DNA of 64,000 bases. It comes from an uncultured Eggerthellaceae bacterium (lineage in GTDB: Bacteria; Actinomycetota; Coriobacteriia; Coriobacteriales; Eggerthellaceae). The stretch is taken from the NCBI GenBank assembly GCA_949840905.1, contig CATKXW010000005.1:1-64000 (forward strand), written 5' to 3'. The notes below the pieces were generated by a model, which worked only from the letters and a program-made list of their open reading frames with translations, was not told the origin of the DNA and did no database searches. Made by a program: the position numbers and the translations under genes. Within the stretch, counting starts at the first letter, position 1; each line of letters begins with the position of its first letter. Shown piece by piece: positions 1-64,000 of this stretch.

Positions 1-2
1 CG

Positions 3-197
3 ATCCCTGCATCGAGCGACCCTGTCAACGGGACCGACGAGTCCACCTTGGAGCTCTCCTTCGGCATGGACATCGATAGGGACAAGATATCCGCTCTCGA
101 CCTGAAGATAAACCTTCAGCACAAGACGATATCGTCTCTGGTCTACACCGTAGCGCTCGTGGACAAGACAGAGCCGGTCTACAGCGCGGGGGCGTGA
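3..197 (+). CDS. C-terminal end of an unrecognised protein (5' truncated by window edge)
   Basis: An open frame enters from the left edge and stops with TGA at 195-197, giving 64 visible codons. The residues are mixed and mostly beta-like (for example LELSFGMDIDRD and SLVYTVALVDKTEPVY), with no cysteine and no membrane segment. I do not recognise the family from this tail. It converges on the Mrp gene; the perfect hairpin at 327-355 lies between them. The frame keeps the high-GC third-position pattern of its neighbours, which supports it being coding. Confidence 0.55.
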   Translation: MPASSDPVNGTDESTLELSFGMDIDRDKISALDLKINLQHKTISSLVYTVALVDKTEPVYSAGA

Positions 198-260
198 GGC
201 CCAGGAAGGGAGGACATCTCCTATTCGTCATAGGCTGCGACCAATTAGAAGGGCGAGCTC

Positions 261-328
261 AGGCTCGAGCAAACGGGAAGTCCGAGCAAACGAGAGGCTC
301 GAGCAGACGAGAAGTCCAAGCAAACAAG
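261..328. repeat. Two tandem 34-bp imperfect direct repeats
   Basis: Unit 1 (261-294) and unit 2 (295-328) both start AGGCTCGAGCA and differ at about four positions. They lie between the truncated first gene and the terminator hairpin. No coding role is evident. Confidence 0.6.
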
Positions 329-360
329 AACGGCCGCCCACCGGGCGGCCGTTCTGTTGT
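327..360. terminator. Bidirectional intrinsic terminator between convergent genes
   Basis: A perfect 13-bp stem (327-339 with 343-355, loop ACC) is followed by GTTGT. It sits between the end of the plus-strand partial gene and the end of the minus-strand Mrp gene, so it can serve both. Confidence 0.7.
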
Positions 361-379
361 ACGAGAAGCGAGCGATACG

Positions 380-1228
380 TTACTGCTCGATCTGGGCGAT
401 GATGCTGTCGAGCGCGCCGTCCACGTCGTAGGTCTCCACCTGGCCCGCGTCCACCAGCTTGGCGAACTGGGGGTCGATGGGCAGCTGTGCGGTGGCGGGG
501 ATGCCGTAACGCTCGGCGATGACCTGAGCCTGAGGCTCGCCGAAGATGTGGTGTTCTTTACCACAGTCGTCGCACTTGAAGTAAGCCATGTTCTCCACCA
601 GGCCTACCACGGGCACTTCCAGCTTCTGGGCCAAGTTCACGGCCTTGCCCACGATCATGCCCACCAGCTCCTGCGGTGCCGATACGGTGACGATGCCGTC
701 GACCGGCAGCGTTTGGAACACGGTGAGGAACACATCGGAGGTTCCCGGAGGCATGTCGATGAACATGTAGTCGATATCGCCCCAGTTCACTTCCGAAAAG
801 AACTGCCGCAGCACGCCGGTGACCACCGGGCCGCGCCAAGCGACGGGCAGGTCGTCTTGGGGCAGCATGAGGTTCACCGACATCATCTTGATGCCGCTAT
901 CGGTGACCACAGGATTGATGCCGTCCTCGTCGGCCGAAGGATGCGCGGTGATGCCGAAGGACTTGGGGATGGAAGGGCCGGTGACGTCGGCGTCGAAGAT
1001 GGCCACCTTCTTGCCGCGCTTGGTCAGTTCGCTGGCGAGCAGGCTGGTGACCAAGGACTTGCCCACACCACCCTTGCCAGACACCACGCCGATCACGTGC
1101 TTCACGTTAGAGCGCTTGTTCGGCTCCAGCTTCGCCGGTGCGCTCGGCTCGCCGGTACGGTCGCCGCATCCGGCGACGCCGCAGCTAGAGCAATTATGCT
1201 CGCAATTCTCGGAACTCACTTCATCCAT
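380..1228 (-). CDS. mrp: Mrp/NBP35-family P-loop ATPase, Fe-S cluster carrier
   Basis: The 282-residue protein has the deviant Walker A of the MinD/Mrp family (GKGGVGKS, residues 51-58), the DxD/MPPGTSD region and a C-terminal CxxC (FKCDDCG) typical of Mrp scaffolds that carry an Fe-S cluster to apo-proteins. The N terminus adds a second cysteine cluster (C9, C13, C16, C21), as in NBP35/ApbC-like members, so it may hold an additional cluster. I chose the ATG at 1226-1228 because it is preceded by an AGAGGA-like ribosome site; an upstream extension of the frame is basic and arginine-rich and looks non-coding. It lies 128 bp downstream of the U32 gene on the same strand, with its own possible -10 (TACAAT, 1271-1276). 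The cytosolic carrier role is family knowledge; its clients are unknown. Confidence 0.93.
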   Translation of the reverse strand: MDEVSSENCEHNCSSCGVAGCGDRTGEPSAPAKLEPNKRSNVKHVIGVVSGKGGVGKSLVTSLLASELTKRGKKVAIFDADVTGPSIPKSFGITAHPSADEDGINPVVTDSGIKMMSVNLMLPQDDLPVAWRGPVVTGVLRQFFSEVNWGDIDYMFIDMPPGTSDVFLTVFQTLPVDGIVTVSAPQELVGMIVGKAVNLAQKLEVPVVGLVENMAYFKCDDCGKEHHIFGEPQAQVIAERYGIPATAQLPIDPQFAKLVDAGQVETYDVDGALDSIIAQIEQ

Positions 1229-1270
1229 GGTGAAAATATCCTCTTCTCTCTGGGTAGTCTCTTGTAGCCC

Positions 1271-1276
1271 ATTGTA
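1271..1276 (-). promoter_or_regulatory. Candidate -10 box for mrp
   Basis: On the minus strand TACAAT lies about 45 nt upstream of the mrp ATG in the gap after the U32 gene. No good -35 is visible, so this is only a candidate. Confidence 0.35.
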
Positions 1277-1356
1277 GCAGAGCGAGGATACTGGCATCGG
1301 GCCGCCGGCTCGGGCAGCGCGAGAGAATGCAGCGCAATGCGTCTTGCGTTCGTCCC

Positions 1357-2601
1357 CTACGCGCCGCTGCGGGCCGAGCGGCGGAACTGGCGGCGGCGCA
1401 AGAAGGAACCAGGAGGGACAGGAAGCGCTTCGCCCTCGCAGGGCTCGACGACGAAGCGGTAGAGGTTCGCCGAGCGGTTGGCGACCGCTACGGGTTCGGG
1501 CGCGCCCAGCACGCCATCGGCCTCGGGCAGCCAGCACAGGTTGCGTGCTCGGATGCGCCGCACCGGCGCTCCTGGCGCGAGCACTTCCAGCTCATCACCT
1601 TCCTCGAAGCGATTGCGGCATCGCGCCACCATCGTCCCCTCATGGCATTCGACCACATCGGCGATGTGAAGGGTGTGCTGCTCGTATCCGTCGTAGTCAC
1701 AGGCCTGTTCGGCCTCGCCGAAGAAGAAGCCGGTGCTGTAGGGACGGTGGGACACATCCTCCAGCTCGCTCGCCCACCTGTCCGCCGGCTCGCCGTCCAG
1801 CACGTGACGGTAGGCGTTCACCACGCTGGCGACGAAGAACGCTTTCTTGTTGCGCCCCTCTATCTTGATGGAGTCGACGCCCGCCCGGCGCAGCTCGTCG
1901 AGATGGGCGAGCATGTTCAGGTCCTTCGCGTTCATGATGAAGGTGCCGCTCTCGTCCTGCTCGATGGGGAAGTGAACGCCAGGGCGCTTCTCCTCTTCCA
2001 GGGTGTAGTTCCAGCGGCACGGCTGGGTGCAGTGCCCCTTGTTTCCCGAGCGTCCCGTGAGATAGGAGCTGATGAGACAGCGGCCCGAGACGGCCATGCA
2101 CATGGCACCGTGGGCGAACGCTTCCAGTTCAAGCTCGGGCGGGATCCGCTCGCGCAACTGGGCGATGTCTTCCAGGCTCATCTCTCGCGCACACACGATG
2201 CGGCTGGCGCCCAGGCTGTGCCACACCTTCGCTGCCTCGGCGTTGGCCACGCTCGCTTGGGTGCTCACGTGCAGCTGCGTGCGAGGCGCATGGATGCGGG
2301 AGAGGGCAGCAGCGCCCATATCTCCGATGATGAGCGCATCCACGTTCGCTGCATCAAGGGCGGCGAAGTATTCCGGCAGCTCGTCGATATCGCTGTCGTG
2401 CATGAGGATGTTGCAAGTGACATGCACCTTCACGCCGCGCTCATGGGCCCAGGCCACCGCTGCGGGAATATCTTCCAGGGCGAAGTTGGCCGCACGGGCC
2501 CGCATGCCGAAGCGCTCGGTAGCTAGATAGACCGCATCAGCCCCGAACCGCACGGCCGCTTCCAGCTGTTCGATCCCTCCTGCTGGTGCGAGCAGTTCCA
2601 T
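1357..2601 (-). CDS. U32-family peptidase-like protein, probable tRNA U34 hydroxylase subunit (TrhP-like)
   Basis: The 414-residue protein starts MELLAPAGG, the hallmark start of the U32 family, and carries the family signature around EAFAHGAMCMAVSGRC followed by the cysteine pair of NKGHCTQPCRW. U32 proteins act on collagen-like substrates in some pathogens, but the common bacterial members (TrhP/RlhA group) make 5-hydroxyuridine in tRNA or hydroxycytidine in rRNA and bind an Fe-S cluster through such cysteines; I favour the RNA-modification role. The length fits a one-domain TrhP. It begins three bases after the cysS stop, so the two are probably cotranscribed. Which RNA is modified cannot be told from sequence. 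Confidence 0.85.
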   Translation of the reverse strand: MELLAPAGGIEQLEAAVRFGADAVYLATERFGMRARAANFALEDIPAAVAWAHERGVKVHVTCNILMHDSDIDELPEYFAALDAANVDALIIGDMGAAALSRIHAPRTQLHVSTQASVANAEAAKVWHSLGASRIVCAREMSLEDIAQLRERIPPELELEAFAHGAMCMAVSGRCLISSYLTGRSGNKGHCTQPCRWNYTLEEEKRPGVHFPIEQDESGTFIMNAKDLNMLAHLDELRRAGVDSIKIEGRNKKAFFVASVVNAYRHVLDGEPADRWASELEDVSHRPYSTGFFFGEAEQACDYDGYEQHTLHIADVVECHEGTMVARCRNRFEEGDELEVLAPGAPVRRIRARNLCWLPEADGVLGAPEPVAVANRSANLYRFVVEPCEGEALPVPPGSFLRRRQFRRSARSGA

Positions 2602-2604
2602 CGG

Positions 2605-4128
2605 CTAGCCTTGGTAGCTCACGCGAGCGCCTTGCGGGGTGTCCTCGATGATGAAGCCGAGATCGGCCAGGCCGTCGCGGATGACGTCGGAGCGCGCGTA
2701 GTCTTTCTCGGCGCGGGCGCGGGCGCGTTCCTCCAGAAGCGCTTCGATGGCTTCTGCCGCATCGCTCCCACCGTAGCCGGCGACCTCGGCCGCGAGGGGG
2801 ATGACCTCGGTGGGGTAGTCCGTCTCGTCCTCTGCCGCGGTGCTGATGGTGATGCCCAGCACGGCCATGAGGTCGACGATGGTGTCGCGCACGGCGATGA
2901 GCGCCTCGGCATCCTCGATGGCCAGCGAGCCTGCTGCTCCATCTCCCGTTGCGGTGGAAGCCGCGCTGTTCGCATCCCCTACCAGCGAGAACACGGCACC
3001 CAGAGCTGCGGGGGCGTTGAAGTCGTCGTCCATGGTGCCGATGAAGTCCTCACGTGCGTCGGCGGCCAGCGCTCGCAGGCTCACGGTGTCGAGGGCGCTC
3101 GCGGCCTCGGCGGTGGCCGTGGCCCCCAGCCAGGTGAGGTTCTTCACGGCGTTCTCGATGCGGATGAGCGCCGCGTCGGCCTCATGCAGACGCTCGATCG
3201 AGAAATCGAGGGGCGAGCGATAATGGGTCTGCAGCATCAGCATGCGCAGCGCCTCTGGTCGGGTGGAGTCCAGCACCTCGAACAGCAGCAGGAAATTGCC
3301 CAGGCTCTTGCTCATCTTTTCGGAGTTCACTTGCAACATGCCCGAGTGCATCCAGTAGTTCGCGAAGGTGCATCCGCATGCCGCCTCCGATTGGGCGCGC
3401 TCGTTCTCATGATGGGGGAATACCAGGTCGGCACCGCCGCCGTGGATGTCGAAGGGAAGTCCCAGGTACTTGTCGGACATGGCCGAGCATTCGATATGCC
3501 AGCCCGGACGTCCGGCGCCCCAAGGGGAATCCCAGGAGGGCTCGCCGGGTTTGGCGGCCTTCCACAGGGCGAAGTCGAGCGGGTCATGCTTGCGCTCGGC
3601 AACGCCGGTGCCCTCGGCACGCAGCTCGCGGTGGCCGCTCTCCATCTCGTCGATGTCACGACCGGAAAGACCGCCGTAGCCGGGGAAGGAACGCACGTCG
3701 AAGTACACGTCGCCTTCCACTGCATAGGCATGGCCGCCATCGACCAGCTTCTGCACCAAAGCGATCATAGTGTCGATCTCTTCGGTGGCCTTCGGGCGAA
3801 CGTCGGGGTCGAGCACGCCAGCTGCGCGCATGTCATCGATGAACGCCGCGGTGTATTCGGCGGCCACCTCGGCCGCTTCTCGCCCCTCTTCATTGGCGCG
3901 CTTGATGATCTTATCGTCAACATCGGTGACGTTCTGCACGAAGGTGACCTCGAAGCCGCGCCAGGTCAGGTAGCGGCGGATGGTGTCGAAGGAGATGAAC
4001 GTGCGCGCATTGCCGATATGGATGCGGTTGTACACCGTCGGACCACACACGTACATGCGCACCTTACCCTCTTCAACGGGTTGGAACTCGACCTTCTTGC
4101 GCTGGCGGGTATCGTAAAGGCGGATCAT
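2605..4128 (-). CDS. cysS: Cysteinyl-tRNA synthetase
   Basis: The 507-residue class I synthetase shows CGPTVYN and the HIGH-equivalent HIGN near the N terminus, zinc-site elements (C in [28 protein letters not shown]), and KMSKS as [11 protein letters not shown]. The C-terminal half contains the DALR-type helical domain and ends in a short basic tail. I start at the ATG of MIRLYDTRQ (4126-4128), which has AGAAAGAGG about seven bases upstream and matches the family N terminus; an ATG 75 bp further up would add 25 non-homologous residues. The gene charges tRNA-Cys in the cytosol. It precedes the U32 gene with a 3-bp gap and follows ispF by 117 bp on the same strand. Confidence 0.97.
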
Positions 4129-4245
4129 CGGAAAGCCTCTTTCTGCGGTAGGGCTGCCCATACATATATATAGGCATATGGGTTCGGATGAATTGTAGCG
4201 CACCCGACCCGCCCTCGGGCCGATGTCCGGCCGGCTGCTCTTCAG

Positions 4246-4746
4246 CTAGGCGGCATCCGTGCGTTCGAGCAGACAGGTGGCGTAGGCCGAGATGCCCTCT
4301 TCTCGGCCCTCGAACCCGAGACGTTCGGTGGTGGTGGCCTTCACGCCCACCGAGTCGACCTGCACGGCCATGGCCCGCGCCAGGTTCTCGCGCATAGCCT
4401 CGCGGAAAGGAGAGAGCTTCGGGGCTTGAGCGGCCACCACCGAATCGACGTCCACGATGGTGAAGCCGAGGGAGCGCACATGCTCGGCCACGCGGCTCAG
4501 CAGCGCCAGCGAATCGGCACCCGCATAGACAGGATCGGTGTCGGGGAACAGCTTGCCGATGTCGCCCGCTCGCGCGGCTCCCAGCAGCGCGTCTGCGATG
4601 GCGTGGGCCAGCACGTCGGCATCGGAATGGCCGGCCAGCCCCCGATCGTGGGGCACCGCCACGCCGCCCAGCATGAGCGGCCGCCCTTCCTCGGGTGCTG
4701 CGAAAGCGTGCACGTCGATGCCGAGGCCGCAGCGCATCCGGCTCAT
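4246..4746 (-). CDS. ispF: 2-C-methyl-D-erythritol 2,4-cyclodiphosphate synthase
   Basis: The 166-residue protein begins with the IspF metal-site motif (GIDVHAF, then GHSDADVLAHAIADALLGAA) and has the conserved GDIGKLFPDTDP segment and the C-terminal TTERLGFEGREEGISA. It makes the cyclic diphosphate in the MEP isoprenoid pathway, acting as a trimer with a metal held by D, H and H. It overlaps the end of ispD by 4 bp (ATGA, 4743-4746), indicating translational coupling; IspD and IspF supply consecutive ends of the same branch (IspE lies between them and is not in this window). Confidence 0.97.
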   Translation of the reverse strand: MSRMRCGLGIDVHAFAAPEEGRPLMLGGVAVPHDRGLAGHSDADVLAHAIADALLGAARAGDIGKLFPDTDPVYAGADSLALLSRVAEHVRSLGFTIVDVDSVVAAQAPKLSPFREAMRENLARAMAVQVDSVGVKATTTERLGFEGREEGISAYATCLLERTDAA

Positions 4747-5585
4747 TCCGGCTCCTGCACAGTACGAACGGAAGCGGCCAGCATGGCGAAGTCTTCCGGC
4801 ACGGTCAGCTTGATGTTGTCGCGCTTGCCTTCCACCACCAGCACCCGGCCGCCCAAACGCTCGATGAGCGCCGAGTCGTCGGTGCCCACGAAGCCGTCTG
4901 ACAGCGCAGATGCGTGGGCACGCCGGTAGATGCCGGTGCGGAACACCTGCGGCGTTTGGGCGTTCCAGAACACGCGTCGGTCAGGGGTGCCCATGATCAC
5001 GCCGTCTTCCACCACCTTCAACGTGTCCACGGCCGGATGGGCCACCACGGCGCCATCGGCGTCGAAGTTCCCCTTCACGGTGTTGATGGTGTGCAGGATG
5101 AGCTCGGGGGTGACCAGGGGCCGCGCGCCATCGTGCAGCACGACGAACTCGAAGCGGTCGTCCACGTATTCCAGGCCCGAGAAGGCCGACTCTTGGCGGA
5201 TGGAGCCTGAGGGAGCCATGACCACCGGTGTGACGAAGGGGAATGGGTCGATCGCGCGCTTGAGGTATTCCTCTGAGCGCTCCTCGGGGCATACCACCAC
5301 GATGAGGCCGATGTCGCCCACCGCGTCGAACGCCTCGGCCGACCAGGTGAGGATGGGCTTGCCGGCTATCTCCACCAGCTGCTTGCCTCCTTCGCGCCCG
5401 AAGCGCTCGCCGGTGCCGCCGGCCAAGATGATGGCGGCTGTCTTCGGCTTGGGGTCGACGCGGCCCACCAGCTCCACCGTCGTCTTCTCCATCAGGTCGA
5501 TAGCAGCCTGGTCGAACGCGATCGACGGTCGCCGGATGGTCTGCGACTCGAAGATGGGATCGACCGTGGGCAGCCTGTTCTCCAT
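4743..5585 (-). CDS. ispD: 2-C-methyl-D-erythritol 4-phosphate cytidylyltransferase with N-terminal extension
   Basis: The nucleotidyltransferase core starts at about residue 48 with AAIILAGGTGERFGREGGKQ, the IspD CTP-binding loop, followed by HDGARPLV and AQTPQVFR. The protein is 280 residues, longer than typical IspD (about 230), because roughly 45 residues precede the core (for example RRPSIAFDQAAIDLMEKT). The start at 5583-5585 is supported by a strong AGGAGGAT Shine-Dalgarno site; a start further upstream lacks one. The reaction joins MEP to CTP in the non-mevalonate pathway. The extension could be a docking or regulatory segment, which is inference only. Confidence 0.95.
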   Translation of the reverse strand: MENRLPTVDPIFESQTIRRPSIAFDQAAIDLMEKTTVELVGRVDPKPKTAAIILAGGTGERFGREGGKQLVEIAGKPILTWSAEAFDAVGDIGLIVVVCPEERSEEYLKRAIDPFPFVTPVVMAPSGSIRQESAFSGLEYVDDRFEFVVLHDGARPLVTPELILHTINTVKGNFDADGAVVAHPAVDTLKVVEDGVIMGTPDRRVFWNAQTPQVFRTGIYRRAHASALSDGFVGTDDSALIERLGGRVLVVEGKRDNIKLTVPEDFAMLAASVRTVQEPE

Positions 5586-5663
5586 GACATCCTCCTCATG
5601 CGTGCGCGCGCCGGACGAGCCTGCCGCCGACACGCTCCCTCCCGCGGCTTTTCGTTGATTGAG

Positions 5664-5669
5664 AGTATA
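5664..5669 (-). promoter_or_regulatory. Candidate -10 box for the ispDF operon
   Basis: The minus strand reads TATACT about 80 nt upstream of the ispD start. The -35 region is poorly matched. It is the best promoter-like hexamer in the 5586-5886 gap between the divergent genes. Confidence 0.35.
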
Positions 5670-5886
5670 CCTTGTAAGGAACGCAGCAGCAGGTTCCATC
5701 TGCGAAAATAGCGCCATCGCCGCCGCGCGGGCATCACTTCTGTATCCTTTGTAAAGGTCCGTGCGAACGGGGTCAAATGCTTGCCAAGCGCTCTTCCATC
5801 ATTTATCCTGATGAAATCAACAACAGGCTTCTGTGCGCCTCTTTTGCAGTTCCGAAACGCACGATCAACGTAACATGAGGAGAACC

Positions 5887-6501
5887 ATGAACGCCCAGAA
5901 CGGAATGCCTCCGCAACCGAATCCCTATCAGCAGTATCCTCCGCAGTTTCCGCCGCAGATGCAGCGTCCTCCTCAGCAGCCTCCCCAAAAGAAAAAGAAG
6001 AAGCCGGCCAGCTTCTGGGTCGTTATCATTACGGCCATCATCGCGCTCATCGCCGTGGTGGTCATCTGTCTGCTCGCGTTCCAGTCGTGCGAGGGCGGCC
6101 CGCTCTACGACAGTAACGCCGCGTCCGGCCAGCTGGAGGGCAAGACCCCCGAAGAGATCCAGGCAGAGCTCGACCGCCAGGTAGAAGAGGGCATGTTCAA
6201 CATCTCCATCGCGTCTGGCGTGGAGTTCGCTGATGGCACCTCCGAAGGCGAGCTGCGCATCGAGAACGTGCCGGGCAATCACTATGACATGCAGGTGACC
6301 ATCACGGATGACTCGACCGGTGAGGTGTACTATCAGACGAACCTCATCCGCCCCGATCAGCATATCCAAAAGGACAAGCTGCTGAAGGATCTTGACCCGG
6401 GCACTTACGAGTGCACGGCGGTGTTCACCGCGTTCGACCCTGAGACCAACGAAGAGGTCGGCCAGGCCGCCGCGAAGATGAGCATCACCGTCGTAGGCTA
6501 G
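5887..6501 (+). CDS. Membrane-anchored extracytoplasmic protein, first of a tandem paralogous pair
   Basis: 204 residues: a Pro/Gln-rich cytoplasmic start, a KKKKK patch, one transmembrane helix (about residues 43-65, ending near LLAFQSC) and an extracytoplasmic domain of about 130 residues. That domain shares long near-identical stretches with the next gene (TDDSTGEVYYQTNLIRPDQH, LDPGTYECTAVFTA), so the two are recent duplicates. The domain looks like a small beta-sandwich; I do not recognise a named family. The ATG at 5887 has GAGGAG just upstream; an ATG 12 bp earlier lacks a properly spaced site. The pair runs directly into the antiporter gene, suggesting a partner or sensor role at the membrane, which is inference. 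Confidence 0.85.
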   Translation: MNAQNGMPPQPNPYQQYPPQFPPQMQRPPQQPPQKKKKKPASFWVVIITAIIALIAVVVICLLAFQSCEGGPLYDSNAASGQLEGKTPEEIQAELDRQVEEGMFNISIASGVEFADGTSEGELRIENVPGNHYDMQVTITDDSTGEVYYQTNLIRPDQHIQKDKLLKDLDPGTYECTAVFTAFDPETNEEVGQAAAKMSITVVG

Positions 6502-7083
6502 ATGGACCACCTGCAGCAACCTTACGGAAACGAGCCCGATCAGCAGGGAGAGCGTTCTGCGCGTCCGGTGAGCAATGATGCGAAGCCGCGCCAGATGCGC
6601 TTGGCTATCGCCGTCATCGTGGTGGCGGTCATCGCTTTCGTCCTCATCGCGTTTCTAGCGTTCCGTTCCTGCGGGCGGGTCGCTCTTTACGACGTCAACG
6701 CCGAGGAAGGCCAGCTGCGCGGCAAGACGAACGCCGAGATCCAGGCGGAGCTCGACCGCCAGGTGGAAGAGGGCATGTTCAACATCTCCATCGCTTCCAC
6801 GGTGGAGTTCGACAACGGCACCTCCGAAGGCGAATTCCGCATCGAGAACGTGCCGGGCAACCGCTACGACATGCAGGTGACCATCACGGATGACTCGACC
6901 GGTGAGATGTATTATCAGACGAACCTCATCCGCCCCGATCAGCATATCCAAGAGGACAAGCTGCTGAAGGATCTTGACCCGGGTACCTACGAGTGCACGG
7001 CGGTGTTCACGGCCTACGATATGGATACTGCCGAAGAAGTGGGAAAGGCCGCCGCGCGGATATCCATCGTCGTTTACGGTTGA
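6502..7083 (+). CDS. Membrane-anchored extracytoplasmic protein, second paralogue
   Basis: 193 residues with the same architecture as the preceding gene: a short polar cytoplasmic tail, one transmembrane helix (about residues 31-54, ending FLAFRSC), and the same extracytoplasmic domain, with YYQTNLIRPDQHIQEDKLL nearly unchanged. The cytoplasmic part has diverged and lost the Pro/Gln tract, so selection preserves the outer domain. The ATG follows the stop codon of the first copy with no gap, and its own stop overlaps the antiporter start (TGATG). The arrangement predicts one operon with coupled translation. Function unknown. Confidence 0.85.
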   Translation: MDHLQQPYGNEPDQQGERSARPVSNDAKPRQMRLAIAVIVVAVIAFVLIAFLAFRSCGRVALYDVNAEEGQLRGKTNAEIQAELDRQVEEGMFNISIASTVEFDNGTSEGEFRIENVPGNRYDMQVTITDDSTGEMYYQTNLIRPDQHIQEDKLLKDLDPGTYECTAVFTAYDMDTAEEVGKAAARISIVVYG

Positions 7084-8891
7084 TGTCCATGGAGGCGTTC
7101 GAGCTCGTACTGTTCTTGCTGGTGGCCGTGGTGGCTTCCAGCATCCTAGAAAAGCTGCTGCCGCGGCTGTCGTTACCGCTGGTCCAGATCGCCCTCGGTG
7201 CGGCGATCGCATTCTTCGTCACCACGCCGTTCTCCTCGGGCATCGACCCTGAGCTACTGCTGATCCTGTTCATCGCGCCGTTGCACTTCAATGAGTCGCG
7301 CCATGCTGATTCGGGGCTGTTGTGGAAGAACCGCTGGGGCATCGCGTCTTTGGCGGTGGGCCTGGTGGTGCTCATAACCGTGGCTGTTGGCTGCACGCTC
7401 CATGCGCTGCTTCCGGTCATCCCGCTGGCGGCGGCTCTGGCCATGGGCGCGGCTATGGGTTCCACCGACGCGGTAGCTGTCACGAACCTCTCTAAAGACT
7501 TCCGCTTCGGCCGCCATCACGAGACGCTGCTCACCGGCGAGGCGCTGTTCAACGATGTGACGGGCACCGTCATCTTCCAGTGCGCCATCGCCGTGCTGGT
7601 GTCGGGCACGTTCTCGCTCACCCATGCCGGTGAGGAGTTCGCCCTCGATCTGTTCGGCGGCATGGTGGGCGGCGCCATCATGGGCTTCCTCGCATGGGCG
7701 CTGCTCGAAGGCATCCGTCGCGCGGGCATCGACGGCCCCACTCTGCATGTCACCTTAGAGCTGCTCATACCGTTCATCATCTATCTTATCGCCGAGCAGC
7801 TGCACATCGGCAGCATCATCGCCGTGGTGCTGGCCGGTATGGTGATGTCGATCATGCCGCAGAGGCATACGGCGGCTCTCGCTCGGCAGAAGCTGCAATC
7901 GCGCAGCGTGTGGAACACCATCGAGTTCATCTTGAACGGCATCATCTTCGTCATCTTGGGCATGCAGCTGCCCCGGCTGCTGCGGCCGATGGCTGATGGC
8001 GGTGTGGGCGATCCTTTCCAGGTCATCGCCGTGGTGCTGGTGGTGACGGCGGTGTTGGAGGCTGTTCGCTTTCTATGGATCCTCGGGCTAGATGCTGTGC
8101 ACGAGCGCTCGTTGCATAAGGGGCGGCCGCAGAGCGAGAAAGTGCGTTCGGTGAGGCTGTCGCGCAAAGAGAGCCTGAAAGGCACGCTCGCCATGACCCT
8201 CGCAGGGCCGAAAGGCGGCATCACCCTATCGTTGATGCTGACGGTGCCAGCGATGCTGACCGCCGAGGTCCCGTTCTATCAACGAGAGGCGCTCATCTCG
8301 GTGGCTTCGGGCGTCATCCTGTGCACGCTGCTGCTGGCGAACTTCGCCGTACCGTTATTGGTTCCCCATAAGCACGCCGCCCGCACGAACCGCAAGCGAG
8401 TGGATGCGGAGGTGCAGCTGGTGGAGCGCGTGATCGAGTCCATTCAAGCCGATGCTCATCTCACGGGCTCGGTGCAGAGCGTGGAGGCTTACGAAGATGC
8501 TGACGAGCCAGCTACGGTCATCGTCATGAAGGACTATTCCGATCGTCTAGAAGAGCTCATTCCTCATGCGTCGTCGGAGGTGGCCGCGCAAGCCAGAGAG
8601 GTGGCGGCTCGCTGTCGTAGCCTTTACGATCGTATCGACGTTCTCGCCCAGGAGGTGGACGTACTGCGCGATGAAGAGGAGAGCGGCGAGGGGACTTTTG
8701 CCGACGATCTGGGGCTGACCATCCATTTCCGGGTGTTGCGCGCCATCTACGATGCTGTGGAAGACGTGCACGAGCAAGCGTTGCGCCGTGAGCTGGAGCT
8801 CATCAAGCAGATGCGCGCCCATGAGGAACTGTCCCTCGAGCAAGCGAAGCAGCTGCGCAACGAGGTCTATATCCAGCAGATGTCCTTGTAG
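7083..8891 (+). CDS. CPA1-family Na+/H+ (cation/proton) antiporter, NhaP type
   Basis: 602 residues with about 12 hydrophobic helices in the first 420 residues and a long hydrophilic C-terminal tail rich in Glu/Asp/Arg (about 180 residues). Family marks include LLILFIAPLHFNESRH, the ion-site motif GSTDAVAVTNLSKD and GEALFNDVTGTV. It should exchange cytosolic Na+ or K+ for protons across the membrane. The start at 7083 overlaps the preceding stop (TGATG), so translation is coupled to the two small membrane proteins; a second ATG lies 6 bp on. The cytosolic tail contains a predicted helical coiled region and probably senses pH or nucleotides, as in other CPA1 proteins. Ion specificity cannot be read from sequence. 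Confidence 0.93.
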   Translation: MSMEAFELVLFLLVAVVASSILEKLLPRLSLPLVQIALGAAIAFFVTTPFSSGIDPELLLILFIAPLHFNESRHADSGLLWKNRWGIASLAVGLVVLITVAVGCTLHALLPVIPLAAALAMGAAMGSTDAVAVTNLSKDFRFGRHHETLLTGEALFNDVTGTVIFQCAIAVLVSGTFSLTHAGEEFALDLFGGMVGGAIMGFLAWALLEGIRRAGIDGPTLHVTLELLIPFIIYLIAEQLHIGSIIAVVLAGMVMSIMPQRHTAALARQKLQSRSVWNTIEFILNGIIFVILGMQLPRLLRPMADGGVGDPFQVIAVVLVVTAVLEAVRFLWILGLDAVHERSLHKGRPQSEKVRSVRLSRKESLKGTLAMTLAGPKGGITLSLMLTVPAMLTAEVPFYQREALISVASGVILCTLLLANFAVPLLVPHKHAARTNRKRVDAEVQLVERVIESIQADAHLTGSVQSVEAYEDADEPATVIVMKDYSDRLEELIPHASSEVAAQAREVAARCRSLYDRIDVLAQEVDVLRDEEESGEGTFADDLGLTIHFRVLRAIYDAVEDVHEQALRRELELIKQMRAHEELSLEQAKQLRNEVYIQQMSL

Positions 8892-8941
8892 CCCCTGCAG
8901 TTGCCGCGCTCGGGCGAACCCGTCATCTTCCGAACTGGCTG

Positions 8942-9799
8942 CTATTCGCTGGCGTTCTCGTAGGCCTCGCGAAGACGGGCTATCTCTTCGGCGTAGCCTT
9001 GCAGGTCCTCTTGGGGCGTTTCGAGGAAGAAGGGGATGCCTTGCAGCTTCGGATGGTTCACGATGGCGGCGAGGGCAGCAAAGCCGATATGGCCTTCCCC
9101 GATGCGCTCGTGGCGATCCTTGTGGGCGCTGCGCGGGTTCTTCGAGTCGTTCAGATGGATGGCTCGTAGCCGATCCAGCCCGATAGTGCGGTCGAACTCT
9201 TCCAGCACGCCGTCCAGGTCGTCCACGATATCGTAGCCGGCCTCCCACACATGGCAGGTGTCGAGGCATACGCCCATGCGCTCCTGCTCGTTCACGCCGG
9301 CGATGATGGCGGCCAGCTCTTCGAAACCGCCGCCCACTTCCGACCCCTTCCCGGCCATGGTCTCCAACAGCACGGTGGTAGAGCCGCCCTTCAGCATGCA
9401 CTGGTTCAGGGCGTCGGTGATCTGGGCGATGGCGGTGTCGAGGGGCTGGCCCGTGGCGCTGCCCGGGTGCATGTTGTACAGCTGCCCCGGCGTCGATTCC
9501 ATGCGCATCATGTCGTCGGCCAGCGTGATACGAGCGAACTCCCGTGTCTCTTCCTTGGCCGAGCACGGGTTCAGCGTGTAGGGCGCATGAGCTAGGATGC
9601 GCTCGATGCCGTTTTCTGCGCAGAACTCGTGGAAGGCGGTCACATCGACGGGGTCGATGTCCTTGGCGCGGCCGCCGCGCGGGTTGCGCGTGAAGAACTG
9701 GAACGTGTTTCCGCCAAGGGCGAGCGCCTGTTGCGCCATGGCGAGGTAGCCTTTGGAAGAGGAGAGGTGGCACCCGATGGTGAGGTCGTCTCGTCCCAT
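8942..9799 (-). CDS. nfo: Deoxyribonuclease IV (AP endonuclease, Nfo family)
   Basis: 285 residues with the endonuclease IV TIM-barrel markers: GCHLSSSKG near the start, [75 protein letters not shown] and a terminal FFLETP. These supply the trinuclear zinc ligands. The enzyme cuts the backbone 5' of abasic sites in base-excision repair. The ATG at 9797-9799 has AGAAAGG upstream; the longer frame to 10171 runs antisense to typA and is not real. It is divergent from typA, with the intergenic region holding typA's leader. Confidence 0.96.
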
Positions 9800-9827
9800 G
9801 TTGGATCGGCCTTTCTGCGTGGCTGTT

Positions 9828-9856
9828 TTGGTATGATGGGATGTCGCTATTATAAG
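9828..9856 (+). promoter_or_regulatory. Promoter of typA
   Basis: TTGGTA (9828-9833), a 17-bp spacer, and TATAAG (9851-9856). The predicted start near 9863 would put the leader hairpin (9865-9899) at the very 5' end of the message. Confidence 0.6.
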
Positions 9857-9864
9857 AGCAAGCA

Positions 9865-9948
9865 GATGCAACAGGGGGGTCAGTTCCCCCCGTTGCATCC
9901 CTTGAAACGTAACAGAAGATCTGACGCAGCAGGAGATCTGACCCCCTG
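9865..9948 (+). promoter_or_regulatory. Structured leader of typA with two alternative folds
   Basis: Hairpin 1 pairs GATGCAAC plus GGGGGG (9865-9879, one bulged A) with CCCCCC plus GTTGCATC (9886-9899). The G-rich strand and following TCAG (9872-9883) can instead pair with CTGACCCCCTG (9938-9948). The two folds exclude each other. AGATCT also occurs twice, at 9917-9922 and 9934-9939. This could be a temperature- or ribosome-sensitive leader, or an inserted repetitive palindrome. Confidence 0.5.
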
Positions 9949-9977
9949 CCGCATCGAGAGAGAGAAGCGCCCCGCCC

Positions 9978-11786
<1,809 letters not shown>

Positions 11787-11995
11787 CGGCCGCATCGCCT
11801 ATGGGCGGCCCGGCTGTCCAGGGGTGCACAGGGCCTCGCTACCGGAGGTCCTACCTGGCAAGATTGTGGGAAAATGGTGACGAACGGGTGACGGTTTTCC
11901 GTTCGGGCGCGCTGTGGGACAATAGGACGATATATTCGTGCGTTGACGGCGCTGAATAGAGCGCCTTTAGCAAGAACTAGAGGGAAGGCGACATC

Positions 11996-13267
11996 TTGAA
12001 GAGCACTATTCTGAAGACCATCGTGGCCGGCAGTCTTGCGGTCATGTGCCTGGGCGTCGCGACCGGCTGCAGCAGTACCGATGACAAGGGCCATACCGGC
12101 GGGGTGGCTGCTACCGTGAACGGCGTGGAGATCCCCGAAGACAAGGTCACCGATCGCGTGCAGCTCTATCGCGAGCAGCAGGACGTCACCAGCGAGAAAG
12201 CATGGGGCGAGTGGCTGGCAGAGTACAGCTACACGCCGCAGACCGTGCGCGAAGAGCTGCTGGATCCGCTGATCGAACAGGAAGTGCTGCGCCAGGAGGC
12301 CAGCGAGATGGGCATCGCCGTGGAAGAGTCCGAGATCGACGGCTACGTGCAGAAGATGCGCGACAACTACGAGTCCGATGAAGCCTGGCAGGAAGCCCTC
12401 GACCAAGTGGGCATGACCGTGGAGGAGTATCGCGAGAACATCGACATCGCGCTTCTGAAGCGCGGCGTGCAGGAGAAGCTGGCTGAGGAGAGCGGCGGCA
12501 TGACCGATGCTCTGGGCTACTTCAACGAGCACGCATCCGAGTTCCAGAATCTGCGTCGTTCTTCGCACATCCTGTTCGAGGAGGGCGACGAGGCCACGGC
12601 TCAGGATGTGCTGAACCGCATCAATTCCGGCGAGCTGAGCTTCGAGGACGCGGCATCGCAGTATTCCACCGATAGCGGCACCGCTGCCAAGCAGGGCGAT
12701 GTGGGCTACGGCGCTCCCATCAACTCCCTTATCACCGAATACACCGATGCTCTGGCCACCCTGAACGAGGGCCAGGTGAGCGGTCTGGTACCCAGCCAGT
12801 ACGGCATCCACATCATCAAGTGCACCGAGGTCTACAACCCGCCCGCCTCGCCGGCCTCTATCGACGAGCTGCCGAGCGAGATCGTGGAGTACGTGAACAC
12901 CCAGGTGGACAACGCCAACACGAGCGCCTATGACGAGTGGATGCAGGCCTCTCGTGATGAGCGCGAGATCGTCATCAACGATATGCCCGAGAACGTGCCG
13001 TACAACCTCGACATGAGCAAGTACCAGGACGAGGAGACCACCAACGCTGAGAACGCTGAGGGCACCGAGCAGCAAGAGGAGTTCGTGGAAGAGCTGGGCG
13101 CTGAGGAAGGCGCTGTGGATGCGGTGACTCAGGTGGACGAGCTTGCTCAGGGTGCCGAAGAGGGTGCGCAGCATATCGAGGAAGCGCAGGGTGCCGAGAA
13201 CACTGAGAACACCGAGAGCGCCGAGGGCACCGCGGGCACCGCGGGCGGAGATAACGCCCAAGGCTAA
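11996..13267 (+). CDS. Lipoprotein parvulin-type peptidyl-prolyl isomerase (PrsA/SurA-like)
   Basis: 423 residues starting at TTG (11996), with GAGGGAAGG ten bases upstream. A signal peptide ends in the lipobox VATGC (Cys25), so the mature protein is lipid-anchored outside. A SurA_N-like helical chaperone region (VNGVEIPEDKV to about residue 190) precedes the parvulin domain (RRSSHILFEEGDEATAQ through LVPSQYGIHIIKC, about residues 181-280). The last 90 residues are acidic and low in complexity (repeated Glu, Ala, Thr, Asn). It should help exported proteins fold. The hydrophilic tail probably extends into the wall. It stands alone, closed by the terminator at 13342. Confidence 0.93.
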   Translation: MKSTILKTIVAGSLAVMCLGVATGCSSTDDKGHTGGVAATVNGVEIPEDKVTDRVQLYREQQDVTSEKAWGEWLAEYSYTPQTVREELLDPLIEQEVLRQEASEMGIAVEESEIDGYVQKMRDNYESDEAWQEALDQVGMTVEEYRENIDIALLKRGVQEKLAEESGGMTDALGYFNEHASEFQNLRRSSHILFEEGDEATAQDVLNRINSGELSFEDAASQYSTDSGTAAKQGDVGYGAPINSLITEYTDALATLNEGQVSGLVPSQYGIHIIKCTEVYNPPASPASIDELPSEIVEYVNTQVDNANTSAYDEWMQASRDEREIVINDMPENVPYNLDMSKYQDEETTNAENAEGTEQQEEFVEELGAEEGAVDAVTQVDELAQGAEEGAQHIEEAQGAENTENTESAEGTAGTAGGDNAQG

Positions 13268-13341
13268 CCCGGACCTTCGCGCTTTGGTCTCGAACCGAAG
13301 AGGTGCGTTCTCTTCCTGACGCGAGAAGGGAGGGGACGCTT

Positions 13342-13385
13342 AACGGCCCGCATGAGGCGAAAGCGCCATCATGCGGGCCGTTTTG
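13342..13385 (+). terminator. Strong intrinsic terminator after the parvulin gene
   Basis: A 14-bp stem (13342-13355 with 13369-13382) is extended by an inner GGCG/CGCC stem, and TTTTGT follows. On the minus strand it has no U-run. Confidence 0.85.
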
Positions 13386-13393
13386 TAGATTCC

Positions 13394-13571
13394 ACCAGCC
13401 CCGCTCCATCGCCGGTAAGGATGAACCCACCTCAAAAAAAGGTGGGTGCTCGCAGTCCGCCTCCTGGCTTTCGTATCGACGGACACGAATCCCCATTCCG
13501 CGAACGATCTTGAGCTCCCTAGTGTTAAAACGTCGGTCCACCGCAAAATGCGGCGAGAAGCGGGGCCTGGT
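13394..13571 (-). ncRNA. Candidate structured RNA of about 180 nt with pairing ends (6S-like architecture)
   Basis: Read on the minus strand, the 5' end (13571-13559) pairs with the 3' end (13405-13394) through 12 bp with one bulged G (ACCA/GCCCCGCT with AGCGGGGC/TGGT). Inside are a CCGCA-TTTT-GCGG hairpin, a GTCCG...CGGAC stem and a perfect ACCCACC/GGTGGGT hairpin at 13425-13447. A promoter-like TTTTCA-16-TATACT (13603-13576) would start transcription at the first paired base. No convincing protein is encoded. Length and closed rod shape recall 6S RNA, but no conserved 6S sequence was recognised. One stretch resembles a cobalamin-riboswitch box (AAGCCAGGAGG), but the rest of that riboswitch is missing and no minus-strand gene follows. 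Confidence 0.4.
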
Positions 13572-13575
13572 TCAA

Positions 13576-13603
13576 AGTATAGGGAATCATGCCCACATGA
13601 AAA
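13576..13603 (-). promoter_or_regulatory. Promoter-like sequence for the candidate RNA
   Basis: On the minus strand TTTTCA (13603-13598) and TATACT (13581-13576) are 16 bp apart. The predicted start at about 13569 coincides with the first base of the closing stem. Confidence 0.4.
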
Positions 13604-13829
13604 GCCTTGACATTCCCGATAGTCGTTTCCGTCACCGAAGAGTTGCCAAAAACAAGTGTACGGATGCGATCTTGCGGGGTCGAGGGTCTATGTAGCGAAG
13701 GGCCGTCCCTGCGAGAGAGGGCGCAGCCATACGGGAGTCGCGAGCGCAGAGAGCCGCACCCCTGGACGAGGGCGCACGAAGCGCGCAGGTCTGGACGAGG
13801 CTGGCACGAAGCGCCCTAAGCACCCGAAG

Positions 13830-15809
13830 TTAGACGCCGAAGTGGTTGGTGCTGCCCGAGGAGCTGGAAGACGAGGGGCCGGTCGACACGATGATGGTGA
13901 CCGTCGAGCCTTCTGCTGCGGTGCCGCTGCTCGGGTTCTGGCTGATGACGTAGCCTGGCGTGACCGTCGGCGAGGACTGTTCCTCTACCTGCACCTCGAA
14001 GCCGGCACCGCGCAGGGTGCTAGTGGCTGTGGCGCGCGGGAAGTTCACCACGCTGGGAACCGTCACCTGCTCGGCACCGGCCGAGACCACGATGGTGACC
14101 GTGCTGCCCGCTTCAACACGGGTGCCGCTGCTCGGGTTCTGACTGATGACCTGGCCCTCCGGCACTTCAGAAGACTTCTGGGTGGTCACTTCCACTTTTA
14201 GCTTCGCATCGGTGATGGTCGACTGGGCGGTGCCCGAGGACTTGCCCGTCACGTTGGGCACGGTGACGCTCTCGGCACCCAGCGAGAACACGCATTCGAT
14301 GACCGAGCCTTTGGGGGCGCGGCTGCCGCTGGTGGGCTGCTGGCTGATGATGTAATTCGGCTCCAGGTCCTCGGAGTACTCACCGGTGGAGGCGCTCATG
14401 ATGAACCCGTTCTCCGTGGCGATCTGTTTTGCCTGGTCGACGGTCTTGTTGCGCAGGTCGGGCACGGTGCCTTGCTCGGTGCCCTGGGAGATGGTCAGGC
14501 TCACCTTCGAGCCCTCTTCCGCCTTCAAGCTGCCAAGGGGCACCTGGCTGATGACACGGCCCTCTTCCACGTTAGCATCGTAGACGCTATCGGTCACTTC
14601 CGCGACGAAGCCGGCATCTTCCAGTATCTTCGTGGCTTCGGCCAAGGTCTTGCCCGTGACGTCGGGGACCGTAGCCCCTCCGGCGAGGTTGAAATAGGCG
14701 AACGCGCCGCCTGCCACCAAGGCCAGCACCAGCAGCACGATCAGGACGATCTTTCCCGCAGGGCTCTTCTTCTTGCCGTGGTTGCCAGCGCGATAGGTGG
14801 AGCCGCCACCGCTGTTGCTGCCACTGTAACCGCTGTTGGTGCCGTCGAGGGCAGGCAGCGTTTGGGTGGCGTCGATCATGGGAGGTGGGATGACCGCCGG
14901 CATGACGCGGGTCTGAGCCTCGGTGAAGCCGGGGCCGGGCACCGCGCCCATGGCCATGGCGCTGCCGAAGGGGCGGCCGGCCAAGTAATCGGCTAGAGCC
15001 ATGCGCATGTCGTTGGCGGTAGCGAAGCGCAGGTTCGGCTCCTTCTCCAACGCTGTCATGATGATGGTCTCAAGGTCGGGATCGATATCAGGGTTGACCT
15101 CGCGCGGCAGGGGCGGGAAGTCGTTGACCTGCTTGAGCGCCACGGACACAGCATCGGGTCCGTCGAAGGGCAGCGTGCCGGTGGCAGCTTCATAGAGCAC
15201 GATGCCGAGGGAGTAGATGTCGCTCGCCGAGGTGAGCTCCATGCCCTGGGCCTGCTCGGGGGAGATATAGTGGGCCGTGCCGAGCACCGAGCTGGTGCGC
15301 TGGGCCACGGAGTTCTTCGCCCGCGCGATGCCGAAGTCCATCACCTTCACGTTGCCATCGGGCTGCACCATGATGTTCTGTGGCTTGATGTCGCGATGGA
15401 TGATGTCCTGGTTGTGGGCTACGGTGAGCGCCTGGCACACTTGCATGCCGATCTCGGCCACTTTGCGCTGGTTGATCGCGCCGCGCTGTTGGATGGCGGT
15501 CTTCAGGTCGCTGCCGCGCACGAATTCCATGACGATATAGTAGGTCTCGTCGTCGGTGCCCCAGTCGTACACGTTCACGATATAGGGGCTCTGCAGGTTG
15601 GCCGCAGCAGCGGCTTCCTGGCGGAAACGCTGGGTGAAGTTGGGGTCGGCGGCGTATTGCGGCAGCATCACCTTCACCGCCACCGAACGACCGAGCACGT
15701 TATCCTGGGCGCGGTAGACCTCAGCCATGCCACCGATGCCGATGCGGTCGTTTATCTGGTAGCGATTGTTGAAGATCCTACCGGTCATAGGTCCGTGCTG
15801 AGCCGCCAC
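13830..15809 (-). CDS. pknB: Serine/threonine protein kinase with four PASTA domains (PknB/PrkC type)
   Basis: 659 residues. The kinase domain (about 15-285) has the Gly loop GIGGMAEVYRA, the VAVK lysine, HRDIKPQNIMV, the DFG motif in MDFGIARAK and GTAHYISPEQAQG. A low-complexity linker, one transmembrane helix (about 348-372, VLIVLLVLALVAGG) and four extracellular PASTA repeats follow, then a Ser-rich tail. Such kinases sense muropeptides or lipid II and phosphorylate division and cell-wall proteins, including FHA proteins. I prefer the GTG at 15807-15809 (AGGGAG six bases upstream) over the ATG seven codons later, which has no site. It is separated from the rest of its usual cluster by about 1.1 kb that contains a repeat element. 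Confidence 0.95.
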   Translation of the reverse strand: MAAQHGPMTGRIFNNRYQINDRIGIGGMAEVYRAQDNVLGRSVAVKVMLPQYAADPNFTQRFRQEAAAAANLQSPYIVNVYDWGTDDETYYIVMEFVRGSDLKTAIQQRGAINQRKVAEIGMQVCQALTVAHNQDIIHRDIKPQNIMVQPDGNVKVMDFGIARAKNSVAQRTSSVLGTAHYISPEQAQGMELTSASDIYSLGIVLYEAATGTLPFDGPDAVSVALKQVNDFPPLPREVNPDIDPDLETIIMTALEKEPNLRFATANDMRMALADYLAGRPFGSAMAMGAVPGPGFTEAQTRVMPAVIPPPMIDATQTLPALDGTNSGYSGSNSGGGSTYRAGNHGKKKSPAGKIVLIVLLVLALVAGGAFAYFNLAGGATVPDVTGKTLAEATKILEDAGFVAEVTDSVYDANVEEGRVISQVPLGSLKAEEGSKVSLTISQGTEQGTVPDLRNKTVDQAKQIATENGFIMSASTGEYSEDLEPNYIISQQPTSGSRAPKGSVIECVFSLGAESVTVPNVTGKSSGTAQSTITDAKLKVEVTTQKSSEVPEGQVISQNPSSGTRVEAGSTVTIVVSAGAEQVTVPSVVNFPRATATSTLRGAGFEVQVEEQSSPTVTPGYVISQNPSSGTAAEGSTVTIIVSTGPSSSSSSGSTNHFGV

Positions 15810-16886
15810 GAAAGTCTCCCTCTGGTCACACTTCTGCTGCGTTTCGGTTGCGGGTAAATGCGAGTAGCGTATAGCTTCCTCTATTCTAGCGGATATGCTG
15901 CTGTTTCGGTACGACGATCCCGCCTCATCGCCTACGAACATCCGCCCCTCGGCCCACTGCCCAAGACGGACGATCGGCTAGCAGGCGTGCGCAGGCCACA
16001 AGCGCTCTCGGTCGATCCGAGAACCATGGATGGCTCGGGCCGTGCTTATCTTCTTGGTACGAAGAGCGCACGAGAGGTCGTCGCCGAACTTGGTATCAGC
16101 ATTGCCGCCTTCCACCGACGCCTCAAAAGCGCTTCTCCGACCACCGTGCTCTTTGAGAAAGCGAGAGCTGACTTGCCTCGGATGCTTCGGTGAATCGAAG
16201 CACCGAATAGGTCTTCCTCGTTCGGTGGGCATCTTATAGAGCAAGGAGCTTGCGTGCGGGAGAGCCTTCATTCATGGATCGAGGCATCTTTTTGGCCGAA
16301 AATGGTATTTGAGATCGACCAGGATCACCGGAGTTATAGCCGGGAGGTCGCTTTCGGTTTGACGAAGGGCTACGAAGATCGATTCTTGAGCGATCCGGTG
16401 CAAATTTTGGGAGTTTTGTACAAAAAAGGACTGAAAAATATGAAGGATCGCGCTCAGGTCTGTTGGCGATCGAATAAAAGGCCTGGTCGTGATCTGTAGG
16501 TAACTCGCTCTATCGACTCGAAATGTACAAAACTCCCAAAATTTGCACCAGTTGTCAAAAAACCCGGAAAAGAAGAACTGACCTGCGCTCCGAAACGCGC
16601 TTCAGAGGAGATTCCGCTGCAGCTCTCATATATTGAAACCTTTGTGAGCCATGAAGTTCGGACTTGTCGGCGCGTGTTGGCGCCTCTGTTCGAGGGCGCT
16701 TCTAGGTCGAATAGGTCGAATGCTCACGGCCCAGAAACATGCTCATGGCCAGAAGCCCAGAAACGCTCCTCGATTTCTTTATCTCAAGATGAGGCAGGGA
16801 GAACGAAGAGCGCGAAGAGTGAAGCTTCAAAGGGAGCTGCGCGGGGGCTGAGGTGTTCTCGCGCCTGCAGCAGTCCTACAGTAGTC
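15810..16886. other. 1.08-kb gap in the cell-wall cluster, no convincing gene
   Basis: Short frames here (for example 15858-16193 plus, 16644-16895 plus) lack ribosome sites and recognisable domains. The region holds one copy of the 153-bp inverted-repeat element (16397-16549), and at 16869-16893 a tandem TCCTACAGTAG repeat overlapping the last codons of the fusion gene. It looks like an insertion-prone spacer. Confidence 0.6.
16397..16549 (-). mobile_element. 153-bp element with 26-bp terminal inverted repeats, copy A
   Basis: The left end (16397-16422, GGTGCAAATTTT...TTTTGTACA) is a perfect inverted copy of the right end (16524-16549). The interior is 101 bp. Read on the minus strand it carries CGACCAGGCCTTTT at the same offset as copy C, so A and C lie in opposite orientation. 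No target-site duplication or protein is visible. It behaves like a MITE or a dispersed RNA-hairpin repeat. Confidence 0.8.
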
Positions 16887-19670
16887 CTACAGTAGTCCCT
16901 GGACCGAGAGGGCTTCGCGCATGACCTCGCGGGCGCGGGTGGTGGCAGAGATCTCTTTGCCAGCTTCTTCGAGGGCAAGGGCGACCACGACGCGGGGCTT
17001 GTCGGCGGGAGCGACTCCCACGAACCAGCTGTCGTCGGCGTCCTTGATGCGCTCGGCGGTGCCGGTCTTGCCGGCCACCTCGATGCCGCGGATGGCGGCG
17101 TCGGTGCCGGTACCGCTGGTGACCACGCCCTTCATGCACGCCATCACGCGGTCGGCCGTCTCTTCGCTGACCGCCTGCATCAGCTTCGAAGGCGAGGCAT
17201 GGTAGCTGCGCTCGCCGGTGGCGTTGTAGATGCTGTCGACCAAATACGGCTGCATGATGGTGCCCTTGTTCGCCAGCGCGGCACCCACCATGGCCATCTC
17301 CAGCACTGTGGCCTGCGGCCCTGCTGGGCTCGCATGCATGCCTACCGGCTCGCCAGCGGCCGCCCAGGCCGTCTCCCATTCTGTCATCTCATCAGGGTCG
17401 GGCATGAGCGATTCGGAGAGCGGGATGTCGAAGGTGATCTGCTTGTTGAACCCGAAGCGGTCGGCACCGGCCACGAGTCGCTCGGGTCCCATGAGCGCGC
17501 CCAGCTGGCCGAACACGGTATTGGAGGACAGCTCGAAGGCGCGCTTCAGGGTGATGTTGCCATAGGCATAGTCGCCGAAGTTGTTCACTGGCGCGTTGCC
17601 GATGTCCATGGTGCCTGGAGAGTTGAAGCGCGAGCTCTCCTCGGCCACGCCGTCCTCGAACGCGGTGGCCAGGGTCACCATCTTGAACGTGGAGCCTGGC
17701 GGATAGACCGCCTGGGTGGCGCGGTTGTACAGCTCGGCAGAGCTGAGGGAGTCGGGGCCCTCTTCGGCGGCCTGGGCGATGAGCTCTTCGATGTCGGCCG
17801 CATCGTAGGTGGGCGAGGACGCGAGCGCGAGCACCGCGCCAGTCTCAGGATCGAGCACCACGCACGCGCCGCTGTACCCTTCTAGGGCCTTCTGCGCCGC
17901 CTGTTGGATCTTGCTGTTGAGGGTGAGGGTGACGTCGTTGCCGGCCGACTTCACGCCTGCCAGCGAGTCGATCACATCGGCCCAACTGGCGAAGTTCCGC
18001 TCGCCCTTCAGCGTGTCGTTATAGGTGGCCTCGATGCCGGCCGTTCCGTAGCGCTCCGAGGCGTAGCCCACCACGTGCGCTGCCAGGTCACCCGCGGGAT
18101 ATTCTCGCTCGTAAGTGCCATCTTCGGTGCGCGCCGACTGCGCCAACACCGTGCCGTCGTAGGTGGATATGGTGCCGCGCTCGCTCTCCGCTTCTCGCGC
18201 GATGGTGTGGTTGTTCTGGGGCATGGCTTTGTATGCGTCGGCGTTGATGACCATGATGTAGGTGAGATTCGCCACCAGAAGCGCGAACAGCAGCGAGAAC
18301 ATCAAGAGGATGTTCGTCAGGCGCTTGCCCAGCGACACGCGGCCCAGCACGCTGTTCAGCACCGAGTGGGCCGAGAACACGCTGGTGGCGGATGTCATCT
18401 CCGTTTCCACGCCGGTGCCCTCGTCGCCGGCGCGCAGCAGCAGGCCCACGATGATGAAGCCGGCCAGCATGGCTGTACCGCCTTGGCTGACGAAGGGCAG
18501 CGTGATGCCGGTAAGGGGGATGAGGCGGGTAACGCCGCCCACGATGATGAACGCTTGCAGCACGATGATCGAGGTGAGGCCCGTGGCTGCGAAGGAGCTG
18601 ACATCCGATTTCGCTCGTGCGGCGGTCACGATGCCGCGGATGGCGAAGCACAGATACAGCAGCAGCATGCCGGCACCGCCGAGCAGGCCGGTCTCCTCAC
18701 CGATGGCCGCGAAGATGAAGTCCGACTCCACCACGGGGATCATGTCGGCGAGGCCGCGCCCTATGCCTACGCCGAACAGGCCGCCGTCGGCCAGCGAGAA
18801 GATGGTCTGTACCAGCTGATAGCCGGTATCGGCCGCATCGGCGAAGGGGTCGAGCCAGGTGTCGACGCGAACCTGCACATGGCTGAAGAACGCCCACAGC
18901 ACCACCGCGCCGATGGCCGCCAGCGCTAGGCCGGCGATCACGTAGAACTTCTTGCCCGTAGCCACGTATAGCATGACCAAGAAGACGAAGAAGAACACCA
19001 GAGCCGAGCCCAGGTCCTTCTCGAACACGACGATGACGAAGGCCAACGCCCACATGAACAAAAGCGGCAACAGCGTTTGCAGCGAAGGCAGGTGCACAGG
19101 CCCCACCTTCCAGGTGAAAACCGACAGCATCTCGCGGTTCTGGGCCAGATATCCGGCGAGGAACAGCACGATGAGTATCTTCGCCAGCTCGCCCGGTTGC
19201 ACGGAGAAACCGGCGATGGACAGCCAGATGCGGCTGCCGTATATCTCCTGGCCGATGCCTGGCACCAGCGGCGAGAGCAGCAGCAGCACGCCGGCGATCA
19301 TGATGGTGTATTTGTAGTGCGACAGCTTGTCGAGGTTGCGCACTATCAGCAATATCAGCACCATGACGGCGATGCCGAGGTATAGCCACATGAGCTGCCG
19401 TACGGCCAGGTCCGGTGCTAATCGGGTGATGAATGCGATGCCGATGCCCGAGAGCGCGAAGCTGATGGGCAGTAGCGCCGGGTCGGCGTTGGGCGCCAGC
19501 TTGCGGATGGCGAGGTGCGCGATGATGAACGCGCAGAAGATGCCGATGGGCACGCCCAAGGTGGTGAACGAGAGGGCTGCCCCGCCGGTGGTGACCAGCA
19601 TGGCGAACAGCACGATGACGAGCGGGGCTGCGATGCACAGCAGCAAAAGCTCGATGCCGCGGCGCGTCAC
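16887..19670 (-). CDS. Fused FtsW/RodA-type glycosyltransferase and class B penicillin-binding protein
   Basis: 927 residues carry two proteins usually encoded by separate genes. Residues 1 to about 420 are a SEDS polytopic domain (FtsW/RodA), with GQEIYGSRIWLSIAGFSVQPGE, FEKDLGSALVFF and LPFVSQGGTAML. A new transmembrane segment near 445-470 begins the class B transpeptidase, with PPGSTFKMVT (Ser660), SSN (715-717) and KTGT (868-871). The SEDS part polymerises glycan from lipid II and the PBP part crosslinks it. Its start overlaps the phosphatase end by 4 bp. In other Actinobacteria rodA and pbpA are adjacent in the same cluster, so this is a gene fusion of neighbours. No in-frame stop or frameshift occurs at the junction. 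Confidence 0.95.
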   Translation of the reverse strand: MTRRGIELLLLCIAAPLVIVLFAMLVTTGGAALSFTTLGVPIGIFCAFIIAHLAIRKLAPNADPALLPISFALSGIGIAFITRLAPDLAVRQLMWLYLGIAVMVLILLIVRNLDKLSHYKYTIMIAGVLLLLSPLVPGIGQEIYGSRIWLSIAGFSVQPGELAKILIVLFLAGYLAQNREMLSVFTWKVGPVHLPSLQTLLPLLFMWALAFVIVVFEKDLGSALVFFFVFLVMLYVATGKKFYVIAGLALAAIGAVVLWAFFSHVQVRVDTWLDPFADAADTGYQLVQTIFSLADGGLFGVGIGRGLADMIPVVESDFIFAAIGEETGLLGGAGMLLLYLCFAIRGIVTAARAKSDVSSFAATGLTSIIVLQAFIIVGGVTRLIPLTGITLPFVSQGGTAMLAGFIIVGLLLRAGDEGTGVETEMTSATSVFSAHSVLNSVLGRVSLGKRLTNILLMFSLLFALLVANLTYIMVINADAYKAMPQNNHTIAREAESERGTISTYDGTVLAQSARTEDGTYEREYPAGDLAAHVVGYASERYGTAGIEATYNDTLKGERNFASWADVIDSLAGVKSAGNDVTLTLNSKIQQAAQKALEGYSGACVVLDPETGAVLALASSPTYDAADIEELIAQAAEEGPDSLSSAELYNRATQAVYPPGSTFKMVTLATAFEDGVAEESSRFNSPGTMDIGNAPVNNFGDYAYGNITLKRAFELSSNTVFGQLGALMGPERLVAGADRFGFNKQITFDIPLSESLMPDPDEMTEWETAWAAAGEPVGMHASPAGPQATVLEMAMVGAALANKGTIMQPYLVDSIYNATGERSYHASPSKLMQAVSEETADRVMACMKGVVTSGTGTDAAIRGIEVAGKTGTAERIKDADDSWFVGVAPADKPRVVVALALEEAGKEISATTRAREVMREALSVQGLL

Positions 19671-20917
19671 GGGCGTGCTCCGGTGGCGTTGCTGCTATCG
19701 CCGTAGGTGCGGCGGGCGGTCAGGTCGGTATCGGAGGCCGATCCGCTCGTCGAAGAGCTCGAGGCGTTGCTGGCTGCGCTCGATGCGCTCGCGGAGCTAG
19801 AGCCGGATGCGGCCTCTGAGCCCTCGGTGCCCTCTTCGCTGCCGTGCGCTCGTTCGGCCGCTTCTTCCTTGTAGGCGTTCACGAGCTCCCAGGCTTCATC
19901 GAGAGAGCCTACGCGCAGCTCGCCATTGCGAACGCGGTTGGCCGCTCCTGGTGGCAGCGTGTCCACGGACACGTCGGTCACCTGTTGTAACTGGGAGAAC
20001 GAAAGGCCGGCCACCGTGCCGGGCATGCCGGAGTACACGGCCACTTTCCCGTCCACTTCGGCGAGATAGGCGGCGTGGGTGGTCCACCAGCCCAGTGCGA
20101 ATGCCGAGCCGCCTAACAACAACAGCAGCATGGTCACGATAACGAGGGCCGTGATCTTCGTCTTGCGGGCGAAGCGGCGGCGACGCACCTCGGCGAAGCC
20201 GCTGACATCGACCACGATCACGGTGATGTTGTCGAAACCGCCGGCATCGACCGCTTCGCTGACCAGGGCGTCCGCGCAGAATTGCGGGTCGCGGTTGGTG
20301 GAGAGGATGCGGAGTATCTCGTCGTCTTCGAGCATGGTGGTAAGGCCGTCGCTGCACAACAGCAGACGGTCGCCGGTCTCCACGTTGATCTCGAATAGGT
20401 CGGGTTGCATGTAGGGGTCGCTGCCCAGCGCGCGGGTTATCACGGAGCGCTGGGGATGTACGCGGGCTTCCTCGGCCGTTATCTTGCCGGCTTCGATGTA
20501 GTCGGCCATCAGGCTGTGGTCGCGGGTTATCTGCTGGAGGTTGCCACCGTGCAGCAGATAGGCGCGGGAGTCGCCCACCTGAGCTATGACCAAGCGCTCG
20601 TTTTCGAGCATGGCGGCGGTACAGGTGGTTCCCATGCCTTCGCGGCCGCGGCCCTCGTGGGCAGCGCGGATGACAGCGAGGTTCGCCTCCTCCACGGCAG
20701 CGCCCAGGGCAGCAGCATCGGCGGTGCGCGGGGTGTGGTGGGCCACCACGTTCACGGCTATCTCGGAAGCCACTTCTCCGGCGGCGTGGCCGCCCATGCC
20801 GTCGCACACCACGTACAGCGGTGGTTTCACCACCAGGGAGTCTTCGTTATGCTCGCGCAAACAGCCGATGTCGGTACGGCTGCCGAACGAGTTCCTCTGT
20901 GCGCTGCGCAGGCTCAT
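19667..20917 (-). CDS. pstP: PP2C-family Ser/Thr protein phosphatase, membrane-anchored (PstP/Stp type)
   Basis: 416 residues. The catalytic domain (about 1-235) has the PP2C metal-site motifs: RTDIGCLREHNEDS, VVCDGMGGHAAGEVAS, QVGDSRAYLLHGG, LCSDGLTTML and DNITVIVVDV. One transmembrane helix (about 255-280, ITALVIVTMLLLLLGG) follows, then an extracellular domain ending in a long Ser/Ala-rich tail. It removes phosphates placed by the PASTA kinase. Its end overlaps the SEDS-PBP fusion by 4 bp and its start is 7 bp after the FHA gene, so it is within one operon. Confidence 0.95.
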   Translation of the reverse strand: MSLRSAQRNSFGSRTDIGCLREHNEDSLVVKPPLYVVCDGMGGHAAGEVASEIAVNVVAHHTPRTADAAALGAAVEEANLAVIRAAHEGRGREGMGTTCTAAMLENERLVIAQVGDSRAYLLHGGNLQQITRDHSLMADYIEAGKITAEEARVHPQRSVITRALGSDPYMQPDLFEINVETGDRLLLCSDGLTTMLEDDEILRILSTNRDPQFCADALVSEAVDAGGFDNITVIVVDVSGFAEVRRRRFARKTKITALVIVTMLLLLLGGSAFALGWWTTHAAYLAEVDGKVAVYSGMPGTVAGLSFSQLQQVTDVSVDTLPPGAANRVRNGELRVGSLDEAWELVNAYKEEAAERAHGSEEGTEGSEAASGSSSASASSAASNASSSSTSGSASDTDLTARRTYGDSSNATGARP

Positions 20918-20924
20918 GGTTCTC

Positions 20925-21338
20925 TCAACCCTGCCTCACACGGATGACCACGTCGCCCACGTTCACCACGTCTTTGTTGCGCAGCGAGGTGGGGCCTTCG
21001 ATCAGGTTGCCGTTCACGCCGGTGCCGTTGCGCGAATCAAGGTCTTCCACGAACAGGTTCTGGCCCATCAGCTGGAAACGCGCGTGGCGTCCCGACACGT
21101 AGCCGGCGCCGATCACGATGTCGGCCCCCGGCGAGCGGCCCACCACCACCGGTCCGTTCACGTTGATGTTCACGCCGCGCAGCTCTTTGGGACCCTTCTC
21201 GATGGAGAGGGTCCAGGCGCGGTTCTTCTTATTCGAACCCTTCACCATGCCGATGCCCGTCCGCATGATGGCGAACAGGAACAGGTACAGCAGGGCCACG
21301 AACAGCAGGCGGGCTATGAGCAGCACGAAGTCGATCAT
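20925..21338 (-). CDS. fhaB: Small membrane-anchored FHA-domain protein (FhaB/FipA-like)
   Basis: 137 residues: an N-terminal transmembrane helix (about 3-25) and a C-terminal FHA domain with VVVGRSPGADIVI, YVSGRHARF and DLDSRNGTGVNG, the residues that hold phosphothreonine. In mycobacteria FipA (FhaB) is phosphorylated by the PASTA kinase and links it to the division machinery. Here it sits between FhaA and the phosphatase, as in that cluster. Confidence 0.94.
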   Translation of the reverse strand: MIDFVLLIARLLFVALLYLFLFAIMRTGIGMVKGSNKKNRAWTLSIEKGPKELRGVNINVNGPVVVGRSPGADIVIGAGYVSGRHARFQLMGQNLFVEDLDSRNGTGVNGNLIEGPTSLRNKDVVNVGDVVIRVRQG

Positions 21339-21410
21339 CGGGCGATCACAGCCTTCGAGGTGCGGGCGAGCGGGCGGGATATGTAGGCTGAGGCCATGGT
21401 CTGCGACACC

Positions 21411-22781
21411 TTAGGCGGATCGGAAGACCAGCTCGGTGGTGCCGATGACGATGGTGTCGCCCGGTCGCAGCGGTGCCGACTTGATCTGACGGCCGTTGAG
21501 GAACGTGCCGTTGGTCGAGCCGAGGTCGGCGATGATCCAGGTGCCGGAGGGCTCTTGGTGTATCTCGGCGTGGCTGCGGGAGGCGTTGATGTCGGGCACC
21601 ACGATGTCTCGGGCCGATTCGCGGCCGATGCGCATGGGGGCACCGGTGAGCGCGAACACCTGGTCGTTGGTGCGATCGAACAGCTCGGCCTGTGTGACCG
21701 GAGCGGCTTGGCGGAACGGCTGCACGGCAGCCGCGGTGGCCTGCTGGGGCGTGACAGCGGGCGCTGCGGCTTTCAGCTGCTGGGGCTGGGCCGGTTGAGC
21801 CTGGGCTGGCGTGCTGGTGACGTAAGGATCGCCGAACGTGCCGTCGGCGTAGGAGGCTATGGCAGCATCCACATAGCCGTTGGGCAGCGCTGCTGCTTCC
21901 AGGTCGGTGGCGGCTGGAACTTGGGCTGGAACTTGAGCTTGAGCTTGAGGTTGGGGTTGAGCTTGAGGTTGCGGTTGGGGTTGCGCCGGGGCGGCAGCCT
22001 GAGGTTGGACTTGAGCTTGAACTTGAGATGCCAGGGGGTCGTTCAGCGCGGGCATGGCGGCAGCTAAGCCCGCATCGACGGCTCCGGCACCTGCGACCGC
22101 GCCCGCAGCAGGTGCCGGAGAGGCGAAGGAGGGGTCGAGGGGGGCTCCTGTCGGCACTGCGCCTGCGAGAGGGGCAGCAGCCTGGGGGGCCGCCGGGTCG
22201 ACCCCGAGGGGCATGGCCTCGGGACAGGGCATGGCGCTCATAGCGTCCTGCACTGGTTGGGTCGGCGGCGGATAGGCACCCTGGGGCTGCGGTTGCATGG
22301 CCAGCTGCGGCTGCGGCTGACGATGCTGGGGCGTCGCGCCGAAGCCATCGTTGCGCGGAGCAGCCAGTCCGTAGCGCTCCATCTCTTCTTGGCGCAGCTG
22401 ACGCACGAGCGGAGCGGCCACCATCTCGGCTATCACTTCGAACTTCCCGCGCTTGAGCCCTTCGTCGGCGATGAAGCGCACCAGTGGCTGCCCGTCCATG
22501 ACCAAGCCATGCTCCTGAGCCTTCGCCATCAGGTAGGTCTCGGTCTCGCCGGCCAGGGTGGGATAGTATCCGAACATGCGGGCGTCGTCGTCATGGCTGA
22601 TGAGGATGGTGTACAGCGTAGGAGCGAACTGCTTTCCGGCGCCCACCATCTTCTCGCGGCGCATCTGCTTTTCGGCCTTCTTGGCTATCTGTACGGGCGA
22701 GAGCGAAGCGCCCCCCATGCGTTCGGCGGCACCTTCCACGGTATCTTCCATCTTTCCTTCGAATTTGGAGATCAGTCCCAT
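21411..22781 (-). CDS. fhaA: DUF3662/FHA-domain protein (FhaA)
   Basis: 456 residues. The N-terminal domain (about 1-125, MGLISKFEGKMEDTVEGAAE) is the DUF3662 module typical of actinobacterial FhaA. A long Gln/Pro/Ala-rich linker (about 140-365) follows, then an FHA domain (about 375-456: MRIGRESARDIVVPD, SRSHAEIHQ, DLGSTNGTFLNG). FhaA binds the phosphorylated pseudokinase MviN in mycobacteria and so modulates lipid II export. The start at 22779-22781 is preceded by GGGAGAGG. It is the first gene of the minus-strand operon fhaA-fhaB-pstP-ftsW::pbp. Confidence 0.95.
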   Translation of the reverse strand: MGLISKFEGKMEDTVEGAAERMGGASLSPVQIAKKAEKQMRREKMVGAGKQFAPTLYTILISHDDDARMFGYYPTLAGETETYLMAKAQEHGLVMDGQPLVRFIADEGLKRGKFEVIAEMVAAPLVRQLRQEEMERYGLAAPRNDGFGATPQHRQPQPQLAMQPQPQGAYPPPTQPVQDAMSAMPCPEAMPLGVDPAAPQAAAPLAGAVPTGAPLDPSFASPAPAAGAVAGAGAVDAGLAAAMPALNDPLASQVQAQVQPQAAAPAQPQPQPQAQPQPQAQAQVPAQVPAATDLEAAALPNGYVDAAIASYADGTFGDPYVTSTPAQAQPAQPQQLKAAAPAVTPQQATAAAVQPFRQAAPVTQAELFDRTNDQVFALTGAPMRIGRESARDIVVPDINASRSHAEIHQEPSGTWIIADLGSTNGTFLNGRQIKSAPLRPGDTIVIGTTELVFRSA

Positions 22782-22884
22782 GAACCTCTCCCTTTCGGGG
22801 TCCGCGTAGCGCGTACCGCCGCAGCATATGAACATCGGTACGATTGTGAGCGTTTTGTAACCTCAATATGATGCCACAACTATA

Positions 22885-22890
22885 TATAAT
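22885..22890 (+). promoter_or_regulatory. Candidate -10 box for uspA
   Basis: TATAAT lies about 105 nt upstream of the UspA ATG in the AT-rich gap between the divergent fhaA and uspA genes. No good -35 matches at 16-18 bp. Confidence 0.35.
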
Positions 22891-22994
22891 GTACAAAAGA
22901 GGAGGCCTCGAATCCGCCGAATTCGCGGAAGGTTCGCGGCGTCTGCGACCCCGTGGCCTTGCTACGGATCTTAGACGGAAAGGATGATGCCATC

Positions 22995-23486
22995 ATGTAT
23001 CAGAAGGTTTTGGTTCCCTACGACCTGTCCGACCCGGCGCGTCATGCTTTCGGCGCAGCGCTCGACCTGGTGAAGGGGGTTGACGGCTCGAAGGTGACCG
23101 TGCTGTTCGTGGAGGACTGGCACGACTACAACGCCGAGACGTTCAAGATCGCTTCGCGCATGTCGGGCGTGTTGGGCGATTCCCTCGACATGGACGCCAT
23201 CGCTGGTGTGAGCGAGGAAGCCGCAGCTCAAGCCACCGAGAAGGTGTCTGCCGACATCGCGTCGGTGCTGGACGAGCGCGGCAGCGTGCTGGAAGAGACC
23301 AACCTGTTCGAGATCGCGGTCATCAACGGTTCTCCCCACGACTCCATCACCGCCTATGCCGACGAAGGCGATTACGATTGCATCGTCATGGGCCATCGCG
23401 GGTTGGGCGCTGTGCGCGGCATGCTCGGCAGTGTGTGCTACTCGGTGCTGCACAAGACGAACAAGCCGGTGCTCATCGTCAAGTAG
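22995..23486 (+). CDS. Universal stress protein, UspA family
   Basis: 163 residues. It starts MYQKVLVPYDLSDPA, the standard first strand of the family, and ends with the ATP-binding motif GHRGLGAVRGMLGSVCYSVL and KPVLIVK. The glycines and serine of that motif suggest it binds ATP, like the UspFG/MJ0577 branch. The ATG at 22995 has AAAGGATG upstream; an earlier GTG would add 14 non-homologous residues. It stands alone, divergent from fhaA. Confidence 0.94.
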   Translation: MYQKVLVPYDLSDPARHAFGAALDLVKGVDGSKVTVLFVEDWHDYNAETFKIASRMSGVLGDSLDMDAIAGVSEEAAAQATEKVSADIASVLDERGSVLEETNLFEIAVINGSPHDSITAYADEGDYDCIVMGHRGLGAVRGMLGSVCYSVLHKTNKPVLIVK

Positions 23487-23549
23487 CCTTGCCGTCGCTG
23501 ACGTTTCGGCCGCCCGCGCCATCTTGCGCTCCACCTGCTCAGGGTGTGC

Positions 23550-23555
23550 TATAAT
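23550..23555 (+). promoter_or_regulatory. -10 box of the tRNA-Thr gene
   Basis: TATAAT with a TG two bases upstream (extended -10), 15 bp before the tRNA. The -35 is weak. Confidence 0.5.
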
Positions 23556-23569
23556 CGTCGGGCTAATCC

Positions 23570-23645
23570 GCCAACGTGGCTCAGCTGGTAGAGCAACGCA
23601 CTCGTAATGCGTAGGTCAGCGGTTCGAATCCGCTCGTTGGCTCCA
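23570..23645 (+). tRNA. tRNA-Thr (anticodon CGT)
   Basis: The acceptor stem GCCAACG pairs with CGTTGGC. The D arm includes GCTCAGCTGGTAGAGC. The anticodon stem-loop is ACGCA-CTCGTAA-TGCGT, giving CGT. The T arm contains GGTTCGAATCC. The 3' CCA is encoded. A terminator follows directly. Confidence 0.97.
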
Positions 23646-23653
23646 GAAGCATC

Positions 23654-23694
23654 ACAGGCTAGCAGGCACATTCCGCCTGCTAGCCTGTTCTTTT
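23654..23694 (+). terminator. Intrinsic terminator after tRNA-Thr
   Basis: A perfect 14-bp stem (23654-23667 with 23675-23688) with a 7-nt loop is followed by TCTTTT. Confidence 0.9.
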
Positions 23695-24063
23695 ATATCC
23701 CAAGATGCTATAACCCTTCCCTCCTCTTTCCTCCCCTCGGTAACGGTGCCCCGCCTAGTTCAGGCAGCGCCGGCCGATCATGAAGCTGGGGTTACCTTGG
23801 TGGGAGGGAGGGGGCCGACTTCCTTCTTTTCGCCAACACCGTCCGCCAGCCCTTCCTCATCACCATAAGGCCGATGACCCCGGTAACGACGAGCGATACA
23901 TCGCATACCGCGACAACCGTTCGAGGGTCCATGGGCAGCTTCTTTCTCGAAGCTGCCCGCACGTGACGAAGCGTCGCCGCCATCGTAGCGCTTCAGCGCT
24001 TTTAGGTTTAAGCTGAGGGCCGATACGAAGAAGAAAGGACCTGCAAGAAAGGACCTGTGCCCC
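23695..24063. other. Gap before the aminopeptidase, no clear gene
   Basis: It contains a perfect 10-bp stem hairpin (23933-23942 with 23949-23958) and a duplicated AGAAAGGACCTG just upstream of the aminopeptidase start, the second copy serving as ribosome site. A minus-strand frame of 46 codons (start 23932) has one hydrophobic stretch but no supporting signals. Confidence 0.5.
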
Positions 24064-25503
24064 ATGGAACACGAAGTGGCTTGGAAGAAATACGACGATG
24101 CGGCGCTGAATGACGTGGAAGCGCTGGCAGCTGACTACATCGATTTCATCTCGGAGAACAAGACCGAGCGCGAGTGCGTGGAGGCGGCTTTGGCCCGGGC
24201 CGAGGCTGCGGGCTATCGTTCGCTGCAAGAGGCGGTGGCTACCGGCGAGCCTTTGAAGCCAGGTGATAAGGTGTGGGCCATCACTCACAACAAGACCATC
24301 ATGCTGGTGCATCTGGGCACTGACGACCTCGCGCGGGGTCTGAACATCCTGGGTGCCCACGTCGACTCGCCGCGCCTCGACGTGAAGCAGAACCCCTTGT
24401 ATGAATCCAACGGCTTCGTGCTGCTGGACACCCACTACTACGGCGGCATCAAGAACTACCAATGGGTGGCGCTGCCGCTGGCGCTCCATGGCGTGGTGGC
24501 GAAGAAGGACGGCACCGTGGTAGCTGTGAGCATCGGCGAGGACCCATCTGACCCGGTGTTCTGCGTGACCGACCTTCTGCCGCATCTGGGCCAGCAGCAG
24601 CTGAAGAAGGACGGCAGCAAGGTGGTGGAGGGCGAAGATCTCGACCTTCTGGTAGGCAACCGTCCGCTGCCGGGAGCCGAGGGCGAAGACGGCGAGGAGC
24701 TTTCCGAAGAGAAGAAGGTCCGCGCCAAGGCGAAGAAGGAACCGGTGAAGGCGCTGGTGCTGAGCTTGCTGGAGCAGAAGTACGGCATCACCGAGGAGGA
24801 CTTTCTCTCTGCCGAGCTCGAAGCGGTGCCTGCCGGTCGTGCCCGCGAGCTGGGCTTCGATCGTTCCATGGTGATCGGTTATGGTCAAGACGATCGGGTG
24901 TGCGCGTTCACGTCGTTGGCAGCCCAGCTGGCGCTGGCTGCGGAGACGCCTGCGCGCACAGCGGTGACCATATTGGTGGATAAAGAGGAGATAGGCTCCG
25001 TAGGCGCGAGCGGCATGACTTCGCAGTTCTTCGAGAATACCATGGCTGAAGTGCTCGCTTGCGCGGGCGTGAGCGATCCGCTGGCCCTCCGTCGATGCTT
25101 GGCGGCATCGCGCATGTTGTCCTCAGACGTGTCGGCCGGTTTCGATCCGGCGTACAGCTCGGTGTTCGAGACGAAGAACGCGGCCTTTCTGGGGCGCGGC
25201 CTGGTGTTCAACAAGTACACCGGCTCGCGCGGCAAGAGCGGTTCCAACGATGCTGATGCGGAATACGTGGCGCTGGTGCGCCGCGTCATGGATGAGGCAG
25301 ATGTCAGCTTCCAGACCGCCGAGCTGGGCAAGGTCGATGCCGGCGGCGGTGGCACCATCGCCTACATCCCCGCCAAGTACGGTATGGACGTCATCGACTC
25401 GGGCGTGGCCGTGCTATCCATGCACGCCCCCTGGGAAGTGACCAGCAAGGCCGACCTGTACGAGGCACGCCGGGGCTATGAGGCGTTCCTGCGAGCGGAG
25501 TAG
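24064..25503 (+). CDS. apeB: M18-family metalloaminopeptidase (aspartyl aminopeptidase-like)
   Basis: 479 residues. The zinc-site motifs of the M18 family are present: GAHVDSPRLD (His/Asp), DKEEIGSVGASGM (catalytic Glu), SSDVSAGFDP, and the C-terminal metal-ligand histidine in SMHAPWE. A flexible acidic and lysine-rich insert (about residues 210-240) interrupts the dimerisation domain. Members form large dodecamers that remove N-terminal acidic or other residues from peptides in the cytosol. The ATG at 24064 has AGAAAGGACC upstream. It is a single-gene unit followed by a hairpin. Confidence 0.94.
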   Translation: MEHEVAWKKYDDAALNDVEALAADYIDFISENKTERECVEAALARAEAAGYRSLQEAVATGEPLKPGDKVWAITHNKTIMLVHLGTDDLARGLNILGAHVDSPRLDVKQNPLYESNGFVLLDTHYYGGIKNYQWVALPLALHGVVAKKDGTVVAVSIGEDPSDPVFCVTDLLPHLGQQQLKKDGSKVVEGEDLDLLVGNRPLPGAEGEDGEELSEEKKVRAKAKKEPVKALVLSLLEQKYGITEEDFLSAELEAVPAGRARELGFDRSMVIGYGQDDRVCAFTSLAAQLALAAETPARTAVTILVDKEEIGSVGASGMTSQFFENTMAEVLACAGVSDPLALRRCLAASRMLSSDVSAGFDPAYSSVFETKNAAFLGRGLVFNKYTGSRGKSGSNDADAEYVALVRRVMDEADVSFQTAELGKVDAGGGGTIAYIPAKYGMDVIDSGVAVLSMHAPWEVTSKADLYEARRGYEAFLRAE

Positions 25504-25530
25504 CGCGTCCATGATGCGATAGGGCTGTTC

Positions 25531-25558
25531 GCGCTGCCATCGTTTCCGATGGCAGCGC
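25531..25558 (+). terminator. Hairpin after the aminopeptidase gene
   Basis: A perfect 12-bp stem (25531-25542 with 25547-25558) with loop TTTC lies 28 bp past the stop codon. No U-run follows directly; repeat copy B begins 5 bp further on. Confidence 0.5.
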
Positions 25559-25563
25559 AAGTT

Positions 25564-25716
25564 GGTGCAAATTTTGGGAGTTTTGTACAAATTTTTCTCT
25601 GACCGGTCATGCTAGAAACAGGAAGCCCCAACAAAACCCCAGGTCGCGTTTTTTCTTGCGGCGATCTACGCCCTTTCGGAGCGGAAGATCTGTACAAAAC
25701 TCCCAAAATTTGCACC
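25564..25716 (+). mobile_element. 153-bp element with 26-bp terminal inverted repeats, copy B
   Basis: Ends 25564-25589 and 25691-25716 are perfect inverted copies, identical to those of copy A; the interior is again 101 bp but largely different. It contains CCAGGTCGCG, related to the core of A and C but not at the same offset. Orientation is arbitrary. Confidence 0.8.
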
Positions 25717-25954
25717 GACTAGAGCCATTATCGCGCCGAAGGAGCATCTGCACGTGGTTCTTATGCACCTGCGTAACAGAGACGCGGTGCAGCCCACGTT
25801 TTACGGTAATTGTGGTAACCTTTTCGTCACAGTTTTCACCGGCGGTCGCTTGGGGCGCTACCATGAACGGTCGAAAGACCGAACCAGGCGCGGTGCCGGC
25901 GCAGGAGCTCGCTTCCGAGGATGCGGCTCGCTGCGATGATCTTTGGAGGAAAGA

Positions 25955-26254
25955 ATGAAGGTTTTCGGTTTAGGCGTTCCCGAGCTGCTCATCATCCTTG
26001 CGGTCATCCTCATCATCTTCGGCCCGAAGAATCTGCCCAAACTGGGTAGCGCTCTGGGCAAGACGGTGAAGAACCTGCGCGATGGCATGGGCATCGACAA
26101 GAAGAAGAAGGCCGATGAAGCCGACGAAGAGGTGGAAGGCGAAGCCGTCATCGAGGAAGTGGTCGACGAGAAGACCCACGAGAAGGCGACGAGCGCTGAT
26201 GAGCCCACCACCACGGTCAAGAAGAAAGTGGTCGTGAAGAAGAAGCTCGACTAG
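25955..26254 (+). CDS. tatA: Sec-independent protein translocase subunit TatA
   Basis: 99 residues: one N-terminal transmembrane helix (VPELLIILAVILIIFG), the FGPKNLPKLG hinge and an amphipathic helix (GKTVKNLRDGM), the TatA/B signature. The rest is an acidic then lysine-rich tail ending KKKVVVKKKLD. TatA forms the pore that exports folded proteins. The ATG at 25955 has GGAGGAAAGA immediately upstream. No tatC is nearby. Confidence 0.92.
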   Translation: MKVFGLGVPELLIILAVILIIFGPKNLPKLGSALGKTVKNLRDGMGIDKKKKADEADEEVEGEAVIEEVVDEKTHEKATSADEPTTTVKKKVVVKKKLD

Positions 26255-26393
26255 CGGCCGTTCGCTTCTACGCGTTCCGCTTTTTGCTCGCACGGCGGTC
26301 GCGGCGCATCCTTGCGAGCATACATAGTGATTCCAACGAGCATGCACGCTTTTCATCGAAGCGTGCTGCTTTCGTGAAAGGGGCATGACGTCC

Positions 26394-26864
26394 ATGGCTG
26401 ATAGCAACTATATCCTCACCCAAGAGGGTCGCGATAAGCTCGAAGAAGAACTGCATTATCTGGAGACCGAGAAGCGCGCCGAGATCGGTGAGCGCATCCG
26501 TGTGGCACGCGAGTTCGGCGACATCTCCGAGAACTCCGAGTACGACGATGCGAAGAACGAGCAGGGCATGATGGAGGCGCGTATCGCCGAGATCAGTCAC
26601 ATCCTGTCGGAGGCGACGGTGGTGAACACGCCGAAGCGTTCGAGCAAGGTGAACATCGGCTCCATCGTCACCGTGTCCATGGATGGTCGTGAGCGCGTGT
26701 TCACCATCGTGGGTGCCGCCGAGAGCGACGTTGCCGAGGGTAAGATATCCAACGAGAGTCCGGTAGGCGCTGCGCTGCTGGGCCACAAGAAGGGCGACGA
26801 GGTGGAAGCGACCGGCCCGACCGGCAAAGCCATCAAGATGACCATCGTCAAGATCGACCATTAG
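26394..26864 (+). CDS. greA: Transcription elongation factor GreA
   Basis: 156 residues with the N-terminal antiparallel coiled coil (LTQEGRDKLEEELHYLETEKR, acidic tip DISENSEYDDAK) and the C-terminal FKBP-like domain (NIGSIVTV to TGKAIKMTIVKI). It enters the RNA polymerase secondary channel and triggers cleavage of backtracked RNA. Two ATGs are possible; the second (26394) fits the GAAAGGGG site better than the one at 26385, which lies too close to it. LysS follows in the same direction after 183 bp. Confidence 0.97.
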   Translation: MADSNYILTQEGRDKLEEELHYLETEKRAEIGERIRVAREFGDISENSEYDDAKNEQGMMEARIAEISHILSEATVVNTPKRSSKVNIGSIVTVSMDGRERVFTIVGAAESDVAEGKISNESPVGAALLGHKKGDEVEATGPTGKAIKMTIVKIDH

Positions 26865-27047
26865 GTTACGTCGGGCCTGGCGGGACCGACGTCACGAAGC
26901 TTTCACTGCGGCTTGTCGTGGCACGCCATCTGGCTCTTTGTTTCGGACGCGGCGTTGGCCTAAGCCAACTTGGCCCGAAGGCGGGGCCAGATAACGCACT
27001 ACGACAACCCTCGCTGTCTCGCAAGCGACCTGGATCAAGGGGAAGAG
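26865..27047 (+). other. Leader between greA and lysS with two hairpins
   Basis: Near 26955-26970 is GTTGGC-ctaa-GCCAAC, followed at once by a GGCCC/GGGCC hairpin, both before the lysS ribosome site. A short structured leader is possible; no T-box or known riboswitch motif was seen. Confidence 0.35.
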
Positions 27048-28541
27048 ATGACTGAAGAGAACATTGAATTGATCGAAGACGACCCCATCGAGGTTCGACG
27101 GAGCAAGCGGGAGGCGCTGATCGCGGCGGGGATCGATCCCTACGGCCACGCCTTCGATATGTCTCACCACATCGCCGAGCTCGACGAGACCTACAGCGGT
27201 CTGGAAGACGGCGAATCCACCGAAGACGAGGTCACCATCGCTGGTCGCGTGATGGCCAAGCGCGTGCAGGGGAAGATCATCTTCCTCGAACTGCAGGACT
27301 CCACCAGTACCATCCAGCTGTTCTGCCGTATCAACGCTTTGGGCGAAGAGGCATTCGAGGCGCTGAAGGACCTCGATGTGGGCGATTGGCTCGGCGTGCA
27401 CGGCACTATGATGCGCACGCGCCGCGGCCAGCTTTCGGTGGCGGTCGATAGCTTCGAGTTGCTGTCGAAGAGCCTGCGTCCTCTGCCGGAGAAGTTCCAC
27501 GGCCTGACCGACAAGGAGACGCGCTATCGCCAGCGCTATGTCGACCTGGTGGTCAATCCTGGGGTGCGCGAGGTGTTCGAGAAGCGCTTCAAGATAGTGT
27601 CGGCCATCCGTCGCTACATGGAGGACCAGGGCTTCTACGAGGTGGAGACTCCGTTTCTGCATGGCATCATCGGCGGCGCGAACGCCAAGCCGTTCGTCAC
27701 CCACTTCAATGCGCTCGATCGCGACTATTACCTGCGCATCGCCACCGAGCTACCATTGAAGCGCCTGTTGGTGGGCGGTTTCGAGAAAGTGTTCGAGATC
27801 GGCCGTCAGTTCCGCAACGAGGGCATGGATCCTTACCACAACCCCGAGTTCACCACTATGGAAGCATATCAGGCCTTCACTGATCTGTCCGGCATGATGC
27901 GCTTGACCCAGGGCTTCGTGCAGGCTGCGGCCCAGGCCGCGTGCGGCATGTTACAGGTGGAATATCAGGGCACCACCATCGACCTGTCCGGCGATTGGCG
28001 CGTGGCCACCATGATGGAGCTGGCCAGCGAGGGTGCTGGCGAGGAGGTCAGCTTCGAGCGCAGCCGCGAGGAGCTGGTGAGCATCCTGGAACGTGGCGGC
28101 GGTCATGCAGAGGACGCCTGGGGCAAGGGCAAGCTGATCGCCGAGATATTCGAGGCCTTCGCGGAAGACAAGATCGTGCAGCCCACCTTCGTGACCGACC
28201 ACCCGCTGGAGGTGAGCCCGCTGGCGAAGAAGAGCCCCGATGATCCCGAGGTCACCCAACGCTTCGAGCTGTTCATCTGCGGTCATGAGTACGCTAATGC
28301 CTTCACCGAGCTGAACGACCCGGTCGACCAGGCCGAGCGCTTCCGCGCTCAAGTGGCTGCTAAGGACATGGGCGATGACGAGGCCATGGGCTTCGACGCT
28401 GACTACATCCGCGCCCTCGAATACGGCATGCCGCCCGCCGGCGGCGTGGGCGTGGGCATCGACCGTTTGGTCATGCTCCTCGCTGATGCCCCTACCATCC
28501 GCGATGTCCTGCTGTTCCCGCACATGAGGGATGAGGTGTAA
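27048..28541 (+). CDS. lysS: Lysyl-tRNA synthetase, class II
   Basis: 497 residues. The N-terminal OB-fold anticodon domain (about 55-170: VTIAGRVMAKRVQGKIIFLEL) is followed by the class II core: motif 1 near RRYMEDQGFYEVETP, motif 2 in GRQFRNEGMDPYHNPEFT, and motif 3 in GVGIDRLVMLL. It charges tRNA-Lys. The ATG at 27048 has AAGGGGAAGAG upstream; the frame extends 26 codons further but without a site. No terminator is evident downstream. Confidence 0.97.
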   Translation: MTEENIELIEDDPIEVRRSKREALIAAGIDPYGHAFDMSHHIAELDETYSGLEDGESTEDEVTIAGRVMAKRVQGKIIFLELQDSTSTIQLFCRINALGEEAFEALKDLDVGDWLGVHGTMMRTRRGQLSVAVDSFELLSKSLRPLPEKFHGLTDKETRYRQRYVDLVVNPGVREVFEKRFKIVSAIRRYMEDQGFYEVETPFLHGIIGGANAKPFVTHFNALDRDYYLRIATELPLKRLLVGGFEKVFEIGRQFRNEGMDPYHNPEFTTMEAYQAFTDLSGMMRLTQGFVQAAAQAACGMLQVEYQGTTIDLSGDWRVATMMELASEGAGEEVSFERSREELVSILERGGGHAEDAWGKGKLIAEIFEAFAEDKIVQPTFVTDHPLEVSPLAKKSPDDPEVTQRFELFICGHEYANAFTELNDPVDQAERFRAQVAAKDMGDDEAMGFDADYIRALEYGMPPAGGVGVGIDRLVMLLADAPTIRDVLLFPHMRDEV

Positions 28542-28707
28542 GACGGTCAGCTCTGGGATGGCATGGCTTTCTGCCAGGTCGAAGCGCGGAACTCGTAAGT
28601 AACTCGCTATGGTCCAAGCTCCCTCCCAAGGAGGAGGGGTGGATATGTATTGGGCCTTTTGACGAGGGGGACTAGTTCGTCATCGATGGACGCTTCTTCG
28701 GTGATTC

Positions 28708-28860
28708 GGTGCAAGTTTTGAGAGTTTTGTACACCTCGCAGCGCTGAAGCAGGCTACTCATTAATAGCGACCAGGCCTTTTGTGTACCGACCAATGAGCT
28801 AGAACGCAAAAAGCCTTGTTTTCCGGTAGATTCTTGTACAAAACTCCCAAAATTTGCACC
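28708..28860 (+). mobile_element. 153-bp element with 26-bp terminal inverted repeats, copy C
   Basis: The right end (28835-28860) is identical to that of copies A and B; the left end (28708-28733) has two substitutions, one of which keeps G-U pairing in RNA. The interior is 101 bp. CGACCAGGCCTTTT at 28768-28781 matches inverted copy A at the same offset. Confidence 0.8.
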
Positions 28861-29000
28861 AAGTTGCCGAAAAAGCGACCCTTCTGTTCCCTCGCGATAC
28901 TCTATTCGAGCTGCATGGGTGTTTTCGTGGGGATTGATTCGCGAAGTTGTCCGAACAGCCAGGGGCGTGGACAAATACCTGGATATGCCCAAACCGGGGG

Positions 29001-29032
29001 CTGGAGTGGTCAAGATATCTTGACCACTCCAG
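29001..29032. promoter_or_regulatory. Perfect 32-bp palindrome upstream of clpC
   Basis: CTGGAGTGGTCAAGAT is followed directly by its reverse complement. It contains GGTCAA/TTGACC half-sites reminiscent of CtsR heptads but inverted. It lies 81 bp upstream of the CIRCE element. It could be an operator or a cruciform-forming repeat. Confidence 0.5.
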
Positions 29033-29112
29033 CTGTTCAGCTAACCTCGCAAATTGACTTCTTGCCAGCGTCTCCTTCATATATATGTAGAGTTCTGGCG
29101 GTTATCTCCATA

Positions 29113-29143
29113 AGTTAGCACTGAGGGTGTTCGAGTGCTAACT
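29113..29143 (+). promoter_or_regulatory. CIRCE operator (HrcA site) for clpC
   Basis: AGTTAGCACT and AGTGCTAACT flank an 11-bp spacer; the core TTAGCACT-N10-GAGTGCTAA differs from the CIRCE consensus at a single position. A TACTAT -10-like box (29151-29156) lies just downstream, so HrcA binding would block transcription. Confidence 0.85.
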
Positions 29144-29368
29144 GGCGTGGTACTATAGCGCCGAAACATTTTCACTGCATGTGTTTCTTTCCTAAGGCAT
29201 TGCGCGGTCTATCGGGAGATGGCGCAATGCCTCACTAGTATCTAGAGGGAGAACCGCAGCGTAACCCATCTATTCCGCGAAGTACAGTAAACTGATGAAC
29301 GAACGAGAGACTGGATATGGGAAGCACGTGCAACATCACCCGAGACCATCAGAATCGAGGCTAAGCCA

Positions 29369-31939
<2,571 letters not shown>

Positions 31940-31971
31940 GCTTTCAGTGAAGGAGTGAAGGGTCTCTTCTT

Positions 31972-32003
31972 GGGCGAGGGTACTGCGGCATCCTCGCCCT
32001 TTT
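31972..32003 (+). terminator. Intrinsic terminator after clpC
   Basis: The stem GGGCGAGG (31972-31979) with CCTCGCCC (31992-31999) is followed by TTTTC. Confidence 0.8.
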
Positions 32004-32054
32004 CGCATGGGATTTCCCGCTGTTCTGTTCCCGCATCTTGGAGCGGGGAATGGG

Positions 32055-32060
32055 ATAGAA
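32055..32060 (+). promoter_or_regulatory. -10 box close to a start codon (possible leaderless message)
   Basis: TAGAAT ends eight bases before the ATG at 32069, so transcription would start at or next to the start codon. There is no ribosome site upstream of that ATG. Confidence 0.5.
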
Positions 32061-32068
32061 TAGGCCCT

Positions 32069-32218
32069 ATGCGCAAACTTTGGGTGAAAAAATGGGCTGA
32101 GCTGCGAACTGCTGCCGTGTCCCCGGCATCGGGAGTGGCTATGCTGCTGCTGTCCATCATCAGCTTCATCGTGCTTGTGGCTGTGGTCATGGTCGTGACG
32201 CGCGTGGTGGCGGGGTAG
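32069..32218 (+). CDS. 49-residue single-pass membrane protein upstream of trkH
   Basis: The peptide has a basic start (MRKLWVKKWAELR) and one hydrophobic helix (about residues 23-47, MLLLSIISFIVLVAVVMVV). The codon pattern is like that of the neighbours. It ends 6 bp before trkH, so the two are probably cotranscribed. Small membrane peptides next to K+ transporters (for example KdpF) stabilise their complexes; the same role here is inference. I do not recognise a family. Confidence 0.6.
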   Translation: MRKLWVKKWAELRTAAVSPASGVAMLLLSIISFIVLVAVVMVVTRVVAG

Positions 32219-32224
32219 ACGCTC

Positions 32225-33748
32225 ATGTGGCAGCGCTTCACGGCTATCGACCTGCGCATCATCGGCCACTACCTGGGCGTTCTCATCGTGTTCGCCGCGG
32301 TCATCATGTTGGTGCCCTTCATCACAGCATTGCTGTTCGGGGAATGGGAGCCGGCCGCGCGCTACCTGTGGTCCATCGGCATCGCCCTCATCGTGGGTGG
32401 CTCGTTGCGCTTCCTCCGCATCGACCAGGCTCGTCTCACGCGGCGCCAGGCCATGGCCATCACCGGCTTCGCCTGGATCGTGCTGGCCCTTATCTGTTCC
32501 ATACCGCTGTTCTTCTCGGGACACTATCTCACGTACCTCGATGCCCTGTTCGATGGTGTGTCGGGCCTCACTACCACCGGAGCCAGCATCATCATCGACC
32601 TGGACCATCTCTCCAACGCCGACAACATGTTCCGCTTCATGATGCACCTGCTGGGGGGCTTGGGCCTCATCGTGGTGGGGTTGTCGTTCGGTCTGTTCGG
32701 CAAGCGCGGCGGCGCGTCGCTGTTCAACTCTGAGGGACGCAGCGAGCACGTGCTGCCCAACGTTATCCAAACAGCCCAGTTCATCGGCCGTCTTACGGCG
32801 GTGGTCATCGCCATCGCCACCGCGCTCATCATGGTCGTGTGCCTGCTAGCGGGCATGGAGCCCGCTCGCGCGTTCCTCCATTCGTTGTGGCTGGCCATCT
32901 CGGGCTGCGCTACCGGCGGCTTCACCCCCATGAGCCAATCGGTCATGTACTACCATTCCTTCGTGCTCGAACTGCTGTTGATGGTGGCGATGATATGGGG
33001 CTCCATCAACTTCGTGGTGCATGCGGAAATATGGAAGGGACGCCCCAGCGTGTTCTTCCGCGATCTGGAAACGCGCACCGCGCTTCTGTGGGTGGGGCTG
33101 CTCACCGTGGTGTTCACGGCGGCGTTGGCGGGAAGCTCTCTGTTCTCCGACCTGCCAGCTCTGCTGCGGCGCGGCCTGTTCATGGAGATATCGGCGTTCA
33201 CCACCACCGGTTTTCAGGTCATCACCACCAATCAGCTCACCACCGTGCTAGCCTCGGGGGCGTTCCTCACATTGGCCCTGCTCATGGCTGTGGGCGGTGG
33301 TGCCGGCTCTACGGCGGGTGGCGTGAAGATACACCGCGTGGGCATCATCTTCAAGTCCATCGTGGCTACCATAAAGGAATCGCTGGCCCCCGATTCGGCC
33401 CGCGTGGTGGTGGATTACAACCACGTGGGGCGCCGCATCCTCACCGCTGATGTGGCAAAGGGCGCCATGACCGTGTTCATCTTGTACGTGGTCACCTATG
33501 TGGTGGGCGCGCTGGTGGGCATCGCCCACGGATACGAAGCCACCACGGCCATCTTCGAGTCGGTGGCCATGACGTCGAACGGCGGCATCATCACGGGCCT
33601 GGCCGCGCCAGGCATGCCGGTCACCTTGGAGTTGTTCTATATCTTCCAGATGTGGGCGGGTCGTCTTGAGTTCATCGCGTTCGTGGCGCTGGTGGTGGAG
33701 ATCGCGGCATCGGTATTCCCGCGCAATCTGTTGAGGCGGCCCCGATGA
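32225..33748 (+). CDS. trkH: TrkH/KtrB-family potassium uptake membrane subunit
   Basis: 507 residues with four MPM pore repeats. The selectivity-filter segments are LTTTGASII, CATGGFTPM, FTTTGFQVI and TSNGGIITG, each with the filter glycine. The intramembrane loop AVGGGAGSTAGGVKIHR is the TrkH gating loop. It moves K+ (perhaps with Na+ or H+) into the cell and normally needs the cytosolic TrkA/KtrA ring, which is not encoded nearby. It overlaps the next gene by 4 bp. Confidence 0.94.
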   Translation: MWQRFTAIDLRIIGHYLGVLIVFAAVIMLVPFITALLFGEWEPAARYLWSIGIALIVGGSLRFLRIDQARLTRRQAMAITGFAWIVLALICSIPLFFSGHYLTYLDALFDGVSGLTTTGASIIIDLDHLSNADNMFRFMMHLLGGLGLIVVGLSFGLFGKRGGASLFNSEGRSEHVLPNVIQTAQFIGRLTAVVIAIATALIMVVCLLAGMEPARAFLHSLWLAISGCATGGFTPMSQSVMYYHSFVLELLLMVAMIWGSINFVVHAEIWKGRPSVFFRDLETRTALLWVGLLTVVFTAALAGSSLFSDLPALLRRGLFMEISAFTTTGFQVITTNQLTTVLASGAFLTLALLMAVGGGAGSTAGGVKIHRVGIIFKSIVATIKESLAPDSARVVVDYNHVGRRILTADVAKGAMTVFILYVVTYVVGALVGIAHGYEATTAIFESVAMTSNGGIITGLAAPGMPVTLELFYIFQMWAGRLEFIAFVALVVEIAASVFPRNLLRRPR

Positions 33749-34359
33749 GCGGGAAGGCGACCATGATGGCAGTCCTGCTGGTGACCGTGCTCGGGCTGGG
33801 CGCTGTGCCTGCGTGGGCCGAGCCGGAGCCGCCGGCCACCAACGACACGCGCATCGAGGTGGACCTAGGCGGCGAGAACTCCCTCAACCCCCAGCAGACG
33901 CCCGACAGCTCGTTCATCTACGACACGTCCATCGAAGAGGTGGCAGCGGCCGACCCCTACATGGACGGTCAGACCGTGCAGGTGCGTGGTGAGGCGGTGG
34001 GCGATCGCATCAACGCCGAGTTCGATCCCGGTCACTGCTGGATAACCCTGCAAGCGCTCACCGCATCGGACAACACGGTGTCGGTGTTCATGAGCAAGTC
34101 GCTGTCCGACAGCATCGACACCTACGGTGCTTACGGGCGAGTGGGCACCACGCTTCAGGTGCGCGGCACGTTCAACTTGGCATGCATCGACCATGATGGT
34201 CTGAGCGACCTTCATGCCGATCAGGTGTCGGTGGTGAAGAAGGGCTCCATCATCGAACAAGAGCCCGATCCTGCGGCGCTCTCCTTGGGGATAGTGCTGG
34301 TGGCAGCGGGCTTGATACTGGCCTTCGCGTTCTGGCGCATGCAAGAGAGCCGGCGCTGA
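33745..34359 (+). CDS. Exported, C-terminally anchored protein of unknown function (OB-fold-like)
   Basis: 204 residues. A signal peptide ends at VPAWA-EPE (about residue 27). A middle beta-rich region (about 75-160) includes GQTVQVRGEAVGDRI, GHCWITLQ and GTTLQVRGTFNLAC, reminiscent of an OB fold with two cysteines (a disulfide is possible). One C-terminal transmembrane helix (LGIVLVAAGLILAFAFW) and a basic tail follow. It starts inside the last codons of trkH and ends on the rsgA start (TGATG), so all are translationally coupled. An extracytoplasmic accessory of the transporter is a guess. Confidence 0.8.
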   Translation: MSGKATMMAVLLVTVLGLGAVPAWAEPEPPATNDTRIEVDLGGENSLNPQQTPDSSFIYDTSIEEVAAADPYMDGQTVQVRGEAVGDRINAEFDPGHCWITLQALTASDNTVSVFMSKSLSDSIDTYGAYGRVGTTLQVRGTFNLACIDHDGLSDLHADQVSVVKKGSIIEQEPDPAALSLGIVLVAAGLILAFAFWRMQESRR

Positions 34360-35351
34360 TGGGGGTGCGCGTGGAAGGCGAGGTGGTGAAGCTCGACCGG
34401 GGCTTTCCGCTGGTGCGCACCGCTGATGGAAGGCAGTTCCGCAGCGAGCACGCCACCAACCTGGTGAAGAGCACCAAGGGCACGGCCAGCGTGGGCACCG
34501 AGGCCGGCGAGAGCGGGCGTGCCGTCATCGGCGATCGGGTGCAGCTGCTGCTGCCCAACGACCACGACAAGGCCATAATCGAGCGCATCCTGCCGCGCAC
34601 CCGCGAACTGGTGCGGAAAGACCCGACCGAGCGGGCCGTTCCTCAAGTGCTGGCCGCGAACTTCGACCGCGTCATCATCGCGCAAGCGCTCGGCGAGGTG
34701 AACATGCGCCGCCTCGAACGAGAGCTGGTCTTGGCGTGCGAGACCGGTGCGGCGGTGACCGTGGTGCTCACCAAGGCCGATCTTGCCGAGAGCGAGCAAG
34801 AGGTGGCCTCGATCCGCTCCCAGGTACAGGCGTTGGCGGGGCCCGACACTGAAACGCTGGTCATCTCGGCTGACGCACCGGCTTCGGTGGAGGCGGTGCG
34901 CGAACTGCTCGCCGAAGGCACCACCACGGTGTTGGTCGGCCGCAGCGGCGTGGGGAAGTCGAGCCTCATCAACCTGCTGTGCGGCGAAGACGTGCAGGAA
35001 ACGGGCGACGTGCGCGCGGTGGACGGCAAGGGCCGCCACACCACGGTGAGCCGCGAGATGGTGCCGGTGCCTGGCGGCGGTCGGGTGGTGGACATGCCGG
35101 GCGTGCGGGGCCTGGGCCTTTGGGAGGCCGACGCGGGCATCGAGGCTGCGTTCTCCGACATCGCCGTCATAGCGGAAGGGTGTCGTTTTCGCGACTGCAA
35201 GCACGAGAAGGAGCCGGGGTGCGCTGTGCGGGCTGCGGTGGAAGCGGGCGAGGTGGATCCGGCCCGTTTCGCGAGCTATCGGGGCTTGAAGGCAGAGACC
35301 TCCAAGATGAAGGAGCGCCGCGAGCAGGCTCGCTGGCGCAGGAAGCGCTAG
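34359..35351 (+). CDS. rsgA: Ribosome biogenesis GTPase RsgA (small-subunit dependent)
   Basis: 330 residues with the permuted GTPase order: OB domain (1-80), then G4 (LTKADL), G1 (GRSGVGKSSLINLL) and G3 (DMPGVRG), then the zinc domain with CRFRDCKHEKEPGC. It assists late 30S maturation and removes RbfA. It is the last gene of the trkH unit and is followed by a 22-bp palindromic hairpin. Confidence 0.96.
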   Translation: MGVRVEGEVVKLDRGFPLVRTADGRQFRSEHATNLVKSTKGTASVGTEAGESGRAVIGDRVQLLLPNDHDKAIIERILPRTRELVRKDPTERAVPQVLAANFDRVIIAQALGEVNMRRLERELVLACETGAAVTVVLTKADLAESEQEVASIRSQVQALAGPDTETLVISADAPASVEAVRELLAEGTTTVLVGRSGVGKSSLINLLCGEDVQETGDVRAVDGKGRHTTVSREMVPVPGGGRVVDMPGVRGLGLWEADAGIEAAFSDIAVIAEGCRFRDCKHEKEPGCAVRAAVEAGEVDPARFASYRGLKAETSKMKERREQARWRRKR

Positions 35352-35355
35352 GGCA

Positions 35356-35377
35356 TGCACGCTCGCGCGAGCGTGCA
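35356..35377 (+). terminator. Palindromic hairpin after rsgA
   Basis: TGCACGCTCGC and its exact reverse complement are adjacent, 4 bp after the stop codon. No U-run follows, so termination strength is uncertain. Confidence 0.45.
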
Positions 35378-35449
35378 GGTTCGGTGGCTCCCGAGCGGTC
35401 ATGATAGAATGGAACCACCTCACAGCTCACGCGAAAGGCACGCTATCTT

Positions 35450-37048
35450 TTGAAACCCGTCGTCATCATCCCCACCTTCATCTCCGGGGTCAGCCGGGCG
35501 CGCAAGTCGTCCAGCGTGGTCACCACCTACGACCACACCACGAACATCCACGAAGCCGGCGAGCTCGACCGCTGTCTCGGTTCTCTTGAGAACGTGGAGG
35601 GCATGGGGCTCATCCTCGTCTTGCTGTGCGCCGATCAGAACGTGGAGGAGCAAGCTCAGGCTAAGGTGCAAGAAGTGGTGAACGCCCACCCCAGCCTGGA
35701 GGTGATCGTGATCGCTCAGCCCGAGCTTCAAGCGGTGCGCCAGCATCTGGAAGCGAAGGGCTGTCCGCCGTTGAAGCACGAGGTGGCGCTGCAGGGCTAT
35801 GGTGCCATCCGCAATCTCGGCCTTTTGCTGGCCAACGTGCTCGGGTTCGACGCGGTGGTGTTCCTCGATGACGATGAGCTGGTGGAAGACCCGGAGTTCC
35901 TCAAGAAGGCCATGTACGGTCTGGGCAAGCGCACGCGCAAGGGCTTCCCCATTCTGGCGAAATCGGGCTATTACCTCAACGACAAGGGCACCTATCTATC
36001 GGAGTGGGAAGACAAGTGGTACAACCGCTTCTGGCAGAAAGGCAGCGCCTTCAATGAGTGGATCCAGGCGGCCATGAAGCGGCCGCGGCTGTCACGGTCG
36101 AACCATGTGTGCGGCGGCATCATGAGCATCCACAAAGACGCGTTCCAGTCGATGCCCTTCGACGCGTGGATCCCTCGCGGCGAAGACCTCGACTATCTGC
36201 TCGACCTGCGTATGTACGGCTCGGATGTGTGGTTCGACAACCAGTGGGTGGTGCGTCATCTACCTCCCCATTCCATCGGCGAGGGCGACCGCTTCCGTCA
36301 GAACATCTTCCGGTGGCTCTACGAGTACACGAAGCTGGAATACAGTCGCGCGCTCATCGACCTGCATCCGGTGAAGCCCTCTTCGCTGGAGCCATACCCG
36401 GGACCGTTCTTGGAGCCGGGCCTGATGAATCGCATTCGCATCACGGCGCTGCTGCGCTCCTTCGCACGGCCCGATAAGCAGGCTTATCGGCGGGCGGCCA
36501 AGTCGGCGGCGAACGAGGCGCGCATCTACGCCACGCGGAACTGCTCGAAGTACTATGATTTCCAACAGGTGTGGTCGGATGTCATGGATCGTCTCGATTC
36601 CGATAGCGAGCTGGCCGGTCTGGTGCTGAACACCTATCTTGCGCGTATTGGTCTTGGTGCGGGCCAGCCGGTGGCTCGACCTGCGAGCGTGCAGCCTGCG
36701 GCGGCCGCATCGGCGGTCGCGCAGCCTCAGCCTGCGGGAGTCGCATCGGCGGTCGCGCAGCCCCAGCCGGTGGCTCGACCTGCGAACGTGCAGCCTGCGG
36801 TGGTCGCGCAGCCTCAGCCTGCGGCTGCTGCGCCGGTGGTCGAGGCGCGGCAGAGCGTGCCGGTAGCTTTTGGAGCTCCCGTCGCGTCTGAGGCGGTGTC
36901 AGCTGCATCTGCGGTTCCAGCGGTCGAGCTCGATCCTGAGGCAGCAGCAGCGGCTGTGGCCCAGCGCGCCATCGCGGCGGCGCTCGCCGAGCGCTCCTCC
37001 ATCGATCCCGGCCTCACCAGCGAGATCCGTCTGAACGTAGCGGAGTAG
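35450..37048 (+). CDS. Family 2-like glycosyltransferase with long Ala/Pro/Gln-rich tail
   Basis: 532 residues from a TTG start (35450). The catalytic domain spans about 1-340; the nucleotide-sugar/metal motif is AVVFLDDDELVEDPEF, with an acceptor-side RGEDLDYLLDLRMYG and an earlier GAIRNLGLLLA. The N-terminal VVIIPTFISGVSRARKSS matches the first strand of GT-A enzymes. Residues about 400-500 are degenerate repeats of the VARPASVQPA and AVAQPQPAG type, then an Ala-rich end. There is no transmembrane helix, so it is cytosolic or peripheral. The sugar and acceptor are unknown. A -10 box TAGAAT (35404-35409) lies 40 bp upstream. Confidence 0.75.
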   Translation: MKPVVIIPTFISGVSRARKSSSVVTTYDHTTNIHEAGELDRCLGSLENVEGMGLILVLLCADQNVEEQAQAKVQEVVNAHPSLEVIVIAQPELQAVRQHLEAKGCPPLKHEVALQGYGAIRNLGLLLANVLGFDAVVFLDDDELVEDPEFLKKAMYGLGKRTRKGFPILAKSGYYLNDKGTYLSEWEDKWYNRFWQKGSAFNEWIQAAMKRPRLSRSNHVCGGIMSIHKDAFQSMPFDAWIPRGEDLDYLLDLRMYGSDVWFDNQWVVRHLPPHSIGEGDRFRQNIFRWLYEYTKLEYSRALIDLHPVKPSSLEPYPGPFLEPGLMNRIRITALLRSFARPDKQAYRRAAKSAANEARIYATRNCSKYYDFQQVWSDVMDRLDSDSELAGLVLNTYLARIGLGAGQPVARPASVQPAAAASAVAQPQPAGVASAVAQPQPVARPANVQPAVVAQPQPAAAAPVVEARQSVPVAFGAPVASEAVSAASAVPAVELDPEAAAAAVAQRAIAAALAERSSIDPGLTSEIRLNVAE

Positions 37049-37052
37049 CGCC

Positions 37053-37886
37053 ATCGATCCGATCGTCGTCATAGCCGTCTCGGTGGCCGTTGGCTTCGCC
37101 ATCGGCGTGCTGTCCGGGCTGTTGGGCTTGGGCGGCGGCACCATGATGATCCCGGTGTTCCGTATCGGTTACGCCATGAGCGCCATCACCTGTACGGCCA
37201 CGTCGCTGTTCGCCGTGCTGTTAACGGCGGTGTCAGGGGTCATCACTCATCTGCGCAATCGCACGAGCTTGCCGAAAGTGGGCCTGGCGGCCGGTATCGG
37301 CGGTGCGCTCACTTCCCCGGTGGGCGTGTGGTTGGCCTCCGTGTCAGCCGAGTGGACCATCCTGTTGGCTGCCGCTGCCATCATCGTCTATTCCGCAGCC
37401 ACCATGTTGCGCAAAGCGATCCGTATGGGTGTTCCCAGACCCCAGAAGGAAGGCACCGCTACCGAGCAGGTCCCGCAGGAGCTGTCTTCGTCGAGCACGA
37501 CGGATACGCCCCCCATTTTGAGCCGTCGCGATCACCTGATCGCTGCCGCCATCGGCATGGTGGCTGGGGTGGCATCCGGCTACGTGGGGGTTGGCGGCGG
37601 CTTCCTCATGGTGCCCATGATGATGCAACTGCTCCGCATGCCCATGAAGCTCACCGCGGGCACTTCCCTTATGGCCGTGCTGTTCATCGCGCTCCCTGGT
37701 ACGATCATGCAGTCGTTTCTTGGGAACATCGCTTGGCTGCCGGGCATCTCGGTGGCCATCGGCACCATGCCAGGAGCCTATCTCGGTTCCCGCCTCATCC
37801 CCTACGTTCCCGAGCGGGCCCTGCGATTCCTCTTCGCAGGCATGCTCTTCATAGCAGCCATCATGCTCGTCGTGAACAGCCTGTAG
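37053..37886 (+). CDS. TauE/SafE (sulfite exporter) family membrane protein; start codon uncertain
   Basis: About 277 residues with eight hydrophobic helices in two halves; each half has the glycine-rich family motif (GVLSGLLGLGGGTMMIPV and GVASGYVGVGGGFLMVPM). Members move sulfite, sulfonates or other organosulfur anions. Between the upstream in-frame stop (37038-37040) and the first standard start (GTG, 37083) there is no ATG, GTG or TTG. The GTG would cut into the first helix and has no ribosome site, whereas GGAG at 37042-37045 is well placed for an ATC codon at 37053. I therefore give 37053, with 37083 as the fallback. Confidence 0.75.
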   Translation: MDPIVVIAVSVAVGFAIGVLSGLLGLGGGTMMIPVFRIGYAMSAITCTATSLFAVLLTAVSGVITHLRNRTSLPKVGLAAGIGGALTSPVGVWLASVSAEWTILLAAAAIIVYSAATMLRKAIRMGVPRPQKEGTATEQVPQELSSSSTTDTPPILSRRDHLIAAAIGMVAGVASGYVGVGGGFLMVPMMMQLLRMPMKLTAGTSLMAVLFIALPGTIMQSFLGNIAWLPGISVAIGTMPGAYLGSRLIPYVPERALRFLFAGMLFIAAIMLVVNSL

Positions 37887-37904
37887 AGCTTCGCATCTAT
37901 CAGA

Positions 37905-37926
37905 TTATCCGACTACTGTCCGAATA
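37905..37926. promoter_or_regulatory. Operator-like dyad O1 upstream of engB
   Basis: TTATCCGACTACTGTCCGAATA, a degenerate version of the two dyads downstream, is written here in two halves only for position: TTATCCGACTA and CTGTCCGAATA. Confidence 0.5.
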
Positions 37927-37944
37927 GCTCCAAAATATCAAAGG

Positions 37945-37966
37945 TTATCCGATCACTGATCGAATA
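37945..37966. promoter_or_regulatory. Operator-like dyad O2 upstream of engB
   Basis: The halves TTATCCGATCA and CTGATCGAATA form an almost perfect dyad. It begins exactly 40 bp after O1. Confidence 0.55.
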
Positions 37967-37992
37967 GCTCATAGATATATGAAAATGTCTGG

Positions 37993-38021
37993 TTGATATT
38001 CGAAAAACGTTCCAATTCAAT
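37993..38021 (+). promoter_or_regulatory. Candidate engB promoter
   Basis: TTGATA (37993-37998), a 17-bp spacer and TTCAAT (38016-38021). The predicted start falls inside dyad O3, so binding there would repress. Confidence 0.45.
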
Positions 38022-38024
38022 AGG

Positions 38025-38046
38025 TTATTCGATCACTGATCGAATA
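38025..38046. promoter_or_regulatory. Operator-like dyad O3 upstream of engB
   Basis: TATTCGATCA and TGATCGAATA are perfect inverted copies around one central base. It begins exactly 80 bp after O2. Confidence 0.6.
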
Positions 38047-38068
38047 TAAAGAGAAGAGAGCGAAGGCG

Positions 38069-38647
38069 ATGAACTTTCATAAAGCGGAATTCAAGGCGGC
38101 TTACGGAACATGTGCTCAATTACCGAGTTCGACAGGACCGGAAGTGTCGTTCGCGGGGCGGTCGAACGTGGGGAAGTCGTCGCTGTTGAACAAGCTCATG
38201 TTCCGGAAAGGCCTGGCCAAGGTGTCGCAAACACCAGGGAAGACGGCCACTATCAACTTCTATGGGGTGGATGGGCACGACTTCGTCGATCTGCCGGGCT
38301 ATGGCTATGCGAAGGTGTCGAAGAGCGAGCTCGACCGTTGGGCCGACCTGATAGAGGGCTATTTCAACCAAGAGCGCGATTTCGCTTTGGTGGTGAGCCT
38401 CATAGACATCCGTCACGAACCGAGCGCTTTGGACAAGCACATGGTCGCTTTCTTGCAGGAAGCTGAACTGCCCTACGTGGTGGTGCTCACCAAGGCCGAT
38501 AAGCTTTCCAAGCAACAGATACAGAAGCAACGCGCTGCCATCCGCCGCTCTCTCACCCTTCCGAAGGAGACTCCTTTGTTGGTGACCTCTGCGCAAACGG
38601 CTCAAGGTATCGACGAGCTTCGCTCTCTGATCGAATCATATATATGA
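38069..38647 (+). CDS. engB: Ribosome biogenesis GTPase EngB (YsxC/YihA)
   Basis: 192 residues with G1 GRSNVGKSSLLN, G2 TPGKTATINFY, G3 DLPGYGYAKV and G4 LTKADKLS, the compact TRAFAC GTPase of the EngB family needed for 50S assembly. The ATG at 38069 is preceded by GAGAGCGAAGGCG. The promoter region carries three dyad operators, an unusual amount of control for this housekeeping gene. Confidence 0.96.
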   Translation: MNFHKAEFKAAYGTCAQLPSSTGPEVSFAGRSNVGKSSLLNKLMFRKGLAKVSQTPGKTATINFYGVDGHDFVDLPGYGYAKVSKSELDRWADLIEGYFNQERDFALVVSLIDIRHEPSALDKHMVAFLQEAELPYVVVLTKADKLSKQQIQKQRAAIRRSLTLPKETPLLVTSAQTAQGIDELRSLIESYI

Positions 38648-38904
38648 GCTCACCCTTCCACCCGAGAGGTTGAGCCCCATGCGAGATTCCCTGCTCGAAA
38701 ATGGGCTGATAGGTCCGCGAAATCTGTTCTTGAGAAGAAAAATATCTTGAAAAAAGTTCGAGGAATGGGCAAAAAGAGCCACGAGCGACCATATTTGAAA
38801 ACACAATATGTTGAATTAGCCTCTCAATATGGTGGGTTGATTTTCAATATGTTGTATCAACCTCTTCAGGTTGAGATGAGGTTGAAAAAATCAACCTCTA
38901 ACGC
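38648..38904 (+). promoter_or_regulatory. AT-rich regulatory region upstream of the SPKTG-protein gene
   Basis: CAATATG occurs three times (near 38805, 38825 and 38845). Two dyads of the type TCAACCT/AGGTTGA lie at 38857-38874 and 38878-38898, centred about 22 bp apart, just upstream of the -35 box. Additional GGTTGA half-sites lie at 38835. The arrangement is that of an activator or competing-repressor region. Confidence 0.5.
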
Positions 38905-38933
38905 TTGACCTGCCCATATGGGGTGCCTATAAT
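38905..38933 (+). promoter_or_regulatory. Strong promoter of the SPKTG-protein gene
   Basis: TTGACC (38905-38910), a 17-bp spacer and TATAAT (38928-38933). The start would be near 38940, about 50 nt before the ATG. Confidence 0.85.
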
Positions 38934-38988
38934 AGGCGCTGTATGTTTTTCATGCATGCAAGAAAAATTACCGAGGAAAGGAAACTAC

Positions 38989-39654
38989 ATGCAGAAGAAG
39001 ATCGTTGCAGCTATCTGCGCAGCTCTGCTCGCGATGGCCATGCCGGTTGCCGCTTTCGCAACCAGCCTCACCCAGGACAGCGCCGCTGAGGTCAACGGCT
39101 CTGACGTCACCTATACCGTCAGCAAGCTCGCTGGCGCTAAGGCTGACCTGAAGAACCTCACCGTTTTCGCTAACAAGGACATGGTGAAGACCCTCGACGT
39201 GAACCCGACCTCCGAGAACGCTGTGTTCATCGGTGGCTCCAACGTCATCGCTGCTCAGTCCTTCGCTATCGATGCTAAGAACAAGGACGGCGTGAAGGTT
39301 GGCCTGATCCAGAAGGCTGGCAAGACTGGCGAGATCGCTGGTACCATCGAGTTCAACTGGGACAACCTGGTCTCCACCCTGCCGGCTACCATCGATGTCG
39401 ACAACCTGTACACCAGCATCTACGCTAAGCACTCTGGCGACAACAACGTTGAGCCGCTGAAGTCCAACGTTAAGGGTTACAGCGCTGGCTTCTCCATGGA
39501 CCGCTGCTCCATCGTGACCGCCATCCTCTCCAACGGCAAGGTCATCTACAACCCGGCCGTGGGCGTGACCGCTGATGGCGCCACCAACGCTGCTGACCTC
39601 GAGAAGGCTGCTGCTGACGGCACCAAGTCCCCGAAGACTGGTGACATCGCCTAA
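38989..39654 (+). CDS. Secreted surface protein ending in an SPKTG sortase motif, without anchor
   Basis: 221 residues. A signal peptide (MQKKIVAAICAALLAMAMP...AFA) is cleaved near residue 24. The mature part is beta-rich with no recognised domain. The protein ends GTKSPKTGDIA: SPKTG is a motif cut by class B sortases such as that of Clostridioides difficile, and a sortase B gene follows. However, the usual hydrophobic helix and basic tail after the motif are missing: the frame stops at once and a terminator follows. Codon use (GCT, AAG, AAC) and a near-consensus promoter and GAGGAAAGGA site suggest very high expression. Function unknown. Confidence 0.85.
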   Translation: MQKKIVAAICAALLAMAMPVAAFATSLTQDSAAEVNGSDVTYTVSKLAGAKADLKNLTVFANKDMVKTLDVNPTSENAVFIGGSNVIAAQSFAIDAKNKDGVKVGLIQKAGKTGEIAGTIEFNWDNLVSTLPATIDVDNLYTSIYAKHSGDNNVEPLKSNVKGYSAGFSMDRCSIVTAILSNGKVIYNPAVGVTADGATNAADLEKAAADGTKSPKTGDIA

Positions 39655-39680
39655 GTTATCTCTTACCAGATAGCTCAACA

Positions 39681-39712
39681 GAAGGACCCCTCTTCGGAGG
39701 GGTTCTTCTTTA
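39681..39712 (+). terminator. Intrinsic terminator after the SPKTG-protein gene
   Basis: A 13-bp stem (39681-39692 with 39697-39708) with a TTCG loop is followed by TTTAT. Confidence 0.9.
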
Positions 39713-39887
39713 TATGTGCCCTCCCTATGAGGGGTGCCTCCCTTTGCTCCAACGAACTGCCCGTATCCTCGAAATATGAAGATGCATGTGTCGCGAAGCC
39801 CCATATAGGGTAGAATAGCTGCTGTTGCATACACGATATGATGCGCAACGCATGAGAACCGAAAGTTCATTGGGAGGTAACACGCTC

Positions 39888-40922
39888 ATGGCACAGCACG
39901 ATGCGTCCGGAAAGCACAGCGCCGGCAATCATTCATCGGATAGGTCATCGCAAGAAACGAAGAAGATAGAAACGAACAAGTCTGCGGCGAGCGCTTCCTC
40001 TTCGGCTCCTACGGAGAAGATCAAGACGGCTTCGCCCGATCAGACCAAAGAGATGCCCCGGGCGGCGAAGACCGCGGCGAAGACCGCTGACAAGGGGGTC
40101 AAGGCTGCCGCTCCTGCAGCTGAGAAGAAGACAGTGAAGCCGGTCACCACCGGTGCTGCTGAGGCTGAAGCGGCCCAGCAGAAGAAGCGCACGGGCATCA
40201 TCGCTGCTATCGTCATCATCGTGGTGCTGATAGCGGCCGTCATCGGCTTCATGGCTATGAACAGCAACAAGCCGGCCGAGGTTCAGAACAACGACATGGA
40301 AGTGGTGGACGTCGAGAGCGAGCCGGTGGACAACCCCGTCGACTTTGCGGCTCTGCAGGCTCAGAATCCTGACGTATACGGCTTCATGAACATTCCGAAC
40401 ACCAACGTCGACCTGCCGATCCTGTTCAATGCCGAGAACGATAACTACTATCTTACTCACGACATCGACGGCAACTCCACCATCGTGGGCGCTATCTATA
40501 CTCAGAGCATGAACAAGCAGGACTTCACCGATCCGGTCACCGTCCTTTATGGTCATACGCTGCTGAATGGCACGATGTTCAGCGAGCTGCACAAGTTCGA
40601 GGACCCGGAGTTCTTCGAGCAGAACCCGTACTTCACCATCTATCTGCCGAACGAGATCCTCACCTACGAGGCCATGGCTGCTCTGGAGTACGACGACAAG
40701 CACATCATGAACACCTACGACTTCACCAACGAGACGGTGGTGCAGGAGTTCTTCGACTCCATGCAGCATCCTGAGGCTGCTAACAGCCTGGTGCGCGAAG
40801 GCGAGGAGCTGAAGGCCGACACCGACAAGATCGTGGTGCTGAGCACTTGCACCCAGCCGGCGAACGATGCTAAGCGCTTCCTGCTGGTGGGCAAGTTGAT
40901 GAGCCGTCAGCCCACCAAGTAA
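39888..40922 (+). CDS. srtB: Class B sortase
   Basis: 344 residues. A long Lys/Ala/Ser-rich cytoplasmic region (1-101) precedes one transmembrane helix (103-124) and the extracellular sortase domain (about 150-344). Catalytic residues are the His in VLYGHTLLNG, Cys321 in VLSTCTQP and Arg330 in KRFLLVG; GTMFSELHKFEDPEFF is typical of SrtB. It cleaves a surface protein at its sorting motif and links it to peptidoglycan; the neighbouring SPKTG protein is the obvious substrate. The ATG at 39888 has GGGAGGT 11 bases upstream. The cytoplasmic tail is unusually long. A -10 box TAGAAT is at 39811-39816. Confidence 0.93.
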   Translation: MAQHDASGKHSAGNHSSDRSSQETKKIETNKSAASASSSAPTEKIKTASPDQTKEMPRAAKTAAKTADKGVKAAAPAAEKKTVKPVTTGAAEAEAAQQKKRTGIIAAIVIIVVLIAAVIGFMAMNSNKPAEVQNNDMEVVDVESEPVDNPVDFAALQAQNPDVYGFMNIPNTNVDLPILFNAENDNYYLTHDIDGNSTIVGAIYTQSMNKQDFTDPVTVLYGHTLLNGTMFSELHKFEDPEFFEQNPYFTIYLPNEILTYEAMAALEYDDKHIMNTYDFTNETVVQEFFDSMQHPEAANSLVREGEELKADTDKIVVLSTCTQPANDAKRFLLVGKLMSRQPTK

Positions 40923-40944
40923 GCTTCATCCCATAGTGTTGCTT

Positions 40945-40972
40945 CGAGAGCCCTCCTAGTCGAGGGCTCTCG
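40945..40972 (+). terminator. Hairpin between srtB and the LCP gene
   Basis: An 11-bp perfect stem (40945-40955 with 40962-40972) without a strong U-run. It may attenuate rather than stop transcription into the LCP gene. Confidence 0.55.
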
Positions 40973-40991
40973 GTTCATCTAGGAGGTAGCC

Positions 40992-42083
40992 ATGTCAGAC
41001 GAGACCATAATGACTCAGGGTCAGCATGTGGCTGAGACAGGTGACGATGACGCTGCGAGCGCCAAGAAGAAGCGCAAGCGCTTCAAGCTGTGGCAGAAGA
41101 TCCTGATGATCGTGGCCATCGTGTTGGTGGTGCTGCTAGCTTCGGGCGGTATCGCTGCGGTGGCGATCATCAACACGGGCAAAAGCGAGCTCTTAGCGAG
41201 CAACGACAGTCCGTTCGCCTATCGCAAGCTGAAGCATGAGGGCCAGCGCTACGTATTCAACGAGAACATGGTGTCGGTAGTGCTCATCGGCAATGACCGC
41301 CTCGGCAACGCTCTTGAAGGAACGTTGGGTCAGGCCGATGCCGTGATGGTGGTCGCCTACGACACTGCGAGCGGCAAGTTGACGCTCATCAACGTGCCCC
41401 GCAACACCACCATGGAAACGCTGCTCACGTTCCCTGATGGCGAAAAACGCACCCAGAAGATGATGCTATCGGGCGTATACGGTATCGCCGAGGATGACGA
41501 GGGCGGTGCCGAGCAGGTGTGCAGAACGGTGAGCCAGCTGTTCGGGAACATTCCCCTTGAGAACTACTGTGTACTGAGCATGCTGTGCGTGGGTCCTTTA
41601 GCGGACGCCATGGGCGGCGTGACGCTCACAGCTATCGACAACGTGCCCATCGAGCATATCGTGAAGGGCGAGACCTATACGTTGAAGAGCTGGAAGGCGT
41701 TGCGTTACGTACAGTACCGCGATCCTACTATCATGTCGTCGCCAGCCGATCGTATGGCGCGTCAGCACCAGTTCGCCAAGGCCTTCGTCGAACAGACGAA
41801 AGAGGCAGCGAAGAAGGATCCCATGGTGTTGAAGAAGCTCTACGACGTCATCACCGATCCGCAGTACATGATCACCACGCTCGACATGCCCGAGGTCGCC
41901 TACCTGGCGACCAGCGTGCTTCAGCATGGTACGGCTGACCTGAACCTGGTGACCGTCCCTTATGACTCGGTCTACAGTGACGTTCTTGAGAGCACCGAGT
42001 ACTACCCCGACGAGAATGCCCTCACGCAGTTGCTCATAGACACCTATTATCTGCCTGCCCCTGAGGAGGCAGAGGGGGAGTGA
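40992..42083 (+). CDS. LytR-CpsA-Psr (LCP) family cell-wall ligase
   Basis: 363 residues: a lysine-rich cytoplasmic start, one transmembrane helix (about 37-59) and an extracellular LCP domain (about 95-240). Conserved LCP features are the aspartate of QADAVMVVAYD, INVPRNTTME with its arginine, and the Asp/Arg pair in the YVQYRDP and PADRMARQHQF region. These enzymes transfer undecaprenyl-linked glycopolymers to peptidoglycan or protein. It lies directly downstream of sortase B, completing a surface-assembly module. An AGGAGGT site precedes the ATG. Confidence 0.92.
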   Translation: MSDETIMTQGQHVAETGDDDAASAKKKRKRFKLWQKILMIVAIVLVVLLASGGIAAVAIINTGKSELLASNDSPFAYRKLKHEGQRYVFNENMVSVVLIGNDRLGNALEGTLGQADAVMVVAYDTASGKLTLINVPRNTTMETLLTFPDGEKRTQKMMLSGVYGIAEDDEGGAEQVCRTVSQLFGNIPLENYCVLSMLCVGPLADAMGGVTLTAIDNVPIEHIVKGETYTLKSWKALRYVQYRDPTIMSSPADRMARQHQFAKAFVEQTKEAAKKDPMVLKKLYDVITDPQYMITTLDMPEVAYLATSVLQHGTADLNLVTVPYDSVYSDVLESTEYYPDENALTQLLIDTYYLPAPEEAEGE

Positions 42084-42330
42084 TGGTTTCCTGAGAACAG
42101 GGGTGGGGGTAACGAAAAGCCAATAGTCCGAATAGTCCTATTTTCCGCCTCGATCGAACAGAGGAAGACAGAGAAGGTAAAATGACCCTGAGGCATCCGC
42201 GGATCGCTCGAAAGATGAATACGCACACAGTGGCGTAGAGGGTGTTGTTGTCGAAGGTGGATACATGAGCTTAGTGGGGCGTATGCAAGAGGCTTGAAGG
42301 GCGCTGAAAGGCCGCCTGACGAGAGGTCTT

Positions 42331-43386
42331 TTGTGGGCATCATCTTCGAGCATCCTTGTTATAGTCGTTCTGAACCTGTCGTCTTCGTATTTTCATTCGA
42401 GCGAATTGTTATATGCGGTATATACCGTAGCTGTAACGCTCGCATCGTCTGTTTTCGCTGCTTGCGTCGTATCGGTGATGTTCGACCTAAAGAGCATAAG
42501 GGATCTTATCGTGAAGAACGATGCTGACCTTCTGCTGAAGATGTTGCTGAAGTCCGACGAATTGTTCTCGACGGAAGGCGGCAGCGGCGAACACGAGGCT
42601 ATTCTGCATAATATACGGCTCAAATCGACTGCTGCGCTGAACGGAATAGACCTTAGTGTTGGAATGGGCAATGGATCCGATATCGAGATGAGGAAAGGCC
42701 ATGTGAGAACGTGTCTGGCTTCCTTAGATGATGAGCTCGATAAGGCTTACGCCAAGTATGTGAACATAGCGAGGCATATTCGAAATGAGGGTTGCGGTGT
42801 ATTTGAAGTAGATGAAGTCACCTACGTCAGGTACATGAATGATACTTCTACTCCGAAGAAGGTGAGAGCGTGGAATCATCTTCGGAGCGCCCAGCTTCCG
42901 CCGGCGTTCAAGAACCCCAGGAAGGATGTCCTCACGGAAGAGGTCAAGGTAACCGTCAACGATGGTATTCCTCGAGCCTATCGATATGAGTCAAAGTGTG
43001 AGATGGTCGGCATTCAAGGGATAGGCTCTCTTTCTCGTAGATGGAAGTGCCAGTGGGATGACGACCTGTGCGAGACATCTGTGCCGCCGCATGGAACGTG
43101 TGTAGTGGAGATGCGGAGAACATTCTATATACCGGAGTGCGAGGAGATTAGCTACACCTGGAATACAGTGAGGGCTGAGTGCAGATACGAGGTGAACTAT
43201 AGTGGCGATGATCATGAACCTATGATCCATATAGTCGATTGCGACCGATGCGAAACGGAAAAGCGCGAGTGTTCAAGATGCGACCAGCATGCCCAGCGGC
43301 GAATAATCGATAACGGCAACACGAAGATAGCAGTTTTGAAAGATTGGCCGAATCTCGGAACGGCTATCAAGGTTACGTGGGTATAA
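42331..43386 (+). CDS. Unknown two-helix membrane protein with cysteine-rich beta domain
   Basis: 351 residues from a TTG start (GAGAGG upstream; an in-frame stop at 42295 excludes much longer forms). Two N-terminal hydrophobic helices (about 8-20 and 29-50) are followed by a helical region with an LLLKMLLKSDE segment (55-150) and a C-terminal beta-rich domain (about 170-351) with ten or so cysteines, several as CxxC (CDRCET, CSRCDQ). The plan of two helices plus a beta domain recalls the S-2TM effectors of CBASS, but no nucleotide cyclase is nearby and the resemblance is only architectural. GC is lower than its neighbours, suggesting acquisition. Confidence 0.7.
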   Translation: MWASSSSILVIVVLNLSSSYFHSSELLYAVYTVAVTLASSVFAACVVSVMFDLKSIRDLIVKNDADLLLKMLLKSDELFSTEGGSGEHEAILHNIRLKSTAALNGIDLSVGMGNGSDIEMRKGHVRTCLASLDDELDKAYAKYVNIARHIRNEGCGVFEVDEVTYVRYMNDTSTPKKVRAWNHLRSAQLPPAFKNPRKDVLTEEVKVTVNDGIPRAYRYESKCEMVGIQGIGSLSRRWKCQWDDDLCETSVPPHGTCVVEMRRTFYIPECEEISYTWNTVRAECRYEVNYSGDDHEPMIHIVDCDRCETEKRECSRCDQHAQRRIIDNGNTKIAVLKDWPNLGTAIKVTWV

Positions 43387-43578
43387 TCGTCTTGTCAGCG
43401 CTGCGCTGACGATACAAGGAAGGGAGAGTCTCATGAAGATGTCCTGGAGAGATGAAGGTAGCGATTCTTTCTGAGCGCTCGCTCCCCAAAGTTCTTGGTA
43501 GTGAGCTTGATGGGCCGCCAAAGGGCAATAGTTGGTCGGTACTGGATTGAAAGCGATCATAGCTATGGTCATTTTGTG

Positions 43579-43616
43579 AGCCAGCATCGGATGAACCTCC
43601 ATGCTGGCTTTCTTTT
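43579..43616 (+). terminator. Intrinsic terminator in the accessory patch
   Basis: AGCCAGCAT (43579-43587) pairs with ATGCTGGCT (43601-43609), followed by TTCTTTT. It ends whatever is transcribed from 42.3 kb, including the 43387-43578 gap. Confidence 0.8.
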
Positions 43617-43647
43617 AGATGATGCTCCGATGATCTAAACTATCCAC

Positions 43648-44043
43648 ATGGAGACGATCGATGACGACATAGGTTCACGTACTGCTTGTGCGAAGCGAGT
43701 GGAGCGCAATGCCCGGCAGATGGAAGAGCGCGTATGCGCGGTTTTGTACGACATGCTCACATCAGGCGAAGTTCCCTCGTTCTACTCTGTGGCGACTCGG
43801 TCTCAGATAGCTCGAAGCACGCTCTATCGGAAAGCTCGTTTGCGCAGTCTGATCGAAAGGGCGCGCGAAAAGGCCTTTGAGGCTAGGTCATCTGGAATGA
43901 TCATTCAAGAATACGGAGTCGGACGAACGCTCTCCGTTGAGGCAGAGTTATGGCGTCTACTGAAGAAGCTCGCAAGAAGAACGAATGCATTGAAGGGCTA
44001 TTCAGGTCCTTCCGAATGGGAATACTCCATCATCCCAGTATGA
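43648..44043 (+). CDS. Small helix-turn-helix protein, resembles DUF6262/Tn554 TnpC-like proteins
   Basis: 131 residues. The region FYSVATRSQIARSTLYRKARLRSLIERAR has the shape of a helix-turn-helix as in TnpC-like accessory proteins of Tn554-type elements (an SxxTLYR motif followed by LRxxIER). The rest is basic and helical. The ATG has no ribosome site, but TAAACT (43636-43641) ends six bases before it, so the message may be leaderless. No recombinases of that transposon class are present, so it may be a remnant or a host regulator. Confidence in the family is low. Confidence 0.5.
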   Translation: METIDDDIGSRTACAKRVERNARQMEERVCAVLYDMLTSGEVPSFYSVATRSQIARSTLYRKARLRSLIERAREKAFEARSSGMIIQEYGVGRTLSVEAELWRLLKKLARRTNALKGYSGPSEWEYSIIPV

Positions 44044-44237
44044 CGGATCAAAGAAGCTAGACCGAACGAGCATATCCCTGGTCTATTTCGCGTTCCAGTA
44101 TCGGAGGAGTCGGGCAGGGGGGGGGTGTCCCCATGGTTTTTTATTGACTCCTTTTCGCGCTGTATCCCTCCCCTTTTTGGATTTGACGGTACTGTTGTGG
44201 ATTCCGTCCGGGGGCTCTCGCCAGGCGTTTCAGCTCG

Positions 44238-44575
44238 CTAAGCCATGTATAGAACCTTGCTCCGCATGAGCACGTAGACCATCCGCAGCCTTTTCGTGGC
44301 TACCGGCTTGAGTACTTTGCCGTGAAACATTCCGCGCTTCCTGCTCCTGTGATAGTGCTTCTCGAACCTTCCCCTGTTCCTGACCAGGGGGTTGTACGAG
44401 AATATCAGCAGATCTTCGAGTCTTTTGTTGCCCTGTCTGGACGTGTTGGCCGACGATACGGAGGTACCGGGCCGCCTGGTCCTGGGGGCTACCGCGCGAT
44501 AGAGGGAGAGGTGGTCGTGGTCCGGAAAGTCCTCTATCTTGATGAACGTGGTCAGCTCAGTCGCCGCCCCGGGCC
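44238..44575 (-). pseudogene. IS110-family transposase, C-terminal remnant
   Basis: The minus-strand frame reads ELTTFIKIEDFPDHDHLSLY, AVAPRTRRPGTSVSS, GNKRLEDLLIFSYNPLV and RGMFHGKVLKPVATKRLRM, which match in order the C-terminal (Transposase_20) half of IS110-type DEDD transposases. The N-terminal catalytic half is absent: upstream of about 44575 the frame no longer resembles the family. It is therefore a truncated insertion-sequence relic, consistent with the accessory look of 42.1-44.7 kb. Confidence 0.75.
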
Positions 44576-44656
44576 GATTCTCGGAACCGTCATGAGGGGA
44601 AGGGCGGTACGAATGCGCTTCAGCGTCAGAGAAAGCGAAGCTGGGCGAGAATAATA

Positions 44657-44678
44657 CCTTCGTCCGCAAGGACGAAGG
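44657..44678 (-). terminator. Hairpin downstream of the minus-strand membrane protein gene
   Basis: CCTTCGTCC and GGACGAAGG flank a 4-nt loop; on the minus strand TATTAT follows. Confidence 0.5.
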
Positions 44679-44786
44679 AAAAAAGGAAGCGCTCGAATCG
44701 TCCGAACTGCATTCCAGCTCGCAATTCAGAGAGGTCCGAGCGCTTTTGAACGTTCCGTTCGATTCGATGACCGTACGATCTGATGA

Positions 44787-45536
44787 TCATCCCTCTTTGG
44801 ATGGGTCGACGGGGGTTATCTGATCGAGAGCCGTATTGGGATCCGGGACGGCTTTGGCTTCGGTGGTCGCGGAAGCGGTCTCGTTAGCTGTCAGTGTCGC
44901 GGCAGGCTGAGCTGCAGGGGTCTGGGCGGCCGCTGTTGGCTGGGCGGACTGCGTCGACTGAGCGGTTGGCTGGATCGTCGCGGCGGTCGGCTGAACGACC
45001 GGCTGTGCCGTCTGTGCCGACTGAGCCGTCGGAGCGTTTGGGATGGTGTAGGCGGTGGCAGGGGCGGCCATGAGGGGCTGGGCCGCGGCGAGCTGCTTAT
45101 CCTTATAGGCGAACACCGTCATGATGATCAGCAGCACCATAGTGACCACGTTGCCGCCAAGAAGGGAGGCGATGGCGCCGGCCAAGCTCCATCCGAACAC
45201 CATCCCCAGCTTTTCGCGTTGCGCATGGTAGCGCAGAGCGAAGATGCCAGCGAGCAGCGCCACGATCGAGATGGCGAGCTCGAAGAAGATGGCGGCGACA
45301 CCGAAGCCGATCACGAGTCCCATAAGTCCTAGGTAGTCGGCGCTATCGAGACCGTACTCGTCGTAATAGCCGTAATCGGAGTAATAGTCGAACATCTCGG
45401 GCGTGAGGCTGCCGAGCGCGGCACCTCCCACGGCGGTGGCGATGAGCCCGAGGATGCATACCAAGATGGACAGCCCTGCCACCACGATGGTGGCGATGCT
45501 CAGACCGCGCAGGGCGTTTGAATGATCGTTCTGCAT
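44787..45536 (-). CDS. DUF4190-like polytopic membrane protein with Pro/Thr/Gln/Ala-rich tail
   Basis: 249 residues. The first 145 carry about four hydrophobic helices, an acidic tyrosine-rich loop (YYSDYGYYDEYGLDSADY) after the first helix, and the GLVIGFGVAAIFFELAISIV and LAGAIASLLGGN segments. Residues 150-249 are a low-complexity tail rich in Pro, Thr, Gln and Ala. Such small membrane proteins occur widely in Actinobacteria without known function. The ATG is preceded by GGGAAGG. It is divergent from the hybrid kinase. Confidence 0.75.
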   Translation of the reverse strand: MQNDHSNALRGLSIATIVVAGLSILVCILGLIATAVGGAALGSLTPEMFDYYSDYGYYDEYGLDSADYLGLMGLVIGFGVAAIFFELAISIVALLAGIFALRYHAQREKLGMVFGWSLAGAIASLLGGNVVTMVLLIIMTVFAYKDKQLAAAQPLMAAPATAYTIPNAPTAQSAQTAQPVVQPTAATIQPTAQSTQSAQPTAAAQTPAAQPAATLTANETASATTEAKAVPDPNTALDQITPVDPSKEG

Positions 45537-45723
45537 AGGATCGAGCCTTCCCTTCTCTTATTGGATGGATGTGCGATCCATTGTATCGCTTTGCGCTGCC
45601 GCTGCCGATATCCGTTGGCTGCCTGTCATATAGAGTGGAGAATACTTGCCCGCTTGCTCTATACTTTTGCTGCTTGCGTGGCAGGCTATGGTGACCCTAT
45701 CGCTGAGTCGAGGAGCAGCTTTC

Positions 45724-48042
45724 GTGGAGGATCTGATCCAAGCGTCTCGGATCGTGTTCGACGCTTTACCCCAACCTTTCGGCATAGCGCGCATATTCGT
45801 GAACGATGCGGGCCTGCCCACCGATTTTGGTTATGAGTACGTCAACCCTGCCCTCGCAGAGCTGACGGGCGTTTCTGTGGAGGAGCTGACCGGAAAGCTA
45901 TCGAGCGATCTGTGGGTAGGGCTGCAGAGCCGCTGGATGGAACCGTTCGTTCGCGCCGCTTTCCATGGCGAGACGATGGAGTTCGAAGCTGTTGCTGCCG
46001 ATGTACGTCATTTTCTGCATGCGACCATCTTCCCGCTGAGGCCCTCCTATTGCGGTTTCATCATCCAGGATGTCACCAGCTGGTATGGCCGCGCCTACTT
46101 CTCGCGGGATAACACGTTAGCCGGCTTGTTCTTCTATGATGAGGAGACGGGCATGATGATGCTCACGCCGCCGGCGAGCCAGTACTGCGGCTTCTCAGAA
46201 GCTTACCTAGAGATATCCGATTTCGTCGAGCAGTTGCTCGGCCCACAGAGCGTAGCGGCATTCGCCGAGAAGCTGGTGACCTTCGCTTCCGATGATAGTC
46301 CGCTCGTTCATGAGGGGCAGCTAGCTGATGGACGTTGGCTGCGCATGAGCTTGGCCCATGCGCAAGAAGCGGAACGTTTCGCGTTAGGGCTGCTAGAGGA
46401 CGTGACGCATCAGAAAGCCCTTGAACATACGGCCGCTCGTCATCTTGATATCATCGACAGCTTGAGCTACGAGAACTTCGCGCTGTATCTGATCGATCTC
46501 GAAGCCGATACCATGGAGCCTTATCGCATCCGTCAAGCGCCTCCTGGGCCGCTGGCTGCGGTGACCGGCGGTACCACTTCGTTCTCGCAGTTCGTCGATC
46601 TGTATACCGAGAGCTACATAGGCGCTGCTGATCGGGAGCGTTTTCGTACCGAAATGCGCCGAGAGGGCCTGATCGAGCAATTGAAGGAGGGTGCCGGCGA
46701 GTTCTCGATGAGCCTGCGCCGCGCCTACGAGAAGGAAGAGGAGTTCATCGAACTACGTTTCATCCCTCTTCCCCATGCGGCCAACGAGCTGGTGATGGCG
46801 GCGCGCAATACCACTCGCGAGGTGCGCGAGCAGATGCTGCAGAAAGCGGCGCTGCAGAACGCGCTCGATCTAGCCGAACATGCGAGCGAGGCGAAATCGA
46901 CGTTCCTCACGAACATGTCCCACGACTTCCGCACGCCGCTCAATTCCATCACTGGGTTCGCCGGCATCGCTCTGCGCCACCTTGATGATCCGGCGCGCGT
47001 GCACGATCGCATGAACAAGATCATGCTGTCGAGCAATCACCTGCTCAACCTGGTGGACGATATCCTCGATGTCAGCCGTGTGGAGAGCGGCAAGATGTCC
47101 ATCAACGAAGAGCTCCTTGACCTGCGCGAGCTTCTGGACAGCATCCAGACCATGTTCTCGAGTCAGGCTGCCGATGGGCACATCAGCTTCAAGGTGATGG
47201 AGGAGGGATTGGTACATCCTTTCGTACTGGCCGATCGGTTGCGCTTGAATCAGATACTGGTGAACATCATCGGCAATTCCTTCAAGTTCACCGAGGCTGG
47301 CGGCTCGATCGTCTTTCTGTTGAGCGAGGCGCCGCACCGTGCGAAGGATCATGGTAGCTATACGTTCGCGGTGACGGATTCGGGTTGCGGCATGACCGAA
47401 GAGTTCATCGAGAAGCTGTTCGTGCCCTTCGAGCGTGACGGCCTTGGACGTCCGAACACCACCGAGGGCACGGGTTTGGGAATGACCATCACGAAGAACC
47501 TGGTCGACCTTATGGGCGGTACCATCGAGGTGCACAGCAAGGTGGGCGAGGGCACGGCCATCATGGTGAGCCTTTCTCTGCGCAGCCAGGTTGACCGGGC
47601 AGTAGGAGACGATCCGGTGGAAGGGCGCCCGCACCATGGCGAGGTCAGCTTCGATGGGCGGCGCGTTTTGGTGGTCGATGATGATGAGCTTTCCCGCGAG
47701 ATCATGATGGAGCTTCTGCGCGAGCATGGCTTTATGGTAGAAGAGGCCGACGATGGCGATGTAGCCGTAGCGCGCGTGGCGGAGGTTCCCGAAGGCCATT
47801 ACGACGCTGTCATCATGGATATGCGCATGAGGCGGATGAACGGAGATGAGGCGGCGCGGGCCATGCGGGCGCTGGACAGGGCCGATATCGAATCGATGCC
47901 TATCATCGCGGTGACGGCCGATGCCTTCGACGAAGCGCGTCATCGTTCCCATGAGGCGGGCATGACGGCTCACACCACCAAGCCGCTGAACGTGCCCGAG
48001 CTGTTGAGCATTCTGGTGGAGCATCTGCCGATCGCCCGATAG
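45724..48042 (+). CDS. Soluble hybrid sensor histidine kinase with PAS domains and receiver
   Basis: 772 residues. Two or more PAS-like sensor regions occupy about 1-370 (FGYEYVNPALAELTGVSVEELTGK). The dimerisation/phosphoacceptor helix has NMSHDFRTPLN with His400; the ATPase domain has the N box (NQILVNIIGNSFKFTEAG), DSGCGM and GTGLGMTI; the C-terminal receiver has phospho-acceptor Asp699 in VIMDMRM and the HTTKPLN lysine. There is no transmembrane helix, so it senses an internal signal. I prefer the GTG at 45724 (GAGGAG nine bases upstream); the frame extends back to 45646 but crosses a TATACT -10 box (45660-45665). No separate response regulator is adjacent. Confidence 0.92.
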   Translation: MEDLIQASRIVFDALPQPFGIARIFVNDAGLPTDFGYEYVNPALAELTGVSVEELTGKLSSDLWVGLQSRWMEPFVRAAFHGETMEFEAVAADVRHFLHATIFPLRPSYCGFIIQDVTSWYGRAYFSRDNTLAGLFFYDEETGMMMLTPPASQYCGFSEAYLEISDFVEQLLGPQSVAAFAEKLVTFASDDSPLVHEGQLADGRWLRMSLAHAQEAERFALGLLEDVTHQKALEHTAARHLDIIDSLSYENFALYLIDLEADTMEPYRIRQAPPGPLAAVTGGTTSFSQFVDLYTESYIGAADRERFRTEMRREGLIEQLKEGAGEFSMSLRRAYEKEEEFIELRFIPLPHAANELVMAARNTTREVREQMLQKAALQNALDLAEHASEAKSTFLTNMSHDFRTPLNSITGFAGIALRHLDDPARVHDRMNKIMLSSNHLLNLVDDILDVSRVESGKMSINEELLDLRELLDSIQTMFSSQAADGHISFKVMEEGLVHPFVLADRLRLNQILVNIIGNSFKFTEAGGSIVFLLSEAPHRAKDHGSYTFAVTDSGCGMTEEFIEKLFVPFERDGLGRPNTTEGTGLGMTITKNLVDLMGGTIEVHSKVGEGTAIMVSLSLRSQVDRAVGDDPVEGRPHHGEVSFDGRRVLVVDDDELSREIMMELLREHGFMVEEADDGDVAVARVAEVPEGHYDAVIMDMRMRRMNGDEAARAMRALDRADIESMPIIAVTADAFDEARHRSHEAGMTAHTTKPLNVPELLSILVEHLPIAR

Positions 48043-48232
48043 CGGTTCCCTCTCCTTATATATAGGGAGGGCTAGGGAGGACATATAGGGAGGGCGCGCG
48101 GTGCGCTCACCTCCTTTCTTGAGCCAAAACCCTGCCTTCGAGGCAGCGTTCGGGTTGCTGCCGCGCGAGAATGGACGGCAGAGAAGAGCGCGGCCGCAAA
48201 GGTGCGCTATGAATGATCGAGAAGGGGGAGCT
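48043..48232 (+). other. Gap with short repeats before paaK
   Basis: TATAGGGAGGGC appears twice (near 48060 and 48084), followed by a CTGCCTTCGAGGCAG hairpin near 48131. No gene. Confidence 0.4.
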
Positions 48233-49537
48233 ATGGCTGAGTATTTCCAGCCCGAGATCGAGACCATGCCGCGCGAGCGATTGCGCGAGTTGCAGCTCGC
48301 GGCTATGAAGGAGAGCATGCGCAACGCCTATGAGAACGTTCCGCTGTATCGGGAGCGCTTCGATGCGGCAGGCGTGAGCGTAGATGACCTGACCAGCTTG
48401 GACGATCTGGCGAAGTTCCCCTTCGTAGTGAAGCAGGACATGCGCGACGCCTATCCGTTCGGCATGTTCGCCCGCCCCATGAGCGAGGTGGCGCGCATCC
48501 ATGCGAGCTCGGGCACCACAGGTCAGGCCACGGTGGTGGGCCATTCTGCGAACGATCTGAAGAACTGGGGCGATTGTTTCGCCCGTGGCATCGCCATGGT
48601 CGGTGGCACGAAGGACTCGGTGATCCAGGTGTCCTACGGCTACGGTCTGTTCACCGGCGGTCTGGGCGCTCATGCGGGCGGTGAGGCCATGGGATGTGCG
48701 GTCATCCCCACCAGCTCTGGCAATACGAAGCGCCAGGTGCAGATGATGAAGGACTGCGGCACCGACATCCTGTGCTGTACGCCCTCCTATGCGCTGCTGA
48801 TCGCCGATACGGCCATCGAGATGGGCTACGATCCTGCCACCGAGTTCAAGATCAGCGGCGGCATCTTCGGCGCCGAGCCCGCCAGCGAGAACATGCGGCA
48901 AGAGATCGCCGACAAGCTAGGACTTCAATATTGCGACGTGTACGGCCTTTCCGAGATCATGGGGCCGGGCGTGGCCATGGAGTGCGTCGAGCGTGGTGGT
49001 CTTCACATCGCGGAAGACCAGTTCTACTGCGAGATCATCGATCCAGAAACGTTGGAGGTGCTGCCGGATGGGGAATGGGGCGAGCTGGTCATCACCACGC
49101 TCACGCGCGAGGCATGCCCGCTCGTTCGCTATCGCACCCGCGACGTTACGCGCATCGTGAGCGAACCGTGCGCTTGCGGTCGCACCCACCGCAAGATAGA
49201 TCGTCTGCGCGGCCGCACCGACGACATGCTCATCATCCGTGGTGTGAACGTGTTCCCGAGCCAGATCGAGCAGGTCATCACTACATTCCCCGAGATCGCC
49301 ACCCAATACCAGATCATCCTCACCAACGAAGGACCCCTCGACAAGGTGGAACTGCGGGTGGAGACCGTCCCCGACTTCCCCATCGACGAGGTGCGCAAGC
49401 TGGAGGATCTGAAGGCGCGCCTTGCGGCCGAGCTGAAGAGCAACTTGCAGGTGAACGTTCAGATCAAGATAGTGGAACCGAAGTCGATCGAGCGCAGCGA
49501 AGGCAAGGCCAAGCGCATCATCGACCTGCGGGGCTAA
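48233..49537 (+). CDS. paaK: Phenylacetate-CoA ligase family protein
   Basis: 434 residues, the usual PaaK length. ANL-superfamily motifs: the P-loop HASSGTTGQATVVG, the GGIFGAEPAS and YGLSEIMGPG substrate region, and the C-terminal RGRTDDMLIIRGVNVFPSQIE hinge. It activates an aryl acid such as phenylacetate with ATP and CoA. The four cysteines and His in EPCACGRTH may bind zinc. The ATG at 48233 has GAAGGGGGAG upstream. It is coupled to the ACT-domain gene 21 bp downstream, a pairing common in gut anaerobes that ferment aromatic amino acids. Confidence 0.94.
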   Translation: MAEYFQPEIETMPRERLRELQLAAMKESMRNAYENVPLYRERFDAAGVSVDDLTSLDDLAKFPFVVKQDMRDAYPFGMFARPMSEVARIHASSGTTGQATVVGHSANDLKNWGDCFARGIAMVGGTKDSVIQVSYGYGLFTGGLGAHAGGEAMGCAVIPTSSGNTKRQVQMMKDCGTDILCCTPSYALLIADTAIEMGYDPATEFKISGGIFGAEPASENMRQEIADKLGLQYCDVYGLSEIMGPGVAMECVERGGLHIAEDQFYCEIIDPETLEVLPDGEWGELVITTLTREACPLVRYRTRDVTRIVSEPCACGRTHRKIDRLRGRTDDMLIIRGVNVFPSQIEQVITTFPEIATQYQIILTNEGPLDKVELRVETVPDFPIDEVRKLEDLKARLAAELKSNLQVNVQIKIVEPKSIERSEGKAKRIIDLRG

Positions 49538-49558
49538 CGAGAGGAAAGGACGTCGATC

Positions 49559-49981
49559 ATGGTCGACCAGCTCACTGTTTTTCTGGAGAATCGCACTGGG
49601 CACCTGGCGTCGCTCACGCGGGCCATCTCCGATTCCGGTTTCAACATGCACGCGCTGTACCTGGCTGATACGGCCGATTTCGGAGTGGCGCGCATCCTGT
49701 GCGACAAGCCTGCCGAGGTGAAGGCCATGCTGGTGGAAAGAGGCTTCCGTGCGGCGCTGACCGCGGTGGTGGCTGTGCGCCTGGCTGATGAGCCGGGTTC
49801 TTTGGCGACGCTGCTGGAGCACTGCGATGCGAAGGGCCTGAACGTGGAATACGCCTACTGCTTCTTAGGCGATGGCGATCACGCCATCGACGTGCTGAAG
49901 TTCGATGATGGTGCCGCAGAGGAAACGCTGCGTGCGGGCGGCTTCACCCTGGTCGCTGCCGAGGAGATATACCTTCCCTGA
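49559..49981 (+). CDS. Tandem ACT-domain protein, partner of PaaK
   Basis: 140 residues forming two ACT domains: LTVFLENRTGHLASLTRAIS (1-70) and VVAVRLADEPGSLATLLEHC (72-140), each with the Gly-containing ligand loop. Such stand-alone proteins bind amino acids and are typically encoded next to phenylacetate-CoA ligase, probably to report aromatic amino-acid levels. GAGAGGAAAGGA lies upstream. It converges on the minus-strand flippase-like gene 21 bp away. Confidence 0.93.
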   Translation: MVDQLTVFLENRTGHLASLTRAISDSGFNMHALYLADTADFGVARILCDKPAEVKAMLVERGFRAALTAVVAVRLADEPGSLATLLEHCDAKGLNVEYAYCFLGDGDHAIDVLKFDDGAAEETLRAGGFTLVAAEEIYLP

Positions 49982-50002
49982 GCGCGTGGGCGAAGCGAAG
50001 AG

Positions 50003-51148
50003 CTATGAGACAGGGGCGTCGGCATTCCCGGCGTCTCTGTTCGTATCGGGTGCTGCTGAGGGTGCGGTCGAGGGCGCGATGCTGTTCTCAGGGGCGTTCG
50101 CGACCGTGCTCTTGGTGGAGCCTTTCGGGGTACCGCCCGCATTGCTGAACGCCTTGGTGCGCTGGATGAGGATGGCACCGATCAGGAAGGGCAGCCAGAA
50201 CACGATGCCGCGGTACACCATGATGACGGCCATGCCGGTGGCTTGGTCGATGCCGAACATGGTGAACGCTACCAGCACTGCGGCTTCCACCACGCCCACG
50301 CCTTGCGGGGTGATGGATATCATGGCGAACAGGGTGGCGACCACATAACCGCAGATGAGCGCCTTGATGTCGTGAACGCCGAAAGCGAGCCCCACGAAGG
50401 AGAAGCAGCCCAGCTCGCAGGTGCTGGCAAGGATGGAGAACAGAAAGGCGCGGGCTGTGACGCTCGGGTGCTGAACCATCAGGCCTGATGCCTGCGAGAA
50501 CGAGCGCACGGTGCTCTCGGCCCAAGGGTCGATAGGACCGCGCTTGAGCTTTCGCGCTATCTTGTCCACGATGCGCTCGATGGGCTCGAGCACTTTGAGC
50601 ACGAGCTGCGGTCTGGTCCCGCCGAGGACCATGACGGTGACGAGACCGCCCACCAGCAAGATGGCCACCAGTCCCAGCAGAAGCCAGCCCGGTTGCAGCC
50701 CGACGGTGAACGTGAGCACGCCGAAGCCGATCAGCATGATGACCACGAAGCCCGAGTCGATGGTGAGCTGCATGAGCAAGGCCGCCCCGGTGGCGCGTCC
50801 TGCGGAGATACCGCGCTTGCCAGCGTCGTCCACCACCAAGGCGGTGCCGGCGAGGTTCATCGAAGGGGCGACGGTGTTCACGAAGAACGTGCCGAACACC
50901 AGCTTGATGGTCTCCCGGAAGGGCAGGTCGGAATCGACGGAGCGAAAGCACCAGATGAACGAGCCGCCTTGGGAGAAATACTTGCAGAGCTGTGATGCTA
51001 CGGCCAGGATGAGGAACAGCGGCGTGCCGCCCTGGATGGTCTTCACGAGCTTTTCCAACTGATCGCCGCGCATGAAGACGACCGCCAAGACGATGACGAT
51101 CACCACCCCGATCAGTATCAGGCGTATGTTCCCCTTGCTCTTCTTCAT
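50003..51148 (-). CDS. Flippase-like (LPG synthase TM/UPF0104) integral membrane protein
   Basis: 381 residues with about eight hydrophobic helices and the UPF0104/AglD signatures: FGTFFVNTVAPSMNLAGTALVVDDAGKRG and MISITPQGVGVVEAAVL. The C-terminal 50 residues are Ser/Ala/Pro-rich and probably extracytoplasmic or disordered. Relatives are the transmembrane part of MprF and the archaeal AglD; they move or modify lipids. The start at 51146-51148 (MKKSKGN) fits the family although no ribosome site is seen; a longer frame to 51268 adds 40 non-homologous residues. Confidence 0.85.
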   Translation of the reverse strand: MKKSKGNIRLILIGVVIVIVLAVVFMRGDQLEKLVKTIQGGTPLFLILAVASQLCKYFSQGGSFIWCFRSVDSDLPFRETIKLVFGTFFVNTVAPSMNLAGTALVVDDAGKRGISAGRATGAALLMQLTIDSGFVVIMLIGFGVLTFTVGLQPGWLLLGLVAILLVGGLVTVMVLGGTRPQLVLKVLEPIERIVDKIARKLKRGPIDPWAESTVRSFSQASGLMVQHPSVTARAFLFSILASTCELGCFSFVGLAFGVHDIKALICGYVVATLFAMISITPQGVGVVEAAVLVAFTMFGIDQATGMAVIMVYRGIVFWLPFLIGAILIQRTKAFSNAGGTPKGSTKSTVANAPENSIAPSTAPSAAPDTNRDAGNADAPVS

Positions 51149-51273
51149 AGTGGCTACAACGATAGCGTAACGGCGCTTCCGTTGGATGGCTGCGATCGCT
51201 AATGTGATGCAAACGTTGCCGAGGTGCAGGGCTGGGGTGTCGGATGATATGCGAGCGGGTGAGAGCATGCGCG

Positions 51274-51312
51274 AAGGCTCGCTCTGCGATCGGGAGGCGC
51301 AGAGCGAGCCTT
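51274..51312 (-). terminator. Strong hairpin after the CsbD/LEA-like gene
   Basis: A 15-bp perfect stem (51274-51288 with 51298-51312) and a 9-nt loop lie downstream of the minus-strand gene that ends at 51363. No U-run is present. Confidence 0.5.
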
Positions 51313-51362
51313 GGGATTCCCCTTGAAGGGGAGCGTATCATCGATAGTGTCGAGCGAGGTCC

Positions 51363-51683
51363 TTACTGCCCGTCGCCGACCTTGCCGTCACCGTCGAGGT
51401 CTTTGTTCGTGAGCCTCTCGGCGGTGTTCTTGGCAGCTTCGCCTACTTTCTTGGCGGTCTCAGCTGCGGTATTCTTCACATCTTCGAGAACGCCTGGAGC
51501 CTTCTCCTTTGCGTCCTCGAGAACATCTGCACCCTTTTCCTTGGCAGCCTCGAACGCGTGACCGCCCTTCTCCTTGGCGGTGTCCAGCACATCCCCGCCC
51601 TTCTCGGCGATGGTCTCGCCGGCCTTGCCGAGGGATTCCTTGGCGTCGTTCGCGAGCTTCTTCAGGTCGTCCATCGTGGTCAT
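51363..51683 (-). CDS. Small hydrophilic CsbD/LEA-like stress protein with EF-hand-like end
   Basis: 106 residues almost without hydrophobic residues: a run of AKEKGGHAFEAAKEKGADV-type 11-residue repeats predicted to be amphipathic helix, as in LEA and apolipoprotein-like stress proteins. It ends NKDLDGDGKVGDGQ, where DLDGDGKVGD matches a calcium-binding EF-hand-like loop. An AAGGAGG site lies eight bases before the ATG at 51683. It is probably cytosolic and stress-induced; a partner is unknown. Confidence 0.8.
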   Translation of the reverse strand: MTTMDDLKKLANDAKESLGKAGETIAEKGGDVLDTAKEKGGHAFEAAKEKGADVLEDAKEKAPGVLEDVKNTAAETAKKVGEAAKNTAERLTNKDLDGDGKVGDGQ

Positions 51684-52148
51684 GGTGAGCCTCCTTGATG
51701 ACGGGATCGTCAACTGATCTCTTCGAGCAAAGGGGGCGGGCGGCGTACGAAAACGGCTGCGAGAGCCGATCGGGAAAGCTTGCGCCCGTCCTCCTCTTTG
51801 ACGTTGACATCAATATAAGAGTCTTCCTTCGCGGAAAGGGCATAGCCGTCCTGTCCGTCACCATCCCGTCATCGATCCGACACGTCCTGTTACTTCGCTT
51901 TCTTTCAGCCGGTATGCGAAAAGCTCTTATGTGTCCATGAAAGGGGACACATAAACCGCTTCGTTCCTCTATAGTGCGTTGGAACAGGAAAGGCTATCCG
52001 TGGCGCGATGAAACAGGAAAGGCCACCTGTGGATGACGATCGTAGCGTGCCAAAGCGACCTCTCTCGCGGTTCTGCGTGGCGGTCGATAGCGCGTATGGT
52101 TCGCATATGTCAGCGATGGAAGAACGATGGGGAGACGGGGCTATGAAG
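51684..52148. other. Gap before the CRISPR locus, no clear gene
   Basis: It holds a perfect 10-bp inverted repeat (51925-51934 with 51943-51952, TTATGTGTCC/GGACACATAA) and two similar ACAGGAAAGGC stretches near 51978 and 52011. Short frames lack support. Confidence 0.5.
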
Positions 52149-52283
52149 AAAAAAGCTCCTCCGCGAACGGAGGAGCTCTCTGAGTCAAAGGGTGCCACCT
52201 ACGTGGCGCTCGCAGAGCGAGCAGTTTTGGCTAGGCCGTATTTTGACTCGCAGTGACATCTTGACTGGTATCAAGATGAGCAC
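52149..52283 (-). ncRNA. tracrRNA of the type II-A system
   Basis: The plus strand at 52241-52283 is a broken copy of the CRISPR repeat (TTTTG, GCAGTGAC, TGACTGGTATCA, GCAC in order), so the minus-strand RNA is complementary to the crRNA repeat: 12 bp, then 8 bp, then AAAA against UUUU. Downstream the RNA can form a GAGTCAAA/TTTGACTC stem, a CTCGC/GCGAG hairpin and a GCCAC/GTGGC hairpin, and ends in a 10-bp stem with loop TTCG plus six T (terminator, 52149-52177). The 5' end is set by a -10-like TTAAAG near 52284-52289. It is transcribed away from cas9. Confidence 0.9.
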
Positions 52284-52418
52284 ACTTTAACACTGCCATG
52301 GACTTTTGGAAAGAGGGATCTTTGTGAGAGATGAAAGACGAGAGGAAGAGGCCTGAAGTGGTGTACTCTTCTAGCAGGATGGATATCTGCATGTCAGATG
52401 ATCGAAAAGGGGCAGAAG

Positions 52419-55400
52419 ATGAAGCTGAGAAACTTCAAGAACAGCGATGCAGAATACAATATCGGGCTGGATATCGGGACCGGATCGGTCGGTTGGGCGG
52501 TCACCGATGAGAGCGGTGGCCTCTGCCTCTTCAAAGGCAAGCACACATGGGGAAGCCGGCTCTTTCCCGGAGCTGAACAGGCGGCCGAAGCTCGTGTTCA
52601 TCGAGGGCAGCGGCGACGCTATATCCGTCGTCGGTGGCGGCTCGATCTTCTTCAGGGCTTCTTCCAAGAGGCGATGGAGGAGGTGGATCCCGAGTTCTTC
52701 ATCCGCCTTCGCCAATCACGGCTCTTGAAAGAGGATAGAGCCGACGGCCATCGCGATTATCGCTACCCGCTGTTCAACGATGCGGACTTCACTGAGGTCG
52801 ACTATTATGACAAGTTCCCGACCATCTATCACTTGCGTGCGTGGCTGATGGAGACGGACGAGAAGGCTGATCTGCGGCTGATCTATCTCGCGCTGCACAA
52901 TATCGTGAAGCATCGGGGGAATTTCTTGCGTCAGGGCGAGACGCTGTCGGCGAAGAATGCGAACACCAAAGAGGCGGTGCGCAAGCTTTGCGAGGCGCTC
53001 GAGGAATGGTGCCAAGCGGACGAGCTTCCCTGCGAAGCCTTGAAGAACCGCGCGGCGATCTGTGAGGTGCTCGAAGCCAAGGATATGTCGAAGAGCGAGC
53101 GCAAAGACGAGATAGTCTCGCTCCTCGGTCTTGGGAAAGAGGGCGACCGGCTCGATGGGAAGAAGTTCGGCAAAGCTTTGGCTTCTGCTATCGTGGGATT
53201 GAAAGCGGAGATGGCAGCCATCTTCGCGGTGGAAGCAGAGGGGACCAATCTCTACCTTTCCAACGATGAGCAGGTCGAAGCATTCGAATCCGTGCTGCCC
53301 AGCGAGGGCGAAGAGCTCTTCCAGGCGATGCGTGCCGTGTATGCCTCGTTCGTGCTCGGTGGCATTCTGTCCCATGTTCAAGGCGCGACCCTCTCGGTCA
53401 ACAAGATAGCTGAATACGAACAGTACGGTCGCGATCTGAGGATGCTCAAAGACCTTGTGCAGGAATATGCTCTCGACCGCTATGACGATTTCTTCCGCGG
53501 GGAGTTCTATCGGGATGCCGATGGGAACCAGACGGGCATCTACGACAAGTCGAAGGCTTCCGGCTATACCCGCTATGATCTGGGCGTGCAGGCATCCTCC
53601 TACGATGCTTTCCGGAAGGATGTCGAGAAGGTCCTTGGCGGTACGGGTGCCGATCAGGATGAGCGTTATATCGCCATGATGGAGGCCTTCAAAGAGGAGC
53701 GGTTCCTCCGTCGCTTGAAGACCAGCGACAACGGTAGCATCCCCTACCAGCTGCATCTGGAAGAGATGCAGGCCATCTTGAAGAACCAGGGGGTTCACTA
53801 TCCATTCCTTCGCGATGAGGCGGACAAGATAGAGACGCTCGTCACCTTCCGTATTCCCTACTATGTCGGGCCGCTTTCTTTGAAGAACGCGCCGCGAACG
53901 GAGAGCAAGGATCTGGAGGAGACAGAAGCAGAGGCGGGCCGGTATCGGTTCGCTTGGGCTACGCGAAAGCCGGGTCAGGAGGATGCGGTCATCAAGCCTT
54001 GGAACTGGGATACCATCATCGATACCCATGCGAGCGCTGAGGCATTCATCAAGCGCATGGTGGGCATGTGCACCTATATCCAAGGTGCTGAAGTGCTTCC
54101 GAAGGAATCGCTGCTCTATCAGGAGTATTGCGTCTTGAATGAGCTGAATGGCGCCCATTGGTCTCAGGATGGGGACGATGAGCATCGTTTCGAGGCCTAC
54201 GATACGCGAGAGATCGTGGACGAGCTCTTCCGGAAGAAGCGCGGAAAGGTCTCGTATAAGCAGGTGCAGGAATGGCTGGCGCGCGAGCGTGGAGCGGCTC
54301 ATGCCCATGTGTCGGGCGGCCAGGGCGAGGCTGGTTTCGAATCTCGGTTGAGCTCCTACGGATTCTTCTGCGACGTGCTGGGCGTAGATGCTCTCTCGGC
54401 TGCTCAGTATGACATGGCCGAGAACATCATCCTTTGGAACACGCTCTTCGAGGATCGCTCCATCCTGAAAGAAAAGGTGCGTGCGGCGTATGGTGACGAG
54501 CTTTCGCCCGAGCAGATCAAGAAGATATGCAAGAAGCGCTTCACCGGATGGGGCCGGCTGTCTCGTGAATTCCTCTGTGGCGTGAAGGTGCCCACTGACG
54601 ATGGGATGAAGTCGGTGATGGACGTGCTGCGCGAGGGTCATCCGAACAATGGAGAAAAGTCTCGTGTCGTGGTGCTCATGGAGGTCATCCGGGACGATAA
54701 GCTTGCTTTTGAGAAGAAGATAGACGAGCGCAACAGGGAGTATGCGCGGGAGCGCGGTTTCCAGTTGGAGGACATCCCCGGCTCTCCTGCGCTGCGTCGT
54801 GGCATCAACCAGGCTATTCGCATCGTGGAAGAGATCGTGGGCATAGCCGGTAAGCCGCCTGCGAACGTGTTCATCGAGGTGACCCGTGGCGAGGACAAGA
54901 GAAGTCCCAGAGGCAAGCGGACGAACCGACGCCATGAGCGCTTGAAGGCGGCGCTGGATGCGTTCAAGAGCGCCAGCCCGGAACTGTTCGGTCGCGAGCT
55001 TCTGAAAGAGCTCAAGCAGAAGGAGAACGAGCTAGATGACGATCGCCTCATGTTGTATTTCATGCAAGGAGGCAAATCGCTCTATTCAGGAAAGACCCTT
55101 GAGATAAACGAGCTTTCGACCTATGAGATCGACCACATCATCCCGCGGTCCTATATCAAAGATGATAGCCTCGACAACAAGGCGCTCGTTCTTCGCGAGG
55201 AGAACCAGCGCAAGCTCGATTCGCTTCTCCTCGATGATGGCATACGGCGAAGCCAGAAGGCATATTGGCGTGCGTTGCACGATGCGAAGCTGATCAGCGA
55301 TAAGAAGTTCAATAATCTGATGCGCAGCAGCATCAGCGATAAAGCGATGAGGGGCTTCATCAACCGGCAGCTCGTGGAAACGAGCCAGATCGTGAAATAC

Positions 55401-56612
55401 GTTCGCTTGATGCTCGAGGAGAGGTATGCGGATACGAAGATCGTTTCGATCAAGGCTGGCATCACTCATGGATTGAGGGAAGCCTGCGACTTCGTGAAGT
55501 GTCGTGAGATCAATGACTACCATCATGCCCACGATGCCTACCTTGCCTGTCAGGTGGGCCGGTTCGTGCAAGGTCGCTATCCTGCTCTGGTGGACGAGCC
55601 GGTCAAGATGACGAAGATATTGCGGAAGTATGTGCAGGCGCAAAGCGCTGCCTTTGCCCGTATGCGCAAGACGCCGGGTTCCGCTGGCTTCATCGTCGAT
55701 AGTTTCCTGAAGCCGAATTTCGACATGGAGACCGGCGAGCTCTATTCGGATGGCATCGTTTGGAATGCCGACGAGGAGATAGCCCGTATTCGGAAGAGCC
55801 TCGATTACAAGGACTGCTTCATCTCTCGCATGCCCGAAGAGACCCGCGGCGCATTCTGGGATGCGACGATCTATTCGCCGAGAAGCGGCAAGAACTTAGG
55901 TCTTCCGTTGAAGAGAGGGCTCGATCCAAAGAAATATGGGAGTTACTCACGTGAGCAATTCGCCTATTTCTTCATCTATGAAGCAAGGGAGCCGAAGAAG
56001 GGCAAGCGCATTCTCGCCTTCGAACCGGTTCCGGTTCGTATCGCTGCTTCCATTGAGAAGACAGATGGCGAATTGGAGCGATATGCGAGAACCCTCGCTG
56101 AAGAGGCCGGTACGGAGTTTGTGCGCATTAGAAGACGGAAGATATATAAGTATCAACTGATCGAATTGGATGGGGAGCGGTTTTATATCACCGGAAAGAA
56201 AGAGATGAGGAATGGAGAAAGCTTTTCGTTCGACCAAAACGAAACGCGCATCATGAAGCAAATTATTAATGGTGTCACGGTCGACGAGTCCCAGTTCGAC
56301 TTTCTATTTAGGAAGATAAAAGAAAAGTATGCGCTATATGCGACGAATTTGATGGACAAGCTAAAGATCGATGATGGATTCTGCGAGGCGTTCTCTCGTC
56401 TCAGTGCTGGCGAAAAGAAGCTTATTGTGGAGCGTATAGTATCTGTTGCTAATGCGCAAACAAATATGGTTGACATGACATTAGTAGGGGGTACGACTAA
56501 TGCAGGGCGGATACAGCCCACTTTCTCAAAGCAGCTTATGAAGCAAGGTATTACGTTCATCGATCAATCAGTCACTGGCATGTTCGAAAGGCGGACGCAC
56601 ATTGGCCTTTAG
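52419..56612 (+). CDS. cas9: CRISPR-associated endonuclease Cas9 (type II-A)
   Basis: 1397 residues, close to the long type II-A class. RuvC I is at the start (IGLDIGTGSVGW, catalytic Asp18); the arginine-rich bridge helix follows (HRGQRRRYIRRRWRLD, about 65-85); RuvC II has IEVTRGED (Glu820); the HNH domain has YEIDHIIPRSY (His906) with DNKALV (Asn); RuvC III has HHAHDAYL (1035-1042, Asp1039). All catalytic residues are present, so it should cut both strands. The end holds the PAM-interacting domain, whose specificity I cannot read. The ATG at 52419 has AAGGGG seven bases upstream; the frame reaches ATG 52398 but that start lacks a site. It overlaps cas1 by 11 bp. Confidence 0.97.
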   Translation: MKLRNFKNSDAEYNIGLDIGTGSVGWAVTDESGGLCLFKGKHTWGSRLFPGAEQAAEARVHRGQRRRYIRRRWRLDLLQGFFQEAMEEVDPEFFIRLRQSRLLKEDRADGHRDYRYPLFNDADFTEVDYYDKFPTIYHLRAWLMETDEKADLRLIYLALHNIVKHRGNFLRQGETLSAKNANTKEAVRKLCEALEEWCQADELPCEALKNRAAICEVLEAKDMSKSERKDEIVSLLGLGKEGDRLDGKKFGKALASAIVGLKAEMAAIFAVEAEGTNLYLSNDEQVEAFESVLPSEGEELFQAMRAVYASFVLGGILSHVQGATLSVNKIAEYEQYGRDLRMLKDLVQEYALDRYDDFFRGEFYRDADGNQTGIYDKSKASGYTRYDLGVQASSYDAFRKDVEKVLGGTGADQDERYIAMMEAFKEERFLRRLKTSDNGSIPYQLHLEEMQAILKNQGVHYPFLRDEADKIETLVTFRIPYYVGPLSLKNAPRTESKDLEETEAEAGRYRFAWATRKPGQEDAVIKPWNWDTIIDTHASAEAFIKRMVGMCTYIQGAEVLPKESLLYQEYCVLNELNGAHWSQDGDDEHRFEAYDTREIVDELFRKKRGKVSYKQVQEWLARERGAAHAHVSGGQGEAGFESRLSSYGFFCDVLGVDALSAAQYDMAENIILWNTLFEDRSILKEKVRAAYGDELSPEQIKKICKKRFTGWGRLSREFLCGVKVPTDDGMKSVMDVLREGHPNNGEKSRVVVLMEVIRDDKLAFEKKIDERNREYARERGFQLEDIPGSPALRRGINQAIRIVEEIVGIAGKPPANVFIEVTRGEDKRSPRGKRTNRRHERLKAALDAFKSASPELFGRELLKELKQKENELDDDRLMLYFMQGGKSLYSGKTLEINELSTYEIDHIIPRSYIKDDSLDNKALVLREENQRKLDSLLLDDGIRRSQKAYWRALHDAKLISDKKFNNLMRSSISDKAMRGFINRQLVETSQIVKYVRLMLEERYADTKIVSIKAGITHGLREACDFVKCREINDYHHAHDAYLACQVGRFVQGRYPALVDEPVKMTKILRKYVQAQSAAFARMRKTPGSAGFIVDSFLKPNFDMETGELYSDGIVWNADEEIARIRKSLDYKDCFISRMPEETRGAFWDATIYSPRSGKNLGLPLKRGLDPKKYGSYSREQFAYFFIYEAREPKKGKRILAFEPVPVRIAASIEKTDGELERYARTLAEEAGTEFVRIRRRKIYKYQLIELDGERFYITGKKEMRNGESFSFDQNETRIMKQIINGVTVDESQFDFLFRKIKEKYALYATNLMDKLKIDDGFCEAFSRLSAGEKKLIVERIVSVANAQTNMVDMTLVGGTTNAGRIQPTFSKQLMKQGITFIDQSVTGMFERRTHIGL

Positions 56613-57480
56613 GACGATATTCATCGAAAGTCCCTGTCGCTGTTCTTACCAGAGCGGCTACATGGTAGTGCGCAAAGAAGATGAGACCGCTAAGGTCCAT
56701 CTTTCCGAGATCTCATCCATCATCCTGCAAACGATGCAGGTGAATCTGAGCGCTTACCTTCTAGCTGAATTGGCGAAGAACAAGATATCCCTCGTGATCA
56801 GTGACGATAAGTGCAACCCGATCGGCCAGTATCTCCCGCTCTATGGGGCGCATAATTGCAGCAAGCGTGTGGTCGAGCAAATGGCATGGGGCGAACCCAT
56901 CAAGAAGCGCGTATGGCAACGAGTGGTCAAGGATAAGATCGCTCAACAGGCGCGCTTCTTGGAGGAGCGCGACTATATCAAAGAAGCGCGGGCGGCTTAC
57001 ATGGCTGGCAAAGAGGTGCGGTCGGGCGATACGACGAATCGCGAAGCCCATGTCGCTCGGCTTTATTTCGCAGGACTGTTCGGGAACGCTTTCAATCGCG
57101 ACCTCGATTGCCCTACCAATGCTGCGCTCAACTATGGTTATGCGGTGCTGCTCTCCATGGTGAATCGCGAGATAGTATCTCGAGGTTTTCTGACGCAATA
57201 TGGCATTTGTCACCGGAACGAATATAACCAGTTCAACCTCGCCTGTGACCTCATGGAACCGTTTCGGCCGGCTGTTGATCGGCTCGTCGTGGATTCTCTG
57301 ACAGTCGAATTCGACGGCGAGATGCGCCGTTTGATGGGAGACCTCGCGAACAAGGGCGTCTATTACCGCGGAGGCTCCTATCATCTCGGTTCGGTGGTCT
57401 CGCTCTATGTGCAGGACTGCCTCAATGCCCTGAACAAGAAGATCGCGGTGGATGACATCGAGAGATTCGAGCTGTTATGA
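56602..57480 (+). CDS. cas1: CRISPR integrase Cas1 (type II)
   Basis: 292 residues from a TTG start inside the end of cas9. Metal-binding active-site residues are visible as Glu148 (TNREAHVARLYF), His204 (GICHRNEYNQFN) and Glu219 in LACDLMEPFRP. Cas1 with Cas2 captures and integrates new spacers at the leader-repeat junction. It overlaps cas2 by 4 bp. Confidence 0.97.
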   Translation: MAFRTIFIESPCRCSYQSGYMVVRKEDETAKVHLSEISSIILQTMQVNLSAYLLAELAKNKISLVISDDKCNPIGQYLPLYGAHNCSKRVVEQMAWGEPIKKRVWQRVVKDKIAQQARFLEERDYIKEARAAYMAGKEVRSGDTTNREAHVARLYFAGLFGNAFNRDLDCPTNAALNYGYAVLLSMVNREIVSRGFLTQYGICHRNEYNQFNLACDLMEPFRPAVDRLVVDSLTVEFDGEMRRLMGDLANKGVYYRGGSYHLGSVVSLYVQDCLNALNKKIAVDDIERFELL

Positions 57481-57836
57481 GCGACCCTCTCGATGAACGT
57501 GCGGCGAAGGCAGGGAGGATACGTTATATGAGGCTCATCGTTTTCTTCGACCTTCCCGTAGAGACCGCGAAACAGCGTAAGAACTACCGTCTCTTTCGGA
57601 AGCATCTCGTGAAAGAGGGTTATCTCATGCTGCAAGAGTCGGTGTACTCGAAGCTTGTCACGAATGACGCAACAGCTGGGGCGGCCGTTGCACGGCTCAA
57701 GAAGAGCCGACCTCCGGAGGGGTTGGTGCAGGTTCTCAAGGTCACCGAGAAGCAATTCGCTACCATGGTGTATATCACGGGCGACCGAGGCTCTTATGAG
57801 GAAGTCGATACCATGGAAGAGTTCGTTGTCCTATGA
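57477..57836 (+). CDS. cas2: CRISPR adaptation protein Cas2
   Basis: 119 residues with the ferredoxin-like Cas2 fold: RLIVFFDLPVETAKQRKNYRLFRKHL and a C-terminal VYITGDRG strand. The start at 57477 overlaps cas1; the methionine at 57528 (GGGAGG nine bases upstream) would give the usual short N terminus, so the first 17 residues may not be made. It bridges two Cas1 dimers. It overlaps csn2 by 4 bp. Confidence 0.95.
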   Translation: MSDPLDERAAKAGRIRYMRLIVFFDLPVETAKQRKNYRLFRKHLVKEGYLMLQESVYSKLVTNDATAGAAVARLKKSRPPEGLVQVLKVTEKQFATMVYITGDRGSYEEVDTMEEFVVL

Positions 57837-58519
57837 AGATGGTCTTTCAGGGCCTAGAAGACGCTTTCCTCATCGAGAGGGGTATCCCTTTCGTCTTCGA
57901 GGTGAATAATCCGGTTCTGTTCGCCCGGCTATGTCAATCTTTCGAAGGCAATGAAGGAGAGTTCGCGGTCGAGCCTTATACGCTTTGGGAAGATGACGAA
58001 CGAGTAAATCCGAAGGACAAGTTCCTCCTTATAGCTAACGTTTTCGATCTGCCATGGGATACAAGAGGGTCGGCCAGTGCGGTCCATAAGCAGATCGAGA
58101 GCATCCTTTTCGAGAGCGAAGAGATCCGGTTGGCTATCGAACAGCTCAATGCGAGCATTCGGAAGCGCTGTTTTGAGGGAAGCTATGCGTTCCATGCGGA
58201 TTATGCGTTCGGAGAAGAATGGGATCTCAAGCGATACTTGAAAGCGTTCGCATTCGACGTGGATTACAATAAAGAGGAACCGCTCCTTGATAATCTTATA
58301 AAATTCCTGAGCTATATTGCAGATATACGCTTCCGAGGTATTCTCGTGTTCGTTAATCTCTGTAGTTTTTTGGCAGAAAGCGAGCTCGAAGAGCTTCTCG
58401 AGCACTCCTTTTTTCTTGGTCTGCCCCTTGTTCTGCTCGAAAGCGACACCAAAAGCTATCAGTTTTCTCGTGGCGTTCATTATAGGATCGACCAGGAGTT
58501 ATTAGGGGAATATGTATGA
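57833..58519 (+). CDS. csn2: CRISPR adaptation protein Csn2
   Basis: 228 residues, the normal Csn2 length, with the type II-A gene position after cas2. Features seen are LPWDTRGSASAVHKQIESIL and the LLDNLIKFLSYIADIRFRGILVFVNLCSFLAESELEELL-type helix/strand region of the P-loop-like Csn2 fold (only parts are cited), and the YQFSRGVHYRIDQEL end. It forms a ring on DNA ends for spacer acquisition. Its presence places the locus in subtype II-A. GC falls towards its end. Confidence 0.9.
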   Translation: MKMVFQGLEDAFLIERGIPFVFEVNNPVLFARLCQSFEGNEGEFAVEPYTLWEDDERVNPKDKFLLIANVFDLPWDTRGSASAVHKQIESILFESEEIRLAIEQLNASIRKRCFEGSYAFHADYAFGEEWDLKRYLKAFAFDVDYNKEEPLLDNLIKFLSYIADIRFRGILVFVNLCSFLAESELEELLEHSFFLGLPLVLLESDTKSYQFSRGVHYRIDQELLGEYV

Positions 58520-58567
58520 TCGCAGTCAGTTTGTCCGTCCTCTTGCAGGGAGGAATTTGCCCCAACG
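58520..58567 (+). other. CRISPR leader end with inverted anti-repeat
   Basis: Only 48 bp separate csn2 from the first repeat, so the leader probably includes the end of csn2. CAGTCAGTTTGTC (58523-58535) is the exact reverse complement of bases 14-26 of each repeat and could pair with 58581-58593 in repeat 1. Confidence 0.6.
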
Positions 58568-60844
58568 GTTTTGGTGCAGTGACAAACTGACTGGTATCAG
58601 CGCGCCTCGGACCTCTCGCACTACTTCGACGACGTTTTGGTGCAGTGACAAACTGACTGGTATCAGCGCCGCGATGCGCAACTCCACCGCGTTGTCGTAG
58701 TTTTGGTGCAGTGACAAACTGACTGGTATCAGCGCTCTGGCGTACTTCGACCTTATCAAGGGCGGGTTTTGGTGCAGTGACAAACTGACTGGTATCAGCG
58801 CTACGACTTTGCCTACGGCGCGTTTATGCACGTTTTGGTGCAGTGACAAACTGACTGGTATCAGCGCACCGACGAAGGTCTACGACCTCACGCACTCGTT
58901 TTGGTGCAGTGACAAACTGACTGGTATCAGCGCACCATCAAGGGGTCGAGCGCGATCGAGTAGTTTTGGTGCAGTGACAAACTGACTGGTATCAGCGCTC
59001 TTCGTCCTTGGTTGCCGTGACGTTGCGCGTTTTGGTGCAGTGACAAACTGACTGGTATCAGCGCGCGGACGAGGATGTCGCCCACGCACAGCTGGTTTTG
59101 GTGCAGTGACAAACTGACTGGTATCAGCGCAAGCGAGCGGGACTCATGGACGAAAGAGGTGTTTTGGTGCAGTGACAAACTGACTGGTATCAGCGCACCC
59201 GACCGGAGCTATGGGACGCCATAAGCGTTTTGGTGCAGTGACAAACTGACTGGTATCAGCGCTGGGAAAAGCGCAAGGCCGAGCTGCTTGAAGTTTTGGT
59301 GCAGTGACAAACTGACTGGTATCAGCGCCGGGAAGTTTATGCCGGGGTTGCGCTCGCTGTTTTGGTGCAGTGACAAACTGACTGGTATCAGCGCCTACGG
59401 CTCTTCTGCGCTGACCGAAGCGAGGTTTTGGTGCAGTGACAAACTGACTGGTATCAGCGCACGTCGCGCGAAGCCGAAGCGTCGAAAACCGTTTTGGTGC
59501 AGTGACAAACTGACTGGTATCAGCGCATGAAGCGACCGCGAAATCCCTGCTCATGGTTTTGGTGCAGTGACAAACTGACTGGTATCAGCGCTGAATTGCC
59601 CTTTAACCGTTGACGTATAAGTTTTGGTGCAGTGACAAACTGACTGGTATCAGCGCTGCGATATAGCTAAGAGTTCCGCCTCATATGTTTTGGTGCAGTG
59701 ACAAACTGACTGGTATCAGCGCGGAGCCAGGTTGATGTCACCTTGGTGACCCGTTTTGGTGCAGTGACAAACTGACTGGTATCAGCGCCAACATTCGCAA
59801 TATTTCGGTGAAGGCTTAGTTTTGGTGCAGTGACAAACTGACTGGTATCAGCGCCTGCGCCCATGTGTTTATCTCCTCGGCGGTGTTTTGGTGCAGTGAC
59901 AAACTGACTGGTATCAGCGCGAGTTCGTTGACAAAGTTTTGTCATTGATTGTTTTGGTGCAGTGACAAACTGACTGGTATCAGCGCAGCAAATTGTTCCT
60001 GGAGAAGATTCAATCAGTTTTGGTGCAGTGACAAACTGACTGGTATCAGCGCTACCGTGTCGATTATATTGGCGACGGTGGCGTTTTGGTGCAGTGACAA
60101 ACTGACTGGTATCAGCGCGGTCTCGAAGGTAATATGTGTTAGACAATCGTTTTGGTGCAGTGACAAACTGACTGGTATCAGCGCTTTTGAAAAACTTTTG
60201 AAAAAAAGTGTTGAGTTTTGGTGCAGTGACAAACTGACTGGTATCAGCGCTATCGGGTGCTTCGAGGTTGAAGGTTGCGGGTTTTGGTGCAGTGACAAAC
60301 TGACTGGTATCAGCGCATGAACGCATGCCCACCTTCCCACATCTACGTTTTGGTGCAGTGACAAACTGACTGGTATCAGCGCACATGAGTGCGTTCTAGG
60401 TGAGATAACGCAGTTTTGGTGCAGTGACAAACTGACTGGTATCAGCGCTCAACCTTCCGTGGACCATGGGAATAGACGGTTTTGGTGCAGTGACAAACTG
60501 ACTGGTATCAGCGCAGCGCCTCTTCGCGGCGGAGCGCTCGGCCGGTTTTGATGCAGTGACAAACTGACTGGTATCAGCGCTTCGATGGCGATTGCCAGAA
60601 TCACCACCAGGTTTTGGTGCAGTGACAAACTGACTGGTATCAGCGCAGAGGTGGGCGAGGCGGTGTGGAGAGGAGGGTTTTGGTGCAGTGACAAACTGAC
60701 TGGTATCAGCGCCCATATATATAGTGTTGTGCGCTGGCGTTAGTTTTGGTGCAGTGACAAACTGACTGGTATCAGCGCTTTCAAGCGAGCTTTCTGCTGT
60801 GCTTTCGAGTTTTGGTGCAGTGACAAACTGACTGGTATCAGCGC

Positions 60845-60874
60845 CCATTTCGCACGCGAATCGTTGCACTCTTC
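60845..60874 (+). repeat. CRISPR spacer 35, one of three related spacers
   Basis: It starts CCATTTCGCACGCGAATCGT and is nearly identical to spacers 45 and 65 (differences at 2-5 positions). Confidence 0.9.
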
Positions 60875-61504
60875 GTTTTGGTGCAGTGACAAACTGACTG
60901 GTATCAGCGCTAATGCAAGAGCATCGTCTTCGAGCAATGCGTTTTGGTGCAGTGACAAACTGACTGGTATCAGCGCGCCTTGGCCCTTACGGCTTCGATC
61001 AAACTGGTTTTGGTGCAGTGACAAACTGACTGGTATCAGCGCCGGTTATGACAAGCTGACGAGCGATGAATGGTTTTGGTGCAGTGACAAACTGACTGGT
61101 ATCAGCGCGGGTTAGATGCCATTAAAACCACCCTCCCGGTTTTGGTGCAGTGACAAACTGACTGGTATCAGCGCCATCGTTCACGTTCTCGCGCGTGCAG
61201 CTGTGTTTTGGTGCAGTGACAAACTGACTGGTATCAGCGCTTGGAAGGCGTCCAGATGACCGGTTTCTCAGTTTTGGTGCAGTGACAAACTGACTGGTAT
61301 CAGCGCAGCTTTGTGTGGCTATGAACTCGATGTTAAGTTTTGGTGCAGTGACAAACTGACTGGTATCAGCGCGGAGAATCCAGAAGAAAGCGGAGCCGCT
61401 ACGTTTTGGTGCAGTGACAAACTGACTGGTATCAGCGCCGCGCATTAGAACACCAGACACACCACTGTGTTTTGGTGCAGTGACAAACTGACTGGTATCA
61501 GCGC

Positions 61505-61534
61505 CCATTTCGCACGCGAATCGTCGCACTGTTC
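61505..61534 (+). repeat. CRISPR spacer 45, one of three related spacers
   Basis: It shares CCATTTCGCACGCGAATCGT with spacer 35 and differs from it at two positions in the last ten. Confidence 0.9.
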
Positions 61535-62822
61535 GTTTTGGTGCAGTGACAAACTGACTGGTATCAGCGCGAGCGTCTGCGTTCACAGAGTCTCCGTATG
61601 GTTTTGGTGCAGTGACAAACTGACTGGTATCAGCGCCCGCAATATTTCCGTCAAGTCTTACAAAATGTTTTGGTGCAGTGACAAACTGACTGGTATCAGC
61701 GCTTCCCATTCCGCCAGAACCTCCAACATGCCGTTTTGGTGCAGTGACAAACTGACTGGTATCAGCGCCAGCTGTGCGCGATGGAGGAGGTTCTAGGCGT
61801 TTTGGTGCAGTGACAAACTGACTGGTATCAGCGCTAAGCGCCGGCGGCGCGGACGAAGCCGTCGGTTTTGGTGCAGTGACAAACTGACTGGTATCAGCGC
61901 TTGATGGCCTTCGTTATGAAGATGGATGTGTTTTGGTGCAGTGACAAACTGACTGGTATCAGCGCCGAACAACAAGTTAGAAAGCGACAAGAACGGTTTT
62001 GGTGCAGTGACAAACTGACTGGTATCAGCGCATCATCACCGTCAACATCGACAAGCTGGACGTTTTGGTGCAGTGACAAACTGACTGGTATCAGCGCCGT
62101 CGTTTTTAGAAGTGATCGAACGACTCAGTTTTGGTGCAGTGACAAACTGACTGGTATCAGCGCGCGAAGAAGAACCCGAGCACAGGCCGCTGGGTTTTGG
62201 TGCAGTGACAAACTGACTGGTATCAGCACGATGCGACCGTTTCGAACTCGGGAACGGACGTTTTGGTGCAGTGACAAACTGACTGGTATCAGCACCGAAG
62301 CGACGCTTCGCATCACGACGGAGGCGTTTTGGTGCAGTGACAAACTGACTGGTATCAGCACCTTTCGCGAAATGGCGGCGACCTGTTGCTCGTTTTGGTG
62401 CAGTGACAAACTGACTGGTATCAGCACAGAAACCAGTCGATCATTTAAAACCTCCTGTTTTGGTGCAGTGACAAACTGACTGGTATCAGCACAACCGCCC
62501 TGGTCTTCCGGTGTAGTCCAACGTTTTGGTGCAGTGACAAACTGACTGGTATCAGCACCATGATGGAGCTGCTCGGTTTTTACAGTGAGTTTTGGTGCAG
62601 TGACAAACTGACTGGTATCAGCACATGGCGCGCCTTCCCTGTTCTTTACATCGTGTTTTGGTGCAGTGACAAACTGACTGGTATCAGCACCATAGATTTT
62701 CATGTGGAAAATGCGAGCGCGTTTTGGTGCAGTGACAAACTGACTGGTATCAGCACTGCTCACCTTCGGCGATGTCGTAGACGATCGTTTTGGTGCAGTG
62801 ACAAACTGACTGGTATCAGCAC

Positions 62823-62852
62823 CCATTTCGCTCGCGAATCGTCACACTGATC
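62823..62852 (+). repeat. CRISPR spacer 65, one of three related spacers
   Basis: It shares CCATTTCGC and CGCGAATCGT with spacers 35 and 45 and differs at several other positions. Confidence 0.9.
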
Positions 62853-63549
62853 GTTTTGGTGCAGTGACAAACTGACTGGTATCAGCACCAGGAGGCGATG
62901 GCATCATCGAGATGGCCCGTTTTGGTGCAGTGACAAACTGACTGGTATCAGCACTTACAACCGAGCCGTGGAGGTGACCGACCGGTTTTGGTGCAGTGAC
63001 AAACTGACTGGTATCAGCACATCGTGTTGTTCGTACAAGCCCAGTCGTTCGTTTTGGTGCAGTGACAAACTGACTGGTATCAGCACATTCTTTTGATTTC
63101 CCGCATTGATAAGCGAGTTTTGGTGCAGTGACAAACTGACTGGTATCAGCACTCTCCATCATCTCTTCCGCCCAGTCTTCGAGTTTTGGTGCAGTGACAA
63201 ACTGACTGGTATCAGCACACACAGACCACTAGAAAGACCGTCAAGCTTGTTTTGGTGCAGTGACAAACTGACTGGTATCAGCACTGCGGGTTATATCTCA
63301 ATAACCCCCGCCCAGTTTTGGTGCAGTGACAAACTGACTGGTATCAGCACTTGTGAAGGCGCAACATAAAACGATACCTAGTTTTGGTGCAGTGACAAAC
63401 TGACTGGTATCAGCACCTACATCGGCTTCATCTGGGTGGAAGAGACGTTTTGGGGCAGTGACAAACTGACTGGTATCAGCACCCTGGCATTGGGAATGCT
63501 ATTCGACGTAATCGTTTTGGAGCAGTGACAAACTGACTGGTATTTCTTA

Positions 63550-63929
63550 CGTTCGTTGTGATGTGATAGAGCTTTTGCGAGGTTATCCCGTTACCTGATT
63601 TCAGAGCTTTTTCGGGGAGTGTTCCTATAGTCTTGTCAAGCGCTCCGCCCGATCTCTTTCCTTGCATCGGGCAACGCTAACGCAAGCTTCTCTCGGAGGC
63701 TTCCATCTGAACGCCGGATCTTCGGAGCGATCCTGCGATACGATGCCGGATGGTCGTGGTCTGGGAAGGTCGTCGATGCCGAGAACGAGTGCGTGCTCGT
63801 GCGATGTTGGCTTCATGATGGTATCTTTCCGGTCAGCCGGTCCTTGCAAACGTGCAACGATCGTGATCCGAATCGTTCTCCGAAAAGGAAGAGCGTCGAA
63901 TCGGCCGCGGTCAAACTCTAATGGGGGTA
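63550..63929. other. Region after the array, no clear gene
   Basis: Frames on both strands (for example 63625-63942 minus) lack ribosome sites and recognisable motifs. No tail of further cas genes is present. Confidence 0.5.
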
Positions 63930-63935
63930 TATAAT
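63930..63935 (+). promoter_or_regulatory. -10 box near the right edge
   Basis: TATAAT about 38 bp before the possible start at 63974; the -35 is weak. Confidence 0.45.
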
Positions 63936-63973
63936 GGGACATCGAAGATGGGGATTCCTCGTGGAGAGATAGG

Positions 63974-64000
63974 ATGGTAAGCGGTCATGGACGATATGGG
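63974..64000 (+). CDS. Possible start of a gene cut by the window edge
   Basis: ATG at 63974 with GGAGAG five bases upstream, downstream of a TATAAT box. Only nine codons are visible, so no identity is possible. Confidence 0.35.

Follow-up and report, generated by a model that had tools for sequence, protein, structure and literature searches.

The locus

In the window, the whole 64,000-nucleotide stretch of DNA analyzed here, an ORF for a SurA/parvulin-type peptidyl-prolyl isomerase (ending at 13267, plus strand) and one for a PASTA-domain Ser/Thr kinase (ending at 13830, minus strand) face each other across 562 bases, in agreement with an initial annotation of this DNA that had described a gap of ~560 bp without genes (Table 1). 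The minus strand at 13394-13569 encodes a genuine 6S RNA by every available test except the Rfam score cut-off, and we estimate a probability of about 94% that it is a stand-alone 6S RNA gene. By imitating an open gene start, such RNAs block the polymerase and act as a global brake on transcription. Also on the minus strand, a 927-aa ORF at 16887-19670 combines an FtsW/RodA (SEDS) domain with a penicillin-binding-protein transpeptidase (PF01098, PF00905).

The structured minus-strand RNA with complementary ends that had been proposed for the gap was borne out by folding: the free energy was −83.9 kcal/mol, whereas 200 shuffles averaged −64.3 (z −4.7) and none of them folded as well. The molecule is a rod of ~178 nt made up of closing stem, central bubble, and apical stem, the shape of 6S RNAs (~180-200 nt). 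On the plus strand, a long hairpin at ~13342-13383, 3′ of the parvulin gene, is followed by TTTTG. This is the element that had been called a parvulin terminator facing the RNA; a scan for terminators gave no site on the plus or the minus strand, so the hairpin stands as a putative terminator.

Table 1. Features of the 6S RNA locus and its neighbors in window coordinates (R1, family covariance model; A1, alignment of 21 sequences; both described in the text)
Feature	Position	Strand	Evidence and remarks
SurA/parvulin-type peptidyl-prolyl isomerase, convergent neighbor	11996..13267	+	Pfam PF00639, PF13624
6S RNA gene	13394..13569	-	~176-180 nt; RF00013 match, R1, covariation; +1 probably within 13568-13572
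Closing stem, 3′ arm	13394..13414	-	Fold; covariation
P2 helix, 3′ strand	13420..13427	-	Fold probabilities; helix 2 of A1
3′ central-bubble hairpin ACCCACCU(U)...(G)AGGUGGGU, 8-9 bp, predicted release switch	13425..13447	-	Pair probabilities
Apical stem starting GGGAGCUC	13445..13519	-	Fold; helices 3-6 of A1
5′ central bubble edge and predicted pRNA template	13532..13544	-	Template +1 at 13532; likeness to E. coli U44
P2 helix, 5′ strand	13535..13542	-	Pairs with 13420-13427; pair probability ~0.53 in free RNA
Closing stem, 5′ arm	13551..13571	-	Pairs with 13394-13414; fold
-10 element TATACT	13576..13581	-	Promoter scan; also in relatives
Upstream element GTCAAGGCTT	13602..13611	-	Consensus GTCAAGACT, 20-23 bp before -10
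PASTA-domain Ser/Thr kinase, upstream same-strand neighbor	13830..15941	-	PF00069, four PF03793 stretches

Identity of the RNA

The Rfam model RF00013 (6S/SsrS) matched positions 13569-13394 of the minus strand over its entire length (model positions 1-187 of 187) with 38.1 bits and an E value of 5e-6 in 901 bases. Across the 1.98-Mb genome, the locus was the sole match at E ≤ 10 (E 2.6e-6). The initial annotation had suggested a likeness to 6S RNA on this strand and a length of about 180 nt; its boundaries (13394-13571), drawn from the sequence, agree with the model match. The score lies below the Rfam cut-off of 46.4 bits, which is an annotation rule rather than a defining feature. We trained a covariance model, R1, on 21 rows, of which 20 were other sequences of the family and one was the window itself, which it scored at 152.7 bits. 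The shortfall is bridged because a genome of the same family (G186) reaches 50.7 bits with RF00013 and its locus (L031) matches R1 at 168.9 bits.

When the whole window was searched at the Rfam gathering threshold, the single match was a tRNA, and the cobalamin riboswitch, along with all other Rfam families, was rejected. At the locus itself, weak matches to micro-, small nucleolar, and long non-coding RNAs (NEAT1_1, mir-1266, U8, and ST7-OT3_4; E values of 0.9-9.7) were dismissed as chance.

The best-surviving alternative is an RNA of the Ms1 type, known from Mycobacterium and Streptomyces. Passages of PMC9130861 describe Ms1 as structurally related to 6S RNA; it is found in the same phylum, has a central bubble, and binds RNA polymerase. 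The same passages describe it as binding core polymerase and as ~300 nt long with two additional hairpins at its ends, whereas the window RNA has ~178 nt and fits the 6S model from end to end, which sets it apart from Ms1 by description. Furthermore, in 20 genomes with a strong match to RbpA, a permissive RF00013 search gave no match at E ≤ 1 and R1 gave nothing better than E 0.46. We consider an Ms1-type RNA very unlikely and retain 6S RNA as the identity of the locus.

Promoter and upstream element

A scan for sigma-70-like promoters found one pair on the minus strand (TTTTCA, 16 bp, TATACT, ending at 13576) where 0.1 was expected, which places +1 at ~13568-13572, at the 5′ end of the closing stem. 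A start at this stem had been predicted, and the scan agrees with it; the stem comprises ~20 pairs rather than the 12 originally given. The promoter-like pair was likewise recovered, but the upstream element kept in relatives is GTCAAGRCTT at 13602-13611 and not TTTTCA.

A strict pattern (GTCAAGACT, 20-23 bp, TAYANT) occurred once each in 24 of 60 family genomes and was absent from the other 36, the window's genome among them; its reversed control gave one match. With the looser pattern GTCAAGRCTTN{14,24}TAYANT, the window variant is the only site in its genome. According to R1, a 6S RNA starts just after all 25 sites (the 24 strict ones, L231-L254, and the window variant), some of these genomes having also supplied R1 training rows. 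Throughout, "order" denotes a grouping that spans NCBI's Eggerthellales and Coriobacteriales. With near-duplicates removed, the element GTCAAGNCT lay within 70 bases upstream of the 6S RNA in 50 of 69 order sequences (19/25, 17/24, and 14/20 in the three sets) and in none of the 33 remaining class sequences. Where TAYANT came after it, the distance was 21 bp in 28 pairings, 22 in seven, 23 in four, and 1 in one. At ten control offsets, the element turned up once each in the order and class sets and never in the two family sets.

Gene order around the 6S RNA is not conserved. When four window proteins were compared by tblastn with 40 loci, some of them short, the kinase was found near the 6S RNA in three (L066, L068, and L078), the FtsW-PBP fusion in two (L066 and L068), and parvulin and TypA in none. 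Because the neighboring genes are not conserved, the upstream element belongs to the RNA gene; and since the promoter directly upstream is conserved while the neighbors mostly are not, the 6S RNA is most likely a stand-alone gene with its own promoter, as had been proposed.

These observations also bear on a cis-acting origin. The kinase gene precedes the locus on the same strand, and the initial annotation had named cobalamin among the families to be searched; the first would fit a 3′ untranslated region of the kinase mRNA, the second a leader or riboswitch. There is no other credible Rfam match, the next gene in the direction of the RNA (parvulin) converges on it, the kinase is near the 6S RNA in just 3 of 20 family loci, and the promoter stays with the RNA. 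A leader, riboswitch, or kinase 3′ untranslated region has next to no probability compared with a separate 6S RNA gene.

With its center near −38.5, the sequence GTCAAGAC is nearly palindromic and might be a site for a dimeric regulator. The occurrence of element sites only at 6S RNA suggests a dedicated regulator or an unusual mode of −35 recognition. An element with few or no other sites offers a handle for seeking its putative regulator.

Relatives and covariation

In a sample of the class (Coriobacteriia, phylum Actinomycetota), RF00013 matched 275 of 296 genomes at E ≤ 1, with 52 passing the Rfam cut-off and 223 falling below it. Within the window's family, probably Eggerthellaceae, 72 of 76 genomes matched, and R1 matched three of the remaining four. 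Across the class, R1 recovered nine of the 20 genomes searched among the 21 that RF00013 missed; one of the nine matches was partial (G135, E 5.4e-5). Applied to 48 of 110 loci together with the window, R1 matched 47 of 49 (all except L034 and L040). Separately, five genomes of the class reported to be at least 90% complete (G221, G293, G085, G131, and G147) gave no 6S RNA with RF00013 or R1, which may reflect loss, an assembly gap, or divergence.

A pattern for the 3′ bubble, run over public genome contigs, found at least 119 stretches, 80 of them listed. R1 matched all 80 of those listed, one being cut off by the end of its locus. The listed records belong to Eggerthellaceae, Atopobiaceae, Coriobacteriaceae and kin, or to uncultured actinobacteria. 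A taxonomy look-up placed five of their names, all in Coriobacteriia, phylum Actinomycetota; we take the other named records to belong there as well.

The initial annotation had called for a comparison with relatives and had named a lack of covariation as the result that would speak against it; covariation was instead strong. In alignment A1 (21 sequences aligned by MAFFT, with the structure derived by RNAalifold from the same alignment), 96.6% of cells were paired and both sides had changed in 19 of 45 pairs. There were 60 double-changed cells, a count reached in none of 500 shuffles (mean 18.7), and sliding the pairing partner reduced it to 5-16. For further pair types, the observed value was reached by 18 of 500 shuffles. 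A second alignment, A3, comprised 47 sequences, seven of them from outside the class; it was aligned to R1 and therefore leans toward the R1 structure. Here, both sides had changed in 36 of 45 pairs, with 407 double-changed cells against 127 in shuffles (0/500). The closing stem (helix 1) had changed on both sides in 7 of 12 pairs in A1 and in 12 of 12 in the model-fitted A3. Helix 2 (P2) was 100% paired in A1 and nine of its 11 pairs never vary; this invariant majority contributes no covariation. The 6S structure is kept by compensatory change in relatives, as befits a member of the family.

A random fold or a small protein-coding gene has a negligible likelihood: several ORFs overlap the 6S stretch, but the two that were tested (13303-13695, plus strand, and 12975-13541, minus strand) matched no Pfam family, relatives carry indels of varying length, and both the z score of −4.7 and the covariation contradict this reading.

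Predicted pRNA template and release hairpin

From what is established for the family, the 6S RNA at this locus would imitate an open promoter and, once growth ceases, occupy the RNA polymerase holoenzyme that contains the housekeeping sigma factor. Release of the 6S RNA would follow when the polymerase transcribes the 5′ central bubble into a short pRNA. Our folding computations add two predicted steps: with the first ~6 pRNA nucleotides made, helix P2 would come apart and the 3′ bubble would close into a hairpin of 8-9 bp (CACCCACCU with AGGUGGGU), an E. coli-type switch.

The template was placed by reference to E. coli 6S RNA, in which we take U44 to be the pRNA start. The predicted pRNA is 5′-GUCGGUCCACCGC, with template +1 at 13532 and the start near GUCGGUCC. 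Its positions 4/5 are GG (template 13532-13544); passages of PMC8414754 report GG at positions 4/5 or 5/6 of verified pRNAs. They also report a conserved A adjoining the pRNA start, whereas every A1 sequence has a G directly after the predicted start.

In the free window RNA, P2 (~0.53) competes with the 3′-bubble hairpin (0.42-0.58 per pair). When six template bases were blocked as a mimic of the nascent pRNA, the computed pair probability of the hairpin rose to 0.88-1.00. The same computation on E. coli ssrS recovered the known hairpin, with its 3′ partners outside the printed stretch.

We extended the blocking to 106 sequences, reduced from 107 by removal of exact duplicates and including four near-duplicates. 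Eleven were dropped because the template or P2 motif was not matched (7 of 20 from the order, 4 of 33 from the class), and 28 loci (f1n) had been chosen by the hairpin pattern itself and are thus no evidence for the hairpin. With a 9-nt block, at least seven local pairs were predicted in 23 of 25 family sequences and in all 13 scored order sequences (of 20), against none of the remaining class sequences (29 scored, of 33). The latter have a shorter bubble pairing instead, mostly ACCUGC with GCAGGU; in this comparison of pairings, four class loci were unmatched and L079, L089, and L096 were shortened by the pattern. The block added at least one pair in 15 of 25 family, 9 of 13 scored order, and 10 of 29 remaining class sequences. 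In the other family and order sequences, about one-third of those scored, the hairpin is largely formed without the block, a preformed state more like that of B. subtilis. In L102 and L104, the hairpin is retained through changed pairs. Blocking the pRNA template is therefore predicted to yield an 8-9 bp 3′-bubble hairpin in the window's order, E. coli-like yet not uniform.

Among the closest known systems is the E. coli 6S RNA (ssrS), which is likewise a rod with a central bubble (183 nt) and has a template motif ...CCGAU that yields a pRNA with GG at 4/5. According to passages of PMC8876501, it also forms a 9-bp 3′-bubble hairpin when P2 opens. It differs in its neighbors (zapA and fau), and R1 gave no match to it. 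The window hairpin moreover uses a different pairing (ACCCACCU with AGGUGGGU), one that about half of the free RNA already adopts. Those passages ascribe the extended hairpin to E. coli and further gamma-proteobacteria but to neither A. aeolicus nor B. subtilis 6S-1. B. subtilis 6S-1 resembles the window RNA in having a 3′-bubble hairpin in the free RNA; in contrast, that hairpin is not extended, and a central-bubble-collapse helix is used.

Distribution across the phylum

Passages of papers from 2022 and 2024 describe 6S RNA as widespread except in Actinobacteria (PMC9130861) and as not identified in Actinobacteria except for one Streptomyces candidate (PMC11077062). In contrast, we find it in nearly all sampled genomes of one actinobacterial class, and other families of the phylum have it as well. 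Most class members score below the Rfam cut-off, while the 52 above it would be found by an Rfam scan. Among open-licence PMC full texts, no paper combined 6S RNA with Coriobacteri, Eggerthella, Slackia, or Olsenella, and one combined it with Collinsella; works from 2005 and 2014 may already list Coriobacteriia.

Among 396 genomes sampled across the phylum, 131 had a 6S match at E ≤ 0.01, 90 of them over the cut-off and some at 80-122 bits. RbpA exceeded its own cut-off in 40. Only one genome had both (G307, whose RbpA match is weak and partial with a TGA inside), and 226 had neither by these searches. The 66.7-bit 6S match of G309 was seen only with more permissive filters; the permissive search that returned nothing in the 20 strong RbpA-bearing genomes found a match in one of 20 others, three of which have a weak RbpA match. 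Mutual exclusion of RbpA and 6S RNA is a lead and not a rule, because 226 genomes have neither and the 6S search misses some; the counts are uncorrected for kinship. The contrast between 6S lineages and RbpA/Ms1 lineages bears on how one polymerase-binding RNA replaces another.

Taken jointly, the data would accommodate a history that we regard as possible though rather unlikely in its entirety. 6S RNA would be ancestral to Actinomycetota, persisting in Coriobacteriia and several other lineages and lost where RbpA (and, by the literature, Ms1) was gained. In the window's order, a release hairpin of the E. coli type would have arisen independently, and the 6S gene would have acquired a dedicated palindrome-like operator (GTCAAGAC near −38.5), bound by a putative regulator controlling essentially one promoter. 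The order-specific hairpin and promoter deserve follow-up.

Among the relatives, one further locus of the same family (L104, genome G163) carries a 6S RNA of 205 nt whose apical arm seems to contain an insertion and whose 3′-bubble hairpin is rewritten.

What the first reader, a model, noticed from the sequence alone, without database searches (positions are those of the whole stretch)
38989..40922. SPKTG sortase substrate with no membrane anchor beside sortase B
The highly expressed secreted protein ends GTKSPKTGDIA and stops; there is no hydrophobic helix or basic tail, and a terminator follows, so this is not a frameshift. SPKTG is a known class B sortase motif in Clostridioides difficile, and a sortase B gene is next door. 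A substrate without an anchor would have to be cut before leaving, or be used as a soluble partner in a different reaction.
Basis: partly seen in the sequence, partly recalled or inferred. Interest (0 to 1): 0.62.

Follow-up and report, generated by a model that had tools for sequence, protein, structure and literature searches.

The report
Anchorless sortase substrate beside its sortase
A gut bacterium of the family Eggerthellaceae makes a secreted protein that ends right after the tag a sortase uses to attach proteins to the cell wall, without the membrane anchor such proteins normally need, and several related genera share this design, so the short ending looks selected rather than accidental.

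Summary
The secreted protein at 38989-39654 ends SPKTGDIA*, a terminator follows 26 nt later, and no downstream frame encodes an anchor. A class B-type sortase (39888-40922) and an LCP glycopolymer transferase (40992-42083) follow. I read 57 SrtB loci in the order. In 44 the nearby SPxTG-type protein has a normal hydrophobic anchor; in 10 it stops 1-3 residues after SP[KQ]TG (DIA, DAL, DAL, GIL, IFA, F, F, F, C, LY); in 3 none was found. No other of 2764 open frames in these loci ends this way (0.015 expected). Nine tail-less loci fit one SrtB clade; the tenth is independent (AU p = 0.009). A precedent exists: streptococcal AbpA ends LPKTS-AVK*, sits beside srtB, and is shown to be wall-anchored by it and partly shed (PMC4974636). 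By analogy, this SrtB most likely cleaves the free C-terminus at T|G as the protein leaves the Sec channel and links part of it to the wall. Cleavage and linkage are inferred. This is a new variant of a known kind, apparently convergent with AbpA; the conserved LCP partner may help retain the protein.

The parts
38878..38898 (.). perfect inverted repeat GAGGTTGA-N5-TCAACCTC just upstream of the -35 box, candidate operator
   Evidence: 0 mismatches, 0.02 expected in the window by chance
38905..38933 (+). sigma-70-like promoter TTGACC-17-TATAAT
   Evidence: 11 of 12 consensus positions
38989..39654 (+). secreted SrtB substrate, 221 aa: signal peptide, domain shared with SrtB-linked proteins of relatives, linker, SPKTG-DIA stop
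   Evidence: homology to anchored and tail-less relatives by hhalign, probability 97.9%, E 5.5e-13
39628..39651 (+). C-terminal short sorting signal SPKTG-DIA
39680..39709 (+). intrinsic terminator
   Evidence: hairpin -20.2 kcal/mol
39888..40922 (+). class B-type sortase, 344 aa, one N-terminal membrane helix, catalytic His223, Cys321, Arg330
40992..42083 (+). LytR-CpsA-Psr (LCP) family glycopolymer transferase, conserved third gene of the module
   Evidence: PF03816, E 1.1e-15; synteny

Best explanation
The locus is a substrate-SrtB-LCP module in which the substrate carries a shortened sorting signal: SPKTG plus three residues and no membrane anchor. The protein is exported by Sec and its signal peptide is removed. 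Its C-terminus leaves the channel last, next to membrane-bound SrtB, which cuts between T and G, expels GDIA and joins the protein to a wall nucleophile. Molecules that miss the enzyme are shed, so the protein exists in wall-linked and free forms. Shown here: the ending, its conservation, its strict link to particular SrtB genes, the intact catalytic residues, and the LCP partner. Inferred, by analogy with AbpA: cleavage, wall attachment and partial shedding. More speculative: that the LCP enzyme modifies the protein and so helps hold it at the membrane.
For: Ten SrtB-adjacent proteins in six genera stop 1-3 residues after SP[KQ]TG. All keep at least one residue after G, so the scissile T-G bond is internal. 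The motif codons differ by synonymous changes while the linkers before them are unalignable. No other frame of 2764 has such an end, 0.015 expected. Nine of the ten SrtBs fit one clade (bootstrap 83, AU not rejected), with T after the catalytic His and TxP after the catalytic Cys in 9 of 9; the tenth is separate (AU p = 0.009). Anchored and tail-less systems coexist in one genome, each with its own SrtB (G017, G023). Precedent: AbpA with LPKTS-AVK*, where deleting AVK or changing L or P abolishes function (PMC4974636).
Against: No biochemistry was found for any Eggerthellaceae SrtB. In C. difficile, removing the whole sorting signal sends an SPKTG substrate to the supernatant, and the anchor is held to be required for membrane association that enables sorting (PMC5569036); a construct with SPKTG but no anchor was not among those read. 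The streptococcal system is not close by sequence: P0002 scores 74.8 bits against a cut-off of 200 for the AbpA-type SrtB model, and anchored relatives score as well as tail-less ones. One SrtB inside the tail-less clade (L178) has no substrate beside it.
Confidence: 0.7

Rival explanations
1. SrtB joins the free C-terminus to an amino group on another protein, or on copies of the same protein, making oligomers instead of (or before) wall linkage.
For: AbpA forms an SrtB-dependent ladder on the wall and higher species in vitro (PMC4974636). The substrate here has 19 lysine codons.
Against: The own-genome searches made here showed no second tail-less or SP[KQ]TG partner protein. No pilin-type lysine motif was noticed by eye; this was not searched systematically.
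Confidence: 0.2
2. Relic: the anchor was lost, SrtB no longer acts on the protein, and it is simply secreted.
For: Without its sorting signal an SPKTG protein of C. difficile went to the supernatant (PMC5569036).
Against: The motif stays intact in all ten tail-less proteins across deep SrtB divergence while linkers do not; SrtB keeps its catalytic residues; codon bias suggests strong expression.
Confidence: 0.08
3. The LCP neighbour, not SrtB, holds the protein at the envelope, by adding a glycan as in Actinomyces oris GspA; SrtB acts second or on other proteins.
For: LCP follows SrtB in 49 of 57 loci of the order and is present in all 20 clostridial loci checked. In A. oris LcpA glycosylates the sortase substrate GspA, and glycopolymers are still seen when its sorting signal is removed (PMC6381275).
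Against: LCP is equally common beside anchored substrates, and one tail-less locus (L184) lacks it.
Confidence: 0.12
4. Artefact: a frameshift or assembly error hides the anchor.
For: Draft genomes.
Against: No hydrophobic-plus-basic anchor stretch was seen in any frame after the stop in any of the ten, and terminator-like hairpins soon follow most of the stops; the same ending occurs in independent isolates and MAGs.
Confidence: 0.01

Closest known systems
AbpA-SrtB of oral streptococci (PMC4974636)
   Same: Secreted substrate encoded beside a class B sortase; motif followed by three residues and a stop; no hydrophobic domain or charged tail.
   Different: Motif LPKTS-AVK against SPKTG-DIA; AbpA has a helical coiled coil and binds amylase, whereas the homologous domain of a relative here is predicted all-beta; the streptococcal SrtB model is not met. 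No LCP gene came up in the passages of that paper read here.
C. difficile SrtB with SPKTG/PPKTG substrates (PMC5569036)
   Same: Class B sortase and the SPKTG motif.
   Different: C. [quoted passage not shown]
Actinomyces oris GspA-LcpA-SrtA (PMC6381275)
   Same: LCP enzyme genetically linked to a sortase substrate in an actinobacterium.
   Different: There the sortase is the housekeeping SrtA and GspA has a C-terminal membrane segment; here SrtB lies between the substrate and LCP genes and the substrate has no such segment.

Membership tests
Class B sortase (SrtB) | sortase domain, Pfam PF04203 | tested here: met
   36.9 bits, cut-off 26.6
Class B sortase (SrtB) | catalytic His, Cys, Arg | tested here: met
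   H223, C321, R330 invariant across the nine aligned sortases
Class B sortase (SrtB) | NCBIfam TIGR03064 curated cut-off | tested here: inconclusive
   best family by far, 141.5 bits, but below the cut-off of 153.75; relatives of the order score 104-148; the solved relatives found are class B sortases or SrtB-like entries
Canonical cell wall sorting signal | LPXTG-like motif near the C-terminus | tested here: met
   SPKTG
Canonical cell wall sorting signal | hydrophobic segment after the motif | tested here: not met
Canonical cell wall sorting signal | positively charged tail | tested here: not met
AbpA-type short sorting signal | motif plus about three residues at the very C-terminus, beside srtB | tested here: met
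   PMC4974636
AbpA-type short sorting signal | LPKTxAVK sequence and its SrtB model NF040525 | tested here: not met
   SPKTGDIA; 74.8 bits against cut-off 200
AbpA-type short sorting signal | SrtB-dependent wall attachment | not testable with these tools
   needs fractionation and mass spectrometry
GspA-LcpA type glycosylated sortase substrate | LCP gene linked to the substrate | tested here: met
GspA-LcpA type glycosylated sortase substrate | substrate carries an LCP-dependent glycan | not testable with these tools
   needs biochemistry

The most novel reading that the evidence does not exclude
A branch of class B sortases in Eggerthellaceae has become specialised for freely secreted substrates with a minimal C-terminal signal, independently of streptococcal AbpA, and the conserved LCP enzyme replaces the membrane anchor by holding or glycosylating the protein until SrtB captures it.
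Probability: 0.25. Interest if true: 0.75.

Novelty: new variant of a known kind. Interest (0 to 1): 0.52.

Why it matters
Textbook sorting requires a hydrophobic segment and basic tail to hold the substrate for sortase. AbpA was described as an exception found only in oral streptococci. A second, apparently independent set of SrtB systems with minimal signals, next to close relatives that still have the anchor, turns the exception into a recurrent design and gives natural pairs for testing what the anchor is for. It also warns that searches for sortase substrates that demand a membrane helix miss real candidates, here the likely main partner of SrtB.

Tried and rejected
Close homologues of the substrate by sequence: none in 60 relatives or in the 84,980-genome collection; orthologues had to be found through the neighbouring sortase. 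Fold search: the model of the window protein is poor (pLDDT 55); a relative gave a good all-beta domain (pLDDT about 90), but neither had a credible match in the PDB. Frameshift and assembly error rejected. Descent from the AbpA system is not supported by the AbpA-type SrtB model. Other anchored SP[KQ]TG proteins in the own genome as the real SrtB clients: none found; the anchored candidates there carry LAKTG, LIKTG, LAATG, LTATG or YPKTG motifs. The LPXTG_anchor profile scan was not discriminating: it rings in all 14 control genomes.

Full report
What is there. The window lies in a draft genome (G000, 1.98 Mb) of the same family as genomes whose contigs match Adlercreutzia records, that is Eggerthellaceae. 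At 38989-39654 a secreted protein of 221 residues ends GTKSPKTGDIA and stops. A terminator lies at 39680-39709 and a good promoter at 38905-38933, preceded by a perfect inverted repeat at 38878-38898. Its codon bias is the strongest of ten genes compared in the window. A sortase (39888-40922) and an LCP-family transferase (40992-42083) follow on the same strand.

Is it chance? The substrate has no close sequence relative in 60 related genomes or in the large genome collection. I therefore found orthologues through the sortase: relatives, family, order and the named genome collection, and read the neighbourhoods. In 57 SrtB loci of the order, 44 have an SPxTG-type protein nearby with a normal hydrophobic segment and basic tail; some of these, in Olsenella- and Collinsella-like relatives, have drifted to SPxTN, APATD and similar but keep the anchor. 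Ten have a protein that stops 1-3 residues after SP[KQ]TG: window DIA, L175 DAL, L192 DAL, L177 GIL, L184 IFA, L185 F, L186 F, L187 F, L188 C, L176 LY. In three none was found (L178; L224 at a contig end; L228). No other of 2764 open frames ends so, and shuffling predicts 0.015. The protein is homologous to the others over its length (hhalign E 5.5e-13), but the linker before the motif is not alignable, so the motif is what selection keeps. The motif codons vary synonymously between loci. No anchor is hidden in another frame.

History. On a maximum-likelihood tree of 66 sortases the tail-less label needs far fewer changes than shuffled labels. Nine tail-less SrtBs plus L178 group together (bootstrap 83, SH-aLRT 60, so weak), and an AU test does not reject the nine as a clade (p 0.456). 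Adding L176 is rejected (p 0.009), so there were at least two origins. The tail-less clade shares T after the catalytic His (41 of 53 others have N) and TxP after the catalytic Cys, in 9 of 9; this may be ancestry only, since L176 does not share it. Two genomes carry both kinds: G017 and G023 have one SrtB with an anchored partner and another with a tail-less partner. In G140 anchored SPxTG proteins and a tail-less one occur in the same genome. The window's same-genus genome G001 has engB followed directly by leuS with no such operon, while in G031 the tail-less pair lies between engB and leuS; so the position beside engB may be ancestral and the operon lost in G001, but this rests on three genomes.

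How it most likely works. The precedent is AbpA of oral streptococci: it ends LPKTS-AVK, lacks hydrophobic domain and charged tail, and lies beside srtB; SrtB cleaves T|S, anchors it to the wall, and forms a ladder, while monomer is shed (PMC4974636). In that work deleting AVK or changing L or P abolished the function, and its authors suggest the short tail weakens retention. The Eggerthellaceae proteins keep at least one residue after G, which leaves the T-G bond internal. I therefore infer that SrtB captures the C-terminus as it leaves the Sec channel. In C. difficile, whose SrtB also uses SPKTG, full removal of the signal releases the protein (PMC5569036), which fits partial shedding here. 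Cleavage, linkage and shedding are inferences.

The LCP gene. An LCP gene lies on the same strand downstream of SrtB in 49 of 57 loci of the order, and all 20 clostridial loci checked also contain one. In Actinomyces oris, LcpA glycosylates the sortase substrate GspA before anchoring (PMC6381275). LCP could modify or retain the substrate here; since it is as common beside anchored substrates, it is not specific to the tail-less state.

Known or new. P0002 falls below the AbpA-type SrtB cut-off (74.8 against 200 bits), and tail-less and anchored relatives score alike, so the resemblance to AbpA is one of design and apparently convergent. In eight literature searches I found no report of anchorless sortase substrates outside the streptococcal case; the library holds only open-licence papers, so this is not proof of novelty. 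Verdict: a new variant of a known kind, of moderate interest, directly testable.

Noticed in passing
window 38878-38898: Perfect inverted repeat GAGGTTGA-AAAAA-TCAACCTC directly upstream of the -35 box of the substrate gene; further CAATATG and ATCAACCTCT repeats lie at 38803-38908. Likely regulator sites.
   Followed up: partly
window 37902-38058: Three imperfect 37-nt direct repeats upstream of engB, two of them holding the palindrome TTCGATCA-N-TGATCGAA or a near copy.
   Followed up: partly
L055-L127 set and L173-L244: The substrate-SrtB-LCP triad spans Coriobacteriia and Clostridia including Ruminococcus bromii; no paper found describing it.
   Followed up: partly
L175, L177, L178, L188, L192, L106: Several of these sortases begin with a lipoprotein-like signal (LAGC, LGGC, LSGC) instead of a plain membrane helix, so they may be lipid-anchored.
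   Followed up: no
L209, L213-L215, L217, L219, L220, L232: Anchored SrtB partners whose motif has drifted to SPxTN, SPKTD, APATD or SPSTS, suggesting shifted sortase specificity.
   Followed up: no
L178 4822-5652: SrtB of the tail-less clade with YGHTF and STCTRP signatures but no substrate or LCP gene beside it; its client may lie elsewhere.
   Followed up: no
window 35450-37048: Family 2 glycosyltransferase with a long C-terminal run of Ala-Pro-Gln-Val repeats (QPQPAGVASAVAQ and similar).
   Followed up: no
L052 599-2731: Anchored SPQTG protein with InlB-type repeats directly upstream of a tail-less SPKTG protein at the same SrtB locus.
   Followed up: no
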